A stretch of 64,000 bases of DNA from Marinitoga lauensis (lineage in GTDB: Bacteria; Thermotogota; Thermotogae; Petrotogales; Petrotogaceae). This document shows positions 1 through 64,000 of the stretch, in pieces. The stretch is from positions 248,001 through 312,000 of the forward strand of contig NZ_QHLX01000004.1 of the NCBI RefSeq assembly GCF_004135675.1, in the 5' to 3' direction. Below the pieces are notes generated by a model. That model was not told where the DNA came from. It ran no database searches and saw only the letters and a program-made list of their open reading frames with translations. A program made the position numbers and the translations under genes. How positions within the stretch are numbered: the first letter of the stretch is position 1; the number at the start of each line of letters is the position of its first letter.

Positions 1-961
1 TTGTTAATCTGGAAATTAATGTATCCAATACATGTATTCTTGTTGCGTCAAATAAGTCTGATTCAATATATCTTGTATTCATTTGAGCTCTGAATTTATA
101 ATCCTTAAATAATTCTCTTATTGTTAGAGCATATACAAAGTTTAATCTGAATTCTGGTGTTGGTGAAACTATTGGTGGAACTGTTGATAATGCTATATTT
201 TCTTTTTTCATTCCTGCTTTAACTGAATACAATGAATTAATTGCATGTTGTACCAATAATTCCGGCATAACCTTCCATGCAAACTTTGCTGATGCATTTG
301 CATTATGAGCACCATCTATTTGAAGCATGTCAACAGATGCCATGATTTTCTTTGCAACTGCAGCATCAACAAATGATCTAATCATGTTAATTCCTCTATA
401 TAATACATTATATTGAGGGTCCTGGTGAGCTCCGTTTACTCCTTCTTCTGCAAATAATACTGCAACTTCTGGACCTGCAACACCAGAAACATAGCTATGG
501 AAATTAATAGGTCTTCCTACTTCTTCTTCTATTAAGTCTAAAGCCTTTCTTGAAGCTCTTAATTGTTTTCTTGTTATAGGAATTCCACCTATACCTTCTG
601 GAGTTCCTTCAATTAAGCCATCCATATGACTTTGACCCAATGTTCTAATAACCATTATATGGTCCGCACCATGCCATGCAGCCATTCTCATTCTTCTAAT
701 ATCTTCTTCAAATCTACCTGAAGCAATTTCTGATGTAATAACTTCCTGAGGTTGTGGATCTATATTTTTGAAATAATGTGCCGCTGGTAAAGCTACAAAA
801 TTCTTTAATGGTTTGCTTATTTCATAATATTCAAAATCACCAATTTTTGTCTTTGGAGGTAATTTTTCTCTCCATGTCCAGCCTTTTCTTTTTGGTCTGT
901 ATTTATCTAAATCCTTTAAAATTTCTTCTACATCTAATTTTTTATTAGGCTCAAGTTTCAT
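1..961 (-). CDS. oraE: D-ornithine 4,5-aminomutase, E (large) subunit, partial
   Basis: The large subunit of D-ornithine 4,5-aminomutase binds adenosylcobalamin and PLP and moves the terminal amino group of D-ornithine to give 2,4-diaminopentanoate. Only the N-terminal ~320 residues are here; the gene runs off the left edge, so the cobalamin-binding region and PLP lysine are not visible. The translation starts MKLEPNKKLDVEEILKDLDK and carries typical OraE stretches such as RPKRKGWTWRE and AAWHGADHIMVIRTLGQSHM. The start codon overlaps the oraS stop (TAATG), the expected tight coupling of the two subunits. The call rests on recognised family sequence plus the preceding oraS, ortB, ortA and ord genes. 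Confidence 0.93.
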   Translation of the reverse strand, partial: MKLEPNKKLDVEEILKDLDKYRPKRKGWTWREKLPPKTKIGDFEYYEISKPLKNFVALPAAHYFKNIDPQPQEVITSEIASGRFEEDIRRMRMAAWHGADHIMVIRTLGQSHMDGLIEGTPEGIGGIPITRKQLRASRKALDLIEEEVGRPINFHSYVSGVAGPEVAVLFAEEGVNGAHQDPQYNVLYRGINMIRSFVDAAVAKKIMASVDMLQIDGAHNANASAKFAWKVMPELLVQHAINSLYSVKAGMKKENIALSTVPPIVSPTPEFRLNFVYALTIRELFKDYKFRAQMNTRYIESDLFDATRIHVLDTLISRLT

Positions 962-1332
962 TATTTATCGCCTCCATGAACAAAGATTCTTTCTACGTCA
1001 TCCCAGTATTTACCCGCTATCAAGTCTCTTCCTGCCTGTATATAATCAATATTATGCTCTTTAGCTATTGTGTATACAATATTCCCTGCACCTTTTCCTA
1101 AGATATGTTTTTCAAAGAATTTATCAACTAAAGCTTTGGCTTCCATTGAATTAAAACCCATTCTTAAAAGTACAGATCTTTCTACAGAAGGTGATGTATG
1201 TGTTGAAGCTAAATCTATTAATGGATCTACAACTTTTTCCACTAAATCCCAGAAATATTTATCTAGTTCTTCATCTGTCATATTCATCAAATGTTTAGCT
1301 CTTTCTTCAAAATCTGATTTTCTTGGTTCCAT
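961..1332 (-). CDS. oraS: D-ornithine 4,5-aminomutase, S (small) subunit
   Basis: A 123-residue protein of the usual size for OraS, the small partner of OraE. It begins MEPRKSDFEERAKHLMNMTD and contains ERSVLLRMGFNSMEAKALVD, typical of this family. Its start codon overlaps the end of ortB and its stop overlaps the oraE start, so ortB, oraS and oraE are translationally linked. OraS is needed for assembly of the active aminomutase and is not catalytic alone (family knowledge). No indel is seen in this gene. Confidence 0.93.
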   Translation of the reverse strand: MEPRKSDFEERAKHLMNMTDEELDKYFWDLVEKVVDPLIDLASTHTSPSVERSVLLRMGFNSMEAKALVDKFFEKHILGKGAGNIVYTIAKEHNIDYIQAGRDLIAGKYWDDVERIFVHGGDK

Positions 1333-2741
1333 TACAACATTACCTCCTTAATAAGTTTTTCAACTTCTTCTTTGGTTATTCTCAAATCTTCTGCTATAAA
1401 TTCTTTTTCTTTTTCTGTGTATTCGGTTTTTCCATATCTTTTTTTAAGCTCTTTAATGTAAGACTTTCTTAATTTCTCTAATGGATATTTTATTACCCCA
1501 ATTTTCGATGGATGATCTGGTAATACAATATTTTTTCCAGGAATATCTTCTTTAATTGGATCACCAAATTTAATTTCAATGCCGTTTTCTTTTGCAAATG
1601 TCAATTGTGCAGAAGGCAGCTTACCTGCTCCTGTATATTCAGTTTCATTTACAACTATTATCTGATCTTCATTCATTTCCATAGCTAAAGCAAATGCTGC
1701 AGCTAAAGATGTATTTCCAGCAGGTCCTCTTTGCATTCCTTCTATATTCGCAAGCATTTCTGTGATATAGAAAACTTCACCTTGAGTAACCAATACATAT
1801 TCATCCATATATCTTAATGGCCTTGCAGCATTTCTTGGTACATCTGATCTATCAGGAAATGTAGCAAAAGGTATTCCAAAGCCGGTATGACCTGTTGTAA
1901 AAGATTTTTTATTAAAATCATTATCTGATGCCATATGTAATCCATGCAAATCCACACTGGCACCTATGATTTTGGTATCAGTTGCTCCTACCTTTTTAAG
2001 ACCTCTTGCTGTTCCTGTTAAATTACCTCCACCTGCATGTGTAATTACCACAGCATCTGGATACTTTCCAAATTGCTTCATAGATTGTTCTGCAATTTCA
2101 TATCCAAGAGTTTCAACTCCTGCAATTCCAAATGGAGTATATAATGATGCATTAAAGTATTCTGTTTCTTCGAGCAATACAAGAAAATAATAGAATAATT
2201 CTGGCCCACTGTTAATTGAACAACTTCTGCGCCATATGCTTCACATGCCTTGCCTTTTCAAGGATTTCTGGTTGTCCAATACCCTTACTATCATAACATT
2301 CCTGAACTATTATAGATTTTAATCCTCTTTTTGAAGCCTGTGATGCAACTGCTGCACCGTAATTGCCGCTGGTTGCAGCCATAACTCCCTTATATCCATT
2401 ATTTTAGCTCTATATGCACTAACAGATGCTCTTCTATCTTTAAACGAACCTGATGGATTTGTTGCTTCGTCTTTCACAAAAATTCTTGCACCTTTTCCTT
2501 TTGGTGCAATTTTCTTAATTAGTTTATTTATATTTTTTAATTCTACAAGTGGTGTATTACCAACACCTGTTTCAAGCTGAATGTTTCTAATTTCATCGAC
2601 ACTATATCCAGCATCTTTCATCATTTCTTCATAATCAAAGGCTATACCTTCAACTTCATATTTTGTATAATCAACACCTACTGATTTTTTCATTATTTCA
2701 TTTTTTCGTGCCATTACTGCATCATAACTCATATCTCTCAT
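1332..2741 (-). CDS. ortB: 2-amino-4-ketopentanoate thiolase, beta subunit (three apparent frameshifts)
   Basis: PLP-dependent catalytic subunit of 2-amino-4-ketopentanoate thiolase, which cleaves AKP with CoA to acetyl-CoA and D-alanine in ornithine fermentation. It resembles the threonine synthase fold family. ATNPSGSFKDRRA carries the PLP lysine near residue 90, and a glycine-rich phosphate-binding region (AGGGNLTGTARG) lies further on. The reading frame breaks near 2396, 2248 and 2203. In each case one missing G or C in a short run restores a continuous protein of ~470 residues, for example AATSGNYGAAVASQASKRG across the first break. The start overlaps the ortA stop as ATGA. Three breaks of the same type in one conserved gene look like sequencing errors rather than decay. 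Confidence 0.9.
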
Positions 2742-3043
2742 CTTTGATCACCTTCGATCATTTCTCTTAATTGTTTTCCTACCTGTAATAATTCTATTAC
2801 TGGCTTTCCAAAATTATGTTTGTACTCTGGATAAATTTCTTCTAATTTACCTTCAACTTCTCTTCCAACAGGTGTTTCTATTTTTACACTATCTCCTATT
2901 TTAGCTTCATCATTTAATAAAAAACCCTTTATACGAATTTCCAGAGGGACACGTTTTGTGTCCTCTGGAAGATTATTTGCTCTTTGTTCCGGAGTTAATC
3001 CAACAAAGTATATTTGAACCCAGTCACCTTTTTTTGCGATCAT
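2738..3043 (-). CDS. ortA: 2-amino-4-ketopentanoate thiolase, alpha subunit
   Basis: A 101-residue protein recognised as OrtA, the small subunit that pairs with OrtB. It opens MIAKKGDWVQIYFVGLTPEQ, then has RVPLEIRIKGFL and ends with YKHNFGKPVIELLQVGKQLR. The length is normal for the family. It lies between ord (11 bases upstream) and ortB (4-bp ATGA overlap), the standard order of this pathway. No indel is seen. Confidence 0.92.
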   Translation of the reverse strand: MIAKKGDWVQIYFVGLTPEQRANNLPEDTKRVPLEIRIKGFLLNDEAKIGDSVKIETPVGREVEGKLEEIYPEYKHNFGKPVIELLQVGKQLREMIEGDQR

Positions 3044-3054
3044 ATAATCATCTC

Positions 3055-4067
3055 CTATATTGTTAAATCACCTATTAATGCTCTTGGAACAGGTAAATCT
3101 GCCATTGATAATAATCCTGATTCTGCTTCAATAACTGAAGGAATCATATTAGTTGCTACAGCAATTGTACCTTTTCCTCCAGGAATTTCTGGTTTAATGG
3201 ATAAATTAAGATTTGGATCTCCAATAATTTCAATGTAATCTCCTGTATCTACATTTTCTAGTTCTGGTCTAACCTGTTGTGGATGTTTTAATTCGATAAC
3301 CAATTTTCCATTCATATATGCCCTTGCTATATGGTTACATCCTGCAACCATTCCAGGTTCAACTCTTACATACTTTGTTTCTCTTAAAACATTTGAAACT
3401 ATTGGTTCCCTTGTTTGTTCAATTTTATCAATATTCCAACCTAAAGCATCTGCAATCATATATATTGATTGTTCAAACCCTATGTGTCCAACGATTTTTC
3501 CTGTTTTTAAACCTTCTTCAAACTCTTCTACTGTTGTTCCAACACCCTGTGTTTCCATAACTGTTGGACCAAATGGTGATAAATCATTGATTCTTGCTGC
3601 TTTAATTTGTTCTACGTTTAATGCAGCACCTGACAATGCTAAAATCAATGTATCTAATACAAATCCTGGATTAATACCTGTTCCTAAAACAGAAACACCA
3701 TATCTTCTGGCAAGGTTATCCATTTCTTCGGCTTCATCTGGATGTGTATAAAATGGATATGCCATCTCTTCTGCAATTGTTATTACATTAATGTGTTTTT
3801 TTATAGCAATAACTATTTGCTCTTTTACAACTTCAACAAATGAATTTGTTGCTATTACAACTAAATCTGGATTGGTTTCATCTAACATTCTTTCTGGTGA
3901 ATCATAAACCTTTAATCCAATTTCTCCTATTTCCAACAATTCTCCAACATCTTTTCCAACATATCTCGTATCATGAACTCCAACTAATTCCAATTCGTAC
4001 TTTGATAAAATATTTCTTGCTATACCGCTACCCATTGCACCAAAACCCATAATGCTACTCTATACAT
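3055..4067 (-). CDS. ord: 2,4-diaminopentanoate dehydrogenase (one apparent frameshift near the start)
   Basis: NAD(P)-dependent oxidative deaminase that turns 2,4-diaminopentanoate into 2-amino-4-ketopentanoate, the step between OraSE and OrtAB. The N-terminus is a Rossmann fold with [28 protein letters not shown] and other stretches in the C-terminal half fit the DapB-like Ord family. The start I chose is the ATG at 4067, nine bases after an AGGAGG. From there the frame breaks after about seven codons near 4046-4048. One restored G (GGG to GGGG) gives VALWGFGAMG and joins the long frame. It is the first gene of the operon and follows a good promoter. The ornithine racemase (orr) often found upstream is absent here. 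Confidence 0.9.
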
Positions 4068-4172
4068 AGTAACGCCTCCTTTAGGAAATATTAATATTAT
4101 TTTTTTCTTACTTACGAAAATTTTAGAATTTTTTCACTTATGCTTTTTAAAAATGTAATTTTATACATTTTA

Positions 4173-4201
4173 ATTTTATGAAATTTTTTTCATATAGTCA
4201 A
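4173..4201 (-). promoter_or_regulatory. Promoter of the ord-ortA-ortB-oraS-oraE operon
   Basis: Read on the minus strand: TTGACT, a 17-bp spacer, then TAAAAT, a near-consensus sigma-70 type promoter. It lies about 105 bases upstream of the ord start, leaving a ~100-base AT-rich leader in which I see no strong hairpin or known riboswitch. Confidence 0.7.
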
Positions 4202-4292
4202 ATACGCATACTCAAACATACTAATACATGAACGAGTATACTCAATATGATTGGCCTTATATGATTATAATCCATAATTTTAACGATTTTTG

Positions 4293-4326
4293 GAAAAAAA
4301 TAAAAGGTGATGCTTATGCATCACCT
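4293..4326 (-). terminator. Intrinsic terminator after the UMF1-type transporter gene
   Basis: Perfect inverted repeat AGGTGATGC ... GCATCACCT (4305-4326) followed, in the minus direction, by a T-rich tract. The transporter stop codon lies inside the loop of the hairpin. It separates this gene from the ornithine operon downstream. Confidence 0.75.
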
Positions 4327-5549
4327 GATTCTTCTACTTTAATTAGCAAGATTGCTCCGATAATAAATAATATAGCAACACTTAATACTCCAAACCTGGA
4401 ATTTCTTGTAATTTGCGAAAAAAAACCTACTAAGAAAGGGCCTATTATTGCTGCAAATTTTCCAAAAATATTATAAAATCCAAAAAATTCTGCTGATTTT
4501 TCTTTTGGAATTAGTTTACCATACAAAGATCTACTTAAAGCTTGAATTCCACCTTGAGATGTTGCAACAAGCATTGCAAGTATCCAGAAATCTACAGCCG
4601 TTTTAAGAAAATATCCATATATTGTAATAAATGTATAAACAGCTATACCAATAAACAACATACGCTTTACATTCCATTTTTGAGCTAACTTACCATATAT
4701 TAACGCGAACGGAAAAGCTACAACCTGAGTTGCAAATAATGCCAGTAATAATTGAGTTGTTCCTATACCAACATCTTTACCATAAACTGTTGCCATTTTT
4801 ATTATAGTTCCCACACCATCTATATAAAAGAAATACGCGAGCAAAAATAGAAAAATATTTTTGTAATTTTTTATTTCTTTAAATGTTTTTATAAGCCTTT
4901 CAAAACTATCTTTTATAGGCGTTTCGGATTTCTCAATATAATATTCTTGATGAACATTTTTAAGTAATGGGATTGTAAATATTGCCCACCATAACGCAGT
5001 TATAATAAAAGCTAAACGAGTTGATGTTAGAGTACTTGATAAACCTATAATTTGAGGTTTCATAATTATAGCCATACTTATAATAAATGGAATTGTACTG
5101 CCTATATATCCCCATGCAAAACCGCTGGCTGATATCCAATCCATTTTTTCATCTGTTGTAACATCAATAAGCATGGAATCATAAAAAATATTTGCACCAG
5201 CAAATCCAATTGCTGAAAAAATGTATATGATTAAACATTGAAGCCAATCTCCTTCACCAACTGTTGATAATAAGAAAGTTGAAATTATACCAACTAACCA
5301 AAAAAAGGTTAAAAATCTTTTTTTTACGTTTTTGTAATCAGCAATTGTTCCAAGAATAGGGGCTAATAGAGCAACAATTATTGTAGCTATTGTATTGCCA
5401 TATCCCCAATATGCTGTGGAAAGATATCCTTCAATATTTTTTGCTGCAACTTCTTTAAAAAAGATTGGAAGAACTGCTGTTGTTACAATCAATGTATATG
5501 CTGAATTAGCCCAGTCATACATAACCCAACTTTTTTCTTTTTTTGTCAT
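4314..5549 (-). CDS. MFS transporter, UMF1 (Atg22-like) family
   Basis: A 411-residue integral membrane protein with about 12 predicted hydrophobic segments. The N-terminal motif WVMYDWANSAYTLIVTTAVLP is the hallmark of the UMF1/Atg22-like branch of the major facilitator superfamily. Further on, NIFYDSMLIDVT and ASGFAWGYIGST are also typical. The substrate of bacterial UMF1 proteins is poorly known; yeast Atg22 exports amino acids from the vacuole, so an amino acid role is only an analogy. It sits directly upstream of the ornithine operon on the same strand but is cut off from it by a terminator and a new promoter, so it need not belong to that pathway. Confidence 0.85.
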   Translation of the reverse strand: MTKKEKSWVMYDWANSAYTLIVTTAVLPIFFKEVAAKNIEGYLSTAYWGYGNTIATIIVALLAPILGTIADYKNVKKRFLTFFWLVGIISTFLLSTVGEGDWLQCLIIYIFSAIGFAGANIFYDSMLIDVTTDEKMDWISASGFAWGYIGSTIPFIISMAIIMKPQIIGLSSTLTSTRLAFIITALWWAIFTIPLLKNVHQEYYIEKSETPIKDSFERLIKTFKEIKNYKNIFLFLLAYFFYIDGVGTIIKMATVYGKDVGIGTTQLLLALFATQVVAFPFALIYGKLAQKWNVKRMLFIGIAVYTFITIYGYFLKTAVDFWILAMLVATSQGGIQALSRSLYGKLIPKEKSAEFFGFYNIFGKFAAIIGPFLVGFFSQITRNSRFGVLSVAILFIIGAILLIKVEESGDA

Positions 5550-5572
5550 TTTACCCTCCTGAAATATAACAA

Positions 5573-5949
5573 TTAAATATTCATATGTATAATAATTTTC
5601 TCGTTTTTAAATTCGAAATTTTTTAAAGCTATGTTTCTGGTAATGATATTTTCTGGAATATATATATAAATCTTATTCTTATCGATTTTCATATATTTTG
5701 GTATTTTTTTTGATCAATAAAGTTCAATGGTAAATTATGTTCAAACTCATATATTCCACATAACATTTCTGGAATTTTTGAAATCCTTATTATATATTTA
5801 AATAACAAAACTCGTATAACTATAGAATTATCTTTAAAGGATATTTTTGTAGACAGATTAAATATTTTTCTTATAAATTCTGATGATGAAAATTTTATTA
5901 TTCTATTTAAAATATCTACAATAAAATCCCTATCTATACTTATTTCCAA
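5573..5949 (-). CDS. Conserved-style hypothetical protein, related in layout to its upstream neighbour (one apparent frameshift)
   Basis: I do not recognise this family. The open frame stops at 5689 after 86 codons. One restored A in the A-run near 5705 carries it on through IPKYMKIDKNKIYIYIPENI to a stop at 5573, giving about 125 residues. There are no membrane segments or signal peptide. The pattern of the first ~60 residues (an acidic start, then alternating strands such as LSTKISFKDNSIVIRV) resembles the 150-residue protein just upstream, so the two may be tandem paralogues. It is the last gene of a minus-strand run that begins at 9895. Confidence 0.55.
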
Positions 5950-5954
5950 AATAT

Positions 5955-6407
5955 CTACTCCTCATATTTTAATGTTAAAAGAAATTCTTTATTTTTTACT
6001 TCAAAAGATTCTATATTTAATGCATTAAATAATGGGCTTATATTTTCGGGATACTTTATTTTTGAAAAATTAATACCAATTTCATTATCTTTTGATTCAA
6101 ATCCATCTATAAATTTTGAAATAATAGAAAATATACCTTCCAGGATTTTTCTGACACCTTCATCACCAGATAAAATAAATTTTAAAGATCCATCTGCTAA
6201 AGATGATGGTTTTTCTTTTAATTCTATCAAAGAATCAAATAATGCATTTTTATTAAATATGTTCACTTCTATCTGAAAATGAATACCGTCTTCCCGCATT
6301 TCTACATTCAAATTTTTTAATCCTTTAATTGATGCATTTTCTTCAATTAGTTTGTCCACCAACCCATTTATAAAGCCTTCATCTAATTTAATACTCATTT
6401 CAGACAT
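5955..6407 (-). CDS. Hypothetical protein, 150 residues
   Basis: I do not recognise the family. The protein starts MSEMSIKLDEGFINGLVDKL and is a soluble mixed alpha/beta sequence with several alternating hydrophobic strands (for example IHFQIEVNIFN and FEVKNKEFLLTLKYEE). No catalytic motif, signal peptide or membrane helix is visible. It lies 9 bases after the TPR protein gene and 5 bases before a shorter protein of similar layout, so all three are probably co-transcribed. A scaffold or binding role linked to the TPR protein is only a guess from position. Confidence 0.6.
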   Translation of the reverse strand: MSEMSIKLDEGFINGLVDKLIEENASIKGLKNLNVEMREDGIHFQIEVNIFNKNALFDSLIELKEKPSSLADGSLKFILSGDEGVRKILEGIFSIISKFIDGFESKDNEIGINFSKIKYPENISPLFNALNIESFEVKNKEFLLTLKYEE

Positions 6408-6416
6408 ATTTTCACC

Positions 6417-8057
6417 TCACAGAGTTTCCAATTCTTCCATTAAAGAATTGTATTTCAATTGATCTTCCGAATAATAACCCGCCAGTATTTTTATAACGTT
6501 TTTAAATTTTTTTTCATATTTCATAGGATTTTCTAAGTATAATTCTTTATACACTTCATACGATTTTTCAAAATACTCCTTTGCTTTTTCATCATCCACT
6601 TTTTCACTATACAAACGTCCAAGATTAGATAAAATCATGGCTTTATCTTCTTTTGAAATTTTTAAGTTTCCCTGTATTTCATATGCTTCTTTTAAATATT
6701 TTTCTGCTTTTTCCAGATTTCCTGAATTCATTTCTAAACTCCCAAGATTATTTAAAGCGTAAAAAAGTTGTAAATCATATTTTCTATTTGCTTTTTCTTT
6801 TAATTTTTTTCTAATTTCTAAAGATGCTTCAAAATATTTTCTGGCAAGATCTTTTTTGCCAGTTTCTATATACATTGTTCCAAGATTATTTTGAATTACA
6901 GAAGCATTAAATTGCATATCAAGAGATTTACTATTTTCACAAATATTTAATGCTCGCAAATATGCTTTTTCTGCTTCACTAAATTTACCTATTTCTGCAT
7001 TTAAATTACCCAAAATATAATAAATCGCATAATGATTTTCTTCAGAAATTTTTTCTTTTAATTTTTCTACTAAATTTATTAGCGAAATAAGAATACTTTC
7101 AGAAGAAGATACATATGATTTAATTTCTAGTATAGAATTTAATATTGAACTTGTATCTCCAAGGGCTATTGATATTAAATTTTTTAATAATACAACAATT
7201 CCTTCTTCTACCATTTTAATTTTTGAATCATAACGCTTTAATTCCTTTTTTAATGTTTTGTTTTGTTGCTTTAATTCTGTTATTTCTTTTTCATATTCTT
7301 CTAATTTCGTATTTAATCTTGACTCCAATGAATTCATTTTATTTTCCAAATTTAAATTTGATATTTCCAATTCTGGCATTATTATTTTTTCTTCTACTTT
7401 CTGATCAAGTTTTTCCAGATCTTCTACGTTCTCAATATCTATTTCTTCTGATACATAATCTTCTGAATTTTCTGAAAGTTCTTCTTCTATTTCTAACTCA
7501 GGGATTTCTTCGTTATTTTCTTTAGTTTCTGCCTCTTTATTATTCTCATTTTCTTCTTCTATGTCTAATTCTGGGATTTCTTCTTCTATTTCTAACTCAG
7601 GGATTTCTTCGTTATTTTCTTCAGTTTCTACCTCTTTATTATTCTCATTTTCTTTTTCTTCTTCTTCTTTTGCTTCTATGTCTAATTCTGGGATTTCTTC
7701 TGTTTCATCTTTACTTTCAACTTTCATGTATTCCACGGTTTCATCTAATTTTTGAGAATTCATTTCAGGAATTTCTTCTTCGATTATTGTTTCTTCATTT
7801 ACCTTTTTTTCCAATTCTTCAGCTAATTTTTCAACATCTGCAACGTCTGGTTCTTCTGATTCAACCATTCCTAAATCGTCCAAATCCGTTATCTGTTCAT
7901 TGAGCCCTTTTTCTTCAATACTTTCCGAACCAGCTTTTTCAGAAGCTTCAAGAGAATCCAAATCCATTAATTTATTAATCTCCTCTGCATCATTTAATAA
8001 TTCCCCTAAATCTATTTCCTCTTGTTCACCCTGTTCTTTTTTTTCTTCTTCTGACAT
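6417..8057 (-). CDS. Acidic coiled-coil and TPR-repeat protein, 546 residues
   Basis: Three parts can be seen. Residues 1 to ~230 are extremely acidic and low in complexity, with repeats of the type EIPELDIEEE. Residues ~235-290 are a coiled coil (LENKMNSLESRLNTKLEEYE onward). Residues ~330-530 hold about five tetratricopeptide repeats, for example YYILGNLNAEIGKFSEAEKA and LGTMYIETGKKDLARKYF. TPR proteins are adaptors that bind other proteins; the acidic arm suggests a flexible, charged linker. There is no signal peptide, so it should be cytoplasmic. It follows the NtrC-type regulator by 13 bases and precedes two small proteins in the same run. The partner is unknown. Confidence 0.8.
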   Translation of the reverse strand: MSEEEKKEQGEQEEIDLGELLNDAEEINKLMDLDSLEASEKAGSESIEEKGLNEQITDLDDLGMVESEEPDVADVEKLAEELEKKVNEETIIEEEIPEMNSQKLDETVEYMKVESKDETEEIPELDIEAKEEEEKENENNKEVETEENNEEIPELEIEEEIPELDIEEENENNKEAETKENNEEIPELEIEEELSENSEDYVSEEIDIENVEDLEKLDQKVEEKIIMPELEISNLNLENKMNSLESRLNTKLEEYEKEITELKQQNKTLKKELKRYDSKIKMVEEGIVVLLKNLISIALGDTSSILNSILEIKSYVSSSESILISLINLVEKLKEKISEENHYAIYYILGNLNAEIGKFSEAEKAYLRALNICENSKSLDMQFNASVIQNNLGTMYIETGKKDLARKYFEASLEIRKKLKEKANRKYDLQLFYALNNLGSLEMNSGNLEKAEKYLKEAYEIQGNLKISKEDKAMILSNLGRLYSEKVDDEKAKEYFEKSYEVYKELYLENPMKYEKKFKNVIKILAGYYSEDQLKYNSLMEELETL

Positions 8058-8070
8058 TTTTCTCCCCCAA

Positions 8071-9393
8071 TCAATTAATTTCCCACTTTTTTAATTTTGA
8101 GAATAACGTCATTTTCGCTATACCTAATATATTAGCCGCTTGAGTTTTATTATTCTCTGTGAATTCCAGTGTTTTTAATATATATCTTTTTTCAATTTCT
8201 TCCAGAGTTAACCCAAGTGGTATTTTTATATATTCCAAACCTTCTGATTCTTTTATATTTTCAGGAATAATTGTTTTATCCAGAATATCTTTTGTTGCAA
8301 TAGCCACCATTGAATAAATAACATTCTTTAATTCCCTCACATTTCCTGGCCAGCTATGTTTTAAAAGGAGTTCTAGAGCATCTGGATTTATTCCCTTTAT
8401 ATTTGTCCCAAATTCTTCATTAGCTTCATGAATAAAAAAATTAACAAGTTGTGGAATATCTTCTTTATGATTTCTTAAAGGTTCAACATTTATTTGAAAA
8501 ACTGATAACCTAAAATAAAGGTCTTCTCTAAACTCTCCTTTTTCAACCATTTCTTTCAAATTCCTATTTGTAGCTGCAATTATTCTAACATTTATTTTTT
8601 TTGTTTTTGTTGCACCTATTCTCTCTACTTCTTTATTTTCTAATACTCTTAATAGTTTTACCTGCATATTTTTTGGCAACTCTCCTATTTCATCTAAAAA
8701 TAAAGTGCCATTATTTGCCATTTCAAATTTTCCTGGTTTAGATTGTTCCGCTCCTGTAAAAGCACCTTTTTCATAACCAAATAATTCACTTTCAAATAAT
8801 TCCGGTGGAATTGCCCCACAATTTACAGCAACAAATCTTTCTCTTCCGCTAATCTTATGAATAGACTGAGCTATAATATCTTTTCCGGTACCACTTTCTC
8901 CTGTTATTAAAACTGGTATATTTTTTTTTGCTATTAAATTTATTTTTTCTTTGATCTGTTCGATAAAACGTGATTTACCTATTATTTCAGGATATTCATT
9001 TAATTTTTCTCTTAACTTTCTTATTTCTTTTTTTAAATTAACTGTTTCAAGAACCCTGTTAACTTCATTAATCAATACTTTTAAGTCAACTGGCTTCTCA
9101 AGAAAATTGTAAACTCCTAATTTTGTAGCTTTTACTGCATCAGCGATATCGCCATGTGCTGTAATAATTATTATTTCACTGGTATAATTTTTTAATCTAT
9201 CTATCAAATCCATTCCATTTACATCGGGTAATCTTAAATCCAAAATCACTACATCAGGGATTTCATCTTTTGCCAGATCCAATCCCTCTAATCCTCTCAT
9301 TGCACAAATTGTATTATAATTAAATTTACTTAAAAAATCACACATTGTTTTGTTCAATACCTTATCATCTTCAATTACTAAAATCTTAGGCAT
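8071..9393 (-). CDS. NtrC-family sigma-54-dependent response regulator
   Basis: A 440-residue protein with three domains in order. A receiver domain (1-120) has acidic residues D9/D10 and the likely phosphoacceptor D52 in ILDLRLPDVNG. A sigma-54-interacting AAA+ domain (~140-375) has Walker A GESGTGKD, the intact GAFTGA loop, LFLDEIGELP and an arginine-finger region. A C-terminal Fis-type helix-turn-helix (NKTQAANILGIAKMTLFSKL) binds DNA. Such proteins activate sigma-54 promoters after phosphorylation. No histidine kinase is next to it. The gene overlaps the 3' end of the membrane protein gene upstream by 8 bases and is followed by the TPR protein, so its signal may come from that cluster. 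Whether the genome encodes RpoN cannot be seen here. Confidence 0.92.
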   Translation of the reverse strand: MPKILVIEDDKVLNKTMCDFLSKFNYNTICAMRGLEGLDLAKDEIPDVVILDLRLPDVNGMDLIDRLKNYTSEIIIITAHGDIADAVKATKLGVYNFLEKPVDLKVLINEVNRVLETVNLKKEIRKLREKLNEYPEIIGKSRFIEQIKEKINLIAKKNIPVLITGESGTGKDIIAQSIHKISGRERFVAVNCGAIPPELFESELFGYEKGAFTGAEQSKPGKFEMANNGTLFLDEIGELPKNMQVKLLRVLENKEVERIGATKTKKINVRIIAATNRNLKEMVEKGEFREDLYFRLSVFQINVEPLRNHKEDIPQLVNFFIHEANEEFGTNIKGINPDALELLLKHSWPGNVRELKNVIYSMVAIATKDILDKTIIPENIKESEGLEYIKIPLGLTLEEIEKRYILKTLEFTENNKTQAANILGIAKMTLFSKLKKWEIN

Positions 9394-9895
9394 TTTCCTC
9401 TCCTTTTGTTCTTTTTAAGTTTGAAAATATTCCTAAAATTAATCCAAGCACAAAACTCCATACAGCTGCAAGGGTAATTTGCCATTCTACAGGTAAAGAA
9501 AAAGTAACTGTATGTGCTGGAACCCAGAACCATAATAATGTAAACAACGCTCCTTTTAAACCTTCTGTTGGAACTTTTAATTTAGATATATTCTCCAGAA
9601 ATCTATGAATAATAACTAACCATGGACCAAAAAAAGCATTGGTAAATAATGATTTGAAAAATGCCTGATATATTTTCCCGGAAGGTAAATAATGATGTTC
9701 AACTAATTCATTTACAAATCCATTAAAACCAGTAAATGCAAACTTTATAATGACCCCTAAAATTGCCCATACAAATGCTGAATAAATAATCTTAAATACA
9801 GATATTTTGCTTTTTGTTAGCAGTTTCGCTACTATTTCCCCTGCCGTTCCTAAAATAGCAAATTGAATCATTGCTGCAATTAATGGATTTTCCAT
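9386..9895 (-). CDS. Integral membrane protein, 169 residues
   Basis: The sequence has about four to five hydrophobic segments, beginning NPLIAAMIQFAILGTAGEIV and ending with WSFVLGLILGIF. The C-terminal half, with FFGPWLVIIHRFLE and LLWFWVPAHTVTFSLP, loosely recalls Mpv17/PMP22-like proteins, but I would not assign that family without a profile search. Its 3' end overlaps the start of the NtrC-type regulator gene, so the two are translationally coupled, and it is preceded by a recognisable promoter. A sensing or transport role upstream of the regulator is an inference from position. Confidence 0.7.
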   Translation of the reverse strand: MENPLIAAMIQFAILGTAGEIVAKLLTKSKISVFKIIYSAFVWAILGVIIKFAFTGFNGFVNELVEHHYLPSGKIYQAFFKSLFTNAFFGPWLVIIHRFLENISKLKVPTEGLKGALFTLLWFWVPAHTVTFSLPVEWQITLAAVWSFVLGLILGIFSNLKRTKGEENA

Positions 9896-9924
9896 GCTAT
9901 AACCTCCTTTGTTTTTCTGTATTA

Positions 9925-9954
9925 ATTATAACACTTTTTATTGTTCTATGGCAA
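9925..9954 (-). promoter_or_regulatory. Promoter of the membrane protein / NtrC-type regulator / TPR operon
   Basis: Minus-strand TTGCCA, 18-bp spacer, TATAAT (with a TG two bases upstream of the -10 element), about 30 bases before the start codon at 9895. It is a sigma-70 type promoter, so the operon itself does not look sigma-54 dependent. Confidence 0.6.
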
Positions 9955-10030
9955 TTTATAAATTATTTTTATAATTTTATTGTCTATGATATAATAAAAT
10001 TATATATTATATGCTGATAGGAGGGGGAAA

Positions 10031-10759
10031 ATGGAAGAAACCATTGCTTCAACAATTTCAAATTTCATACAACAAAATCCAGAATCATTAAAAACATTAT
10101 ATTCATTTTCTGATTCATGGTATATTATTTTACCTATATCTATTATTTCTGTTTTATTTGCCAGAAAAGCTTCAAAAATTATTTTTTTCATTCTTGGTTT
10201 TTTAAGTAGTTATGTATTCATAATACCTTATTTGATTCAATTTGATTTTATAAAAGAACTCTTAAAGCAGGTAAAAAATTATCAAAATGTATCCTTTCTC
10301 ATATTTTCTATTATAGTTGGAATATTAACTTATTCACTTTTTAAATCTTCCGCACAAATTGCTGGTTTCATATTAGGAGGAATCGTTGGTTTTGAAATTT
10401 CTGGCATTATATTAAAATTTTATCCTGAAATTTTTACTAAAATTGATTTTCTGAAAAATATTAATCAATCATATATTCCATGGATTTTTTCTATAATTAT
10501 AGGTTTAATTATGTCTGTTATAATAACAAAGAGTTTTGATAATGTTGTAACCATTTTAACTATTTTAATTGCTTCAACAATATCTGCATTTTTCTCTGTT
10601 TTCGCTTTAGAAAATTCATTATCTCTAAAAATAGGGGAAAACACATTATTAAAACAAAACATTAATATTAGTAATGTTGAATTAACAACTATTGCTATTT
10701 TTTCTCTTATTTATATAATTCTTGGTTTTAAATTTAATTTTAAAAAATCTAATAAATAA
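10031..10759 (+). CDS. Polytopic membrane protein of unknown function, 242 residues
   Basis: About seven hydrophobic segments are visible after a short N-terminal soluble stretch (MEETIASTISNFIQQNPESL). A Gly-rich pair of helices (AGFILGGIVGFEISGIIL) resembles generic small-helix membrane proteins, but no family is recognised with confidence. The ATG follows AGGAGGGGG at good spacing. An extended -10 element (TGATATAAT, near 9987-9995) lies about 35 bases upstream. It is followed within 12 bases by uridine kinase and is probably co-transcribed with it. Confidence 0.65.
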   Translation: MEETIASTISNFIQQNPESLKTLYSFSDSWYIILPISIISVLFARKASKIIFFILGFLSSYVFIIPYLIQFDFIKELLKQVKNYQNVSFLIFSIIVGILTYSLFKSSAQIAGFILGGIVGFEISGIILKFYPEIFTKIDFLKNINQSYIPWIFSIIIGLIMSVIITKSFDNVVTILTILIASTISAFFSVFALENSLSLKIGENTLLKQNINISNVELTTIAIFSLIYIILGFKFNFKKSNK

Positions 10760-10771
10760 GGAGTGTTATCA

Positions 10772-11380
10772 ATGTATGTTATAGGAATTGCTGGTGGAAC
10801 AGGTTCTGGAAAAACTACTGTAGCTTATAAAATACGAGAAATTCTTGGAACACAAAATTGCGAAATACTACCCATGGATAATTATTATAGAGATTTAAGT
10901 CATGAAACACTTGAAGAGAGAAAACAACATAATTACGATCATCCAGATATGATCGAAAATGAATTAATGTTTGAGCATCTTAAAGATTTATTGGCTGGAA
11001 AAAGTATAGATTTACCAGAATATGACTTTTCACAATTTACCAGAGTTGGTTCAACAAAATTCGAACCTAAACCTATTGTAATAGTTGAAGGTATATTCGC
11101 TTTATATTATGAGGAATTACGAAATCTATATGATTTAGCAATTTATGTAGACACTGAAAATGATATAAGATTTATTAGAAGGTTAGAAAGAGATATAAAA
11201 GAAAGAGGAAGAAATCTGGATTCAGTAATAAAACAATATACAAATACAGTAAAACCTATGCACGAAGCATATGTAGAACCAACTAAAAAATACGCAGATA
11301 TCATTATACCAGAAGGCGGTTTTAATGAAAAAGCTATCCAGGTTGTTGTTAATTATATATTCAGAAAAATGCTGAAATAG
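10772..11380 (+). CDS. udk: Uridine kinase
   Basis: Phosphorylates uridine and cytidine to UMP and CMP with ATP or GTP in pyrimidine salvage. The P-loop GGTGSGKTT is at the N-terminus, followed by MDNYYRDLSHETLEERKQHN and the DHPDMIENELM substrate-binding region, all diagnostic of Udk. RFIRRLERDIKERGR is the lid region. The length (~202 residues) is normal. I chose the ATG at 10772, nine bases after AAGGAG, over an in-frame GTG nine bases earlier that overlaps the ribosome-binding site. No indel is seen. Confidence 0.93.
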   Translation: MYVIGIAGGTGSGKTTVAYKIREILGTQNCEILPMDNYYRDLSHETLEERKQHNYDHPDMIENELMFEHLKDLLAGKSIDLPEYDFSQFTRVGSTKFEPKPIVIVEGIFALYYEELRNLYDLAIYVDTENDIRFIRRLERDIKERGRNLDSVIKQYTNTVKPMHEAYVEPTKKYADIIIPEGGFNEKAIQVVVNYIFRKMLK

Positions 11381-11387
11381 CCTAAAC

Positions 11388-11890
11388 TCTTCGCTTTTCG
11401 AAATTTTATTGTATTTTAATATCTAAACTCTTCGCTTCGCGTAAGTTTTGCTTCGCAAAAATTCTTCATATTGTGAAGTATTTTAATAATAAAATCTTTA
11501 AACCTTAAAACTTACGCTTCGCGTAAGCTTTGCTTCGCAAAAATTCTTCATATTGTGAAGTATTTTAATAATAAAATCTTTAAACCTTAAAACTTACGCT
11601 TCGCGTAAGCTTTGCTTCGCAAAAATTCTTCATATTGTGAAGTATTTTAATAATAAAATCTTTAAACCTTAAAACTTACGCTTCGCGTAAGCTTTGCTTC
11701 GCAAAAATTCTTCATATTGTGAAGTATTTTAATAATAAAATCTTTAAACCTTAAAACTTACGCTTCGCGTAAGTTTTGCTTCGCAAAAATTCTTCATATT
11801 GTGAAGTATTTTAATAATAAAATCTTTAAACCTTAAAACTTACGCTTCGCGTAAGTTTTGCTTCGCAAAAATTCTTTGCTTTGCGAAGAG
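11388..11890. repeat. Tandem array of an 82-bp unit made of three palindromes
   Basis: The string GTAAG following CGC recurs at 11441, 11523, 11605, 11687, 11769 and 11851, an exact 82-bp period with about 5.5 near-identical copies. Each unit holds three short inverted repeats: CTTACGC-TTC-GCGTAAG, TTTGC-TTC-GCAAA and CTTCA-TATTG-TGAAG, then AT-rich DNA ending in TTTAAACC. The few differences between copies are single bases (AAGC or AAGT). No open frame spans it. It fills the whole gap between udk and the cyclic-nucleotide-binding gene. There are no unique spacers, so it is not CRISPR. Confidence 0.95.
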
Positions 11891-11897
11891 ATAAAAG

Positions 11898-11926
11898 AAG
11901 AAATAGCCTCTTAGAGGCTATTTCTT
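11898..11926. terminator. Bidirectional terminator hairpin between the repeat array and the cyclic-nucleotide-binding gene
   Basis: A 13-bp perfect stem AAGAAATAGCCTC / GAGGCTATTTCTT with a TTA loop, T-rich on the plus side and A-rich upstream. It overlaps the 3' end of the minus-strand gene whose stop is at 11918. Confidence 0.75.
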
Positions 11927-12424
11927 CTTTTTGGAAAGTGCTATACTCAATGCTGTAGTTAGTTTTAATATATTCTCATTAAGCCCTTCTATCCTATAAC
12001 TTAGCGTTGTTGCTATTTCTTTCATTATTTTATAACCTATATCCGGTCTTTCTTCCGCAAGTTTTTCAAAATCTTCTTTTGAAATTTCATATAATTCACA
12101 TTCGCTAAGAGCTTTAATAGTAGCAGAACGTGGCGAACCTGTTACTAAAGACATTTCACCAAAAAAACTAATCTTTTCCGCATCGAGTATTGCCATGGAT
12201 TTTTCTCCTTCCTCCCAATGCTGAGAACCTATCTTAAGGGTTAATTGGTGAGTAATTTGAACCTTTCCACTCTTAAAAATATACATTGTATCCCCTTTTT
12301 CTCCTTCAACAATAATTGTTTCTCCTGCTTTATAATTTACAGGCTTTAAAATTTTCGAGATTTGTAATAACTGTTCATCATTTAAATTTTTAAATATAGA
12401 TATATTTTTTAAAAATTCCTCCAT
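11918..12424 (-). CDS. Cyclic-nucleotide-binding domain protein (single CNB domain)
   Basis: A ~168-residue protein that is essentially one Crp-type cyclic-nucleotide-binding domain plus a short C-terminal helix. It starts MEEFLKNISIFKNLNDEQLL. The beta-roll contains GETIIVEGEKGDTMYIFKSG and a phosphate-binding cassette like FGEMSLVTGSPRSATIKAL, including the conserved Glu and Arg-Ser. No DNA-binding domain follows, so it is not a Crp regulator. The ATG at 12424 follows AGGTGAT; it lies nine bases after the stop of an RCK potassium channel, so the pair is one operon. A separate regulatory subunit for the channel is an attractive inference but unproven. Confidence 0.85.
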   Translation of the reverse strand: MEEFLKNISIFKNLNDEQLLQISKILKPVNYKAGETIIVEGEKGDTMYIFKSGKVQITHQLTLKIGSQHWEEGEKSMAILDAEKISFFGEMSLVTGSPRSATIKALSECELYEISKEDFEKLAEERPDIGYKIMKEIATTLSYRIEGLNENILKLTTALSIALSKKKK

Positions 12425-12433
12425 AATTATCAC

Positions 12434-13576
12434 CTACTTGATAATAAAAACATATGCATCATTTTCTGTAATAACATACTCATCTCCTGGATTTAAATTT
12501 AATTCGTAATTCTCTTTTTTTCCTTCTTCAAAAAAGTCTTCTTCGGCTTCTTCAAATTTTTGCCTTATGAAATTATCAATAGAATTATCCGAAGATAAAA
12601 AATCATTTATAGTGAATTCTTTTTTCATACTTACAAGCCCTATAGCAAGAGAATTTTCCTCTTTTTTTAAAAAGTCAAATAGCTCTTCAAAAGTTTTTCC
12701 TATATAATTTCTAGGTAGTGGTATTAATTTTACTCTCATATTTTCTAAGGAGGCTATCTCTCTTAATAACATATGATATGCTGGAGACAGTAAAGCAGCC
12801 GATAATAAAATAGAATTAAATTCATTTCCTAAAATAACATCATCTGCTCCTGCTCTCAAAATATATTTAGCCTTTTCTTCTTTAATAACTTCTGCAAATA
12901 TTTTAGCATCATTGTTTAATGTTCTGATTAATAATATGCTGATTAATGTTCTTTCATCACATTCTTCAAGACTTCTGCCACCATATGTATCAGATAAAAT
13001 TATTATATATTTTGCATGTGAAATATTCGCCCTTTTTAAAACATTTTCTTTTGTAAAATCACCATGAATGAATTTAATGTTTAATTCTGGAAATTTTGAT
13101 TTGAAATTCTCATAATCCTCTTCTTCTGCTTGATTAACTAAAACTAAATTATAATCTTCAAGTTTTATAAACCGCCCCATTGCTTCCAGTGTTTTTTCAA
13201 GATGATTATTCCAGCCCAATATTACTAAATGATTTTTAAATTTCACTTTTCCTAACCCCTTTCGCTCTTTTATACGCCATTCAACCAAAAGAGATGCAAT
13301 ACTACCTGAAATAAGAGAAAATAATGTTACTCCTGAAATAATAATTATTATGCCTATAATTCGTCCTGCAAAAGTTTCCGGGACTATATCTCCATAACCA
13401 ACTGTAGCTATTGTTACAATTAGCCACCAGAAAGCATCAAATAAACTTTGAATTTTCGGATTTTTTCCAAACTCTGCAATATATAACAATAACCCTATTA
13501 ATATAATAAAAATCAATATAAATAATAAAAATCTATTTACAGGATCTCTAAAAATATTCTTAAGTTTTCTATTCAT
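12434..13576 (-). CDS. Potassium channel with RCK (TrkA-N-like) domain
   Basis: A 380-residue two-helix ion channel. The first membrane helix is near residues 15-33, the selectivity filter TVGYGD is at about 58-63, and the second helix is near 70-95. A RCK nucleotide-binding domain follows (HLVILGWNNHLEKTLEAM, with IIILSDTYGG further on), then a C-terminal domain with NYIGKTFEELFDFLK typical of the RCK_C region. The overall plan matches MthK/castor-like channels. I chose the ATG at 13576 over an upstream GTG because it has an AAGGTG site at good spacing. An extended -10 element (TGCTATAAT) lies upstream. The next gene encodes a stand-alone cyclic-nucleotide-binding domain. Confidence 0.88.
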   Translation of the reverse strand: MNRKLKNIFRDPVNRFLLFILIFIILIGLLLYIAEFGKNPKIQSLFDAFWWLIVTIATVGYGDIVPETFAGRIIGIIIIISGVTLFSLISGSIASLLVEWRIKERKGLGKVKFKNHLVILGWNNHLEKTLEAMGRFIKLEDYNLVLVNQAEEEDYENFKSKFPELNIKFIHGDFTKENVLKRANISHAKYIIILSDTYGGRSLEECDERTLISILLIRTLNNDAKIFAEVIKEEKAKYILRAGADDVILGNEFNSILLSAALLSPAYHMLLREIASLENMRVKLIPLPRNYIGKTFEELFDFLKKEENSLAIGLVSMKKEFTINDFLSSDNSIDNFIRQKFEEAEEDFFEEGKKENYELNLNPGDEYVITENDAYVFIIK

Positions 13577-13688
13577 CACTTTCACCTTTTATTTTTTATT
13601 TGTTAATATTATTATAGCACACAATTAGTAATAGATTCTCTCAATAATACTAAAAAGTTCGGAATGAGAATTTTTGAGTAAATTATAT

Positions 13689-13717
13689 TTGAAAATTAAT
13701 ATATCACGTGATATAAT
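13689..13717 (+). promoter_or_regulatory. Promoter of the chemoreceptor gene with an overlapping palindrome
   Basis: TTGAAA, 17-bp spacer, TATAAT, ending about 34 bases before the ATG at 13751. A perfect palindrome ATATCACGTGATAT spans the end of the spacer and the start of the -10 element, which is where a repressor would act. The binding protein is unknown. Confidence 0.75.
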
Positions 13718-13750
13718 AATTAATAAGAAATTTAAAATGGAGGTAAGAGA

Positions 13751-15937
13751 ATGAAACTTCAAGGAAAAATTGTTATTCTTTTTGTAACAATTCTTTTGAT
13801 TGCATTAGCATCTTTTTTCACAATAAGTGTTTCAAATTCACAAACTTCGCTCAAAAACAGTTTTTTAGCGAAGCTAATTGTAGCAAGAAACCTAAAAATG
13901 GATTTTATAGATAATCTATTAAAGGAAGCAGATTCTGATTTAATGTATATTAAAAATTTTGAAAAAATAAAGGATGCATTCTTTACTTCTTCAAATTTAT
14001 TAGAAGATTTTCAATCTTCTATGAGTATGGATACAATCCTTTCCACACTTAGAAGTATTTACATTGAAAACAACCCATATAAAGATAAATCAAAATTATA
14101 TGATTACTATTATGATGAAAATTTCAAAAAAGATAATTTTGATGATAAAATCATGAGTACTTTCTATGATTATAGCGTATTACATTCTGAATTACAGGCT
14201 GATTTCAGGGATTTTATAAACATTAAGGGATACAAAGATATGTTGTTAATTTCTCCAAAGGGTATTGTGGTTTATTCTGTTAATAAATATAATGATTTTG
14301 CCACAAATTTAAATAATGAAAATACAGCTTTATCCAGGTTATATAAATTATTAAAAGAAAAAAATGATAATGATGTTCATTTTTCAAAGATAGAAAATTA
14401 TTATGGAATTCCAGCCTTTTTTGCTGGTGTGAAAGTCGAAGATGAAGATTTCGGACTATATGGTTATTTAGTGTTCAGGATTTCATTAGAAAAAATGAAT
14501 AAAATACTGCAGGATAAAAGTGGTATGGGAAAAACAGGTATTACGTATATTGTAGGTCCTGATAAACTAATGCGAAGTAATTTACAAGATGAAAATACAA
14601 TACTTAAACAAAAGGTCGAAACAGATTATGTAGATAAAGCTTTAAACGGAAAATCTGGTTGGGAAATATCAACTAATTTCAGAGGTGAAAAAGTATTAGT
14701 TGCATATGCACCTTTTAAATATAAAGAATTAAATTGTGCACTTATATCTGAAATCTCAACAAAAGAAGCATTTCAATCATCGGAAAAAGTAAAAACAATA
14801 TTGATGATAACCGCTTTTATTATATTAATTATATCTATAATAATCTCACTGCTGTTTGCAAAGAAAATATCAAAACCATTGATGGAATTAAGTAAGAAAG
14901 TAGATAAATTCGCAACAGGAGATTTTACAGTAAAGTTTGAATCAAAAGGGAAAGATGAAACAGCTATAATCGCGAACTCATTGAAAAACATGGCCAATAA
15001 TCTAAGCGAAACAGTAAAATGGTTATTAGAAGCAGGTAAAAAAATAGAGAATTCATCAGAGATATTAACAACAGTATCAGAAAAGACAATGAGTGCAAAT
15101 GATGATGTATTAGAAAAAGCAAGAGTAATAGAAGACAATGCAGAAAATGCAGCAGCAACGACAGAAGAATTAACCTCAGGTGTAAGTGAAGTATCAACAG
15201 CAGCACAAAATGTATCAGCAAATGCAGTGGAAATAGCGCAGGAAGTGAACGAGACAACACAGCTAACAGAAGAAGGAGAAAAATCAATAACAGAAATAAC
15301 AAAAATAATAGATCAAGCAGTAGAAAAATCAAAAGAAACAGAAAAGACCGTAGAAGTATTGGCAGAAAAAGCCAAAAACATAGGAGAAATAGTAGAAACA
15401 ATAACAAATATAACAGAACAAACAAATTTATTAGCATTAAATGCAGCAATAGAAGCAGCAAGAGCAGGAGAAGCAGGAAAAGGATTTGCAGTAGTAGCAG
15501 ATGAAATAAGGAAGTTAGCAGAAGAAAGCAAAAAGGCAACAGAGCAAATAGCGCAAATATTAACAGAAATAAAAGAAGGGGCACAAAATGCAAACAAAGC
15601 AACAGAAGAGACAGTAAAAGTAATAAATGAAGTAGAAAACAATGCAGATAGTATAAAAGAAAAATTCCAGAAGATATTGGAAAGAGTAGAGAATATAAAT
15701 CAAAGAATAGAAGGATTAACCGCCAGTGCGGAAGAACAAAGTGCATCAACAGAAGAGATGGCGGCAGCGAGTGATAAAACCGCACAAATGATTCTTGAAA
15801 TATCCAATGAAATAACAGAAATAACAAAAGAAATAGAAGAAGAAAGTAAAGAAATTGGAAATGTGAATGAGAAAGCAGAAGAACTGGAAAAATTGGTGGA
15901 TCAATTAAATGAAAAACTAAATCAATTTAAGATATAA
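13751..15937 (+). CDS. Methyl-accepting chemotaxis protein
   Basis: A 728-residue transmembrane chemoreceptor. The first membrane helix is at residues ~7-27, a Cache-type periplasmic sensor occupies ~30-340 (with [15 protein letters not shown] and [13 protein letters not shown]), the second helix is at ~348-370, then HAMP (~370-425) and a long coiled-coil signalling domain. The conserved hairpin tip [20 protein letters not shown] is at about 556-575. It would relay ligand binding to CheA/CheW. The signalling half is strikingly purine-rich and T-poor compared with the sensor half, which creates a long leucine-rich open frame on the other strand that is not a gene. A terminator follows at 15939. 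Confidence 0.95.
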
Positions 15938-15938
15938 T

Positions 15939-15964
15939 GAAATCCCCTTCGGGGATTTCATTTT
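15939..15964 (+). terminator. Intrinsic terminator of the chemoreceptor gene
   Basis: Stem TGAAATCCCC / GGGGATTTCA with a TTC-type tight loop, followed by a short T tract, two bases after the stop codon. Confidence 0.85.
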
Positions 15965-16062
15965 GACTTTTCTCTAACCACAAAATGGATAATTCTTTGC
16001 GTAGCAATGTATATGAATTTGACCATTTTATGTTATAATTATATTTAAAAGGGGTGATATAG

Positions 16063-18232
16063 ATGAAAGTATGGGAAACTGAAATTTTTGGTAGAAAATT
16101 GATTATCGAACATGGAAAGATGGCAAAACAGGCACATGGTTCTGTTTTGTTAAAATATGGCAAATCAGCTATTTTAATAACAGCAACAGCTTCAAAGGAA
16201 GCAAAAGAAGGAATTGATTTTCTTCCGTTAACTGTTGAATTTCAAGAAAAATTTTATGCAGTTGGAAAAATACCTGGTGGCTTTTTAAAAAGAGAAGGAA
16301 GACCTAGCAGTGAAGCTATTTTATCCTCAAGACTTATCGATAGACCTATAAGGCCTTTATTCCCTAAAGATTTTCATAACGATATACAGGTTATTGTTAC
16401 TGCATTTTCCATGGATAATGATGATAGTATCGAAACATGGGGAATTACTGGTGCTTCTTTTGCATTAAATTTATCACCTATTCCATTCGATGGAATGGTT
16501 GCAGGAGTAAGGCTGGGCTATGTTGATGGAGAATTTATTATATTCCCAACACAAGAAGAATTAAAAAAGAGCAAAATGGATATTGTTGTAGCTGGAACTA
16601 AAGAAGCTATTACTATGGTTGAAGGTGAATCTTTAGAGGTCTCAGAGGAAGAAATGGTCAAAGCCTTGCTATTTGCACACGATGCTATTAAACAGGTCAT
16701 CGAATTTCAAGAAAAGGTTGTATCTGAGTTTGAAATAGAAAAGTGGGAAGTTACTCCGCCAGAAATCCCGAGGGTTTTGTCGAAGATTTTGAAAAATTAA
16801 TCGATGATGAAGAATTAAAAAAGAGAATCCTGGTTAAAGGTAAAAAAGATAGAGATGATGCTATTGATTCATATAGAAAAGAATTGTTGGAAAAATTCCA
16901 GACTGAATACGTTGAAAAATGGATAACGAAACCTATGAAAAATATAAGAAATTTATTTTTGAATCCTTTGATAATAGAATTAAAAAATTGATGAGAAAAA
17001 TGATTATTGAAGAAAATATCAGAGCTGACGGCAGAAAAATTGACGAAATAAGACCAATAACCTGTGAAATTGGCTTATTTGAAAAAACACATGGTTCTGC
17101 ACTTTTTACAAGAGGAGAAACTCAAAGTTTGGGTGTAGTAACTCTTGGAGAACCTATGGATGTTCAAATTATTGATACAGTTTTTGAGGAAGGCGAAAGA
17201 AGATTTATGTTACACTATAACTTCCCACCATTCTCCACCGGTGAAGTTAAAGGATTGCGATTAAGCAGACGAGAAATTGGCCACGGTCATCTTGCTGAAA
17301 GGGCTTTAAAAAATCTAATCCCTTCCGAAGAAGAATTTCCATATATTATTAGAGTAGTTTCTGAAATTTTAGAATCAAATGGTTCATCTTCAATGGCCAC
17401 AGTTTGTTCGGGCTCACTTGCTTTGATGGATGCTGGTGTTCCAATGCCAAAACATGTTGCTGGAGTGGCAATGGGTTTAATTTTTGAAGAAGATAAATTT
17501 GTTGTTCTAACTGATATATTAGGTATGGAAGATCATCTTGGAGACATGGACTTTAAAGTTACAGGCACAAGAGACGGAATTACTGCATTCCAGATGGATG
17601 TTAAGGTGGCTGGAGTAACAGAAGAAGTTCTAAGAGAAGCTTTAGAAAGAGCAAAAAAAGCAAGATTGCATATATTAAATTTAATGTATGATACAATTCC
17701 AGAACCAAGAAAAGAATTGTCACCATATGCTCCATTAATTAAAACAACTAAAATTCCTTTAGATAAAATTTCTGAAGTAATTGGACCCGGTGGCAGAATT
17801 ATTAAAGGCATCCATAAAGATTATGATGTTGAAGTATCAATAGATGATGAAACAGGATTAACAAAAGTTAGTGGACATAATATCCATAATATTGATGAAG
17901 CTATAAATTATATACAAAACCTAATAAAAGAAGTTAAAAAGGGAGAAGTTTTTGATGGAAAGGTTTCAAGAATTGAAAATTACGGATTATTTGTCGAAAT
18001 TCTCCCTGGAAAACTTGGTTTATTACATATGTCAAATTTAGGAAAAGATGCTAAAGATATATTAAAAAATATTAAAATCGGAGATATAATGAAAGTAGAA
18101 ATAATTAGTATCGATGATAACGGAAGAATACAATTAAAAAAATTCGGTGAAAAAACAGCTCCACGAAGAAGCAATAGTAACAGGCATCACAGATCATCTG
18201 AAACTTCAAAAACGGAGGAAAAAAATGATTAA
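16063..18232 (+). CDS. pnp: Polyribonucleotide nucleotidyltransferase (two apparent frameshifts)
   Basis: PNPase degrades RNA 3' to 5' with phosphate and takes part in mRNA turnover. Two RNase PH-like domains ([20 protein letters not shown] in the first, [20 protein letters not shown] in the second) flank an alpha-helical linker. KH ([20 protein letters not shown]) and S1 ([20 protein letters not shown]) domains follow, the standard order. The frame breaks near 16768 (one C missing) and near 16920 (one G missing); restoring them joins [20 protein letters not shown] and [17 protein letters not shown]. Repaired length is ~723 residues. An extended -10 (TGTTATAAT) lies upstream. The last codons overlap the start of the M16 peptidase gene. 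Confidence 0.95.
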
Positions 18233-19445
18233 GAAAAGGTCGCTCTCTAACGGTCTGGATATCTTGCTTGTACCTCGAAATAACGTAAGAAGCGTATCCG
18301 TTATAGCTGCAGTTAGAGCGGGGTCATCTCATGAACCTGAGGATTTAATGGGAATATCACATTTAATAGAACATTCTGTTTTCAGAGGAACATATAACAG
18401 AAATATGGAAGAAATAAAAAGACCTATCGAAGAATTTGGTGGCTCATTAAATGCATTTACTGGAAAAAACTTAACGGCATATTATGCTAAAGTCCCATTA
18501 ATCGCTGCAAAAATTGGCGTGGAAATTATAATGGATATAATATTTAATGCTAAATTTAATGAAGAGGATATAGAAAAAGAGAAAAAAATCGTTTTAGATG
18601 AAATTGCAATGTATGAAGATGAACCTGTAGAGAACACTTTTGAACAATTGCATAAAATAATGTTTTCCAATGAGTTTGCATTTCCTGTATTGGGAACCAA
18701 AGAAAGTGTTTCAAACTTAAATTCTTCAAAGCTAAAAAAATATTATTTAGAGAAATATACACCTGACAATATTGTTTTGACTCTTGTTGGTCCAGAAAAA
18801 ACTTTAGAAAATCTTTTATTGGATATAGAAAAATTAATTCCTGAAAGAAAAGGAAAAAAATGCTCTTTTAAAAGTCCGATATTTAATAATAAAATCAGCA
18901 AAATAGAAAAGAGTAAAGAAGAGCTTTCTCAAATTTATGTTGCTTATTCTTTCAGGGCTCCTTCTAAATTGTCTGAAGATTTTTATAGTGTTGCTATTAT
19001 GAAAACATTTTTAGGCAGTGGAATGAGTTCTCTTCTATTTACAAAAATTCGTGAAGAACAGGGTCTGGCTTATGAAATCACAGCTGATTATTCTGCATAT
19101 AATAATAATGGTGTTTTTACAATATTTGCAGCAACTGTTCCAGAAAATTTTGAAAAATTAAATTCATCTATTTATGAAATTATAAGGAATATTAATAATA
19201 ACAATGACTTAGAAAATTGGATAAACTATGGTAAAAAGAGGTTATCCGGAAGATATATGTTAGAAACTGAAAATGGCTTAAATTTTGGCTTTTTAGCCTT
19301 AGATTATTATCTTTCTTTTGATAAATTAATAGACATTGATGAAATAGTAAAAAAAATAAATTCGCAAGAAAATAAAAATATTATTAATGTTGCAAACAAT
19401 ATATTTGATAATGTACCTTATATATCCATTGTAAAACCTAAATAA
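18225..19445 (+). CDS. M16-family zinc peptidase (insulinase/pitrilysin type)
   Basis: A 406-residue protein with the inverted zinc motif HLIEH (residues ~45-49 of [15 protein letters not shown]) and a downstream conserved Glu in [12 protein letters not shown], as in processing-peptidase-like M16B enzymes. The C-terminal half has the usual [20 protein letters not shown] motif. The length is typical of single-unit M16B peptidases, which act as dimers. The start ATG lies inside the end of pnp (8-bp overlap), a pairing common in many bacteria. It has no signal peptide, so a cytoplasmic role is likely. Substrate unknown. Confidence 0.9.
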
Positions 19446-19465
19446 TAAAATACGGGGTTGGGATC

Positions 19466-20476
19466 TTGAAAACAAAAATAAAAAACTTACAACCTGGAAT
19501 GATCGTAGGGGAAGATATTTACAATTTAAAAAATAATTTAAATTTAAAAAAAGGTCAAAAATTGGATAAAAATACAATTGACCTTATCCTTAAAAGTGAT
19601 ATTACTGAAATAGAAATTGTTGACTCAAGTCCTTCAATAGGATTTACTCAAAAAACATTTGAAGAATTGCCAAATATAGTAGATGAAATGGTTTATAACA
19701 AATGGATTAATTCAATAAGCGATTTATTCCACCATTTCACAAAAGAAGAAATATATGTTTCTTTAAACAACATTACAGAAGAAATATACAAATCACTAGA
19801 TGTAAAAGAACATTTTATTTTAAATTTTATAAACTCATTTGGTAACGATAGTTTAACCTATCATTCTTTGAATACTGCTATTATTGTTTCAATTATTGCA
19901 AAAAAAATAGAAATACCATACATTATGTATAAGCAGACCGTAAAATTTTCTTTAATTCATGATATTGGCTATGCTATGTTAGATGACAGAGTTATTAACG
20001 ACTTTGATAGTGAAGATAAAAATGCACTTATTCATAATATCGTTGCATATAAAAAATTACAAGATTTAAAGGCTACATTAAACCATGAAATATTAGAAAG
20101 TATCCTTTACCATCATGAGCGATATGATGGTAAAGGAAAATTTCATTTAAAAGGGGAAAAAATTCCTCCACTTGTTAGAATAACCCAGGTGGCAGATGCA
20201 TATACGTCTTTAACAGAGCTTGGGTATACTCCATATCAGGCATTATCCTGGATATTAAAAAAGTGTGGCTTTATATTCGATCCGTATTACGTGGGACTTT
20301 TATATGAAATCACAGGATATTATCCTACCGGAACAAAGGTAAAATTAAGTGATGGTTCTATTGGTGTTGTATTAAAAAGAAATGAAATTGAATTTTTCCC
20401 TGAAGTCCTTGTAAATAATCAACCAATTAAAACTGGACCTGATTCAAACATATATATAAAAGAGGTGATCGAATGA
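19466..20476 (+). CDS. HD-GYP domain protein 1 (divergent motif)
   Basis: First of three tandem HD-GYP proteins (336 residues). An N-terminal ~60-residue domain (IKNLQPGMIVGEDIYNLKNN) precedes the HD-GYP domain, which is the family that hydrolyses cyclic di-GMP. HSLNTAIIV, the HD pair in SLIHDIGYAML, HHERYDGKGK and QVADAYTSLTE are visible. The GYP tripeptide is replaced (GKF) and the usual ADxYDALTS is altered to ADAYTSLTE, so activity may be lost or changed. The TTG start at 19466 is supported because it aligns the N-terminus with those of the two paralogues. It overlaps the next gene by 4 bases. Confidence 0.85.
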   Translation: MKTKIKNLQPGMIVGEDIYNLKNNLNLKKGQKLDKNTIDLILKSDITEIEIVDSSPSIGFTQKTFEELPNIVDEMVYNKWINSISDLFHHFTKEEIYVSLNNITEEIYKSLDVKEHFILNFINSFGNDSLTYHSLNTAIIVSIIAKKIEIPYIMYKQTVKFSLIHDIGYAMLDDRVINDFDSEDKNALIHNIVAYKKLQDLKATLNHEILESILYHHERYDGKGKFHLKGEKIPPLVRITQVADAYTSLTELGYTPYQALSWILKKCGFIFDPYYVGLLYEITGYYPTGTKVKLSDGSIGVVLKRNEIEFFPEVLVNNQPIKTGPDSNIYIKEVIE

Positions 20477-21543
20477 AAATAATACCTCTAAATAAAGCAA
20501 AATATGGCATGATAATCGCTATGGATATTAGAGATACTACTGGTCGTGTTATCCTTAAAAAAGGTACTGAAATAAATGAATCTATCATATATTTATTAAA
20601 GAAAGCCGGAATATTTAACATTCCTGTAAATTCTGTTAAAGTCGTAAGCGATTTAAAAAAAGAAACGGAAAAACATGGCGTTATAAGTAAAGAAAATCTG
20701 GATTTAAACTATAATAAAGTAAAAGATTTGTTCAAAAATTTAGAAAAGGATGGCCATATTGATATAGATGCAGTAATAGATATTGCTTCATCAATAAAAG
20801 ACGATCTGGAAAATAACTATTCTGATAAATTATTTGTACCATTAAAGAAATTAAAAGATTTTGATGAATACCTTTATTCCCATTCTTTAAATGTAATGAT
20901 TATAAGTTCTTTACTAGCGATTGAAAATAAAATAATTGGTGATGAATTATTGAATATTTCTATTTCATCTCTTTTGCACGATATAGGCAAAACTAAAGTT
21001 CCTATAGAGATTATGAATGCACCAAGACCTTTAACAGGTGAAGAAATGAATATTATGAGAAACCATGTCTTATATGGAAAAGAACTAGCTTTAGAAAATA
21101 ATATAAAGGAAAAAAATATTATTGGTGGTATATATGAACATCACGAAAGATATGATGGTAAAGGATATTTAGAAGGGAAAAAAGGGCCATACATAACCAA
21201 ATTTGGAAGAATCATCGCTATTGCAGATGTTTATGATGCATTAACAAGTACAAGAAGCTATAAAGGGCCATGGACTCCTTATAAAACAATTTCTTTTATT
21301 TTAACAAATGTTGAAAAACAATTTGATGGAACATTTGCTCAAGGACTTATTAATGCTTTTGGGATTTACCCCAGTGGAACGAGAGTTCAACTTAGCAACG
21401 GACAATTTGGAACTGTGATTGCTTCAAATAGATCAAATAAAATACGCCCTTTGATAAAAATAGATCATGGAGACGTTGTGGATTTAAGTGAAGAAAAATC
21501 TTTAAGAATTACCAAAGTATTGGATTATATCTATATAGAATGA
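20473..21543 (+). CDS. HD-GYP domain protein 2
   Basis: A 356-residue protein with the same plan as its neighbours: N-terminal MKIIPLNKAKYGMIIAMDIR domain, then HD-GYP with HSLNVMIIS, LLHDIGKTKVP, NHVLYGKEL, HHERYDGKGY and IADVYDALTSTRSYK, so the metal-binding residues appear complete, although the P of GYP is not conserved. It ends with a small domain, YPSGTRVQLSNGQFGTVIAS, also found in the paralogues. A cyclic di-GMP phosphodiesterase role follows from the family but is not proven. It overlaps protein 1 by 4 bases and is followed by protein 3 after 11 bases. Confidence 0.9.
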   Translation: MKIIPLNKAKYGMIIAMDIRDTTGRVILKKGTEINESIIYLLKKAGIFNIPVNSVKVVSDLKKETEKHGVISKENLDLNYNKVKDLFKNLEKDGHIDIDAVIDIASSIKDDLENNYSDKLFVPLKKLKDFDEYLYSHSLNVMIISSLLAIENKIIGDELLNISISSLLHDIGKTKVPIEIMNAPRPLTGEEMNIMRNHVLYGKELALENNIKEKNIIGGIYEHHERYDGKGYLEGKKGPYITKFGRIIAIADVYDALTSTRSYKGPWTPYKTISFILTNVEKQFDGTFAQGLINAFGIYPSGTRVQLSNGQFGTVIASNRSNKIRPLIKIDHGDVVDLSEEKSLRITKVLDYIYIE

Positions 21544-21554
21544 GGGGGAATTTT

Positions 21555-22631
21555 ATGAAATTTTTTCCTTTAAATAAAATAAAATCTGGAATGATTGTTG
21601 CTATGGATATAAAAGATTTTAATGGCAATATACTTTTTAAAAAGGAACAATTCTAGATAATAATAAAATAAGTATAATTAAGGATAATGGTATTTTTAAA
21701 ATCCCGTTAATGAAGGGGAAAAAAGAAAAATCCACAAGTGATGCTGCTCATGTACATAGTTTTATAAGCAAAGAACTCCTGGATATGAGTTTCAAAAAGG
21801 TTAAAGACATTTTTGAAGAATTGATGAATACTGGAAGAGTTAATATGACCAAAACAGAAGAAGTTGCATCAAATTTAACTAAAGAAATGCAAAAAATTTT
21901 TCTGATAAGTTATACGTACCTTTAAAAAAATTAAAAACATATGATGAATATTTATATTCACATTCATTAAATGTAATGATTCTTGGCTCTTTAATAGGTC
22001 TGGAAGAAGGACTTACAGGGATGAACTTACAGAATTAGCTCTAAGTGGTTTATTGCATGATATAGGTAAAGTTAAAATTCCTTTAGAAATCTTAAATGCT
22101 CCAAGAAAACTTTCCTCTGAGGAGTTTGAGTTAATTAAAAATCACGTATTATACGCAAAGGAACTTTTGGAAAATTCCGGTATAACAAATAAAAAAATTA
22201 TTGACGGTGCATTAGAACATCATGAAAGATATGACGGCAGTGGATATATATTTAAGAAAAAAGGAAACGAAATCTCTTATTACGGAAGAGTTTTAGCACT
22301 TGCTGATGTATATGATGCTTTAACAAGTAAGCGAAGTTATAAAGATCCATGGACTCCTTATAAAACTTTATCGTATATATTAGCCCATGTAAATAAACAT
22401 TTTGATCCAGTATTTACTCAAAATTTAGTAAATTCACTTGGACTTTTTCCACCAGGAATGAAAGTTATGCTTAACGATGGGTCAGAAGGAATTATCATAG
22501 CAACAAATAGAGCAAATAAAATGAAACCTATTATAAAAATAAATGATTATATTGTTGATTTACTTGAAGAAAAAAATTTAAGAATCACAAAAATAGTTGC
22601 CTATGAATATATTGAAGAACAAACTACTTAG
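21555..22631 (+). CDS. HD-GYP domain protein 3 (three apparent frameshifts)
   Basis: Closest paralogue of protein 2. It starts MKFFPLNKIKSGMIVAMDIK after GAGGGGG. The frame breaks near 21647 (one G or A missing), 21895 (one A missing) and 22021 (one G missing). Repaired, it is ~359 residues with LLHDIGKVKIPLEILNAP, NHVLYAKEL, HHERYDGSGY, LADVYDALTSKRSYK and the C-terminal FPPGMKVMLNDGSEGIIIAT. Collinearity with protein 2 across every break supports sequence error over decay. Its 3' end overlaps the convergent clamp-like gene by 8 bases. Confidence 0.85.
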
Positions 22632-23671
22632 AATACTCTTTTAACTCAATTTCTAAATATTTTTCTTTATCCCTAAACAATACCGTTTTATTATTTAACT
22701 CAATAATTATATTCTCATTAAATCTCGAAAATATAGATCTTAATTTTCGAGGGATATTTCTATTAAATATTTATGTTTAAATTTTAAACCTACTTTCCAT
22801 GTAATTGTTGTATTTTTATCCTTTGCTAAAATATAAGAATCTTTTCCTAATATCAAATATATTCTTGTATTTGACGGCAAAGATGTATATATTTTATTCA
22901 ATATTCTTTTTAATTCTTTTAAATTTATCTTTTGAAATTCCAGAACTTCTTTATTGAAATTTATTTTTATATCTACCGGATTTATAGAACTGCATATATT
23001 AATGTTAATTCCCTTTCCTTTAATTAATATAGCCTCCCCATTTAAATATAAATTTATCTCTTCATCTGCTATTAAAGAAAGAGATTTTATTATATGCCTG
23101 ATAGTAACATATGGAATTCCTCGTGAAATATTTATCTTGGATTTTCCAAAATAAGTATATGTTCCCATATTATATCCGTGAAAATATCCCACAATTCATC
23201 TTTTCTATTGGAAAATATATTTATCAAATCACCTTCCATTGATGTAACACTGCAGAAATCAAGATTATTTATAAATTTTTTTAATTGTATTTTTGATAAT
23301 AATGCAGGATTATTTATATTAAAAAAAGGTTTTTCTTCATTTTCACTTTCGATATTTAAAGACATATTTTCCAACTCAATTTTTAACCCTTCATCCAGAG
23401 CTAACATTCTAACAAATGGGCTTTCTTCTTCACGTAATCCTTTTAATAATCCTTTTAAATGTTGAATAGGTATTTTATAAACTTTTTTAAACGGAAAAAA
23501 CTCCTTTGAAAAAAACATATCTGCTACTGCACATCCATCAGTCATGGATACCTTTAAAACTTTATCAAAATATAAATATATATACCTATGAATAGGTTCA
23601 ACGTTGCCACAAAACTTATCTGCAAATTCCACAACTTTTTTTAATCTTTTAGTAGGTATCCAGCCTTCCAT
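22624..23671 (-). CDS. Possible divergent sliding-clamp-like (DnaN-like) protein (two apparent frameshifts)
   Basis: Not firmly recognised. The frame breaks near 23180 (one G missing) and 22738 (one A missing); repaired, it gives about 350 residues, near the 366 of a bacterial beta clamp. Three successive segments of similar pattern are visible. Segment 1 has VSMTDGCAVADMFFS (compare TDGxRLA in DnaN) and YKIPIQHLKGLLKGL. Segment 2 has RGIPYVTIRHIIKSLSLIAD, then INLYLNGEAILIKGKG. Segment 3 ends in NNKTVLFRDKEKYLEIELKE. The strand/helix rhythm fits three clamp-like domains. The ATG at 23671 follows GGAGG and lies one base after the stop of the zinc-ribbon protein, so the two are co-translated. 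Alternative: an unrelated repeat protein. Confidence 0.45.
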
Positions 23672-23672
23672 A

Positions 23673-23990
23673 TTAACCCTCCGATTCAAATTCTTCTTTA
23701 GTTATAGGCGTTCCACCAATTAAATCAAAATTCAAAAGCCTGTATGCATTATCAAATTCTGCAATCAGCTGTATCCTATGTGAACATTTTGAACCTATAT
23801 ATTCTTTATTAATTATATAAGCTGCTTTGCCTTCATATGAATTTGAAAAATCATATCCTTTTCTCAAATAACTTCTAAACTTTTCACCACAATTATTGCA
23901 TTTAAAATATATAATCAATGCATTTTGTTCATTATAAAATGGATTATTTATTATATCCTTTTCTTTTTTTCTCTTTTTAAACCAAAACAT
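23673..23990 (-). CDS. Small protein with a zinc-ribbon-like Cys/His pattern
   Basis: About 105 residues, starting MFWFKKRKKEKDIINNPFYN after AAGGGTG. Two Cys pairs or near-pairs are visible: FKCNNCGEKFRSYLRKGYDF and, later, GSKCSHRIQLIAEFD, which could bind one zinc. The rest is mixed alpha/beta and ends LIGGTPITKEEFESEG. I do not recognise a named family. It directly precedes the clamp-like gene and is probably part of the same transcript. Nucleic acid binding would be a guess. Confidence 0.6.
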   Translation of the reverse strand: MFWFKKRKKEKDIINNPFYNEQNALIIYFKCNNCGEKFRSYLRKGYDFSNSYEGKAAYIINKEYIGSKCSHRIQLIAEFDNAYRLLNFDLIGGTPITKEEFESEG

Positions 23991-24019
23991 AAAATCACCC
24001 TTCCACAATATTATACCAA

Positions 24020-24340
24020 AAACACTTCGCTACGCGAAGGGTTTTTGGTTAAATCTATAATAAATAAAAACTTTTCATATGACCTTCCGCGAAGCGGAAT
24101 GTCTCTTCGCTACGCGAAGAAGTTTTTGGTTTTTCATTTATAATAAAAATTTCTATTCCTAAAATACTTCACAAAGTGAAGTGTTTTCGCTTCGCGAAGG
24201 GGTTTTTGGTTAAATCTTATAATAAATAAAAATCTTTTCATTTGACCTTCCGCAAAGCGGAATGTCTCTTCGCTACGCGAAGAAGTTTTTGATTTTTCAT
24301 TTATAATAAAAATTTCTATTCCTAAAACACTTCACGAATA
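24020..24340. repeat. Two tandem copies (163-bp period) of a palindrome-rich non-coding repeat
   Basis: CCTTCCGC occurs at 24083 and again at 24246, and the surrounding ~150 bp is nearly identical in the two copies. Each copy holds CTTCGCTACGCGAAG-type hairpins, CCTTCCGCGAAGCGGAA and AT-rich linkers with TTTATAATAAAAAT. The motifs belong to the same style as the 82-bp array at 11388 and the repeats near 27225 and 55140. No coding potential is seen. It fills the gap between clpC and the zinc-ribbon gene. Confidence 0.9.
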
Positions 24341-24378
24341 AAAATTAACCCTTCTACAAAGTGGAAGGGTTAATTTTT
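24338..24378 (-). terminator. Terminator downstream of clpC
   Basis: Stem TTAACCCTTC / GGAAGGGTTAA with T-rich DNA on both sides, starting about 13 bases after the clpC stop (minus direction). It may also act on the plus strand. Confidence 0.8.
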
Positions 24379-24390
24379 CATAGGTGTTTA

Positions 24391-26856
24391 TTACTCTTCT
24401 TTAGTTTTTATTTCACCTTTTCCAACTCTTATATTCAATTTTCCATCATCTAAATCAATGATTACTTTGCTTTTTGGTGGAATTTCACCAGCGATTATCT
24501 TATTAGCTAATTCCATTTCTATTTCTCTTTCTATAACTCTTTTTAATGGTCTTGCACCGAATATTCTATCATATCCTTTTTTAGCAATATATTCTTTTGC
24601 ATCTTCTGTAATCATTAATTCCAAATCTTTTTCTTTTAATCTTTCTTCCAATCTTCTCATCATAATACCTACTATTTCTTTAACTTCTTCTATTGTTAAT
24701 GGTTTGAATACTATAACCTCATCCAATCTATTTAAAATTCTGGTCTGAAATATTTCTTCAATTCTTCTCTAACAACCTTTTCTAAATCTCTTTCCTGACT
24801 TTTCTTTTCTTCATCGCTTATAAATCCTAATTTACCTCTATTTTCTAATTTATTTAATATATTTTCTGAACCTATATTACTTGTCATAATAATTATTGTA
24901 TTTCTAAAATCTACCGTATTTCCTTTTCCATCTGTTAATCTTCCATCATCCAATACCTGCAATAATATATTGAATACATCTGGATGAGCTTTTTCTATTT
25001 CGTCAATAAGAATTACAGAATAAGGTTTTCTTCTTACTGCTTCTGTTAATTGCCCACCCTGTTCATAACCAACATATCCTGGAGGTGAACCAATTAATCT
25101 TGAAACCGCATGTTTTTCCATATATTCAGACATATCAATTCTTATTAATGCTTCTTCTGTATCAAATAATACTTCTGCTAAAGATTTTGCCAATTCTGTT
25201 TTACCAACACCTGTAGGTCCAAGAAGAGGAATGAACCAATTGGTCTTGTTGGGTCTTTTAAACCGGCTCTTGCTTTTCTTATATGCTGAGCAACCTTAAC
25301 AATAGCTTCTTCCTGACCAACTACACGTTTATGTATTTCTTTTTCTAAATTAAGTAATTTTTCTCTTTCTTCTTCCAACATCTTCTTTGCTGGAATACCT
25401 GTCCATTTTTCTATAACTTCTGCAATTCTATCTTCATCAACTATTACTTCTTCATCTTCTTTACCTTTTTCCTCTTCATATTGCTTCTTCAATTCTTCAA
25501 TTTGTTTTTCTAATTCAAATAAGTCTTTTTTCTTTAAAGCTGCCTCTTCGTATTCACCTTTTACAGTTAAATCATTTATTTCTTCTTCTAATTCCTTAGC
25601 CTCATATTCTAATTTCTTAATATTGGACAACTTTGAACTTTTTTCAAGTCTTGCTTTTGCTGAAGCCTCGTCTATTAAATCAATTGCCTTATCAGGTAAA
25701 AATCTATCGGTAATATATCTGTGAGATAATTTCACAGCTGCAACAACTGCACTATCATCTATTTTTACGTTATGATGTTTTTCAAATGTTTCTTTTAAAC
25801 CCTTAAAATTGCAATCGCATCTTCCTCACTTGGCTCATCTACTTGAACTGGTTGGAACCTTCTGGCTAATGCTTTATCTTTTTCAATATATTGTCTGTAT
25901 TCGTCAAGTGTTGTTGCACCAATAACCCTTAACTCTCCACGAGCTAAATCCGGTTTTAGCATATTAGCTGCATCCATGGAATTACCTTCTGCCTTACCTG
26001 CACCTATTATTGTATGTAATTCATCAATAAATAATATTATCTTATCTCCCTGTTTTTTCACTTCATCGATAACGTTCTTTAATCTCTCTTCAAATTCTCC
26101 TCTAAATTTAGCTCCTGCTAATAATCTTCCCATATCCAACTGAAGAATTTTTTTCTCAATTAATGCATCTGGTACTGCACCTTTTATAATCCTTTGTGCT
26201 AAACCTTCAACAATAGCCGTTTTACCAACACCTGGATCACCAACTAAAACAGGATTATTTTTTGTTTTTCTACTTAAAATTTCAATTGTTCTTTGAATTT
26301 CTAAATCCCTACCAATAACTGGCATTAATTTCTTTTCTTCTGCCATTTTTGTTAAATCAATAGTAAATTGGGCTAAAACATCTGCCACATTTTCCTCTGA
26401 TCCTTCCTTGGTTACCTTTATATTTTTTAATTCTTCATATATTTCTTCTGTAGTTAACCCATACTTAGAAAACAATTTTGCAGAATATGACGTTCCTTCA
26501 AGCATTATAGCTAACAACAAATGTAATGTGGTAATTAATTTATGTTTTGTTTTTTTAGCTTCCGATTTTGCAATTTCAAAAATTCTTTCCAATGTCGGAG
26601 ATATATAAATTCTATTATCTCTCACACCGCCAAATGAATATTGTACATTTTCCTCCAATTCACTTTCAATATTTTCACGAATTGCCTCAACATTAATCGT
26701 TTCAAATAATCGTTTTACATATTCATCATCACTATCTAAAATAGATAAGGTTATATGCTCTGGCGTTACCACATTAGTTCCATAACCATTAGCAAGTGTC
26801 CTTGCATTATCTATTATTTCCAGAGCCTTTTCTGTAAAGTTTTTTGGATTCATCAT
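24391..26856 (-). CDS. clpC: ClpC-type AAA+ chaperone, Clp protease ATPase (three apparent frameshifts)
   Basis: A double-AAA+ unfoldase that feeds ClpP. Order: Clp_N repeats (1-~145), first ATPase with GDPGVGKT and [17 protein letters not shown], a short middle coiled coil of ~70 residues (ClpC-type, not the long ClpB domain), second ATPase with GPTGVGKT, the [13 protein letters not shown] loop and [14 protein letters not shown], then a KLGF loop expected to contact ClpP, and a ClpB_D2-small domain. The frame breaks near 25800 and 25222 (one G missing each) and 24736 (one T missing). Repaired length is ~820. The ATG at 26856 follows AGGAGGTG. Two CIRCE-like operators lie upstream, suggesting heat-shock control. 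Confidence 0.92.
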
Positions 26857-26903
26857 TTCCAACACCTCCTGATATATCTTAACTTTAATTTTAATTTTTA
26901 TTT

Positions 26904-26930
26904 TTAGCATTTGTAATAAATAATTGCTAA
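26904..26930. promoter_or_regulatory. CIRCE-like operator at the clpC transcription start
   Basis: TTAGCATTT-N9-AATTGCTAA, the 9-9-9 layout of the HrcA operator (consensus TTAGCACTC-N9-GAGTGCTAA) with the outer TTAGCA/TGCTAA kept. On the minus strand a TATAAT (26930-26935) abuts it, so a bound repressor would cover the start site. Confidence 0.55.
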
Positions 26931-27017
26931 TTATAGTTTAAAAAAATATAATTGATTTTCACTTTGCAATTTTTTAGACTGTATTTTCATAAAAAAGTTC
27001 AAAAAATTTTTTAGTTT

Positions 27018-27044
27018 TTAGCACTCTTAATATTTATTTGCTAA
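27018..27044. promoter_or_regulatory. Second CIRCE-like operator upstream of clpC
   Basis: TTAGCACTC-N9-ATTTGCTAA: one half-site is a perfect CIRCE arm, the other keeps TGCTAA, with exact 9-base spacing. It is 114 bases from the first site, the whole lying in the 320-base AT-rich gap upstream of clpC. HrcA control is known for heat-shock operons; its use here is inferred. Confidence 0.55.
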
Positions 27045-27150
27045 TACAACGTTATGATACTACCTTATTATTTCCGGTTGATTAACAAAATATGTCGATC
27101 TTAAAAATAATTTCAAATGGAATTTTTTCGATTTATAAATAAAAACATAA

Positions 27151-27177
27151 AAAAATAGGCAGGTTATAGCCTGCCTA
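27151..27177 (-). terminator. Intrinsic terminator between purA and clpC
   Basis: Minus-strand stem TAGGCAGG / CCTGCCTA followed by TTTTTTT-rich DNA. It lies beyond the MITE-like element that separates it from the purA stop codon. Confidence 0.75.
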
Positions 27178-27179
27178 CT

Positions 27180-27375
27180 CAGACTGTCGACAAAACAAAA
27201 TGAGAAAAATAATATGAGCGAATCCTGAGATTTCCGCGAAGCGGAAGATCTAAGGTTTAAAATTTATTATTAATATACTTTTCCTAAACCCTTCGCGAAG
27301 CGAAGAGTTTAAGAATTTTCACCGGATGAGCGAATATTATTTGATTATTTTATTTTGTACTTTGTCTACAAACTG
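27180..27375. mobile_element. MITE-like element, copy 1 (196 bp)
   Basis: The ends are imperfect inverted repeats: CAGACTGTCGACAAA at the left and, reading inward from the right, CAGTTTGTAGACAAA. Subterminal parts also match in inverted orientation (AATAATATGAGCGAAT against AATAATATTCGCTCAT). The inside carries the same palindromes as the dispersed repeats (TTCCGCGAAGCGGAA, CCCTTCGCGAAGCGAAG). There is no open frame. A second element with matching ends is at 30263-30501. No clear target duplication is seen for this copy. Confidence 0.75.
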
Positions 27376-27396
27376 AAAGCCCTATTATAGGGCTTT
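27376..27396. terminator. Hairpin just after purA, abutting the MITE-like element
   Basis: Perfect inverted repeat AAAGCCCTA-T-TAGGGCTTT. In the purA direction the stem is followed at once by the MITE end instead of a T tract, so the element may have inserted into a terminator. Confidence 0.55.
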
Positions 27397-27423
27397 TAAT
27401 TTATTGACAAAATATAATATTAT

Positions 27424-28676
27424 TTAGATCTCAAAAATAAGATCATTTTTTGTACACATCTCATCGGTTTTAGGACCATAAGAAATATATGGAATTTCTA
27501 CACCTGTTTTTTCCTCAATAAATGCCATATATTTCAAAAAGTTAATATGATTTGTATCAGGCCAACCTTTTAAAGTTTCATAAATTGGTTTAGCTACAAG
27601 AAAATCATAAGAAGATGCCGGAACCTCTCTTATTTCACCATTAATATCATATGCCACACATACTTTTATCTCATCAAAACCATTTAATACATCTGCTTTA
27701 GTAATAACAAACTTTGTTAATCCTGATCTTATCTTAGCATATCTTAAAGCAGGTAAATCAAGCCATCCCACTCTTCTTGGCCTTCCAGTTGTTGCTCCAA
27801 ATTCATTTCCTTTTTCTTGAATGATTTTTCCACCATCTCCAAACTCTTCTGTTGGAAATGGACCTTCTCCAACTCTTGTTGTATAAGCCTTTATTACACC
27901 CAGAACCTCATCTAATTCAAAAGTAGAAAAACCAACAGAAGATACACCGTGCGCCATTGTTGCACCAGAAGTTACAAAAGGATATGTCCCAAAATCAAGG
28001 TCTAATAAAACCCTTGAGCGCCTTCAAATAAAACAGAAGTATTTCTAAAAACATCCGCCATATCTATTGCTGATGTAAAATTCACATTCATTTTTTCCAA
28101 TTTTTTCTTTTGTTCCATTAAATAGTCAAATATTTCTTCCACTTTAAACTTAAATTTGTTTCCAAAAATATTCCTCTTTAAATATATAACCTCTTCTAAT
28201 CTATTCTTTAACAATTTTTCATCAAATAAATGATATATCTTAAATCCTTCTCTTGAAACCTTATCAGTATAAGAAGGACCAATTCCTTTTTTAGTCGTTC
28301 CTATAGGGTTTTTTCTTAATTTTTCTAAAATTCCATCCTCCTCTTTATGATATGGTAAAACCATAAAAGCTTCTAAATCTATATAAACCTTGGAAGAAAA
28401 GCCTGGAAAATCTTTTTCTAAAATTTCCAATTCTTTTATTAACTGTTCAATATCTATTACCATCCCCGCACCAAGAAATGCCTTTGAATTACCTTCTGGA
28501 ATCACAGAAGGTAATAAATGATTAACATATTTTTTTCCTTTATAGTAAATAGTATGTCCTGCATTCGCACCACCAGAAAATCTTACAATCCATTCATAAT
28601 TTTTAGAAAAATAATTTACAACCTTACCTTTACCTTCGTCTCCCCATTGTGCTCCAACAATGGCAACCCTTTCCAT
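27424..28676 (-). CDS. purA: Adenylosuccinate synthetase (one apparent frameshift)
   Basis: Makes adenylosuccinate from IMP, aspartate and GTP in AMP synthesis. VGAQWGDEGKGKVVNYFSK is the N-terminal P-loop signature, SGGANAGHTI and GTTKKGIGPSYTDKVSR are the IMP-binding stretches, and GRPRRVGWLDLPALRYA is near the C-terminal end. The frame breaks near 28010; one restored G turns GAQGFY-stop into GAQGVLLDLDFGTYPFVTSG and gives ~417 residues, normal for the family. The ATG at 28676 follows GGAGGTG. An adenine-path essential gene with a single G missing is best read as sequence error. Confidence 0.93.
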
Positions 28677-28698
28677 ATCTTCACCTCCAAAAAAGTAA

Positions 28699-28720
28699 AA
28701 AAGCCCCATTATAGGGCTTT
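28699..28720 (-). terminator. Intrinsic terminator or leader hairpin upstream of purA
   Basis: Minus-strand stem AAAGCCCTATAATGGGGCTTT followed by TTTACTTTTTT, only ~25 bases before the purA start. It probably ends the thioredoxin-family transcript, but its closeness to the purA ribosome-binding site would also allow attenuation. The stem sequence is almost the same as the hairpin after purA. Confidence 0.6.
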
Positions 28721-28832
28721 TATTGTTATTATTAACTTTCGAAGAAAAAGATTATCTTTCATATTAATAACCTTCCTTATCTTTTTTACAGAGGTATTAT
28801 ATCATAATTCATATAAACATTCAAATTATATT

Positions 28833-29498
28833 TTATTTCTCATAAATAACAACATAAAATTCATCTTCTAATTTTTTGTCTTTTTTATCAAGAACAACAT
28901 TAATATATTCATCTTTTATATTTTTATTATATTCCATAGTATTTGGATCATTATTAAGCAAATAATCTATCTTTTCTTTATCTAATTTCAACACTCTATT
29001 TTTTATATTTACATCAATATTCTTTTTTACAAAATCCTGATATTTTATATCATTCGTTCTACTATACACAAAATACTTTAATATAGATAAAAAAGTATCT
29101 TTTTCCACGAAACCAGGAAGTTGCGCCAGAGGTTCTCCTTTGCTATCGAAAAAGAAAAATGTAGGCGTTCCTCTTACTCCGAAAGCACCAAATAATTCTA
29201 TATATGTTAACATCTTTCCTTTAAACATCGCCTTTTTATCTTTTTCTGCATAAATTTCTGCAAAAACAAATTCAGTTCTCAACCATTCCTGAACCTTATC
29301 ATCGGTTAATACCTCACTTTTAAATTTTTTACAATAATAGCAGCTTTTAGACGAGAACATAACAATAACATTTTTATCTGTAATCTCTCCAAGTTTTAAT
29401 GCGATATTGAAATCATCTACAACAAATCTTTCTAATTTTATAGCAGAATAGGTTATAATTGTAAGCATTAATATTAACAATACCATGAATTTTTTCAT
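28833..29498 (-). CDS. Exported thioredoxin-fold protein (CYYC active site)
   Basis: A 221-residue protein with an N-terminal hydrophobic signal segment (MKKFMVLLILMLTIITYSAI) and a thioredoxin-like domain holding the redox motif in FSSKSCYYCKKFK (CYYC) and the conserved cis-proline loop GTPTFFFFDSKGEP. Such proteins (SoxW/DsbD-gamma-like) accept electrons from CcdA and reduce disulfides outside the cytoplasm. The C-terminal ~60 residues are of unknown fold. The start lies 4 bases after the stop of ccdA, so they form a redox pair. Confidence 0.88.
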   Translation of the reverse strand: MKKFMVLLILMLTIITYSAIKLERFVVDDFNIALKLGEITDKNVIVMFSSKSCYYCKKFKSEVLTDDKVQEWLRTEFVFAEIYAEKDKKAMFKGKMLTYIELFGAFGVRGTPTFFFFDSKGEPLAQLPGFVEKDTFLSILKYFVYSRTNDIKYQDFVKKNIDVNIKNRVLKLDKEKIDYLLNNDPNTMEYNKNIKDEYINVVLDKKDKKLEDEFYVVIYEK

Positions 29499-29502
29499 AT
29501 TC

Positions 29503-30187
29503 TCACACTCCCTGCAATATATTAAATTGTCCTAATATGACTATTATACCAATAACTATCAATAAAACACTACCAGTTATCTTTAAATATTTTTCCCATT
29601 TTGGCGTTCCAAAAGAAATTTTTGAAATTAACTTACTTACAAAACCACTCAAAAATAAAAAGGAATAGATATTCCAAGAGAATATAAAAATAGCATAAAA
29701 GCACCTTTAAAAACATTTGATGTTGTGGAAGCAAATGTTAAAACAGCCGCCAAAACAGGACCAGAACATGGTATCCAGATAAAAGAAATTAAAACACCTA
29801 TTAAAAAAGCACTGATAAATGACGTATTTTTATGTTTTAACATATTAATCTTCTGTCCTTTAAAAACAGATTTATCCATTAAATAAAAAATACCTAATAA
29901 AATAATAAAATACCTGCTATAATATTAAATATATATTGAAATTTTGATAAAAACGTTCCAACCAATCCCGCCAAAGCTCCTAAAATTGAGAAAAATAAGG
30001 AAAGTCCTATAAAAAATGCAATACCTCTTTTCAAAGTTAATGCGGTATTTTTTAAATCTGGCATTAAAATGCCAAAAAACAATGGAACAAGAGGTAACAC
30101 ACATGGACTAAAAAAGGAAAGAATTCCTCCAAAAAACGCACCAAAATAACCAATTGTTGGTTGAACAACAGTTCCAAGATTTTCCAT
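29503..30187 (-). CDS. ccdA: CcdA/DsbD-type transmembrane electron carrier (two apparent frameshifts)
   Basis: A membrane protein of about six helices (~228 residues when repaired) that passes electrons from cytoplasmic thioredoxin to the outside. The two redox-active cysteine sites are visible: GGILSFFSPCVLPLVPLFFG in helix 1 and LISFIWIPCSGPVLAAVLT in the mirrored helix. The frame breaks near 29912 and 29663 are each repaired by one T, giving ILLFLLGIFYLMD and SIPFLFLSGFVSKL. The ATG at 30187 follows AGGAGGGG. The next gene encodes an exported thioredoxin-fold protein, the natural partner. Confidence 0.9.
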
Positions 30188-30220
30188 ATTCCCCTCCTTA
30201 TTTCTATTTTTATAATTATA

Positions 30221-30249
30221 ATTATAACAAATATTTTTATTATTAACAA
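30221..30249 (-). promoter_or_regulatory. Promoter of the ccdA-thioredoxin operon
   Basis: Minus-strand TTGTTA, 17-bp spacer ending in TGT, TATAAT, about 34 bases before the ccdA start. Confidence 0.6.
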
Positions 30250-30262
30250 AATAAAAAATATA

Positions 30263-30501
30263 GCCAGACTGTTGACAACGTATTAAAAAAATAATATGAG
30301 TGAAGGCTTGAATTTCCCCGAAAAAAATATGAGTGAAATTAGTCAATTTTGCATGGATGCAAAATTGAGCGAAACCGAACACGGATGTGAGTTTGAGCGG
30401 CTAATGGGAACGAATATTTTTTGAGGATATAGAAAATTCACCACCTGAACGAATATTATTTTTAAATACTTTATAGGTAAATAAGTTTGTCTACAATCTG
30501 G
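30263..30501. mobile_element. MITE-like element, copy 2 (~239 bp)
   Basis: Ends are CCAGACTGTTGACAA at the left and, inward from the right, CCAGATTGTAGACAA, nearly perfect inverted repeats matching copy 1. AATATA flanks both sides (30257-30262 and 30502-30507), a likely 6-bp target duplication. Both ends carry AATAATATGAGTGAA / AATAATATTCGTTCA. No open frame is seen. It sits in the ~380-base gap between divergent ccdA and the SNF2 helicase gene; apart from it and the ccdA promoter I see nothing else there. Confidence 0.8.
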
Positions 30502-30569
30502 AATATAACTTTTTTATTTTATCTATAAATATTATCCATTTTTCAAAAATAAAATTTAGAGGTGAAATC

Positions 30570-33518
30570 ATGATTCCAAATCTTTTTAATATATTAAAAA
30601 CACTTGATGAATTAAAAAGTTCCATTTCTCCCGAAATATATAAAGAAGCAAAAACATTATATAAAAAGTTAGAGGACTTCTCAAATTATGGAAGCGCTCC
30701 AAATCTGACTTTTTCAGCTATAATTCCAGAAAATGGCAACAATTATAGACCAATATTCATGATTAATGTAGACTCATTAGAAACAAGGTATGTATGTACA
30801 TGTCATTCTCTAAAGGAGCCGAGATTATGCAAACATACCCTTGCTTTAATCTTTGCAATTGAAGATTATTTAAAATCATTTGGTGATTTTAATGAAAATT
30901 ATCATATAGAAAACAACTTTGAAGAATATCTTGGGATAATAGATTATGGCGAAAGCTATTATTTAATATATCCAGAACGTAGCTATACTATGATAAAAAT
31001 AGGTTATAAAAAGGGAAATAAGATTTTATTAAGAAAAGACCTTGACTCATATGAAAAAATGTATCGATTTTTAAAAACAAAGGTTCCAGACGATGAAACA
31101 CCCATAAAAAAATTAATAATACCCATTCAAACTTCAAGAAAACCAGGATATATATTAGCATTAAGTAACTTTGCAGATTTAAAAAGATAAAAAGCGAAAA
31201 AATCGTTCTATCAAATAAAAAAAATATTATATGGAATGATGATATTACACTAAAACTCTTTGTGACCGGTAATTTAGAAGAAAAAAGTGGAACCGTTGAA
31301 TTATTACCCGATTTAGATAGAAAAAAAATCGTTCTTAGCACACATGATATGGCCTATTTTGAAGATAATACATTATCTCTCATTAAAGCAAAAACAAAAA
31401 TAAGATTTCCATATTATGGAAAAATCAAAACAAATATAAAATTTAAGGATAAAGACTCCTTAAAAAGTTTATAAAAGACTATCTAATTAAATATGAAAGA
31501 TATGGGTTTGAGATAGAAATAGGTGAAAAACTAAACATAAAAAAAGACATCTTTGTGCCAAAATTAAACCTTTATATAAACTTCTTTGACGATGTTTTTC
31601 ATATAAAAGGAAAGTTCATGTACGGTTCAGAAATAAACTTTTACGATGATTATAAATACAGAAACATCGAAGAAGAAGAACGATTGATAAATTCATTAAA
31701 AAAATATGGTATTGAACTTGACGAAAAGGGTAAAACAACATTAGACATCGATACATTCTTTAATTTTATAGAAAACGATATCAAAAAGTTAGATAAAAAT
31801 ATAATTATCAAAATGAATAAAAACATAAAAAAGCAGGAAATAGAAAATATTCAAATGAAATTAAATCTAAAAAATAACTGGTTTGACGTTGAAGGAGAAA
31901 TCATATTAAAAGACAATAAAAAAATTGATTTATCAAACATAAGAAATAGAAAAAATAATTTTATCGTTTTAAAAGATGACACGTTTATAAAAATTCCGCC
32001 TAAAATTATGGAAAAACTCGAAGATTTAAAAATAAAAAAGAATAAAATTGAAATAGAAAGTTATAACATTTATTCCATCTTAAATAATAAAGAAATTAAA
32101 ATAGAAACATTAGATGAAAACACAAAACAATTTATAGAAAATCTTAAAAAATTTGAAACCATAAAAGAATATGAAGTTCCAGAATTAAAAATCCTATGAG
32201 GGATTATCAAATAAAAGGATATTATTTTCTCAGATACTTGCATGAATACAAATTTAACGGCATTTTAGCCGATGATATGGGATTGGGTAAAACCGTACAA
32301 ACAATAGCATTAATATTATCTTTAAAAAAGAAAAGTAGAAAATTCCTGATTATAACCCTCGTTCTGTTGTGTATAATTGGGCCTATGAAATAGAAAAATT
32401 TTCATCAAACCTTAACTATTATATTTATCATAATAATCAAAAAGATATACCAGAAAATACAGATATTATATTAACAACATATGGAACAATAAGAAATTCT
32501 ATTGATAACTTTAAAGATAAAAATTTTTATTACATTATACTCGATGAAGCACAATATATAAAAAACAATGAAACCAAACTATATAGATCAATAAAAAAGC
32601 TAAAGTCCTATTACAAACTCGCTTTAACAGGAACACCATTAGAAAACTCTTTAAACGATTTATACAATATCTTTGATTTTCTAATGCCAGGGTTCTTCGG
32701 AAAAAGAGAAGAATTTAATAGAAAGTATAATTATGCAAATAAAGAAAGTATAAAAAAACTAAACGAAAAGATTTATCCTTTTATATTAAGAAGAAAAAAA
32801 GAAGAAGTTTTAAAGGAATTGCCTCCAAAAACCGAAGAGTATATATTCAATGAAATGACACAACATCAAATGAAGATATATCAACAAATTCTACAGGAAT
32901 ACAAACAAAAAATTGCAATGTCACAGGGCACATTAAATTTCAGTGTATTAGAAGGATTACTTCGCTTAAGACAGGTAGTAAATCACCCCAAATTGCTTGG
33001 AATTAATATAGAATCGTCAAAATTCAACGAATTCAAAAAATTTATAACAGAAGTATTGGAAGAAAAGCATAAGATTGTGGTATTTTCACAATTTGTAAAA
33101 ATGATTAAAATAATGGAAGAATGGTTAAAAACGGAAAATATACAATATCAAAAAATTACAGGCCAGACAAAAAAACGAGTGGAATTTATAAATGAATTTA
33201 ATAACAATGAAAAAATAAAAATACTTCTTGTAAGTTTAAAAGCTGGTGGGACAGGGTTAAATATTACAGGAGCAGATTATGTTGTGCATTATGATCCCTG
33301 GTGGAACCCGCAGTAGAAAATCAGGCTACAGATAGAGTGTATAGAATTGGACAAACAAAACCAGTATTTGTATATAAATTCATAACCAAAAATTCCATTG
33401 AAGAAAAAATATTAAAATTAAAAGACGCAAAATTGGACTTATATAATTTAGCCATAACCGAAGAAAATCATTATTAAAAAAACTTTCTAAAGAAGATATT
33501 ATGAAATTATTTGAATAA
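30570..33518 (+). CDS. SWIM zinc-finger SNF2-family helicase (about six apparent frameshifts)
   Basis: A Snf2-like DNA translocase. Near residues 75-95 a SWIM zinc finger ([15 protein letters not shown]) is visible; a poorly conserved middle region follows; then the helicase core with [18 protein letters not shown] (Walker A), LDEAQYIKN (motif II), [10 protein letters not shown] (III), [16 protein letters not shown] (IV), [20 protein letters not shown] (V) and the end of motif [14 protein letters not shown]. The frame breaks near 31183, 31465, 32190, 32353, 33312 and 33465; each is repaired by one A or C. Repaired length is ~985 residues. It would remodel protein-DNA complexes; no partner is nearby. 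Starts at ATG 30570 after GAGGTG. Confidence 0.88.
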
Positions 33519-33546
33519 AGATGAAGCAATGAGATGCTTCATCTTT
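33518..33546 (+). terminator. Intrinsic terminator of the SNF2 helicase gene
   Basis: Stem AAAGATGAAGCA / TGCTTCATCTTT with a six-base loop, then TATTT, directly after the stop codon. Confidence 0.8.
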
Positions 33547-33607
33547 ATTTATAGATCTATTTATTAATAATAGATTACCTTAATCTTTAACTTAACTCTT
33601 ATGAAAC

Positions 33608-33636
33608 TTGAAATAATTAAAAAATTATTGTATAAT
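33608..33636 (+). promoter_or_regulatory. Promoter of the large lipoprotein / subtilase operon
   Basis: TTGAAA, 17-bp spacer, TATAAT, about 75 bases before the lipoprotein start. The intervening leader has no clear hairpin. Confidence 0.75.
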
Positions 33637-33711
33637 ATAACGTTAAATGTATTAATAATAAAAATTAAACTGTTAGTTAAACGAACTCATATCAAAAAAA
33701 GGGGGCAAAGG

Positions 33712-36700
33712 ATGAAAGTTGGAAAATCTCTGTATTTATTGATTCTCAGTGTAGTGTTATTATTAGCTTTGACTTCTTGTATCACAAAACAACCTGTTCC
33801 ATTAACCGTATCTGTTACAAAAGCAGTTACAGGAATTAACGGTGTAGTTCCTGTGAAAACGCCAGTATCCATTCAATGGTCAGTAGGAGGAGTAGATAAA
33901 TTTACTGCAAAAATCGTAGTAAGTAAAGATGGAAATGCTATTTTTGAAAAAAGCGGAGCAAATTTAACAGAGGCTACGGTACCAGAATATAAATTATTAG
34001 ATCTTGGAGATTATTCTTATTATGTTGAGGTTACTGCAGGAGAGCAAACTGTAAAAACAAAGGACTTAACTTTTAAAGTAGTTCCAAGCGTAAAAGGAGT
34101 TAAAGTATTATCACAAGATAATACTTCTATATTAAAAGATACTTCTAAAGTGATAAATTGGGAAGTATTATCCTTTGTTGATGATAGAAATTATGAATTT
34201 AAAGTGATGTTAAAAAAACCTGGAGATACTGATTTTTCCTTGGCTGGAACAACTACTTCAAAATCTTTTGTCTTTGATAATTTATCCAAAATTGGGAATT
34301 ATAATTTCAAAGTCGTTGCTGTTGAATTAGGGTATATTGAAGTTGAAAGTCCTGTATTTTCTTTCCAAGTAGCAAATGAATCATATACAGGTGAAAATCA
34401 CTTCCCTGAAATAGGCAATCCAATGCCTGAAAATAATATGTCAAATGTATCGTGGGATTATTCAACATTTGATAATGGTGCTGTAGTTAAACTATCATGG
34501 TTAGCTACAGATGTTGATAACGATAATTTAGAATTTGATGTATATGTTGAAAATACTTTTGTTGCTTCAACTACATCTACAAATTTATCTATATCTGGAT
34601 TCTCTCCAGAAAATGTTGTTAATTGGCATGTTGTCGCAAGAGATTCTAAAGGTTTTGAAACTACAAGCCCTGATTGGACATTTACGCTAAAATCTAATAC
34701 TTCGCCTGTATTTGAAGGTGATGTTTCTTCAACAATAGTTAATGATACTGTTGTTAAATTCATGTGGAATGCTAATGATGGTGATAATGATGAATTAAAA
34801 TACACAATTTACTCTGGAACTCCTTCTGCTTCTACTATGTTAGAAACGAGATATGCAAATTTCTTTAACACAGAAAACAAAAATGGAAACTTTATTGTTG
34901 TTGCAAAAGATCCATTTGGTGGATTAGCAGAAAAAGAATTCACATATAGCGCACCAACTTCAAATATTATAGAATCAGCTACCGTTGTAGTTTATGTAAC
35001 AGATGCAAAATCTGGCCCTGCTGTAGCTGATGCGAAAGTTACAATTAACGGAGTAACTGCTACAACAGATGATAATGGAATGGCAATATTTACATTATCA
35101 TCTGTTAATAATGAAACAACATTAACCATTGAAGCAACAAAAACAGGTCATGCTTTAACCAAGGTTGAAGGTTTGAATATAAAAGCAGGAGAAAACAAAA
35201 AAGTTTATCTTACTTTAAGAAAAGCTACATTAAACCCAGATCCTGATACACAGGAATATCCAGAAGTAGAATTCCATGTATACGATTATTATTCATATAT
35301 CGGAGGAGTTTTAGATGAAATAAGTTTAAATTCCTCAGTTGTTACTAGGCCAATAGTTGTTACTGTCGCTGCAGCTCCAAAATCTAATGATCATATTAAT
35401 ATAATTTATACGTCACTTGGAAAAACTCCGGGTTCTGGTTTCATGACAGGAGATAGAGGCTATACATCAGGAGCTACTAAAGTTTCTTTTGCATTTAATA
35501 CACTTGATTATAACGGATTAACCGATTTACACGTTACTGTATACGATTCAAATGATAACCAAATAGAAATAGTAAAATATTTGAATATTTTGAATAACAA
35601 AGATACTTTAATGGATTATAACCCAATTAAATTATCACTTTATAATGTAAAAGATTTGATTTCTTATACAAGAAGACAAGAAATTGGCTTTTATAGTCAT
35701 AATGACAAAATAGAAAATAATAATTTAATTCCTTCAATTACAAAGAAGTTTGATGATATTAATTTAGAATCTGCCCCAGAAAATTCGAATTTATGGATCG
35801 ATGTTAGATGGATGCCAATAGATTATTATGATAAAGCACATCTTTACTCATGGCCAAATGGTTATAATATTTATAGATCTTTTGATGGTTCAAACTGGGA
35901 AAAAGCAGGATATGTATCTCAAGATTACATCTCCTATTTACATGAAGCAAAAAAATTAACTGCTTATTTAGCTGTCTTTAGAGACTATTCTCCAGAATTA
36001 GAGCCTGGAAAATCTGTATATTATAAGATTACATCTGTATATGATAACGGAGAAACTTCTGGTATTGTTTTAGGACCTATTTCTCCACTTGGTATGTTTG
36101 ATGTTGAATTAACATATCCATCAATGTTAGCAACAAACGTTGCAAGAGAACCTATTTTTGAATTTAAACCAACTAACTATGATGATTCTTTAAAAGATGC
36201 TTATTTTGAATATGCTTTATGGATATATGATTTAATTCAAAACGAACAACATCTTGTACCTATCTATTTTGATGAAGATGGTAAGGTTAATCAACAACTT
36301 TATGATGCATATGGACCTTATCCTTTATCTGTAAATTATGCTAATCAACAATGGATGTTAATTAACAGCAATGGAAATTTCTTATATAATGAACCACTTC
36401 AACCAAACAGAACATATTCATGGGCTGTTGATTTAGCATATGCTTATAAATTTACTGATACAACATTATCTTTATCAATTTCAATTGATCAAGGATATGG
36501 AGCTGATCCATTTGGTGGAGTCGATGCTGATGCATTTAATACATTTACAACCTCAACTGAATTATATGATTATTACTCAATACCTGAAGCCCAAGAAAAA
36601 TATTATGATACATATTTATTTGGAACAAATATAAAAGGACATGTTGTTAGCGCATATAGTAACTATATTTATTTAGAAGACTCAGATACAGGAAAAGCTA

Positions 36701-37146
36701 TTAAATTAAAATTCAACTCTTCTAGTGAAATATCCAATGTAAATATTGGAGATGTCTTAATTGTAAAAGGAGATATGTATGAAGATACATACGGAAAAAG
36801 TTTCGCTGTAAAAAATGTTAATATTTTATCTCAAGAAAGTGATAATGAATTATCTCCTATGAATTTAACACCTGATTTATTGGCAGAAGATATTTATGGA
36901 TTAAACCCATATGCTGGTGCTTTAGTCAGCACAACTGGAACTGTTACCAATATAGACAAATACGGCTTAGACCTTGTCTATGATACAGATAGTGGAACTG
37001 CTTCAATTTATGTATATAAAGGTGGATCTAATAATATAACAAGCGACGCTACAATTGGAGATTATTTAAATGTAAAAGGTATTTTGAAATATTATTATAA
37101 ATGGGAAATCAGTTTAAGAAGCAACGATGATTGGTCAAAACAATAA
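33712..37146 (+). CDS. Very large lipoprotein with Ig/FN3-like domains, carboxypeptidase-regulatory-like domain and C-terminal OB-fold-like domain
   Basis: About 1,144 residues. The ATG at 33712 follows GGGGGCAAAGG and starts MKVGKSLYLLILSVVLLLAL, ending in the lipobox LTSC, so it should be lipid-anchored. Several beta-sandwich repeats follow (NWEVLSFVDDRNYEFKVMLK, VVKLSWLATDVDNDNLEFDV). Near residue 430-500 VYVTDAKSGPAVADAKVTIN looks like a carboxypeptidase-regulatory-like domain. The C-terminal ~170 residues (IKGHVVSAYSNYIYLEDSDT, IGDVLIVKGDMYE) resemble OB-fold domains of surface proteins. No catalytic motif is seen. It precedes a subtilase lipoprotein by 15 bases, so adhesion or polymer binding at the cell surface next to a protease is plausible. 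Confidence 0.8.
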   Translation: MKVGKSLYLLILSVVLLLALTSCITKQPVPLTVSVTKAVTGINGVVPVKTPVSIQWSVGGVDKFTAKIVVSKDGNAIFEKSGANLTEATVPEYKLLDLGDYSYYVEVTAGEQTVKTKDLTFKVVPSVKGVKVLSQDNTSILKDTSKVINWEVLSFVDDRNYEFKVMLKKPGDTDFSLAGTTTSKSFVFDNLSKIGNYNFKVVAVELGYIEVESPVFSFQVANESYTGENHFPEIGNPMPENNMSNVSWDYSTFDNGAVVKLSWLATDVDNDNLEFDVYVENTFVASTTSTNLSISGFSPENVVNWHVVARDSKGFETTSPDWTFTLKSNTSPVFEGDVSSTIVNDTVVKFMWNANDGDNDELKYTIYSGTPSASTMLETRYANFFNTENKNGNFIVVAKDPFGGLAEKEFTYSAPTSNIIESATVVVYVTDAKSGPAVADAKVTINGVTATTDDNGMAIFTLSSVNNETTLTIEATKTGHALTKVEGLNIKAGENKKVYLTLRKATLNPDPDTQEYPEVEFHVYDYYSYIGGVLDEISLNSSVVTRPIVVTVAAAPKSNDHINIIYTSLGKTPGSGFMTGDRGYTSGATKVSFAFNTLDYNGLTDLHVTVYDSNDNQIEIVKYLNILNNKDTLMDYNPIKLSLYNVKDLISYTRRQEIGFYSHNDKIENNNLIPSITKKFDDINLESAPENSNLWIDVRWMPIDYYDKAHLYSWPNGYNIYRSFDGSNWEKAGYVSQDYISYLHEAKKLTAYLAVFRDYSPELEPGKSVYYKITSVYDNGETSGIVLGPISPLGMFDVELTYPSMLATNVAREPIFEFKPTNYDDSLKDAYFEYALWIYDLIQNEQHLVPIYFDEDGKVNQQLYDAYGPYPLSVNYANQQWMLINSNGNFLYNEPLQPNRTYSWAVDLAYAYKFTDTTLSLSISIDQGYGADPFGGVDADAFNTFTTSTELYDYYSIPEAQEKYYDTYLFGTNIKGHVVSAYSNYIYLEDSDTGKAIKLKFNSSSEISNVNIGDVLIVKGDMYEDTYGKSFAVKNVNILSQESDNELSPMNLTPDLLAEDIYGLNPYAGALVSTTGTVTNIDKYGLDLVYDTDSGTASIYVYKGGSNNITSDATIGDYLNVKGILKYYYKWEISLRSNDDWSKQ

Positions 37147-37161
37147 TAAGGAGGGGAGAAT

Positions 37162-39176
37162 ATGAAAAATTTAAAATATATTTTAATTGCATTATTATCT
37201 GTTCTATTTCTTTTTGCAAGTTGTCAATCTTCTATATTGAACACAGATGAAAAAACAAAAACCTCATCTTCAAACGATGTAGTATTTGGAGAATTCAACA
37301 ATGAAGAAATCTTTGAAGGTAGAATACTTGTAGGATACAAGGATAAAAACGCTATAGAAAAAATAAAAAATACTTTAAATGGTGAAGTTTATATAGAAAT
37401 TCCAGAAATTAATGTTGTTGGTATAAAATTCAATGGAACAGTAAAAGATGCCTATTTGAAATTAAAAACTTTAAAATTAGATGGTATAAAATACGTTGAA
37501 CCAAGTTTCAAAAGAGAGTTAATTGATCCAAAACCAGAAATCGTTGATGATTCTATTACTAAAGATATTGATGGAGTTAAAGAAGATAGTTTATGGGGTA
37601 TGGTTAAAATTGGTGCAGAAGATGCATGGAAGGTTGCAACAGGAACAAATATTATAGTTGGAGTGGTTGATACACCTATAGACGCTCAACATCCAGATTT
37701 AGCTGGGCAATTTGTGACTGGTTTTGATCCGGTGACTGGAAATTTAATAATGCCAGATGAAGATTATGACGCAGTTCTTGGAGGTCCTGGTGATACAGGT
37801 GATGATCATGGAACACATGTTGCAGGAACAATTGCTGCTAAAAAAGATGGAAAAGGTGTTGTAGGATTAGCATATGGTGCAAAGATTATGTCCATACCTA
37901 TATTCCAACCAGATTATGTTGGTGATGCATATGTAGCAAGAGGAATAATATGGGCTGTTGATCATGGTGCTCAGGTATTATCAAATAGCTGGGGTGGTGG
38001 AGGTTACTCTAAAACATTAAAAGCTGCTATTGATTATGCGTTATATTACAACGTTGTTTTTGTAGCAGCAGCTGGAAATTCACATACAGATCAACACTGG
38101 CATTATCCATCATCATATCCAGGAGTTATTGCAGTTGCAGCATCAAATGCCCGAGATGAAGTTACTGATTTTTCAAATCATAGTGATACTATATCTGTAG
38201 CGGCACCTGGTGCAAAGATATTATCCACAATTCCAAGACATTCAGCACCTATTTATGGTCTTTACAATGAACCTTATGATTATTGGGATGGAACATCCAT
38301 GGCAACACCACATGTTTCAGCTTTAGCTGCATTATTAAAACAATTACATCCAGATGCAACACCATATCAAATCAAAAAATGATAGAAAATACTGCTGATG
38401 ATATAGATGAAAGTGGTTGGGATCATGCTTCAGGATATGGAAGAATAGATGCTAAAAATGCTGTAGAAATCTATCCATCAACTGCAACATTACCTGCAAC
38501 TGGTAATACTGTTATAATTCAATGTGTTGATACTACCATGTATCAAAGTTATCCAAATGTATACATATCTTTAGTGAAAAAAGATGGAAAAGGCAGTAAT
38601 TATTATATAAAAACTCAAGATTATTATGGATTTGTTGCTGGCGTTCTTCCACATATTGAACCAGGAGATTATGAAATGTATATATATGGTCCAGATCCTA
38701 TGGATTTTGATTCTCCAAACTTCAGAGAAGAAGAAACATTTACCATAGCAACAGATGTTTCATTAAATCCATCTCAAGATAACTATATGATACCAATAGT
38801 CTTTGATTCAACCTTTAAACTCGATTTAGATTTAGATGCAGCCATTACAGGAGGAGCTACATTGATTGCTGAAGATATAAATAATTTATCATTACCTTCT
38901 TATATGGCTACATCTACATATAATTATTCTATCGGAGAAGAAGCAACACATGTATCTTTCGACCTTTCAAATCTAAGCGGACAATTTAGATTAATGGTAT
39001 ATAGAGACGTGGTAAAAGACTCCTCTCCAATTACAATTAGTGGTACAGCAACCATCAATGGACATGATGTCCCTGTTGTTGGAGTAATACCAGAAGGACA
39101 ATCTAAAGGTTTTGTTGAAGATGTTAGATTTATAGAATATGTTGACCCAGGATTAATTCCATGGACAATATTCTAA
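37162..39176 (+). CDS. Subtilisin-like (S8) serine protease lipoprotein (one apparent frameshift)
   Basis: Begins MKNLKYILIALLSVLFLFAS with the lipobox FASC. Residues ~45-115 look like a propeptide/inhibitor domain. The catalytic triad is clear: Asp in GVVDTPIDAQHPDL, His in DDHGTHVAGTIAA, Ser in WDGTSMATPHVSA, with the oxyanion Asn in AAAGNSHTDQHW. The frame breaks near 38378 inside an A-run; one restored A joins PYQIKKMIENTADDIDESGW. Repaired length ~671, with a ~230-residue C-terminal beta-rich domain. It is lipid-anchored, facing outward, and encoded 15 bases after the giant lipoprotein. A role in protein feeding fits the peptide- and ornithine-using metabolism, as inference. Confidence 0.92.
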
Positions 39177-39180
39177 TATA

Positions 39181-39215
39181 AAAATATCCCCCTGAAAAAT
39201 TCAGGGGATATTTTT
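39181..39215. terminator. Terminator between the convergent subtilase and transporter genes
   Basis: Stem AAAATATCCCCCTGAA / TTCAGGGGATATTTTT followed by T-rich DNA on the plus side and A/T-rich DNA on the other; it can serve both genes. Confidence 0.85.
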
Positions 39216-39230
39216 ATATTTACATCATTA

Positions 39231-40348
39231 TCAAAATCTTATTAAAATCACCATTCCTAGTAATGCAAAAGGATATGTTGCTCCATAACCAACTGCAACC
39301 TCTTCTGAATCATTTGCATCTATTGCTGCTCCTAATCCTGGAGTGCTTGTCATACCTCCACAAATTGCTCCTGATAATATTATCCAGTTTATTTTTAATA
39401 TATATTTACCAAAAATAAAACCAAGTATAATTGCTATTATTGCTATAATAAATGAATAAAGCATAAGATACATTGTTGTTTGATTTAAATTGTTTAAGGT
39501 GTTATATCCTGATTTTAACCCCACAGATGATAGGAACATTAACAATCCTAATTCCTGCAAAACCTTTAATATTCTTTTATCCATTTTAAAATTTAAAAAT
39601 CCAATCTTACCAATTGTCCCTAAAAAAAGAGAAGATAATAAAATTCCTCCTGTCATTCCTAATTTAAAAATAATAATACCAAAATTTAAATTAAAATTCC
39701 CTATCAATATTCCAAAAATAATTACAAGAGAATAGGCTAAAAAATCAAATCCTTCATTTTTATTTTCATCAAACTCCATTTCCTGCAATAACTTTTTCTT
39801 TTCTTCTGAAATATCTATTTTAAATATCCTCGGTAATAAGTACATAGAAAATATAACTGCTAATACACCAGGTATATAACCAAAAGAATACCCTGATATA
39901 ATCTCTTTCTCAAAATCAGGTGCTGTTTCTAAAGCCGTTGCCAATCCGGGAGAACTCGTCAAAGCTCCAGAAAACAAACCAACAAACTCATACTTATTTC
40001 CTGTTTTCGATAATATATAGGTTATTAAAAAACCAGAGATAGTAATAAAAAATGCCATAATTAAAAATTTAAATCCATATTTTTTATAATATATTTCAAA
40101 TCCTTTGATGCTATCAATCCAACAGAGGAAATAAATAATATCAAAGAAAATAAGAAAAATTGTTTAAAATCCGTATTCATTCGACTTATAACAGCTGATT
40201 CGTTTAAAATATGGCTGGTAGCGTACCAGCCAAGAAATAATCCACTAAATAAGGCTCCAGAATTCCCCAACCTAAAATTTCCTATTTTTATTTTACCTAT
40301 CAATATTCCAAGAAAAATTGATAAAAACAATAATAAATACGAATTCAT
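39231..40348 (-). CDS. AspT/YidE/YbjL-type transporter (one apparent frameshift)
   Basis: A polytopic protein of ~372 residues made of two homologous halves, each with the family motif: FSGALTSSPGLATALE and ISGAICGGMTSTPGLGAAID. These occur in aspartate:alanine exchangers and YidE/YbjL transporters, including ones linked to succinate or other dicarboxylate export. The cytoplasmic TrkA-C domains common in YidE are missing between the halves. The frame breaks near 40075 in an A-run; one A gives IIKKYGFKFLIMAFF. It starts 17 bases after sucD, following AAGGAGG, so it is in the riboswitch-controlled sucCD transcript. Export of succinate or a related acid is an inference from that linkage. Confidence 0.8.
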
Positions 40349-40364
40349 AATATCCTCCTTATTT

Positions 40365-41189
40365 TCATATTAGTTCTGGAATATTTTTTATTACTTTAAC
40401 TCCTAATTCTTTTAATTTTTTCTCTTTGTATTCAATACTACCTTCATAACCCTCCAAAATAGCACCAGCATGTCCCATTCTTTTACCCTTTGGAGCTGTC
40501 CTTCCTGCAAAAAATACCTTTATATCACCTTTATATCCTTTTTCCAATGCACTTTCAACGCCTTTTATTTCATCATTACCACCAATTTCACCGATTATAA
40601 CAACTTTTTTATTTTTTCTTTCATTATATAATCCATAGCTTCTGCAACAGAAGTACCTATAATTGGATCTCCACCAAGCCCTATACCTATTTTAATACCA
40701 GTAGAGTATTTAGATAAATAGTCAGAAATTTCATACATCAACGTTCCACTTCTTGAAATAATTGCAATATCCCAGGTTTAAAGGCTCTTTCTGGCATAAT
40801 TCCTATTTTTGAAACACCTGGTAATATTACACCTGGACAATTTGGCCCTATTATCCTTACATCATTATCTTTGGCAATATGATATATATCAAGCATATCC
40901 TGTTGTGGTATGTGCTCTGTTATTATTATTATCTTTTTATTCCAGCATTAATTGCCTCAAAAACTGCTTCTTTAGCAAATTTAGCAGGAACAAATACAAC
41001 TGATGTATCAACCTTATACTTCATTACAGCATCATACATATTATTTAATACTTCTACACCATGTAATTTTTTTATTACATTATTTTTGAAACACCACATA
41101 ATATTCTTGCACCATAATTCAACATCTTTTCTGTATGTATTCTACCATATTTTCCAGTAATTCCTGAACACATATTCTTTCTTTTCCAT
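40365..41189 (-). CDS. sucD: Succinyl-CoA synthetase-like, alpha subunit (about four apparent frameshifts)
   Basis: The CoA-binding, phosphohistidine-carrying subunit of an ADP/GDP-forming succinyl-CoA synthetase-type ligase (~275 residues repaired). Visible family stretches are SGITGKYGRIHTEKMLNYGA, GPNCPGVILPGVSKIGIMPE, SRSGTLMYEISDY, IGLGGDPIIGTS and FAGRTAPKGKRMGHAGAILE, the last containing the catalytic His of MGHAGA. The frame breaks near 41088, 40942, 40777 and 40625; each needs one extra A or G. The start overlaps the sucC stop (TAATG). The protein is somewhat shorter and more divergent than classical SucD, so the acid it uses may not be succinate. Confidence 0.85.
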
Positions 41190-42211
41190 TAATCATTTAT
41201 TCTCACCATCCTTACCGCATCTGGTATCATTGAATACATATCTTCATAATAACCTATATTATTTTCTTTTAATATTTTTTTGCCAGGTCTTCATTTGTTC
41301 CTGTTAATCTAACATATAATTGTATTTCTGGATTTTCACTCTTAAATTCCACAAGGCCATGAGCTATTTCATCACATTTTGTTATACCACCAAATATATT
41401 CAATATTATTCTATTTATTCCATATTCTTTTAATAAATTTAATGCCTGTATAGTAATGTCTTTTTCGGCACCTCCCCAAGATCTAAAAAGTCCGCAGGTT
41501 CTCCACCGGCTAATTTTACTGCATCCATTGTTGCCATAACAATACCTGCACCACATCCTATTATTCCAATATCTCCATCTAATTTAACAAAGTGAAATGG
41601 ATATTTCTCTTCTACAAAGTCCTGTGTCCACTCCTGTCTGAATATTGCATTATCATCAAGATGCATTACACTATCAAGTGCATATATTTCGCCATTTATC
41701 CTTCAACTAATGGATTTATTTCTAACAGAGTTAAATCTTTTTCTCTGAACAACTTTCTCAAATTCGGTATAATTTTTTTTATATTTTCCGGTAGTATATT
41801 TTCATAGTTTTCAAAATTAGTTTTTACTATACTATTTTTGTTTTCTTCTATGTTGACACCACCATTTTGCGAATACAATATAATAATATCTTTTTCTTCT
41901 CTATCGAGAATAAGTGAAATATAATGTTCTTTTTCAAAGGGGATCATTTCTTCCACAAGAACACCATACGGTTTTTCACCTTTTATTTCCTTAAATAATA
42001 ACTCACGAATATTTACTATAAACTCTTTTCTGGTATTGGCAAATAACACACCACCTGCCTTCATACGACCTCCAACCAGCACCTGGGATTTTAATACTGC
42101 AGGAAGAAATTTAATTTCTATATCTTTTTCTTCCTTTATTAAATAAGATGTCGGTACTTTAACACCATACTCTTTTAAAAAACTTTTCCCTAAAAATTCA
42201 TGCACTTTCAT
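41189..42211 (-). CDS. sucC: Succinyl-CoA synthetase-like, beta subunit (about three apparent frameshifts)
   Basis: ATP-grasp subunit of the acyl-CoA ligase (~341 residues repaired, shorter than the ~388 of typical SucC). It opens [35 protein letters not shown] is the nucleotide-binding loop, [10 protein letters not shown] the metal/ATP-grasp motif, and [20 protein letters not shown] with DFLDLGGGAEKD the subunit-interface region. The frame breaks near 41699 and 41475 (one G missing each) and 41276 (one A missing). The ATG at 42211 follows AGGAGGTGG. The gene is directly downstream of a cobalamin riboswitch and its terminator, an unusual control for this enzyme. Confidence 0.85.
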
Positions 42212-42225
42212 AAGGCCACCTCCTA

Positions 42226-42266
42226 TAAAAATAAAAATTCTATCCCACTTGCCCTCGCAAACGGAT
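42226..42266 (-). terminator. Terminator hairpin of the cobalamin riboswitch (expression platform)
   Basis: Minus-strand stem ATCC..TTGC / GCAA..GGAT with a GAGG loop (42242-42266) followed by AGAATTTTTATTTTTAT and then the sucC ribosome-binding site. It fits a transcription-terminating expression platform. Confidence 0.65.
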
Positions 42267-42271
42267 TGCTC

Positions 42272-42426
42272 TGGAATTAAAGGCAGGTCTCCCGACTTCT
42301 GGATCATCCTACTTCCAGCGCCTTCCGGTTCCCAGTGGCATTTTGCTGGTTTCGTCCCAGTTACGGTGGCGGGCCGTGACGGATTTTCACCGTCTTCCCT
42401 TTTAAGATTTCTCACCTTTAATTCCG
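42272..42426 (-). promoter_or_regulatory. Cobalamin riboswitch
   Basis: On the minus strand the conserved core is clear: AAAAGGGAAGACGGTGAAAA, then CCGTCACGGCCCGCCACCGT, a B12-box-like ATGCCACTGGGAACCGG, and AGTCGGGAGACCTGCC near the 3' end. The closing stem P1 pairs GGAATTAAAGG (42415-42425 side) with CCTTTAATTCC (42273-42283 side) perfectly. It lies between its own promoter and a terminator hairpin ahead of sucC. Cobalamin riboswitches normally shut expression when adenosylcobalamin is plentiful (established). That would make sucC-sucD-transporter a B12-repressed operon here (inference). Confidence 0.95.
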
Positions 42427-42455
42427 GAGGTATTAACTTTTTGATTTTACACTTT

Positions 42456-42485
42456 ATTCTATCATATAGATAAGCATTTTATCAA
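42456..42485 (-). promoter_or_regulatory. Promoter of the riboswitch-sucC-sucD-transporter operon
   Basis: Minus-strand TTGATA, 18-bp spacer, TAGAAT, about 30 bases before the riboswitch and just after the cblS stop codon. It indicates that the riboswitch has its own promoter rather than being read only from the cob genes. Confidence 0.6.
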
Positions 42486-42495
42486 TCTTTATTTT

Positions 42496-43204
42496 TTATA
42501 TATATTCACCTATTATATTCAATGGAATTTTAATTATCTCTTCTAATCTCTCAAAATCTTCTCTTTTTAATGTAATTAAAGCACATGTTGCTGGACCAGC
42601 ACTTTTATTTAAATCTATCTCTATATTATCTTTCATTTTTAAAGATAATTTATTGGTTTTTTCTATTTCTTTTAATTCATAAAATATACCTTTTGAACCA
42701 ACTGGAATTATTTCATGAATATATTTTGTTTTCTGATATTATTTAATATTTTTAAATTAATAATTTCGTTGCTTTCTAAAACTTCATTTCCTAATTTTGG
42801 TAAACCTGCTAAAACAACTATATCATTTTTTTGAGTTTTATAATTAATAAATTTCTCTTTTCTCCGATAACTGTAATTCCCATTCCTGTTTGAACAACTG
42901 GAAAATTTTCTTCTGTACTACCTGTAATGATTTTATTTTCATTTATTCCTAATTGTTCCAAAGCCTTTTTTATTCCTTTTATTATCTCTTTTCCCGTGTC
43001 ATTCAATTCAACAGATAAGGTATCTATTACAGCAATTGGAAAAGCACCATATGAAATTATTTCTGCTAAGGCCACATGTGCTGTAAAATATCCAACTATA
43101 TCTGGTGGAACCTTTATTATATCCATTTGTTTATTACCAATACCGCCAGATGAATCACATGCAATAGCTAATTCTTTATTGTCACAAACATTAATTATTG
43201 TCAA
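42496..43204 (-). CDS. cblS: AIR synthase-related protein, probable alpha-ribazole kinase CblS (two apparent frameshifts)
   Basis: A PurM/ThiL-like ATP-binding protein (~237-245 residues repaired). It has IACDSSGGIGNKQMDIIKV near the start, the GYFTAHVALAEIISYGAFPI helix and the glycine-rich IITGSTEENFPVVQTGMGIT, all typical of AIR synthase-related proteins. In several Firmicutes a relative, CblS, phosphorylates alpha-ribazole so CobS can use it; position directly after cobC and cobS makes that the best call. Frame breaks near 42850 (one A) and 42738 (one base) are repaired to continue through NDIVVLAGLPKLGNEVLES and IIPVGSKGIFYELKEIE. The true start is unclear: only TTG at 43204 fits in frame, but GGAGGTG 25-30 bases upstream suggests a start nearer 43228 (ATA, or a missed base). 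Confidence 0.7.
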
Positions 43205-43224
43205 ATCTCTTACTTTCTTTATTT

Positions 43225-43757
43225 TTATATTAGCACCTCCATTTCAATTATTCCACCAGGTCTTATATAACCTGTTTTTCCATTGTTGAATATATCATTT
43301 ATCACACTTATAACTGCACCATGAGTTATTATTAAATATTTTTTATCTTTATCAATTGTATATATAAACTTTTTTATTCTTTCATAGAAAGCTTTATAAC
43401 ATTCTCCATCAGGAAAACAATAATTTTTATAATCCCCAATCCATTTTTTATATTCTTCAGGATATTCTTTTTTATCTCTTCTATATTTTTACCTTCAAAT
43501 TTTCCAAAGTTTATTTCTCTTATCTTATCATTTGTTATAACCGTTTTATTCAATACTTTTGATATTTCAATAGCTGTATAATATGCTCTTTTTAATGGGC
43601 TTGAAATAATAATATCTATATTGATAGATTTTAATTGTTTTTTTAACTCTTTAATCTGTTCTCTCCCATGTTTTGTTATTGGATAATCGAGTTTTCCGCT
43701 AAAAATTTTTTTCTTATTTGCCTCTGTTTCAACATGACGTACTAATATTATTTTCAT
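43225..43757 (-). CDS. cobC: Histidine phosphatase, probable alpha-ribazole-5'-phosphate phosphatase CobC (one apparent frameshift)
   Basis: Phosphoglycerate-mutase-like phosphatase of ~177 residues. ILVRHVETEANKKKIFSG carries the catalytic RH motif, and IITHGAVISVIND the second histidine. It removes the 5'-phosphate from the product of CobS in cobalamin assembly (family role). The frame breaks near 43470; one restored A gives EIKKEYPEEYKKWIGDYKNY. Its start lies inside the end of cobS (29-bp overlap) and its end runs into the cblS ribosome-binding region. The order cobU-cobS-cobC supports the CobC call over other members of this broad family. Confidence 0.82.
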
Positions 43758-44472
43758 AATACCCTCTAAACATGTAAATAAACATCAAAAAAAATAATTG
43801 TGAAAATTCTATAATAAGTCCTATTGTATCTCCTGTCATACCATCTATCTTTTTCTTTATCTGCTGAGTAATAAATACTGTACCTAAATATGTTAGCAAA
43901 ATGGGAAAAATAATAAATGGTTTATAAAACAATAATATAGGAGATATAATTAGAAACGAAATAAAAAACGTTTTTAAATTACAATTATCTATGAAGAGAT
44001 TACCAAGGCCATTTTTTCGAGAATATTCACTTATAGCTGCTGCTAAAATCCCGGAACTTCTTCCAACTGCTGGCATTAATATCATATATATATAATCAGT
44101 ATAATAACTAAATATAATATCAGAAAATAACACCATAATCAATCCTAAAACTCCAAATGTACCAATTCTACTATCTTTCATAATTTTTAATATTTCTTCT
44201 TTACTTCTATTGCTAAATAAACCATCAAAGGTATCTGCAACGCCATCAAGATGAAGTCCGCCTGTAATCCATATATAGAAAATCCAGCTCAATAAAACAT
44301 ATATTATTTTGTCAACAGGTAGGAATGAAAATAAATACATTAAAAAACCGATAAACAATCCCAAAGCAGGTAAATATATAAATCCTTTAATAAATTCATT
44401 TTCATCATATTCAATATTTACTTTAATGGGTATTCTTGTAAAAAAAGTTATTAATAATATCAATGATTTCAT
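43729..44472 (-). CDS. cobS: Adenosylcobinamide-GDP ribazoletransferase (cobalamin synthase)
   Basis: Integral membrane enzyme (247 residues, about six to seven helices) that joins adenosylcobinamide-GDP to alpha-ribazole or its phosphate. The diagnostic regions are LITFFTRIPIKVN at the N-terminus, GGLHLDGVADTFDGLFSNRS with the metal-binding acidic residues, and KDSRIGTFGVLGLIM. It follows cobU by 4 bases. No indel is seen. With cobU, cobC and cblS it forms the nucleotide-loop assembly branch, enough for salvage of corrinoids but not for de novo corrin synthesis. Confidence 0.93.
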   Translation of the reverse strand: MKSLILLITFFTRIPIKVNIEYDENEFIKGFIYLPALGLFIGFLMYLFSFLPVDKIIYVLLSWIFYIWITGGLHLDGVADTFDGLFSNRSKEEILKIMKDSRIGTFGVLGLIMVLFSDIIFSYYTDYIYMILMPAVGRSSGILAAAISEYSRKNGLGNLFIDNCNLKTFFISFLIISPILLFYKPFIIFPILLTYLGTVFITQQIKKKIDGMTGDTIGLIIEFSQLFFLMFIYMFRGYYENNISTSC

Positions 44473-44476
44473 GATT

Positions 44477-45028
44477 TCATCCTTTCAATTTTAAAGGTAT
44501 TCCAGAAATAGTAATATATACTTCATCAGAATTTCGTGCCAGATATTGATTGATTCTTCCTGCAATATCTCTAAAAATATTCCCTAATTTATATGCAGGC
44601 ACTATTCCCATTCCTACCTCATTTGTAACTATTATTGTATTTTTATTATTTTTCTTAATCACTGATATAAACTTTCTAACTTCATTAAATATAGTATTTT
44701 CTATTTCATCAATTTTATTATAATTTTCATTTTCAATATCATATTCCAGAAGTAAATTTGAAACCATTAATGTCATACATTCAAATATAATAGTGTCGCT
44801 AGAATGAAATAACGGGTCTTTTTCTAACAAATCAAAATCTTTATATCTTTCAATTAATTCCCACTCCTTGGGTCTTGCCTCTTTATGTTTATTTATTCTT
44901 ATTTTCATACCCTCATCAAATGGGATTGCTGTAGCTATGTATAATATGTTCTTTCCTATCTTTTTAGCATATTCCTGTGCATAGGTGCTTTTTCCACTTC
45001 GAGCACCTCCGGTAATTAAAATAATCAA
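44477..45028 (-). CDS. cobU: Adenosylcobinamide kinase / guanylyltransferase
   Basis: A bifunctional enzyme that phosphorylates and guanylates adenosylcobinamide. The P-loop ITGGARSGKSTYAQEYAKKI and YIATAIPFDEGMKIRINKHK, with the active-site histidine of the RINKHK stretch, identify it, as does IIVTNEVGMGIVPAYKLGNI near the end. About 183 residues, normal length. I chose the TTG at 45028 (after GAGGGG) over a longer upstream frame because it places the P-loop at the usual distance from the start. It is divergent from lepA. No riboswitch is visible in the short gap upstream. Confidence 0.92.
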   Translation of the reverse strand: MIILITGGARSGKSTYAQEYAKKIGKNILYIATAIPFDEGMKIRINKHKEARPKEWELIERYKDFDLLEKDPLFHSSDTIIFECMTLMVSNLLLEYDIENENYNKIDEIENTIFNEVRKFISVIKKNNKNTIIVTNEVGMGIVPAYKLGNIFRDIAGRINQYLARNSDEVYITISGIPLKLKG

Positions 45029-45185
45029 AATATCCCCTCGCTTTCTTTTAATATATTTTATCAAAAATAGAATAAAAATAAAAAATAATATAAGCGAGTA
45101 TTATTTTGTTTTACGAAAGTTTTTTGTCATACATTTTAAAGAAAATTTTGATATAATATGAAAAAATAGGATTGGAGGTGCTTAT

Positions 45186-47006
45186 GTGTATAATCCAGAA
45201 TTAATCAGAAATATAAGTATTATTGCACATATAGACCATGGAAAAACTACACTTGTTGATAGAATTCTTGAATTAACAAAAACTGTGGAAAAAAGAAAGA
45301 TGCATGATCAATATCTTGATATGATGGATATTGAACAGGAAAGAGGTATAACTATTAAATCACAACCTGTAAAAATAATGTATGAAGCTGAAGATGGCAA
45401 TACATATGAAATAAATATAATTGACACTCCTGGTCATGTTGACTTTACATATGAAGTGTCAAGGAGCTTAGCAGCATGTGAAGGAGCCGTATTATTAGTA
45501 GACGCTTCTCAGGGCGTAGAGGCACAAACTGTGGCGAATACTTATCTGGCTTTAGAAAATGATCTCGAAATAATCCCTGCAGTAAATAAAATTGATCTTC
45601 CAAATGCTAATGTTGATGAAACTCTTGAAGAGATTGAAGATTTAATAGGTATACCATCCGAAGATGCTTTAAGAATATCCGGGAAAACCGGTGAGGGTGT
45701 AAAAGAATTACTCGAAGAAATAATTAAAAGAATTCCTGCTCCTACTTCTAAAGGTAAGGCAGAAGATAAATTAAAAGCATTAATATTCGATGCAAAATAC
45801 GATAAATATAGAGGGGTTATTGTTTATACAAGATTATACAGTGGCTCTGTAAAACGTGGAGATAAAATCAAAACAATGTCAAACAATGAGGTTTATGAAG
45901 TTGTTGAAGTTGGCGTATTCCATCCAGAAATGCAGGAAACAGACTCTTTATCCGCTGGCGAGGTTGGATATATTATTGCAGGTATAAAAGATGTTGAACT
46001 TGCACGTGTTGGTGATACAATAACCAGCGCTTCTGACCCTGTTGAAGAACCTCTTCCAGGTTATAAAGAGGTTAAACCTATGGTATATGCCGGAATATAT
46101 CCTGGTGTACCGGATTATTATGAAGAATTAAGAAAAGCTCTGGAAAAACTTAAATTAAATGATGCTGCACTAACCTTTACACCAGAACATTCACCTGCTT
46201 TAGGATTTGGCTTTAGATGTGGATTTTTAGGATTATTACATATGGATGTTGTTAGAGAAAGAATAGAAAGAGAATTTGATCTTGCTATTATTTTAACCGC
46301 TCCTAATGTTGTATATAAAGCTAAATTAAAAAATGGTGAAGAAATAGAAATACATGATCCAACACAATTCCCAGACCAGGATCTTTTAGATGAAGTTTAT
46401 GAACCATATGCTAAATTGGATATTATCACTCCTCCAGATTATATGGGAGGATTAATGGGTGTAGTTCAAAACGAAAAAAGAGGAGAATTCTTATCTGTAT
46501 CAAATGCCGGTAAAAATAGAGTTGTCCTTCATTTTGAGGTTCCGTTAGGAGAAATAATATTTGACTTTTTTGATAGAATGAAAGCTATTAGTAGAGGATA
46601 TGCATCAATGGATTATGAAATTGTTGAGTTTAGAAAATCTGATCTATTAAAAGTAACTATACTGGTTAATAAAGAACCTGTTGAAGCTTTATCTTTTATA
46701 ACCCATAGAAGTAAAGTATATGAAATGTCAAAGAAAATGGTTGAAAAGTTAAAAGATTTAATTCCAAAACATCAATTTGAAATACCAATACAGGCTAAAG
46801 CAGATGGCAGAATTGTTGCAAGATCAACAATAAAGGCATTGAGAAAAGATGTATTGGCAAAATGTTATGGTGGAGATATTACCAGAAAAATGAAATTACT
46901 TGAAAAACAAAAAGCCGGTAAAAAGAGAATGAGACAAATTGGTTCTGTAAGTATCCCACAAAATGCATTTTTGGCTATTTTAAAAATTAATGAAAATGAA
47001 AAATAA
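45186..47006 (+). CDS. lepA: Elongation factor 4 (LepA)
   Basis: A 606-residue translational GTPase that remobilises stalled ribosomes. G-domain motifs are AHIDHGKTT (G1), ERGITIKSQ (G2), DTPGHVDFTYE (G3), NKIDLP (G4). The family-specific C-terminal domain has the YGGDITRKMKLLEKQKAGKK stretch. The start is GTG at 45186, seven bases after GGAGGTG; a nearby ATG is out of frame. An extended -10 (TGATATAAT) lies ~25 bases upstream. No indel is seen. rqcH follows by 14 bases, putting two ribosome-rescue-related proteins together. Confidence 0.97.
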   Translation: MYNPELIRNISIIAHIDHGKTTLVDRILELTKTVEKRKMHDQYLDMMDIEQERGITIKSQPVKIMYEAEDGNTYEINIIDTPGHVDFTYEVSRSLAACEGAVLLVDASQGVEAQTVANTYLALENDLEIIPAVNKIDLPNANVDETLEEIEDLIGIPSEDALRISGKTGEGVKELLEEIIKRIPAPTSKGKAEDKLKALIFDAKYDKYRGVIVYTRLYSGSVKRGDKIKTMSNNEVYEVVEVGVFHPEMQETDSLSAGEVGYIIAGIKDVELARVGDTITSASDPVEEPLPGYKEVKPMVYAGIYPGVPDYYEELRKALEKLKLNDAALTFTPEHSPALGFGFRCGFLGLLHMDVVRERIEREFDLAIILTAPNVVYKAKLKNGEEIEIHDPTQFPDQDLLDEVYEPYAKLDIITPPDYMGGLMGVVQNEKRGEFLSVSNAGKNRVVLHFEVPLGEIIFDFFDRMKAISRGYASMDYEIVEFRKSDLLKVTILVNKEPVEALSFITHRSKVYEMSKKMVEKLKDLIPKHQFEIPIQAKADGRIVARSTIKALRKDVLAKCYGGDITRKMKLLEKQKAGKKRMRQIGSVSIPQNAFLAILKINENEK

Positions 47007-47020
47007 TCTGGAGGAATAAT

Positions 47021-48597
47021 ATGCCTATTGATGGATTGCTTTTAAATAAATTGATTAGAGAAGCAAAAAGCTTTAAAGGACAAAAGATAAGGAATATATA
47101 TCAACCTGTACATGATGAGGTTTTGCTTCAACTTCAAAATGGATTTTTGTTATTTGTCCTTAAAAATCCATCATATTTAATAAGTTTAGATACAAAACCA
47201 AACATGCCAGATACACCACAAAACTTTTCCATGTTTTTACGAAAAAGGATTAAAAATGCAAAAATAGTGAAAATCGAACAACTTGGTCTTGATAGAGTGG
47301 GTTATATAGAATTATCAGTAATAGACGAAACATTTGATTTAAGAAATTACAGATTATACTTTGAATTAATGGGAAGGAATTCAAATATTTTACTTGTAGA
47401 TGAAAATAATAAGATACTGGATGCTTTAAAAAAAGGAATAACCCTCAAAGGAGTATAATGCCAGGAGCGGAATATATCCCTTTCTTTAAAGAAGAATATG
47501 TTAATATATTAAAACATGAAACGTTTGATTTTGATATTGAACAACAATTAATGGGATTTTCTAAATTGAGCAAGAAATTATTTTATGAATATATTGAAAA
47601 ATATGATTATATGTCTTTTATTTCTGAGTTTATGGATAACATAAATGTATATACTTTTGATTATGATGGAAAAAAGGAGATTTTAGCCTTTAGACCGGTA
47701 AATTATGAAAGTATTATGTTTGAATCTCCATCTAAGGGATTACTTAATTTTTTTGAAACTCAAAGTATTAATTCCCGTTTCTCTGAATTAAAAAAGAAAC
47801 TTGAGAAAATTGTAATAAAAGAGATTGAAAAGTATGAAAAACTATATAAAAAACTAAAGTCCGAAGAAAAAGAGATTAAAAAAATTCCTGAGTTGGAAAA
47901 GCAGGGACGTTTATTACAGGCATATCTATATCAATTTCAAAACAAAACAGATTCCGTAACTGTTGATGACTGGGAAACCGGAAAAAAGGTTACTATAAAA
48001 TTAAACCCATTAAAAACACCAAATGAAAATCTACAAATGATATTTAAAAAAGTGCATAAACTTAAATCAAAGGAAGAACATCTAAAAAAACGTCTTAAAA
48101 TCACAAAGGAAATGATAGATTATCTTTATCAATTATGGCAGAGTATAGATTTAGTAGAAGATATCGAAACACTCACAGAAATCAAAGAAGAAATGATAGA
48201 AGAGAAGATTATTCATGATAATCAAAAAAAGAAAAAGAGAAAAAAGATACTCTCAAAACCCTATGAATTTAATTATAAGGATTATAAGATACTTGTTGGC
48301 AAGAATAATATACAAAATGACAAAATTACAAGAGAAGCAGATAGAGAAGATATATGGTTGCACGCTCAGGGAATTCCCGGGGCACATGTTATTATTAAAA
48401 CCAATAAGCAGGAAATTCCTGAAGATGTGTTAATATTTGCTGCTTCATTGGCTGCCAAGTATTCTAAAGGAAGATATTCTTCAAAGGTATCTGTGGATTA
48501 TACACAAAAAAAACATGTATGGAAACCAAAAGGAGCAAAACCGGGTATGGTATTATACAACAATTTTAAAACCTTATATGTTGAACCAACAAAATAG
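47021..48597 (+). CDS. rqcH: NFACT family protein RqcH/Rqc2 homologue (one apparent frameshift)
   Basis: Ribosome-quality-control factor that, in characterised bacteria, adds alanine tails to peptides stuck on 50S subunits. NFACT-N begins MPIDGLLLNKLIREAKSFKG; a central coiled coil spans ~260-400; the C-terminal NFACT-R domain has TREADREDIWLHAQGIPGAH with the conserved DxWxH. The frame breaks at about 47452, where one base restores ITLKGV(I/L)MPGAEYIPF. Repaired length is ~526. It follows lepA closely and ends in a terminator. The anchor role in host-adhesion once proposed for this family is less likely. Confidence 0.9.
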
Positions 48598-48620
48598 CCC
48601 TCAAAAGAGGGCTTTTTATT
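48598..48620 (+). terminator. Intrinsic terminator after rqcH
   Basis: Stem AGCCCTC / GAGGGCT with an AAAA loop followed by TTTTTATTTT, overlapping the stop codon. Confidence 0.85.
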
Positions 48621-48680
48621 TTAAGGATTTTGCTACTATTTAATCGAAAAATTAAATAGATTGATAAGTGTGGTGATTTG

Positions 48681-49616
48681 ATGAAAAGATTCTGTTTTTT
48701 TATTTTTATAATACTTTTTTATATAAATTTATTTTCAAATATTACTATTCCAGCAACTTTGATTTCATATGATAAAATCTTCTCTTTAAAAGATATATTT
48801 CCAGATATAAAAAACGACAGAACTTTGGCATTTTTTACAGGAAATCATTTAACATATGACTCATCTACTTTAAAAAATATAATATTATCCACAACAAACT
48901 TTGATGATATCACTTTTGAATCAACAACAATTACAATTACTTATAAACCATCTGGTGCAAATTTAACTAAAAATCCTTCAAATTCTAATACTGAAGCTTA
49001 TTTAGAAAAATACTTTGAAAATACTCTGTTGGAAGATACCCGAAAAGCTACTATAAATACATTTGAAATAAGTAAATATATGAAAGATACAGAAATTTCC
49101 ACCATTTTAAACCTGGATTATAGACGTTCAATGAACAATGTTTATGGTAATTTTCTGGTATTAGACGATAAAAATTTGAGAAAATATATATCCTTTAAAG
49201 CAAATGTGTCTAATTTTGACTATGTTTATGTAGCAAAAGAAAATATACCTTATAAAACACCATTAAATAATAATTTATTAGAAAAAAAATTAGTTGATAT
49301 TTACTCTTTAAATATGGAAACTTTAAAAACAGAAGAACAAAATTTATTAAAATTCATGGCAAACCGAACAATACGAAAAGGAGAAATAATATATAATAAT
49401 GCAGTAAAAAAAATACCTGATGTAAAAGCAGGACAGGTTATTCCTGTTGAAGTTTACTACGACGGTGTAAAAATCTTATCCTGGGTAAAAGTTTTAAATG
49501 ACGCCATTATTGGTGAAATTATTATGGCAAAAAATAAAAAAACTGGTGTTTTGATAAATGGAAAATTATTTCCCGGACCGAAAATGATAATAAACATAGG
49601 AGGTACAGTAAAATGA
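48681..49616 (+). CDS. flgA: Flagellar P-ring chaperone FlgA
   Basis: A 311-residue exported protein with a signal segment (FIFIILFYINLFSNI). The C-terminal SAF domain is visible (YVYVAKENIPYKTPLNNNLL onwards, VKAGQVIPVEVYYDGVKILS near the end), as in FlgA, which helps assemble the P ring in the periplasm. The N-terminal ~170 residues are divergent. It overlaps flgH by 4 bases and heads flgA-flgH-flgI-flgJ. I chose the ATG at 48681 over a TTG three bases earlier. Confidence 0.85.
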   Translation: MKRFCFFIFIILFYINLFSNITIPATLISYDKIFSLKDIFPDIKNDRTLAFFTGNHLTYDSSTLKNIILSTTNFDDITFESTTITITYKPSGANLTKNPSNSNTEAYLEKYFENTLLEDTRKATINTFEISKYMKDTEISTILNLDYRRSMNNVYGNFLVLDDKNLRKYISFKANVSNFDYVYVAKENIPYKTPLNNNLLEKKLVDIYSLNMETLKTEEQNLLKFMANRTIRKGEIIYNNAVKKIPDVKAGQVIPVEVYYDGVKILSWVKVLNDAIIGEIIMAKNKKTGVLINGKLFPGPKMIINIGGTVK

Positions 49617-50224
49617 AAAGGATTTCTATTTTTTTTATAGTTTTACTATTCCTGACTATTGGGTATAGCGATTCTTTATGGAAAAAAGCTAAAACAAAAA
49701 ATCTTCTTTCTGCTCCAGAAAAACATTATTCAATTGGAGATATTATTACAGTATCCGTTTCGGAAAATCCTTCTTTGAGTTTATCCGATAATAATCCAGA
49801 TCCTTTTTCTGGAGTAATGGGAACAGTCGGTGCAATCTTCAACACTATAGGAAATATAGATTTAATGAAATTTTTTCCATTAGGTGCAAATAAACCAGAA
49901 AATATTAAAGTTTCTAACAAAAAATCTTCTTCACAAAGTAAAGCCAATGTAAATCTTTATGTATCTGCCAGAGTTATTAAAGTTCTAGAAAATGGTATAA
50001 TAAAAATTCATGGTGAAAAGGAATTTAAGGTTGATTCACAGAAAAAAATAATGATAATAGAAGGATATGCCAGTCCTTCTAATATTAAAAATGGAATTAT
50101 TGATTCAAAAAATTTAGCAGAAGCTAAAATATGGTATCAGGGTAATACGGATTTACAAAAGGATCCAAATAATAAAACATGGCTTGCATGGTTATTATCC
50201 GGAATTTCCAATATATTTTTCTAA
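49613..50224 (+). CDS. flgH: Flagellar L-ring protein FlgH
   Basis: A 203-residue exported protein with a signal segment (ISIFFIVLLFLTIGYS) and the FlgH core: HYSIGDIITVSVSENPSLSL, SSQSKANVNLYVSARVIKVL and the terminal GNTDLQKDPNNKTWLAWLLS. FlgH forms the ring in the outer membrane around the flagellar rod. Unlike the usual lipoprotein, no lipobox cysteine is present after the signal segment. Located between flgA (4-bp overlap) and flgI. Confidence 0.88.
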   Translation: MKRISIFFIVLLFLTIGYSDSLWKKAKTKNLLSAPEKHYSIGDIITVSVSENPSLSLSDNNPDPFSGVMGTVGAIFNTIGNIDLMKFFPLGANKPENIKVSNKKSSSQSKANVNLYVSARVIKVLENGIIKIHGEKEFKVDSQKKIMIIEGYASPSNIKNGIIDSKNLAEAKIWYQGNTDLQKDPNNKTWLAWLLSGISNIFF

Positions 50225-50236
50225 GGAGTGGTTAAT

Positions 50237-51223
50237 GTGAAAAAGGGATTTTTATTGTTTTTATTAATTGTTTTTACTATATCTGCCTTTTCTGCAGTTA
50301 GACTTAAAGATATTGCATATTTTAGAGGTGCGAGAGATAACCAATTATTTGGAATAGGTGTCGTTACCGGTTTAAACGGCACAGGCGATTCCGGAAAAGT
50401 AACTTCTGAACTTTTAACAAATATGATGAAAAATCTTAATATAAATTTACAAAATTCTTTTTCAACAAAAAATTCTGCTGTTGTTTTTGTTTTTGCTGAC
50501 ATTCCTGCATTTTATAAAGAAGGTATGAAACTGGACGTAGTTGTTACTGCTGCGGGTGACTCAAAAAGTTTAGAAGGTGGGTTTTTAATTCAAACTCCAT
50601 TATACGGCGCCGATGGACAGGTATACGCTGTAGCTCAGGGAAGCGTTTTAACTGGTGGTGCTGAAGTTAGTACAACAGCTAATCTTCAGAAAAGAAATAA
50701 GGTTTCTGGAGTTATTCCACAGGGAGCTATTGTAGAAAATGAAATTCATTCTTCCATTGTTTCTAATAATACGGTTACTGTATTACTTAGAAATCCTGAC
50801 ATTACTACAGCTGCAAGGACTGCATTATCTATAAATGCTCAGTTTGGTCAAAAACTTGCTAAAGCTGTAGATCCATCATCAATAAGAATAAAAATACCTG
50901 ATGTATTTTCAGATGATTTAATTTCATTCCTTGCACTCATAGAAGAGGTTGAAATTGATCCTGATTCAAAAGCAAAAATAGTAATAAATGAAAAAACTGG
51001 AACAATTGTTTTTGGTGGAAAGGTGAAGGTTGCTGATTTTACTATTAATTATGGAAATTTTGTTATTTCGGTTGATAATGGAAAAGTTGGAGACAATGAA
51101 GCTACAATTTATAATTTAGTCAATGCATTAAAGGCTGCTGGTGCAACGCCACAGGATGTTATAGCTATTATTCAAAATCTTTCAGCTGCTGGATATTTAT
51201 ATGCTGACCTGGTGGTGATGTAA
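50237..51223 (+). CDS. flgI: Flagellar P-ring protein FlgI
   Basis: A ~328-residue exported protein with a signal segment (FLLFLLIVFTISAFSA). RLKDIAYFRGARDNQLFGIG and VVTGLNGTGDSGKVTSELLT are strongly diagnostic, as are SLEGGFLIQTPLYGADGQVY and VVPQGAIVE-like VIPQGAIVENEI. It forms the P ring. The start is GTG at 50237, eight bases after AAGGAG; an earlier in-frame GTG overlaps that site. No indel is seen. Confidence 0.95.
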   Translation: MKKGFLLFLLIVFTISAFSAVRLKDIAYFRGARDNQLFGIGVVTGLNGTGDSGKVTSELLTNMMKNLNINLQNSFSTKNSAVVFVFADIPAFYKEGMKLDVVVTAAGDSKSLEGGFLIQTPLYGADGQVYAVAQGSVLTGGAEVSTTANLQKRNKVSGVIPQGAIVENEIHSSIVSNNTVTVLLRNPDITTAARTALSINAQFGQKLAKAVDPSSIRIKIPDVFSDDLISFLALIEEVEIDPDSKAKIVINEKTGTIVFGGKVKVADFTINYGNFVISVDNGKVGDNEATIYNLVNALKAAGATPQDVIAIIQNLSAAGYLYADLVVM

Positions 51224-51493
51224 ATGATTTCTTCTGTTTCATTTTATGGTGCTCCTAAAAACTATAATAATATAAAAAAAGAAGAAGTCGCTGCTGAATT
51301 AGTTGGTTCTGTTTTTTCAAAAGTATTCAAAGATATGTATAACTCAGATGTTTTTAAAAGTGATTTATTGCCAAAATCAAAGACAGAAAAGTGGTTTAAA
51401 GAAATGCTCATTGATCAATACTCGATAACCATAGCCAAAAATAATCTGAAACCACTTATAAATGAAATTTTAAAAGCTTATAATCAAAAATAA
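51224..51493 (+). CDS. flgJ: FlgJ-like rod-binding protein lacking the muramidase domain
   Basis: An 89-residue protein equal to the N-terminal rod-binding domain of FlgJ: ELVGSVFSKVFKDMYNSDVF, then KTEKWFKEMLIDQYSITIAK. The glucosaminidase domain found in enterobacterial FlgJ is absent, as in many other phyla. It follows flgI without a gap (start one base after the flgI stop). It ends the flagellar run. Confidence 0.8.
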   Translation: MISSVSFYGAPKNYNNIKKEEVAAELVGSVFSKVFKDMYNSDVFKSDLLPKSKTEKWFKEMLIDQYSITIAKNNLKPLINEILKAYNQK

Positions 51494-51516
51494 GTTTCCA
51501 ATTATTTTATAAGTCA

Positions 51517-51550
51517 TCTAGACCATTCAGTGTTTTGCTGAATGGTTTTT
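51517..51550 (+). terminator. Terminator of the flg operon
   Basis: Stem ACCATTCAG / CTGAATGGT with a TGTTTTG loop followed by TTTTATTTTT, about 25 bases after flgJ. Confidence 0.85.
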
Positions 51551-51631
51551 ATTTTTAATTAATTTATGATGCGATATAATTATTAAATTTATGATATAAT
51601 AATTATGAAAAATTTTATCTGGAGGTGTATT

Positions 51632-52932
51632 ATGAAAAAAGGATTATTGTTATTACTTTTGATTTTAGTATTATCATTATCAGCTTTCGCAAATATCTAT
51701 GAGGTAATTCCTCAAAATTCGAAAGCTGTAATAGTTTTAAATAATGCAAAAACAGTATATAATGATCTAAAAACTGTCCCAGCATTTGGAAAGATTTTAG
51801 ATGATCCAACCTATGCTGAAACATTAATTACAGGATTAATCGATGCATATATTCAATCTTTAGATATGAAAAGTGAGGAAGTTTATTCCGGTTTTGAAAA
51901 AAATATCGGGATATTCATTATCGAACCAAAAGACAATGAATATGATTTCGGAATTATTCTTGGTCCATTAAACGATGGTAATAAATACATAGAAATTATT
52001 AGTAAAGTTATTAACACACTAATCCCTGAAGAAGAGACAAATATCAAATTTAGTTATATCGTTAAAAAAAGTGATTTACAGGATTATTTAGTAATAACCA
52101 CAAATAAAGAAGCCTATGAAAAATCTAAATTAAATTTCATTCCACAAAAAAGATATAATGAAATTGGAATTTATGAAGAAATAAATACCAGCACATTAAA
52201 AGGATATGGTTTCTCACATATTAAAGATGGATATCTATACAGTAAATTTAATTTATTAGTTGATAATGAAATAAAGCCTGCTAAAATTGATATTAATAAT
52301 GCAAAATTCTTTGGTTTATATTATTCAAAAACAAATTATATACCTAAAAACTTTTCTATTGATTTGAGTAAATTTGGAATTGATTTACCTGCAAACCTGA
52401 TAACTTCAATATTGGAAAAATCTGAATGGGCAGAACAGACGGAACAGTGCTTTTATCTACAGATGAAGAAACTGGAGATATTAAATCTGATGCGGCAATG
52501 AGATTAAAAATAAAAACTAAAAGTTCTTTAGACGAAATAGAAAAACTATTTCCAGAAAATATAAAAAAGGAAAAATTAGGAAAAGATTATATAAAAATAT
52601 CTGATACTATAAAGGACAAAACAGTTTCATTATATTTCTGGAAAATTTCTGATATATTGTACATTTCAAATTTTGATAAAAATAAATTAGATGAATATGT
52701 AAAATCATCAAAAAATTTATCCGAAAATTTATTATATAACGAACTAAAATCCAAAATACCAGAACCTAATGCTGGCATATTCTTCTTTGATTTGAAACCT
52801 ATTATTTCGTTTTTAAAAGATTATTTTGGAGTAGAAGGATTGGAAGGAGAATTTGGTGGTTTGGCCAGCGCTGTTTCATCAAAAACACCTGAAGGTAAAA
52901 ACATTATAGAGTTTAACTTTATAATGAAATAG
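51632..52932 (+). CDS. Exported protein of unknown function, DUF3352-like (one apparent frameshift)
   Basis: A ~433-residue protein with a clear signal peptide (MKKGLLLLLLILVLSLSAFA). The rest is mixed alpha/beta without cysteines or a catalytic motif, and its opening YEVIPQNSKAVIVLNNAKTV recalls DUF3352-type proteins; I hold that family call loosely. The frame breaks near 52434, where one G gives EWAEQDGTVLLSTDEETGDI. The ATG follows GGAGGTG, with TATAAT-type -10 elements (51575 and 51595 regions). The last 88 bases and the terminator are duplicated on the far side of the IS element, leaving this copy complete. Confidence 0.7.
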
Positions 52933-53011
52933 AATATAAATAATACTCACTTAACATGCAACACATATGCTATCATAAACAAAAAAAGCAGCCAAAAAGG
53001 CTGCTTTTTTT
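52845..53011 (+). repeat. 167-bp direct repeat flanking the IS element, left copy
   Basis: Identical to 54937-55103 as far as I can read. It covers the last 88 bases of the exported-protein gene and its terminator. The two copies lie exactly either side of an IS1634-family element and are best read as a long target-site duplication. Confidence 0.92.
52981..53011 (+). terminator. Terminator of the exported-protein gene
   Basis: Stem AGCAGCC / GGCTGCT with an AAAAA loop, then TTTTTT. It is duplicated at 55073-55103 within the right repeat. Confidence 0.85.
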
Positions 53012-54936
53012 CCTGAGTTTGACACTATTATTATCAACAAAATTCTAAAAAGTAGAATTATTCAAAAAAATAGCTATTGTTAACTTTTTATAAAAGAGAA
53101 ATTAGCCACACACCTCCTCCTTTTTGGCTTTTCATGCGTGTTTTAGGAGATTATTTTTTTAAATTCATCTAATTCCATCATTTTTTTCGGTTTTTCTATT
53201 TTTAATGTTTTTAATATGGCTTTTTGAAAATCGTTTAAATTGGCTCTTAATGCAAATAATTTGTCTTTTAATCTTATTTCAGAGTATTCCATTTTTTTTA
53301 TAGCTTCTCTTATTTTTTCATGAGAGTATTCAATATTATTTTTTTCCAGTTCTAATTCTAATGTTCTTTGAATTATGTAAGATATGAAACTCATTACAAT
53401 ATGTCCTTTTATTCTTTTCGGTGTCCAATGAAATACCGGTCTTGTTTCAAGATAATTTTTTAATGTTCTGAATGTTTCTTCTACTTTCCATAATGTATGA
53501 TATTGTTCTAATATTTCTTTTGGAGATAGTTTTGTGTTTGTTATTATTCCATAGTATCCATCGTATTTTTCATCATTTTCTATTTTTTCTATGTCCAATA
53601 TATAATTTTGTTTGTTCTGTTCTTTTAAATATTTTTTCGCTCCTCTTTTACTTTTTGAATCTATATTTCCTTCTTCTAACATTTTTTTCGCTTTTTCTAT
53701 TAATCGTAGTCTATCTGCTCTGTCTTTTTTGGCTCTTTCTTCTGAATATATTATGAGTAATCTTTTATTTTCATATTCTACTTCTCTATATTTTATTCCT
53801 TTTGCTATTTCTATGAATTCTCCTTCAAATATATTTACTTTTTTAACTGTTTTATTGATTTTCCTACTATGAATTCATAATTAGAATTTTCTACTACTTC
53901 TATATTTTTTTACTCATCATTCCTCTATCTGCTACTACTATTACTTTTCCTAATTGATATTCTTTTTTCATTTTTTCTATTGAATCTTTAAATGTATGCC
54001 CTTCAAATGTATTTCCTGCATATATATCAAAACTAACTGGCATTCTATCCTGATCTATTGACATCCCTAATACTACTTGCGACTCATTAAATTTCTTATC
54101 CTTTGAATATCCATTTGTAATATTTCATTTGTTTGTTGTGTTTCAAACGCTAATGTTGTTACATCGTAAAATACTAAATCTACCGTTGTATTAAACAAAC
54201 TTATCCTTTGATTATACATATGTTTTTCTATCGACTCTTTATTATCTGCTAATATATCCAATGTTCTGTATAACCAGTGCAACATTACATCTTTTTCTTC
54301 CAGGTCTTTTTCTTTTTAACTTCCACTTTGTTATATCCAAAATACTCTAAATTATTAAATATTCCCAATTTACTCTTCGGTTCTACTATTCTATTCATCA
54401 CCATTATTTTTAACATTTCTTCTGCATTGTATTTTATTTCTTTATCCAGTCTTTCAAAATATCTTTTCATCTCATATCTTTCAAATATCTTATTTACTAT
54501 TACTTTGGCTCCGTAATTTCTTCTTGCTATTTCTTCCATTAAATCATCTTCTATTTTTCATATTCATCTATTTCAAATATTTTAAAAAGACTATCTACAA
54601 GTTTTGTTATATCTTTTTTACTATACTTATCTATATTTCCAAAATTTATTACTGTATGCTGTTTCACTTTTCCATTTTCTCTTTTGCTTTCCATTATCCT
54701 TAAATATCTTTTTCCTTTCACTTTTGATATTTTAGGATACATTTTAAAACATCTCCTTTCAGTGGTTGTCATATATATTATACCACCAAAAGGACTAATA
54801 TATTACTAATTATAGTTAATTCTCTGTAACAAAAGTTAGCCACACAATTTTTCGACTTCCTGAAAAATACACGCCTCAAACCCGCATTCTACCGTTCCAT
54901 TTCCCTTAAAATCGCCAAATTGCTGTCAAAGGCAGG
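53012..54936 (-). mobile_element. IS1634-family insertion sequence (1,925 bp) with long target duplication
   Basis: The boundaries are set by the flanking 167-bp repeats. Inside them the ends are inverted repeats: CCTGAGTTTGACA at the left and, inward from the right, CCTGCCTTTGACA. One transposase gene occupies most of the element on the minus strand. TTAGCCACACA occurs 90 bases from each end, in the same orientation. IS1634 of Mycoplasma mycoides is known for making unusually long, variable-length direct repeats, which fits this case. Confidence 0.9.
53143..54742 (-). CDS. IS1634-family (IS4-like DDE) transposase (about six apparent frameshifts)
   Basis: Reassembled, the protein is ~533 residues, a normal length for this family. 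The N-terminus is MYPKISKVKGKRYLRIMESK after AGGAGATG. The DDE core shows VFYDVTTLAFET (first Asp), VIVVADRGMMSKKNIEVV (second Asp) and, near the C-terminus, YHTLWKVEETFRTLKNYLET with the YxxxxxxE-type motif. Breaks near 54551, 54301, 54107, 53922, 53850 and between are each repaired by one base, mostly A. Because housekeeping genes show the same pattern, I think the transposase is probably intact in the cell. Confidence 0.85.
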
Positions 54937-55103
54937 AGGAGAATTTGGTGGTTTGGCCAGCGCTGTTTCATCAAAAACACCTGAAGGTAAAAACATTATA
55001 GAGTTTAACTTTATAATGAAATAGAATATAAATAATACTCACTTAACATGCAACACATATGCTATCATAAACAAAAAAAGCAGCCAAAAAGGCTGCTTTT
55101 TTT
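54937..55103 (+). repeat. 167-bp direct repeat flanking the IS element, right copy
   Basis: Second copy of 52845-53011, carrying a dead fragment of the exported-protein gene's 3' end and a spare terminator. Confidence 0.92.
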
Positions 55104-55340
55104 AATTATGAAATAATTAATAAATTTTTTTATATTATTATCTTTTATCCTCTTGCTGCTCGCAGAGCTGTCTCTGCTCGTAGAGCTGTTTTTGCTCGCA
55201 AAGGGTTTAGGAAAAGTATTTTAATAATAAAATAAAAAAAAAACTTTAAACCTTTCGCTCAGCGAAAGGTTTAAGATAATTAATAAATATAATGAAGGAA
55301 ATAAATTATAAATGGAATAAAAAAATTAGCATAAAATAAA
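55104..55340. repeat. Non-coding stretch with degenerate palindromic repeats
   Basis: No gene is seen here. It holds CTGCTCGCAGAGCTGTCTCT-like short repeats, GGGTTTAGGAAAAGTATTTT, then CCTTTCGCTCAGCGAAAGG. The order (…GGGTTTAGGAAAAGTATTTTAATAATAAA… …TTTAAACC…) matches the reverse complement of the inside of the MITE-like element at 27240-27320 and the 3' part of the 82-bp unit at 11388. Confidence 0.7.
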
Positions 55341-55342
55341 AA

Positions 55343-55366
55343 CCCCCAGTCAAAAATGACTGGGGG
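55343..55366 (-). terminator. rRNA operon terminator
   Basis: Minus-strand stem CCCCCAGTCA / TGACTGGGGG with a TTTT loop followed by TTTTTATTTTA, just after the 5S gene. Confidence 0.88.
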
Positions 55367-55376
55367 AATAAAAAGA

Positions 55377-55489
55377 GGGGCGCTACCTACTCTCGCATGG
55401 ATTTCCCATACTACCATCGGCCCAGATATGCTTAACGGTCGGGTTCGGCATGGATCCGCGTGTTTCCATATCTGGTATCTGCACCCCTC
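55377..55489 (-). rRNA. rrf: 5S ribosomal RNA
   Basis: About 113 bases. The minus strand reads GGGGTGCAGATACCAGATAT, then CCGAACCCGACCGTTAAG-type internal loop sequence and ends GCGAGAGTAGGTAGCGCCCC, so the ends pair. Position after 23S and before a terminator agrees. Ends are accurate to a few bases. Confidence 0.93.
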
Positions 55490-55520
55490 AAACTCATTCA
55501 CATGTGCATAGTTACTTAAT

Positions 55521-58430
<2,910 letters not shown>

Positions 58431-58457
58431 TCTTTCACTATGCACTTGTCAATGAGC

Positions 58458-58534
58458 TGGTGGGCCCGGGTGGACTCGAACCACCGACCTCACGCTTATC
58501 AGGCGTGCGCTCTGACCACCTGAGCTACGAGCCC
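58458..58534 (-). tRNA. tRNA-Ile (GAT anticodon)
   Basis: A 77-base tRNA in the 16S-23S spacer. Acceptor GGGCTCG pairs with CGGGCCC, the anticodon arm reads GCCTGATAAGC (anticodon GAT), the T arm has GGTTCGAGTCC, and CCA is encoded. It is the only tRNA seen in this spacer and in the whole window. Confidence 0.97.
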
Positions 58535-58576
58535 AACTCCTTCACTACTGAACAGAGACACCCATTTCTTCTCCTT

Positions 58577-60110
<1,534 letters not shown>

Positions 60111-60238
60111 TTTCGAGTTCGATCTCTTCACTCTCGTTTTACTTCCGCTGGGTGTCTCTGTTCACTTGTCAAGGAGCTTCATCCTTCCTTACTCTTCTTT
60201 TTCCTCCCGCAGACCTCTTCGTCCGCGTCCGAGTATAT

Positions 60239-60267
60239 ATATTACCACCTTTCTTCCTCTTTGTCAA
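60239..60267 (-). promoter_or_regulatory. rRNA operon promoter
   Basis: Minus-strand TTGACA, exactly 17-bp spacer, TAATAT: a near-perfect sigma-70 promoter about 130 bases upstream of the 16S gene. The GC-rich leader downstream of it (to 60110) has no gene. Confidence 0.88.
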
Positions 60268-60333
60268 CTTACAATACTGTTAATTTCGTTAATCGTTTGT
60301 GAATTCATAGCAAATTGGCTAATATTAATGTTT

Positions 60334-61362
60334 TTAAATTTGCGCCATTATAACAAATCTTCTTAATTTTTCAATATCTTCCTGATCACCTATTACCATT
60401 AGTGAATCTTTTGCTTTTATTTTAAAGTTTGATTTAGGATTATATTTTGCTTTTCCATTACGCCTGATTGCCATAACGATAACATCCAGAGTTTTAGATA
60501 TTTCCAATTCTCCAAATTCCTTTCCAACCATCCAGCTATTTTCCGGAATTCTTATTTCCGCAAAGCCAAATGTTTCTCCAAAATCTACCTGAGTACTTTC
60601 TATAAAAGAAAGAACATTTGGTTTAGAAACCATTAATGCCATCCTTTTTCCTGTAATCTCTGGTGGAAGCAGCACATTGTCTACACCAGCATATAATAAT
60701 TTTCTTACTTCCTCCGAACTTGTTGCACTGGAAACTATATAAAGAGATGGATTTAACGTTTTAGCGGTTAACGATATATAGAGATTATCAACATCACTTG
60801 GCAATGTTAATAATACTCCTTTAGCATCATATATTTTTGCTTTTAACAGAATATCCTCCTCTTTAGCATCTCCTATTATATAATTTATATGCTTATATTC
60901 TTCTTTTTCCAATAATTTGTTAATCTTTCCTTCATCTTTTTCTATAACTATATATGGTATTTTTGTTCTAATAAATTCGTCAATTATATATTTCCCTGTT
61001 TTCCCTCCACCCACTACAATATAATGATTTGTAATTTCTTCAATTCTTTTCATCATTTTAAGAATTCCCCCAATCTTTTTAAAATCACCTTCAACAAATA
61101 ATGCAGTTAAAGAAGAAATTAAATATAAAACCACAGATATCCCGGAAAATATAAGAATAGCATCAAATATTATTGTAGCATTGGAAATATTTTCAGGCAT
61201 TCCATAGCCAACAGTAGATAAAGTTATTGCAGTAATATAGAAAGCTTTAAAAAAATCCCATCCTTCAAGGATCATAAAACCTACAATACCTATAAAGAAT
61301 ATCATTATAATTATCAGAACCGAAAAAGTTACCTGTTTAAATATTCGTTTATATTCCTCCAT
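60334..61362 (-). CDS. Potassium channel with RCK domains (Kch/TrkA-like)
   Basis: A 342-residue protein: helix 1 at ~12-32, filter TVGYGM at about 50-55, helix 2 at ~63-90, then an RCK-N domain (HYIVVGGGKTGKYIIDEF, glycine motif ~118-123; INYIIGDAKEEDILLKAKIY) and an RCK-C domain (NSWMVGKEFGELEISKTLDV). The start follows GGGGAGG and lies 11 bases after the stop of the PglX-like gene, so the two share a transcript. It is a paralogue of the channel at 12434-13576 but has no cyclic-nucleotide-binding neighbour. No indel is seen. Confidence 0.88.
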   Translation of the reverse strand: MEEYKRIFKQVTFSVLIIIMIFFIGIVGFMILEGWDFFKAFYITAITLSTVGYGMPENISNATIIFDAILIFSGISVVLYLISSLTALFVEGDFKKIGGILKMMKRIEEITNHYIVVGGGKTGKYIIDEFIRTKIPYIVIEKDEGKINKLLEKEEYKHINYIIGDAKEEDILLKAKIYDAKGVLLTLPSDVDNLYISLTAKTLNPSLYIVSSATSSEEVRKLLYAGVDNVLLPPEITGKRMALMVSKPNVLSFIESTQVDFGETFGFAEIRIPENSWMVGKEFGELEISKTLDVIVMAIRRNGKAKYNPKSNFKIKAKDSLMVIGDQEDIEKLRRFVIMAQI

Positions 61363-61373
61363 AATATCCTCCC

Positions 61374-64000
61374 CTAAAAATATGGAACCGTTTTTTTATA
61401 ATAATTCATCTGATTTTTTAAAAATTTAGTTTTTAAATACTTTTCTAATGGTATTTTTAAATATTTTATTATGGATTCTTCTGTTACTCCAATTTCTGAC
61501 AATCCATTTTGTACTTTAATATAATCTCCTTTATTTTTTAAGTATTCTTCATTTATAGCTAAAAATATTATTTCTTTTACTCTATAATTATTTTTCAAAA
61601 TGATATTATCCTTAACACTATTAAAAACAGATAACGGATTTACATGTTTTTTCAGAGAAACTCTCTCGATAGCATTATCATATTCTCCTCTGCTTTTTTA
61701 TAGTAAATATCATAAAAATCGTTTATGCTAATGTTATTAGAATCCATTTTTATATAACTTAAAAACCTATATATTTCTTTTTCTATCTTTTCTATTGTAT
61801 ATTCATTTATATTGAATTCTTTTAAATATTCTTTTTTAAAAACTCTTTTAATGTTGGCAGCTCTTCAAAAATACTTGTATTCATCCAACCTGATGGTATT
61901 CCTTCACTTTTGTATATATCTTTTATTGTCTTCTTTTTAACCCATATATTTGAAATATTATCTTTTCTACCAGCGCTTCAAGCATTAACATATATGTATC
62001 CAATAGATCCTTTGTATATATTATATGTTGCAATCTTTCTCCAACTTCACCTTCTTTAATTTGATGTAGTGGGGAACCTTTATAATGAAACTCCAACGGA
62101 GATGTGTCTGTATTTTGCTTTTTTATAATTAGAATTAATTTTATAATGTCTATTAATAGCTGTCTTTTTTATTATTTGCTGTTAATCTAGTTGCAATAGG
62201 AATTTGCTTTAAATCTCCAACTTCCAGGTCAACACTTCCGGCAACAAATTTATATAAATAAAATGCTAACTTACTATTAAGAAAGCCTAATAATGCATAT
62301 TTAAAATTTTCATCTTCTGTAAATATACTGCTTCCTTTACAATCAAAAAGAAAATTTTCTGGAAGCAGTCTGAATGTTGGACCTTTTGATGTTGTCATAG
62401 AGTAGGTAATTCCGGGTTTAAAATAATATTGTTTGTTTGGCAAACGATTTCCCATATTTTTTAAAAGGTTATAATTATCTTCGTCAAAAGCTATAACCCA
62501 CCATAAATTACCAAACCATTTATTATAAGGTCCTCCTTTTGCATAAGGAACCCATTTTTTATTGTCTATTTTATGGTTAAAACTTATTTCTTCTCTTGGT
62601 ACCTGCCAATGATATCTTAAAAATCGTTTATTATCACCCGTTGCTATTCCCTGTCTTACATCTGCATACTTTATCAATTTATCATATTCAAATATTCGTT
62701 TCACATCATCGTTTATCCAATAAACAAAAGGAACTCTTGGTATCTTTTTAAATTCATTCTGTTCTTCTTCAAAAACTTTTTCCGAATATTCGTTTTTATA
62801 CAATTTTTTTATAATTTTTTTCAATTCATATTTTTTACTTTCATATGAAACATCATTAAGATCTATGTATATCCCTTCTGTTTTATATCTTTTGATTTTC
62901 TTAAAACATACATGGCTGTATCTACAAGTGCATCTTCAAAAACCCCGCCTAACCCAAAATGAACGAGATTTTCAATATGCATATTTTTAATAATAAATTT
63001 CCTTAACTCCTCATAACTGCTTATAAACATGAATGTTTGGGGAGTAATCATTCCAAGTAATCCATCTTCCACTAAAAAGTCATAATTTCTTTTAATAAAA
63101 CATGCATATAGATTTTTTCTATAATTAAAATATTTTTTGCGTATATGTTTTTTGAGATTTGGTGTATAATCATGTGAATCTGTGTATGGTGGATTGGATA
63201 TAACAATATCATAATTTAACACCAAAATTTTAAAGAATTTTTTTAATTTATCTATATAGTATTTTTCAAGACGTGTTTTTTCTTCAAATAAGGGAATTAT
63301 ATTCCTTTTCTGGAGATTTAATATCATTTCTCTGGATTTTTTACTTAAAATAATCAAACTACCAAGCTCTTCATATCCTTCAAGTTCTTTTTTTACATTT
63401 TCATATACTTTTTTCATTTCTTTATCTTCTATATCCTCTGGTTTTACCATCTCAAAATTTGTAGAAACCAGATTAAAATTCAAATCTTTACTATATCCAT
63501 CTATCAATGCTTTTATCTTTAAGATAATCTTGGCTATTTCCACAGCTCTTTCATCTATATCCATTCCATATATGTTTTTCTCAATTATATATTTTATATA
63601 CTGTTCTTTATCGTAACCCTGTTTTTCATAGAATTCTTTTAATCTATCATATACTTTTATTAAAAAATGTCCACTTCCACATGTGGGATCCAAAACTTTT
63701 ATATCCTCAAGTTTTTTGGTTATATCTTTTTTCTGATATTTTATTTTGTATTTTTCGGCTATTTCAGCATCATCATAAATTTCACAATAATATTTCGTAA
63801 GCGTATTATCTACGAGATACTCTACAACCCATTCAGGTGTATAAAATTGCGACTGTTCAAAAAGTTTTGGTCTTTCTTCATTTATATTATAATATTGATA
63901 CGCCCAACCTAAAATATCTTCTTTATTCCAATCTTTAACTTTTTCAATTTCATTCGTTATTTTATAAAAATCTTTTTCATCTAATTCTATTTCATAGATT
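61374..64000 (-). CDS. PglX-like / type IIG-like adenine-specific DNA methyltransferase, partial (about six apparent frameshifts)
   Basis: A large N6-adenine methyltransferase of the COG1002 type whose N-terminus lies beyond the right edge; about 875 codons are here. Visible parts: QFYTPEWVVEYLVDNTLTKY, the SAM-binding VLDPTCGSGHFLIKVYDRL, NIYGMDIDERAVEIAKIIL, the catalytic NPPY in YDIVISNPPYTDSHDY, and GLLGMITPQTFMFISSYEEL. A target-recognition region follows (ADVRQGIATGDNKRFLRYHW). It resembles BREX PglX and type IIG restriction-modification enzymes; without the N-terminus or neighbours I cannot separate these. Breaks near 62900, 62166, 61968, 61838, 61695 and others are repaired by single bases. 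A potassium channel gene follows 11 bases downstream. Confidence 0.8.

Follow-up and report, generated by a model that had tools for sequence, protein, structure and literature searches.

Why a cobalamin (B12) riboswitch should stand before genes for a succinyl-CoA synthetase-like ligase and a transporter was investigated for a locus of Marinitoga lauensis (assembly GCF_004135675.1, contig NZ_QHLX01000004.1, positions 248,001 to 312,000). The window, i.e. the whole stretch of DNA analysed, comprises 64,000 nucleotides. The first-pass annotation had described a promoter, a complete cobalamin riboswitch and a terminator platform, followed by sucC, sucD and an AspT/YidE-type carrier on one strand. 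It regarded this arrangement as unusual and offered two explanations, namely that ligase and carrier handle an acid or acyl-CoA that would otherwise go through a B12-dependent path, or that the carrier moves a corrinoid or a corrinoid precursor.

Table 1. Features of the riboswitch-sucCD locus, in positions of the window
Feature	Position	Strand	Basis
Promoter-like site TTGATA-18-TAGAAT, TG before the second hexamer	42456..42485	-	consensus match only, weak
Cobalamin riboswitch aptamer (RF00174), complete	42265..42434	-	cmscan, 101.8 bits
P13-type hairpin 3' of the aptamer, predicted expression platform	42242..42266	-	folding
U-rich run UUUUUAUUUUU behind the hairpin	42227..42237	-	sequence
Shine-Dalgarno AGGAGG	42219..42224	-	sequence
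sucC-like CoA ligase beta subunit	41189..42211	-	CGAG (Cys) and GGRMK signatures; frameshifts; 3' end placed by comparison with G005
sucD-like CoA ligase alpha subunit	40365..41196	-	SRSGTLMYE and catalytic-His motif MGHAG; frameshifts; ends placed by comparison with G005
AspT/YidE-type carrier	39231..40348	-	Asp-Al_Ex in both pieces; one frameshift
cobU, cobS, cobC-like phosphatase and AIR-synthase-like gene (cobalamin salvage neighbours)	42496..45064, ends approximate	-	neighbouring genes; co-transcription conceivable

The riboswitch was found to be complete, as annotated: in the covariance-model scan it exceeded the RF00174 gathering score of 31.5 by far (101.8 bits, E 2.6e-24) and covered model positions 1–189 of 189, and aligning the leader to the model placed the B12 box, AAGTCGGGAGACCTGCC, near the aptamer 3' end. 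The sucC start lies 53 nt downstream of the riboswitch, and no gene separates the two in the present assembly. Scanning the whole genome returned two cobalamin riboswitches, the second one upstream of a BtuF-type periplasmic binding protein gene. The annotated promoter has a consensus-like counterpart, which is weak evidence because a similar number of sites arises in shuffled sequence (four in 42000–42700 on both strands versus 2.3, sd 1.8, in shuffles). The terminator platform was supported by folding of 42275–42225 (-9.2 kcal/mol), which gave the P13-type hairpin followed by AGAA and the U-rich run, but not by a terminator scan of the window region, which left this hairpin and U-rich run on the minus strand unflagged. 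Hairpins were visible in many other riboswitch-sucC leaders, a comparison that serves only for hairpin appearance, as the automatic Shine-Dalgarno search shortened many of the leaders.

The order riboswitch, sucC, sucD and carrier on one strand was confirmed, although all three genes are frameshifted in the assembly. Two pieces of the window SucC match ATP-grasp_2 and Ligase_CoA, and Asp-Al_Ex is matched by both carrier pieces. In the same-genus genome G005, ATP-grasp_2 and Ligase_CoA were found in the beta subunit, CoA_binding and Ligase_CoA in the alpha subunit, and the intact carrier (378 aa) matched TIGR01625 in two stretches (134.6 bits, cut-off 71.95). Members of the AspT/YidE antiporter family have TrkA_C-type domains between the halves; no Pfam match to such a domain was obtained in the two broken window pieces, the G005 copy having been compared with NCBIfam. 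Within the AspT family, the SucE1-type exporter of succinate has the same Asp-Al_Ex duplication; the carrier differs from it in its length in G005 and possibly in TrkA_C, given no match in the window pieces. SucC is indeed short, as the first-pass annotation had it, with 341 aa in the G005 copy versus 385–397 aa in the five bacterial SCS beta chains that rank highest among the PDB matches listed.

Many genes in window positions 38283–43757, and others in the genome (87.9% complete), are split by frameshifts, which disrupt sucC, sucD, the carrier, the neighbouring cob genes and the methylmalonyl-CoA mutase (MCM) gene. If these frameshifts were real, the operon would be a decayed locus, dead in Marinitoga lauensis, and the broken state of window sucC, sucD and carrier would agree with this. 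We consider decay extremely improbable: the cob genes and the MCM gene of the same genome are also frameshifted, and indel errors of the assembly appear likelier because same-genus genomes carry intact copies. The cobC-like and AIRS-like assignments also draw on copies from the same genus.

Conservation was evaluated in a phylum sample of 103 Thermotogota genomes. Counting matches of more than 50% identity together with the broken window copy, and leaving out matches of about 20–30%, which are other proteins by length, a SucD close to that of the window was found in 28 of the 103. In 25 of these 28 genomes sucC is immediately preceded by the riboswitch. Contig ends cut the region upstream of sucC in two (G011 and G032), which are therefore not evaluable, and in G087, where no MCM was found either, no riboswitch was detected in the 3.2 kb upstream of sucC. 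The complete order riboswitch-sucC-sucD-carrier occurs in all seven genomes of the genus (own included) and in G018; across 21 genomes of the family, 48 riboswitches were found. For comparison loci, a profile built from 48 riboswitches was used in place of a B12-box regular expression, which had missed one locus (L168).

Outside the phylum, four genomes belonging to two further phyla carry the pair (loci L161, L162, L168 and L253). The best 80 of 191 sucC relatives in the scan of genome contigs consisted of four Thermotogota loci, three further loci with the riboswitch upstream of sucC at 113–115 bits (L161, unclassified; L162, titled Dictyoglomota; L168, titled Cloacimonadota) and 73 others, in which the profile found no riboswitch; 48 of these 73 are archaeal by title, giving a bacterial control of 25 loci. 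In the L168 phylum, represented by 124 genomes, the riboswitch accompanies the two top-ranking matches, G105 (L168) and G155 (L253), and was found neither by profile nor by Rfam at 19 other sucC loci taken from it, L257 with its short upstream stretch among them. The phylum of L162 (nine genomes) has the pair in G103 (holding L161) and G104 (holding L162), and two more of its genomes have a sucC match with no riboswitch within the available stretch. By the same profile, no riboswitch precedes sucC at any of 92 other loci, which amount to 43 evaluable bacterial loci, 48 being archaeal and one (L257) having only 169 nt upstream. Chance pairing was rejected on this contrast of 25/28 with 0/92 (43 bacterial, evaluable). 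The search in related genomes that the first-pass annotation had proposed thus returned the pairing in 25 of 28 Thermotogota genomes and in four genomes beyond the phylum; the pairing is real and conserved.

The direction of control was approached through the other riboswitches of the phylum. Sixty further Thermotogota stretches, drawn from among the matches listed, contained 61 riboswitches, of which 35 precede a BtuF-type gene, 20 precede cob/cbi runs, two precede NrdD runs and one leads elsewhere (L355), with no gene called in the stretch for the other three. NrdD, the B12-independent ribonucleotide reductase, scored 557.4 bits in L300 (G100) and 549.2 bits in L334 (G028) for TIGR02487 (cut-off 326.35). 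Because uptake, synthesis and NrdD genes make sense as B12-repressed, sucCD is by analogy probably switched off by B12 as well (OFF switch). G005 (C1:913681 and 916401), G007 and G010 each carry two riboswitches spaced by 2.7 kb, of which one precedes cobU and the other sucC; of these two, only that of sucC is present in the window genome.

The site of action is indicated by two genomes of the same family, G019 (80% complete) and G020 (94%), which have MCM and in neither of which a SucCD match was found. Here, in the place of SucCD, the riboswitch is upstream of a gene from one shared cluster. The G020 copy scored 715.3 bits for the succinyl-CoA:acetate CoA-transferase ScpC (cut-off 500) and 745.8 bits for succinate CoA transferase (cut-off 658.7), and the G019 copy was assigned by cluster. 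A second enzyme of the succinyl-CoA node behind the riboswitch points to succinyl-CoA, not to a corrinoid, as what the regulated genes would handle, and the succinyl-CoA node as site of action is well supported.

MCM was found in 90 of the 103 Thermotogota genomes. It is present in 25/25 genomes with riboswitch-sucCD versus 65/78 others (Fisher p 0.035, kinship ignored); for SucCD alone the difference (27/28 versus 63/75) is not significant (p 0.11, kinship ignored). With three of three outside the phylum (G103, G104 and G105), MCM occurs in all 28 pair genomes searched. Conversely, 63 of the 90 MCM genomes of the phylum, among them 11 of the family's 20, are without SucCD, so most MCM genomes manage without such an outlet. 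In the G005 MCM cluster, MCM, the MCM C domain, epimerase and MeaB scored above their cut-offs; an mmdA-like subunit fell short with 861 bits (cut-off 998.8), and mmdD- and mmdC-like subunits did so by a wide margin. Elsewhere, a Na+-pump beta subunit adjoins a 2-oxoacid oxidoreductase alpha subunit. MCM lies about 8–10 kb from riboswitch-sucCD in four genomes of one genus, and sucCD stands beside MCM and mmdA in three of the 73 comparison loci (L207, L215 and L227). Two candidate pathway markers were discarded: OAD_beta, carried by 101 of 103 genomes, and TIGR03710 as a marker of 2-oxoglutarate oxidoreductase, which is unspecific (103/103 genomes match, 55 above the cut-off, none of them in the own genus). 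Of the two explanations originally offered, that of an acid or acyl-CoA of a B12-dependent path is the best supported, by MCM in 28/28 genomes and the ScpC-type replacement in two relatives.

The carrier family varies between genomes. Beside sucCD, the 28 Thermotogota genomes have AspT in 16, YitT in eight (one copy scanned, the others assigned by clustering), EamA in one and none in three; G035 has both AspT and YitT, and the EamA gene of G038 follows after a gap of 274 nt. Outside the phylum, L161 and L162 have EamA, and L168 and L253 have EamA and then YitT. EamA relatives are mostly exporters, and YitT is an uncharacterised family in Pfam. According to the accessible part of PMC9527358, an exporter of succinate is among the AspT family members. 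In four genomes YitT alone stands directly behind a riboswitch (G011:C14, G018:C1:512772, G019:C161 and G020:C451), which places YitT in the B12 regulon outside the sucCD setting too, and a role of stand-alone YitT in corrinoid metabolism would also fit. The earlier suggestion of a corrinoid carrier finds no support for the AspT type, since three carrier families share one ligase, and may still apply to YitT.

The ligase itself shares its domains and catalytic-His motif with succinate-CoA ligase (TIGR01016/TIGR01019), MGHAG being present in SucD of 28/28 Thermotogota genomes and of the four outside sets. It differs from that enzyme in the short SucC, in two signature residues and in scores below the curated cut-offs, which the G005 copies did not reach (SucC 287.6 versus 375.55; SucD 298.2 versus 353.2). 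SucC reads CGAG in 28/28 Thermotogota genomes versus NGAG in five SCS chains among the PDB matches listed, and SucD reads SGTLMYE in 28/28 versus SGTLTYE wherever else a SucD motif was recognised. In the four pairs outside the phylum, SucC likewise has Cys, and SucD has Met or Leu. As a strict mark of riboswitch control the SucC Cys was rejected, as it also occurs in six Thermoplasmata-type archaeal loci with no riboswitch or recognised SucD in the available stretch. On a SucC tree of 100 rows from 119 loci (a motif filter dropped 19, including several Cys archaeal loci), two changes account for the Cys label, versus a shuffled mean of 24.4. A 100/96 branch has the Thermotogota and Cloacimonadota rows together on one side; L161/L162 and a row from Thermoplasmatota are next to them. 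Two Cloacimonadota loci encode SucC and SucD as one naturally fused protein, of 673 aa in L168 (3813-5834) and of 670 aa in L253 (905-2917).

In our judgement the best explanation, and probably the correct one, is that B12 controls an outlet located at the succinyl-CoA node. With ample adenosylcobalamin, the riboswitch would take the bound fold and keep sucCD and the carrier low, and MCM, epimerase and methylmalonyl-CoA decarboxylase would convert succinyl-CoA to propionyl-CoA. When B12 is short, MCM would stall and the riboswitch would let the operon through; SucCD would then turn succinyl-CoA into succinate, gaining ATP and freeing CoA, and the carrier would expel the acid. The riboswitch, gene order, conservation, MCM co-occurrence, CoA-transferase in the place of SucCD and carrier replacement are computed results. 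We infer that B12 switches the operon off, which way the ligase runs, that the acid is succinate and that the carrier exports it.

The reverse direction has to be weighed, as CoA-transferases and ligases can catalyse their reactions either way. MCM could make succinyl-CoA from propionyl-CoA for biosynthesis, and when B12 is short SucCD or ScpC, both able to run towards succinyl-CoA, would make it from succinate imported by the carrier, and would thereby act as a B12-independent substitute of the NrdD kind. The lysine genes found 3' of sucCD-carrier in seven loci of two genera would suit such a supply role, as some lysine pathways use succinyl-CoA, and read-through into them is possible in these loci. 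A lysine riboswitch lies between carrier and lysine genes in L120 (5269-5446), and none was found between sucCD-carrier and lysine genes in L132. The lysine acyltransferase is described by its Pfam domain as a succinyltransferase; nonetheless, in the three loci scanned it matched the acetyl-type model TIGR03532 (318–340 bits, cut-off 231.75), with succinyl models below their cut-offs. Because of this match it would not use succinyl-CoA, and the proposed succinyl-CoA link to the lysine genes was dropped for these three loci. Control of replacement enzymes by B12 riboswitches, seen here for NrdD in two genomes and described in the accessible text of PMC3766115, favours supply as well; the exporters in the AspT family and among EamA relatives speak against import, and the decarboxylase-type subunits in the same-genus MCM cluster point to consumption of succinyl-CoA. 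On balance we hold supply to be conceivable but unlikely.

That the acid is another one is a possibility left by the shared Asn-to-Cys (SucC) and Thr-to-Met/Leu (SucD) substitutions. A ligase with these signatures might act on another acyl-CoA of the MCM node, e.g. methylmalonyl-CoA, and the carrier expel that acid, with which the constancy of both residues and the scores of both subunits under curated cut-offs would agree. The ScpC replacement points instead to succinyl-CoA itself, and the six archaeal loci show that the SucC Cys is not specific to the riboswitch setting, so we rate this substrate as quite improbable. Corrinoid salvage, in which the carrier would move a corrinoid or precursor and the ligase modify a corrinoid or be a bystander, draws on YitT alone behind riboswitches and on cobU-cobS-cobC-AIRS adjoining the operon in the window, G005, G007, G009 and G010. 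It appears highly improbable, given that no cob genes were called beside the pair in the stretch compared of G006, G008 and G018 and none in most loci of other families (L130 and L131 have cobU/cobS-like genes kilobases away), and that no corrinoid role is known for the CoA-transferase found in place of SucCD. A mere neighbour effect of the cob genes was considered unlikely, as the pair also occurs without them. A wider version of the outlet we regard as distinctly unlikely: that riboswitches in at least three lineages repeatedly recruited SucCD, fused SucCD or ScpC together with AspT, YitT or EamA as a regulated CoA relief valve, which drains the substrate when a B12 enzyme stalls, and that in addition the Cys/Met ligase is tuned to a non-succinate acid of the MCM node (e.g. 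methylmalonate) and YitT proteins are acid exporters.

The pairing is unusual in comparison with textbook targets of B12 riboswitches, as annotated, but a riboswitch-linked cluster of this kind is already in print. For Thermosipho, the accessible text of Haverkamp 2018 (PMC6211235, citing Swithers 2012) names four B12 clusters for which regulation through B12 riboswitches is possible, 'BtuFCD, Corriniod, Cobalamin, and SucCoA' (sic); neither a mechanism nor a carrier is given there. Like the SucCoA cluster of that genus in the same phylum, the window locus combines a B12 riboswitch with succinyl-CoA ligase genes; other genera, other phyla and the CoA-transferase and carrier replacements are added here. 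While the pairing itself was known in Thermosipho, the spread beyond the phylum, the replacements of enzyme and carrier and the shared SucC and SucD residues are new. No description of an outlet function of riboswitch-sucCD was found in the literature searched, which left out most subscription papers. B12 riboswitches also control isozymes of B12-dependent enzymes (Sun 2013, PMC3766115, as far as its accessible text goes), and the likeness lies in genes needed under B12 shortage behind a riboswitch. SucCD differs in having CoA-ligase domains and no mutase; it does not perform the MCM reaction and would relieve the stalled substrate, not replace the enzyme. In Xylanibacter ruminicola, propionate production is cobalamin-dependent and B12 supply decides whether succinyl-CoA proceeds to propionate, yet the accessible part of that report (PMC11575231) has no riboswitch near the succinate pathway genes on this same route, which counts against the outlet model.

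If the outlet model is true, the riboswitch would re-route fermentation, a role beyond saving or replacing a cofactor, and B12 supply would set whether these anaerobes excrete propionate or succinate. ScpC and SucCD would then be interchangeable parts, and the YitT family would gain a functional lead.
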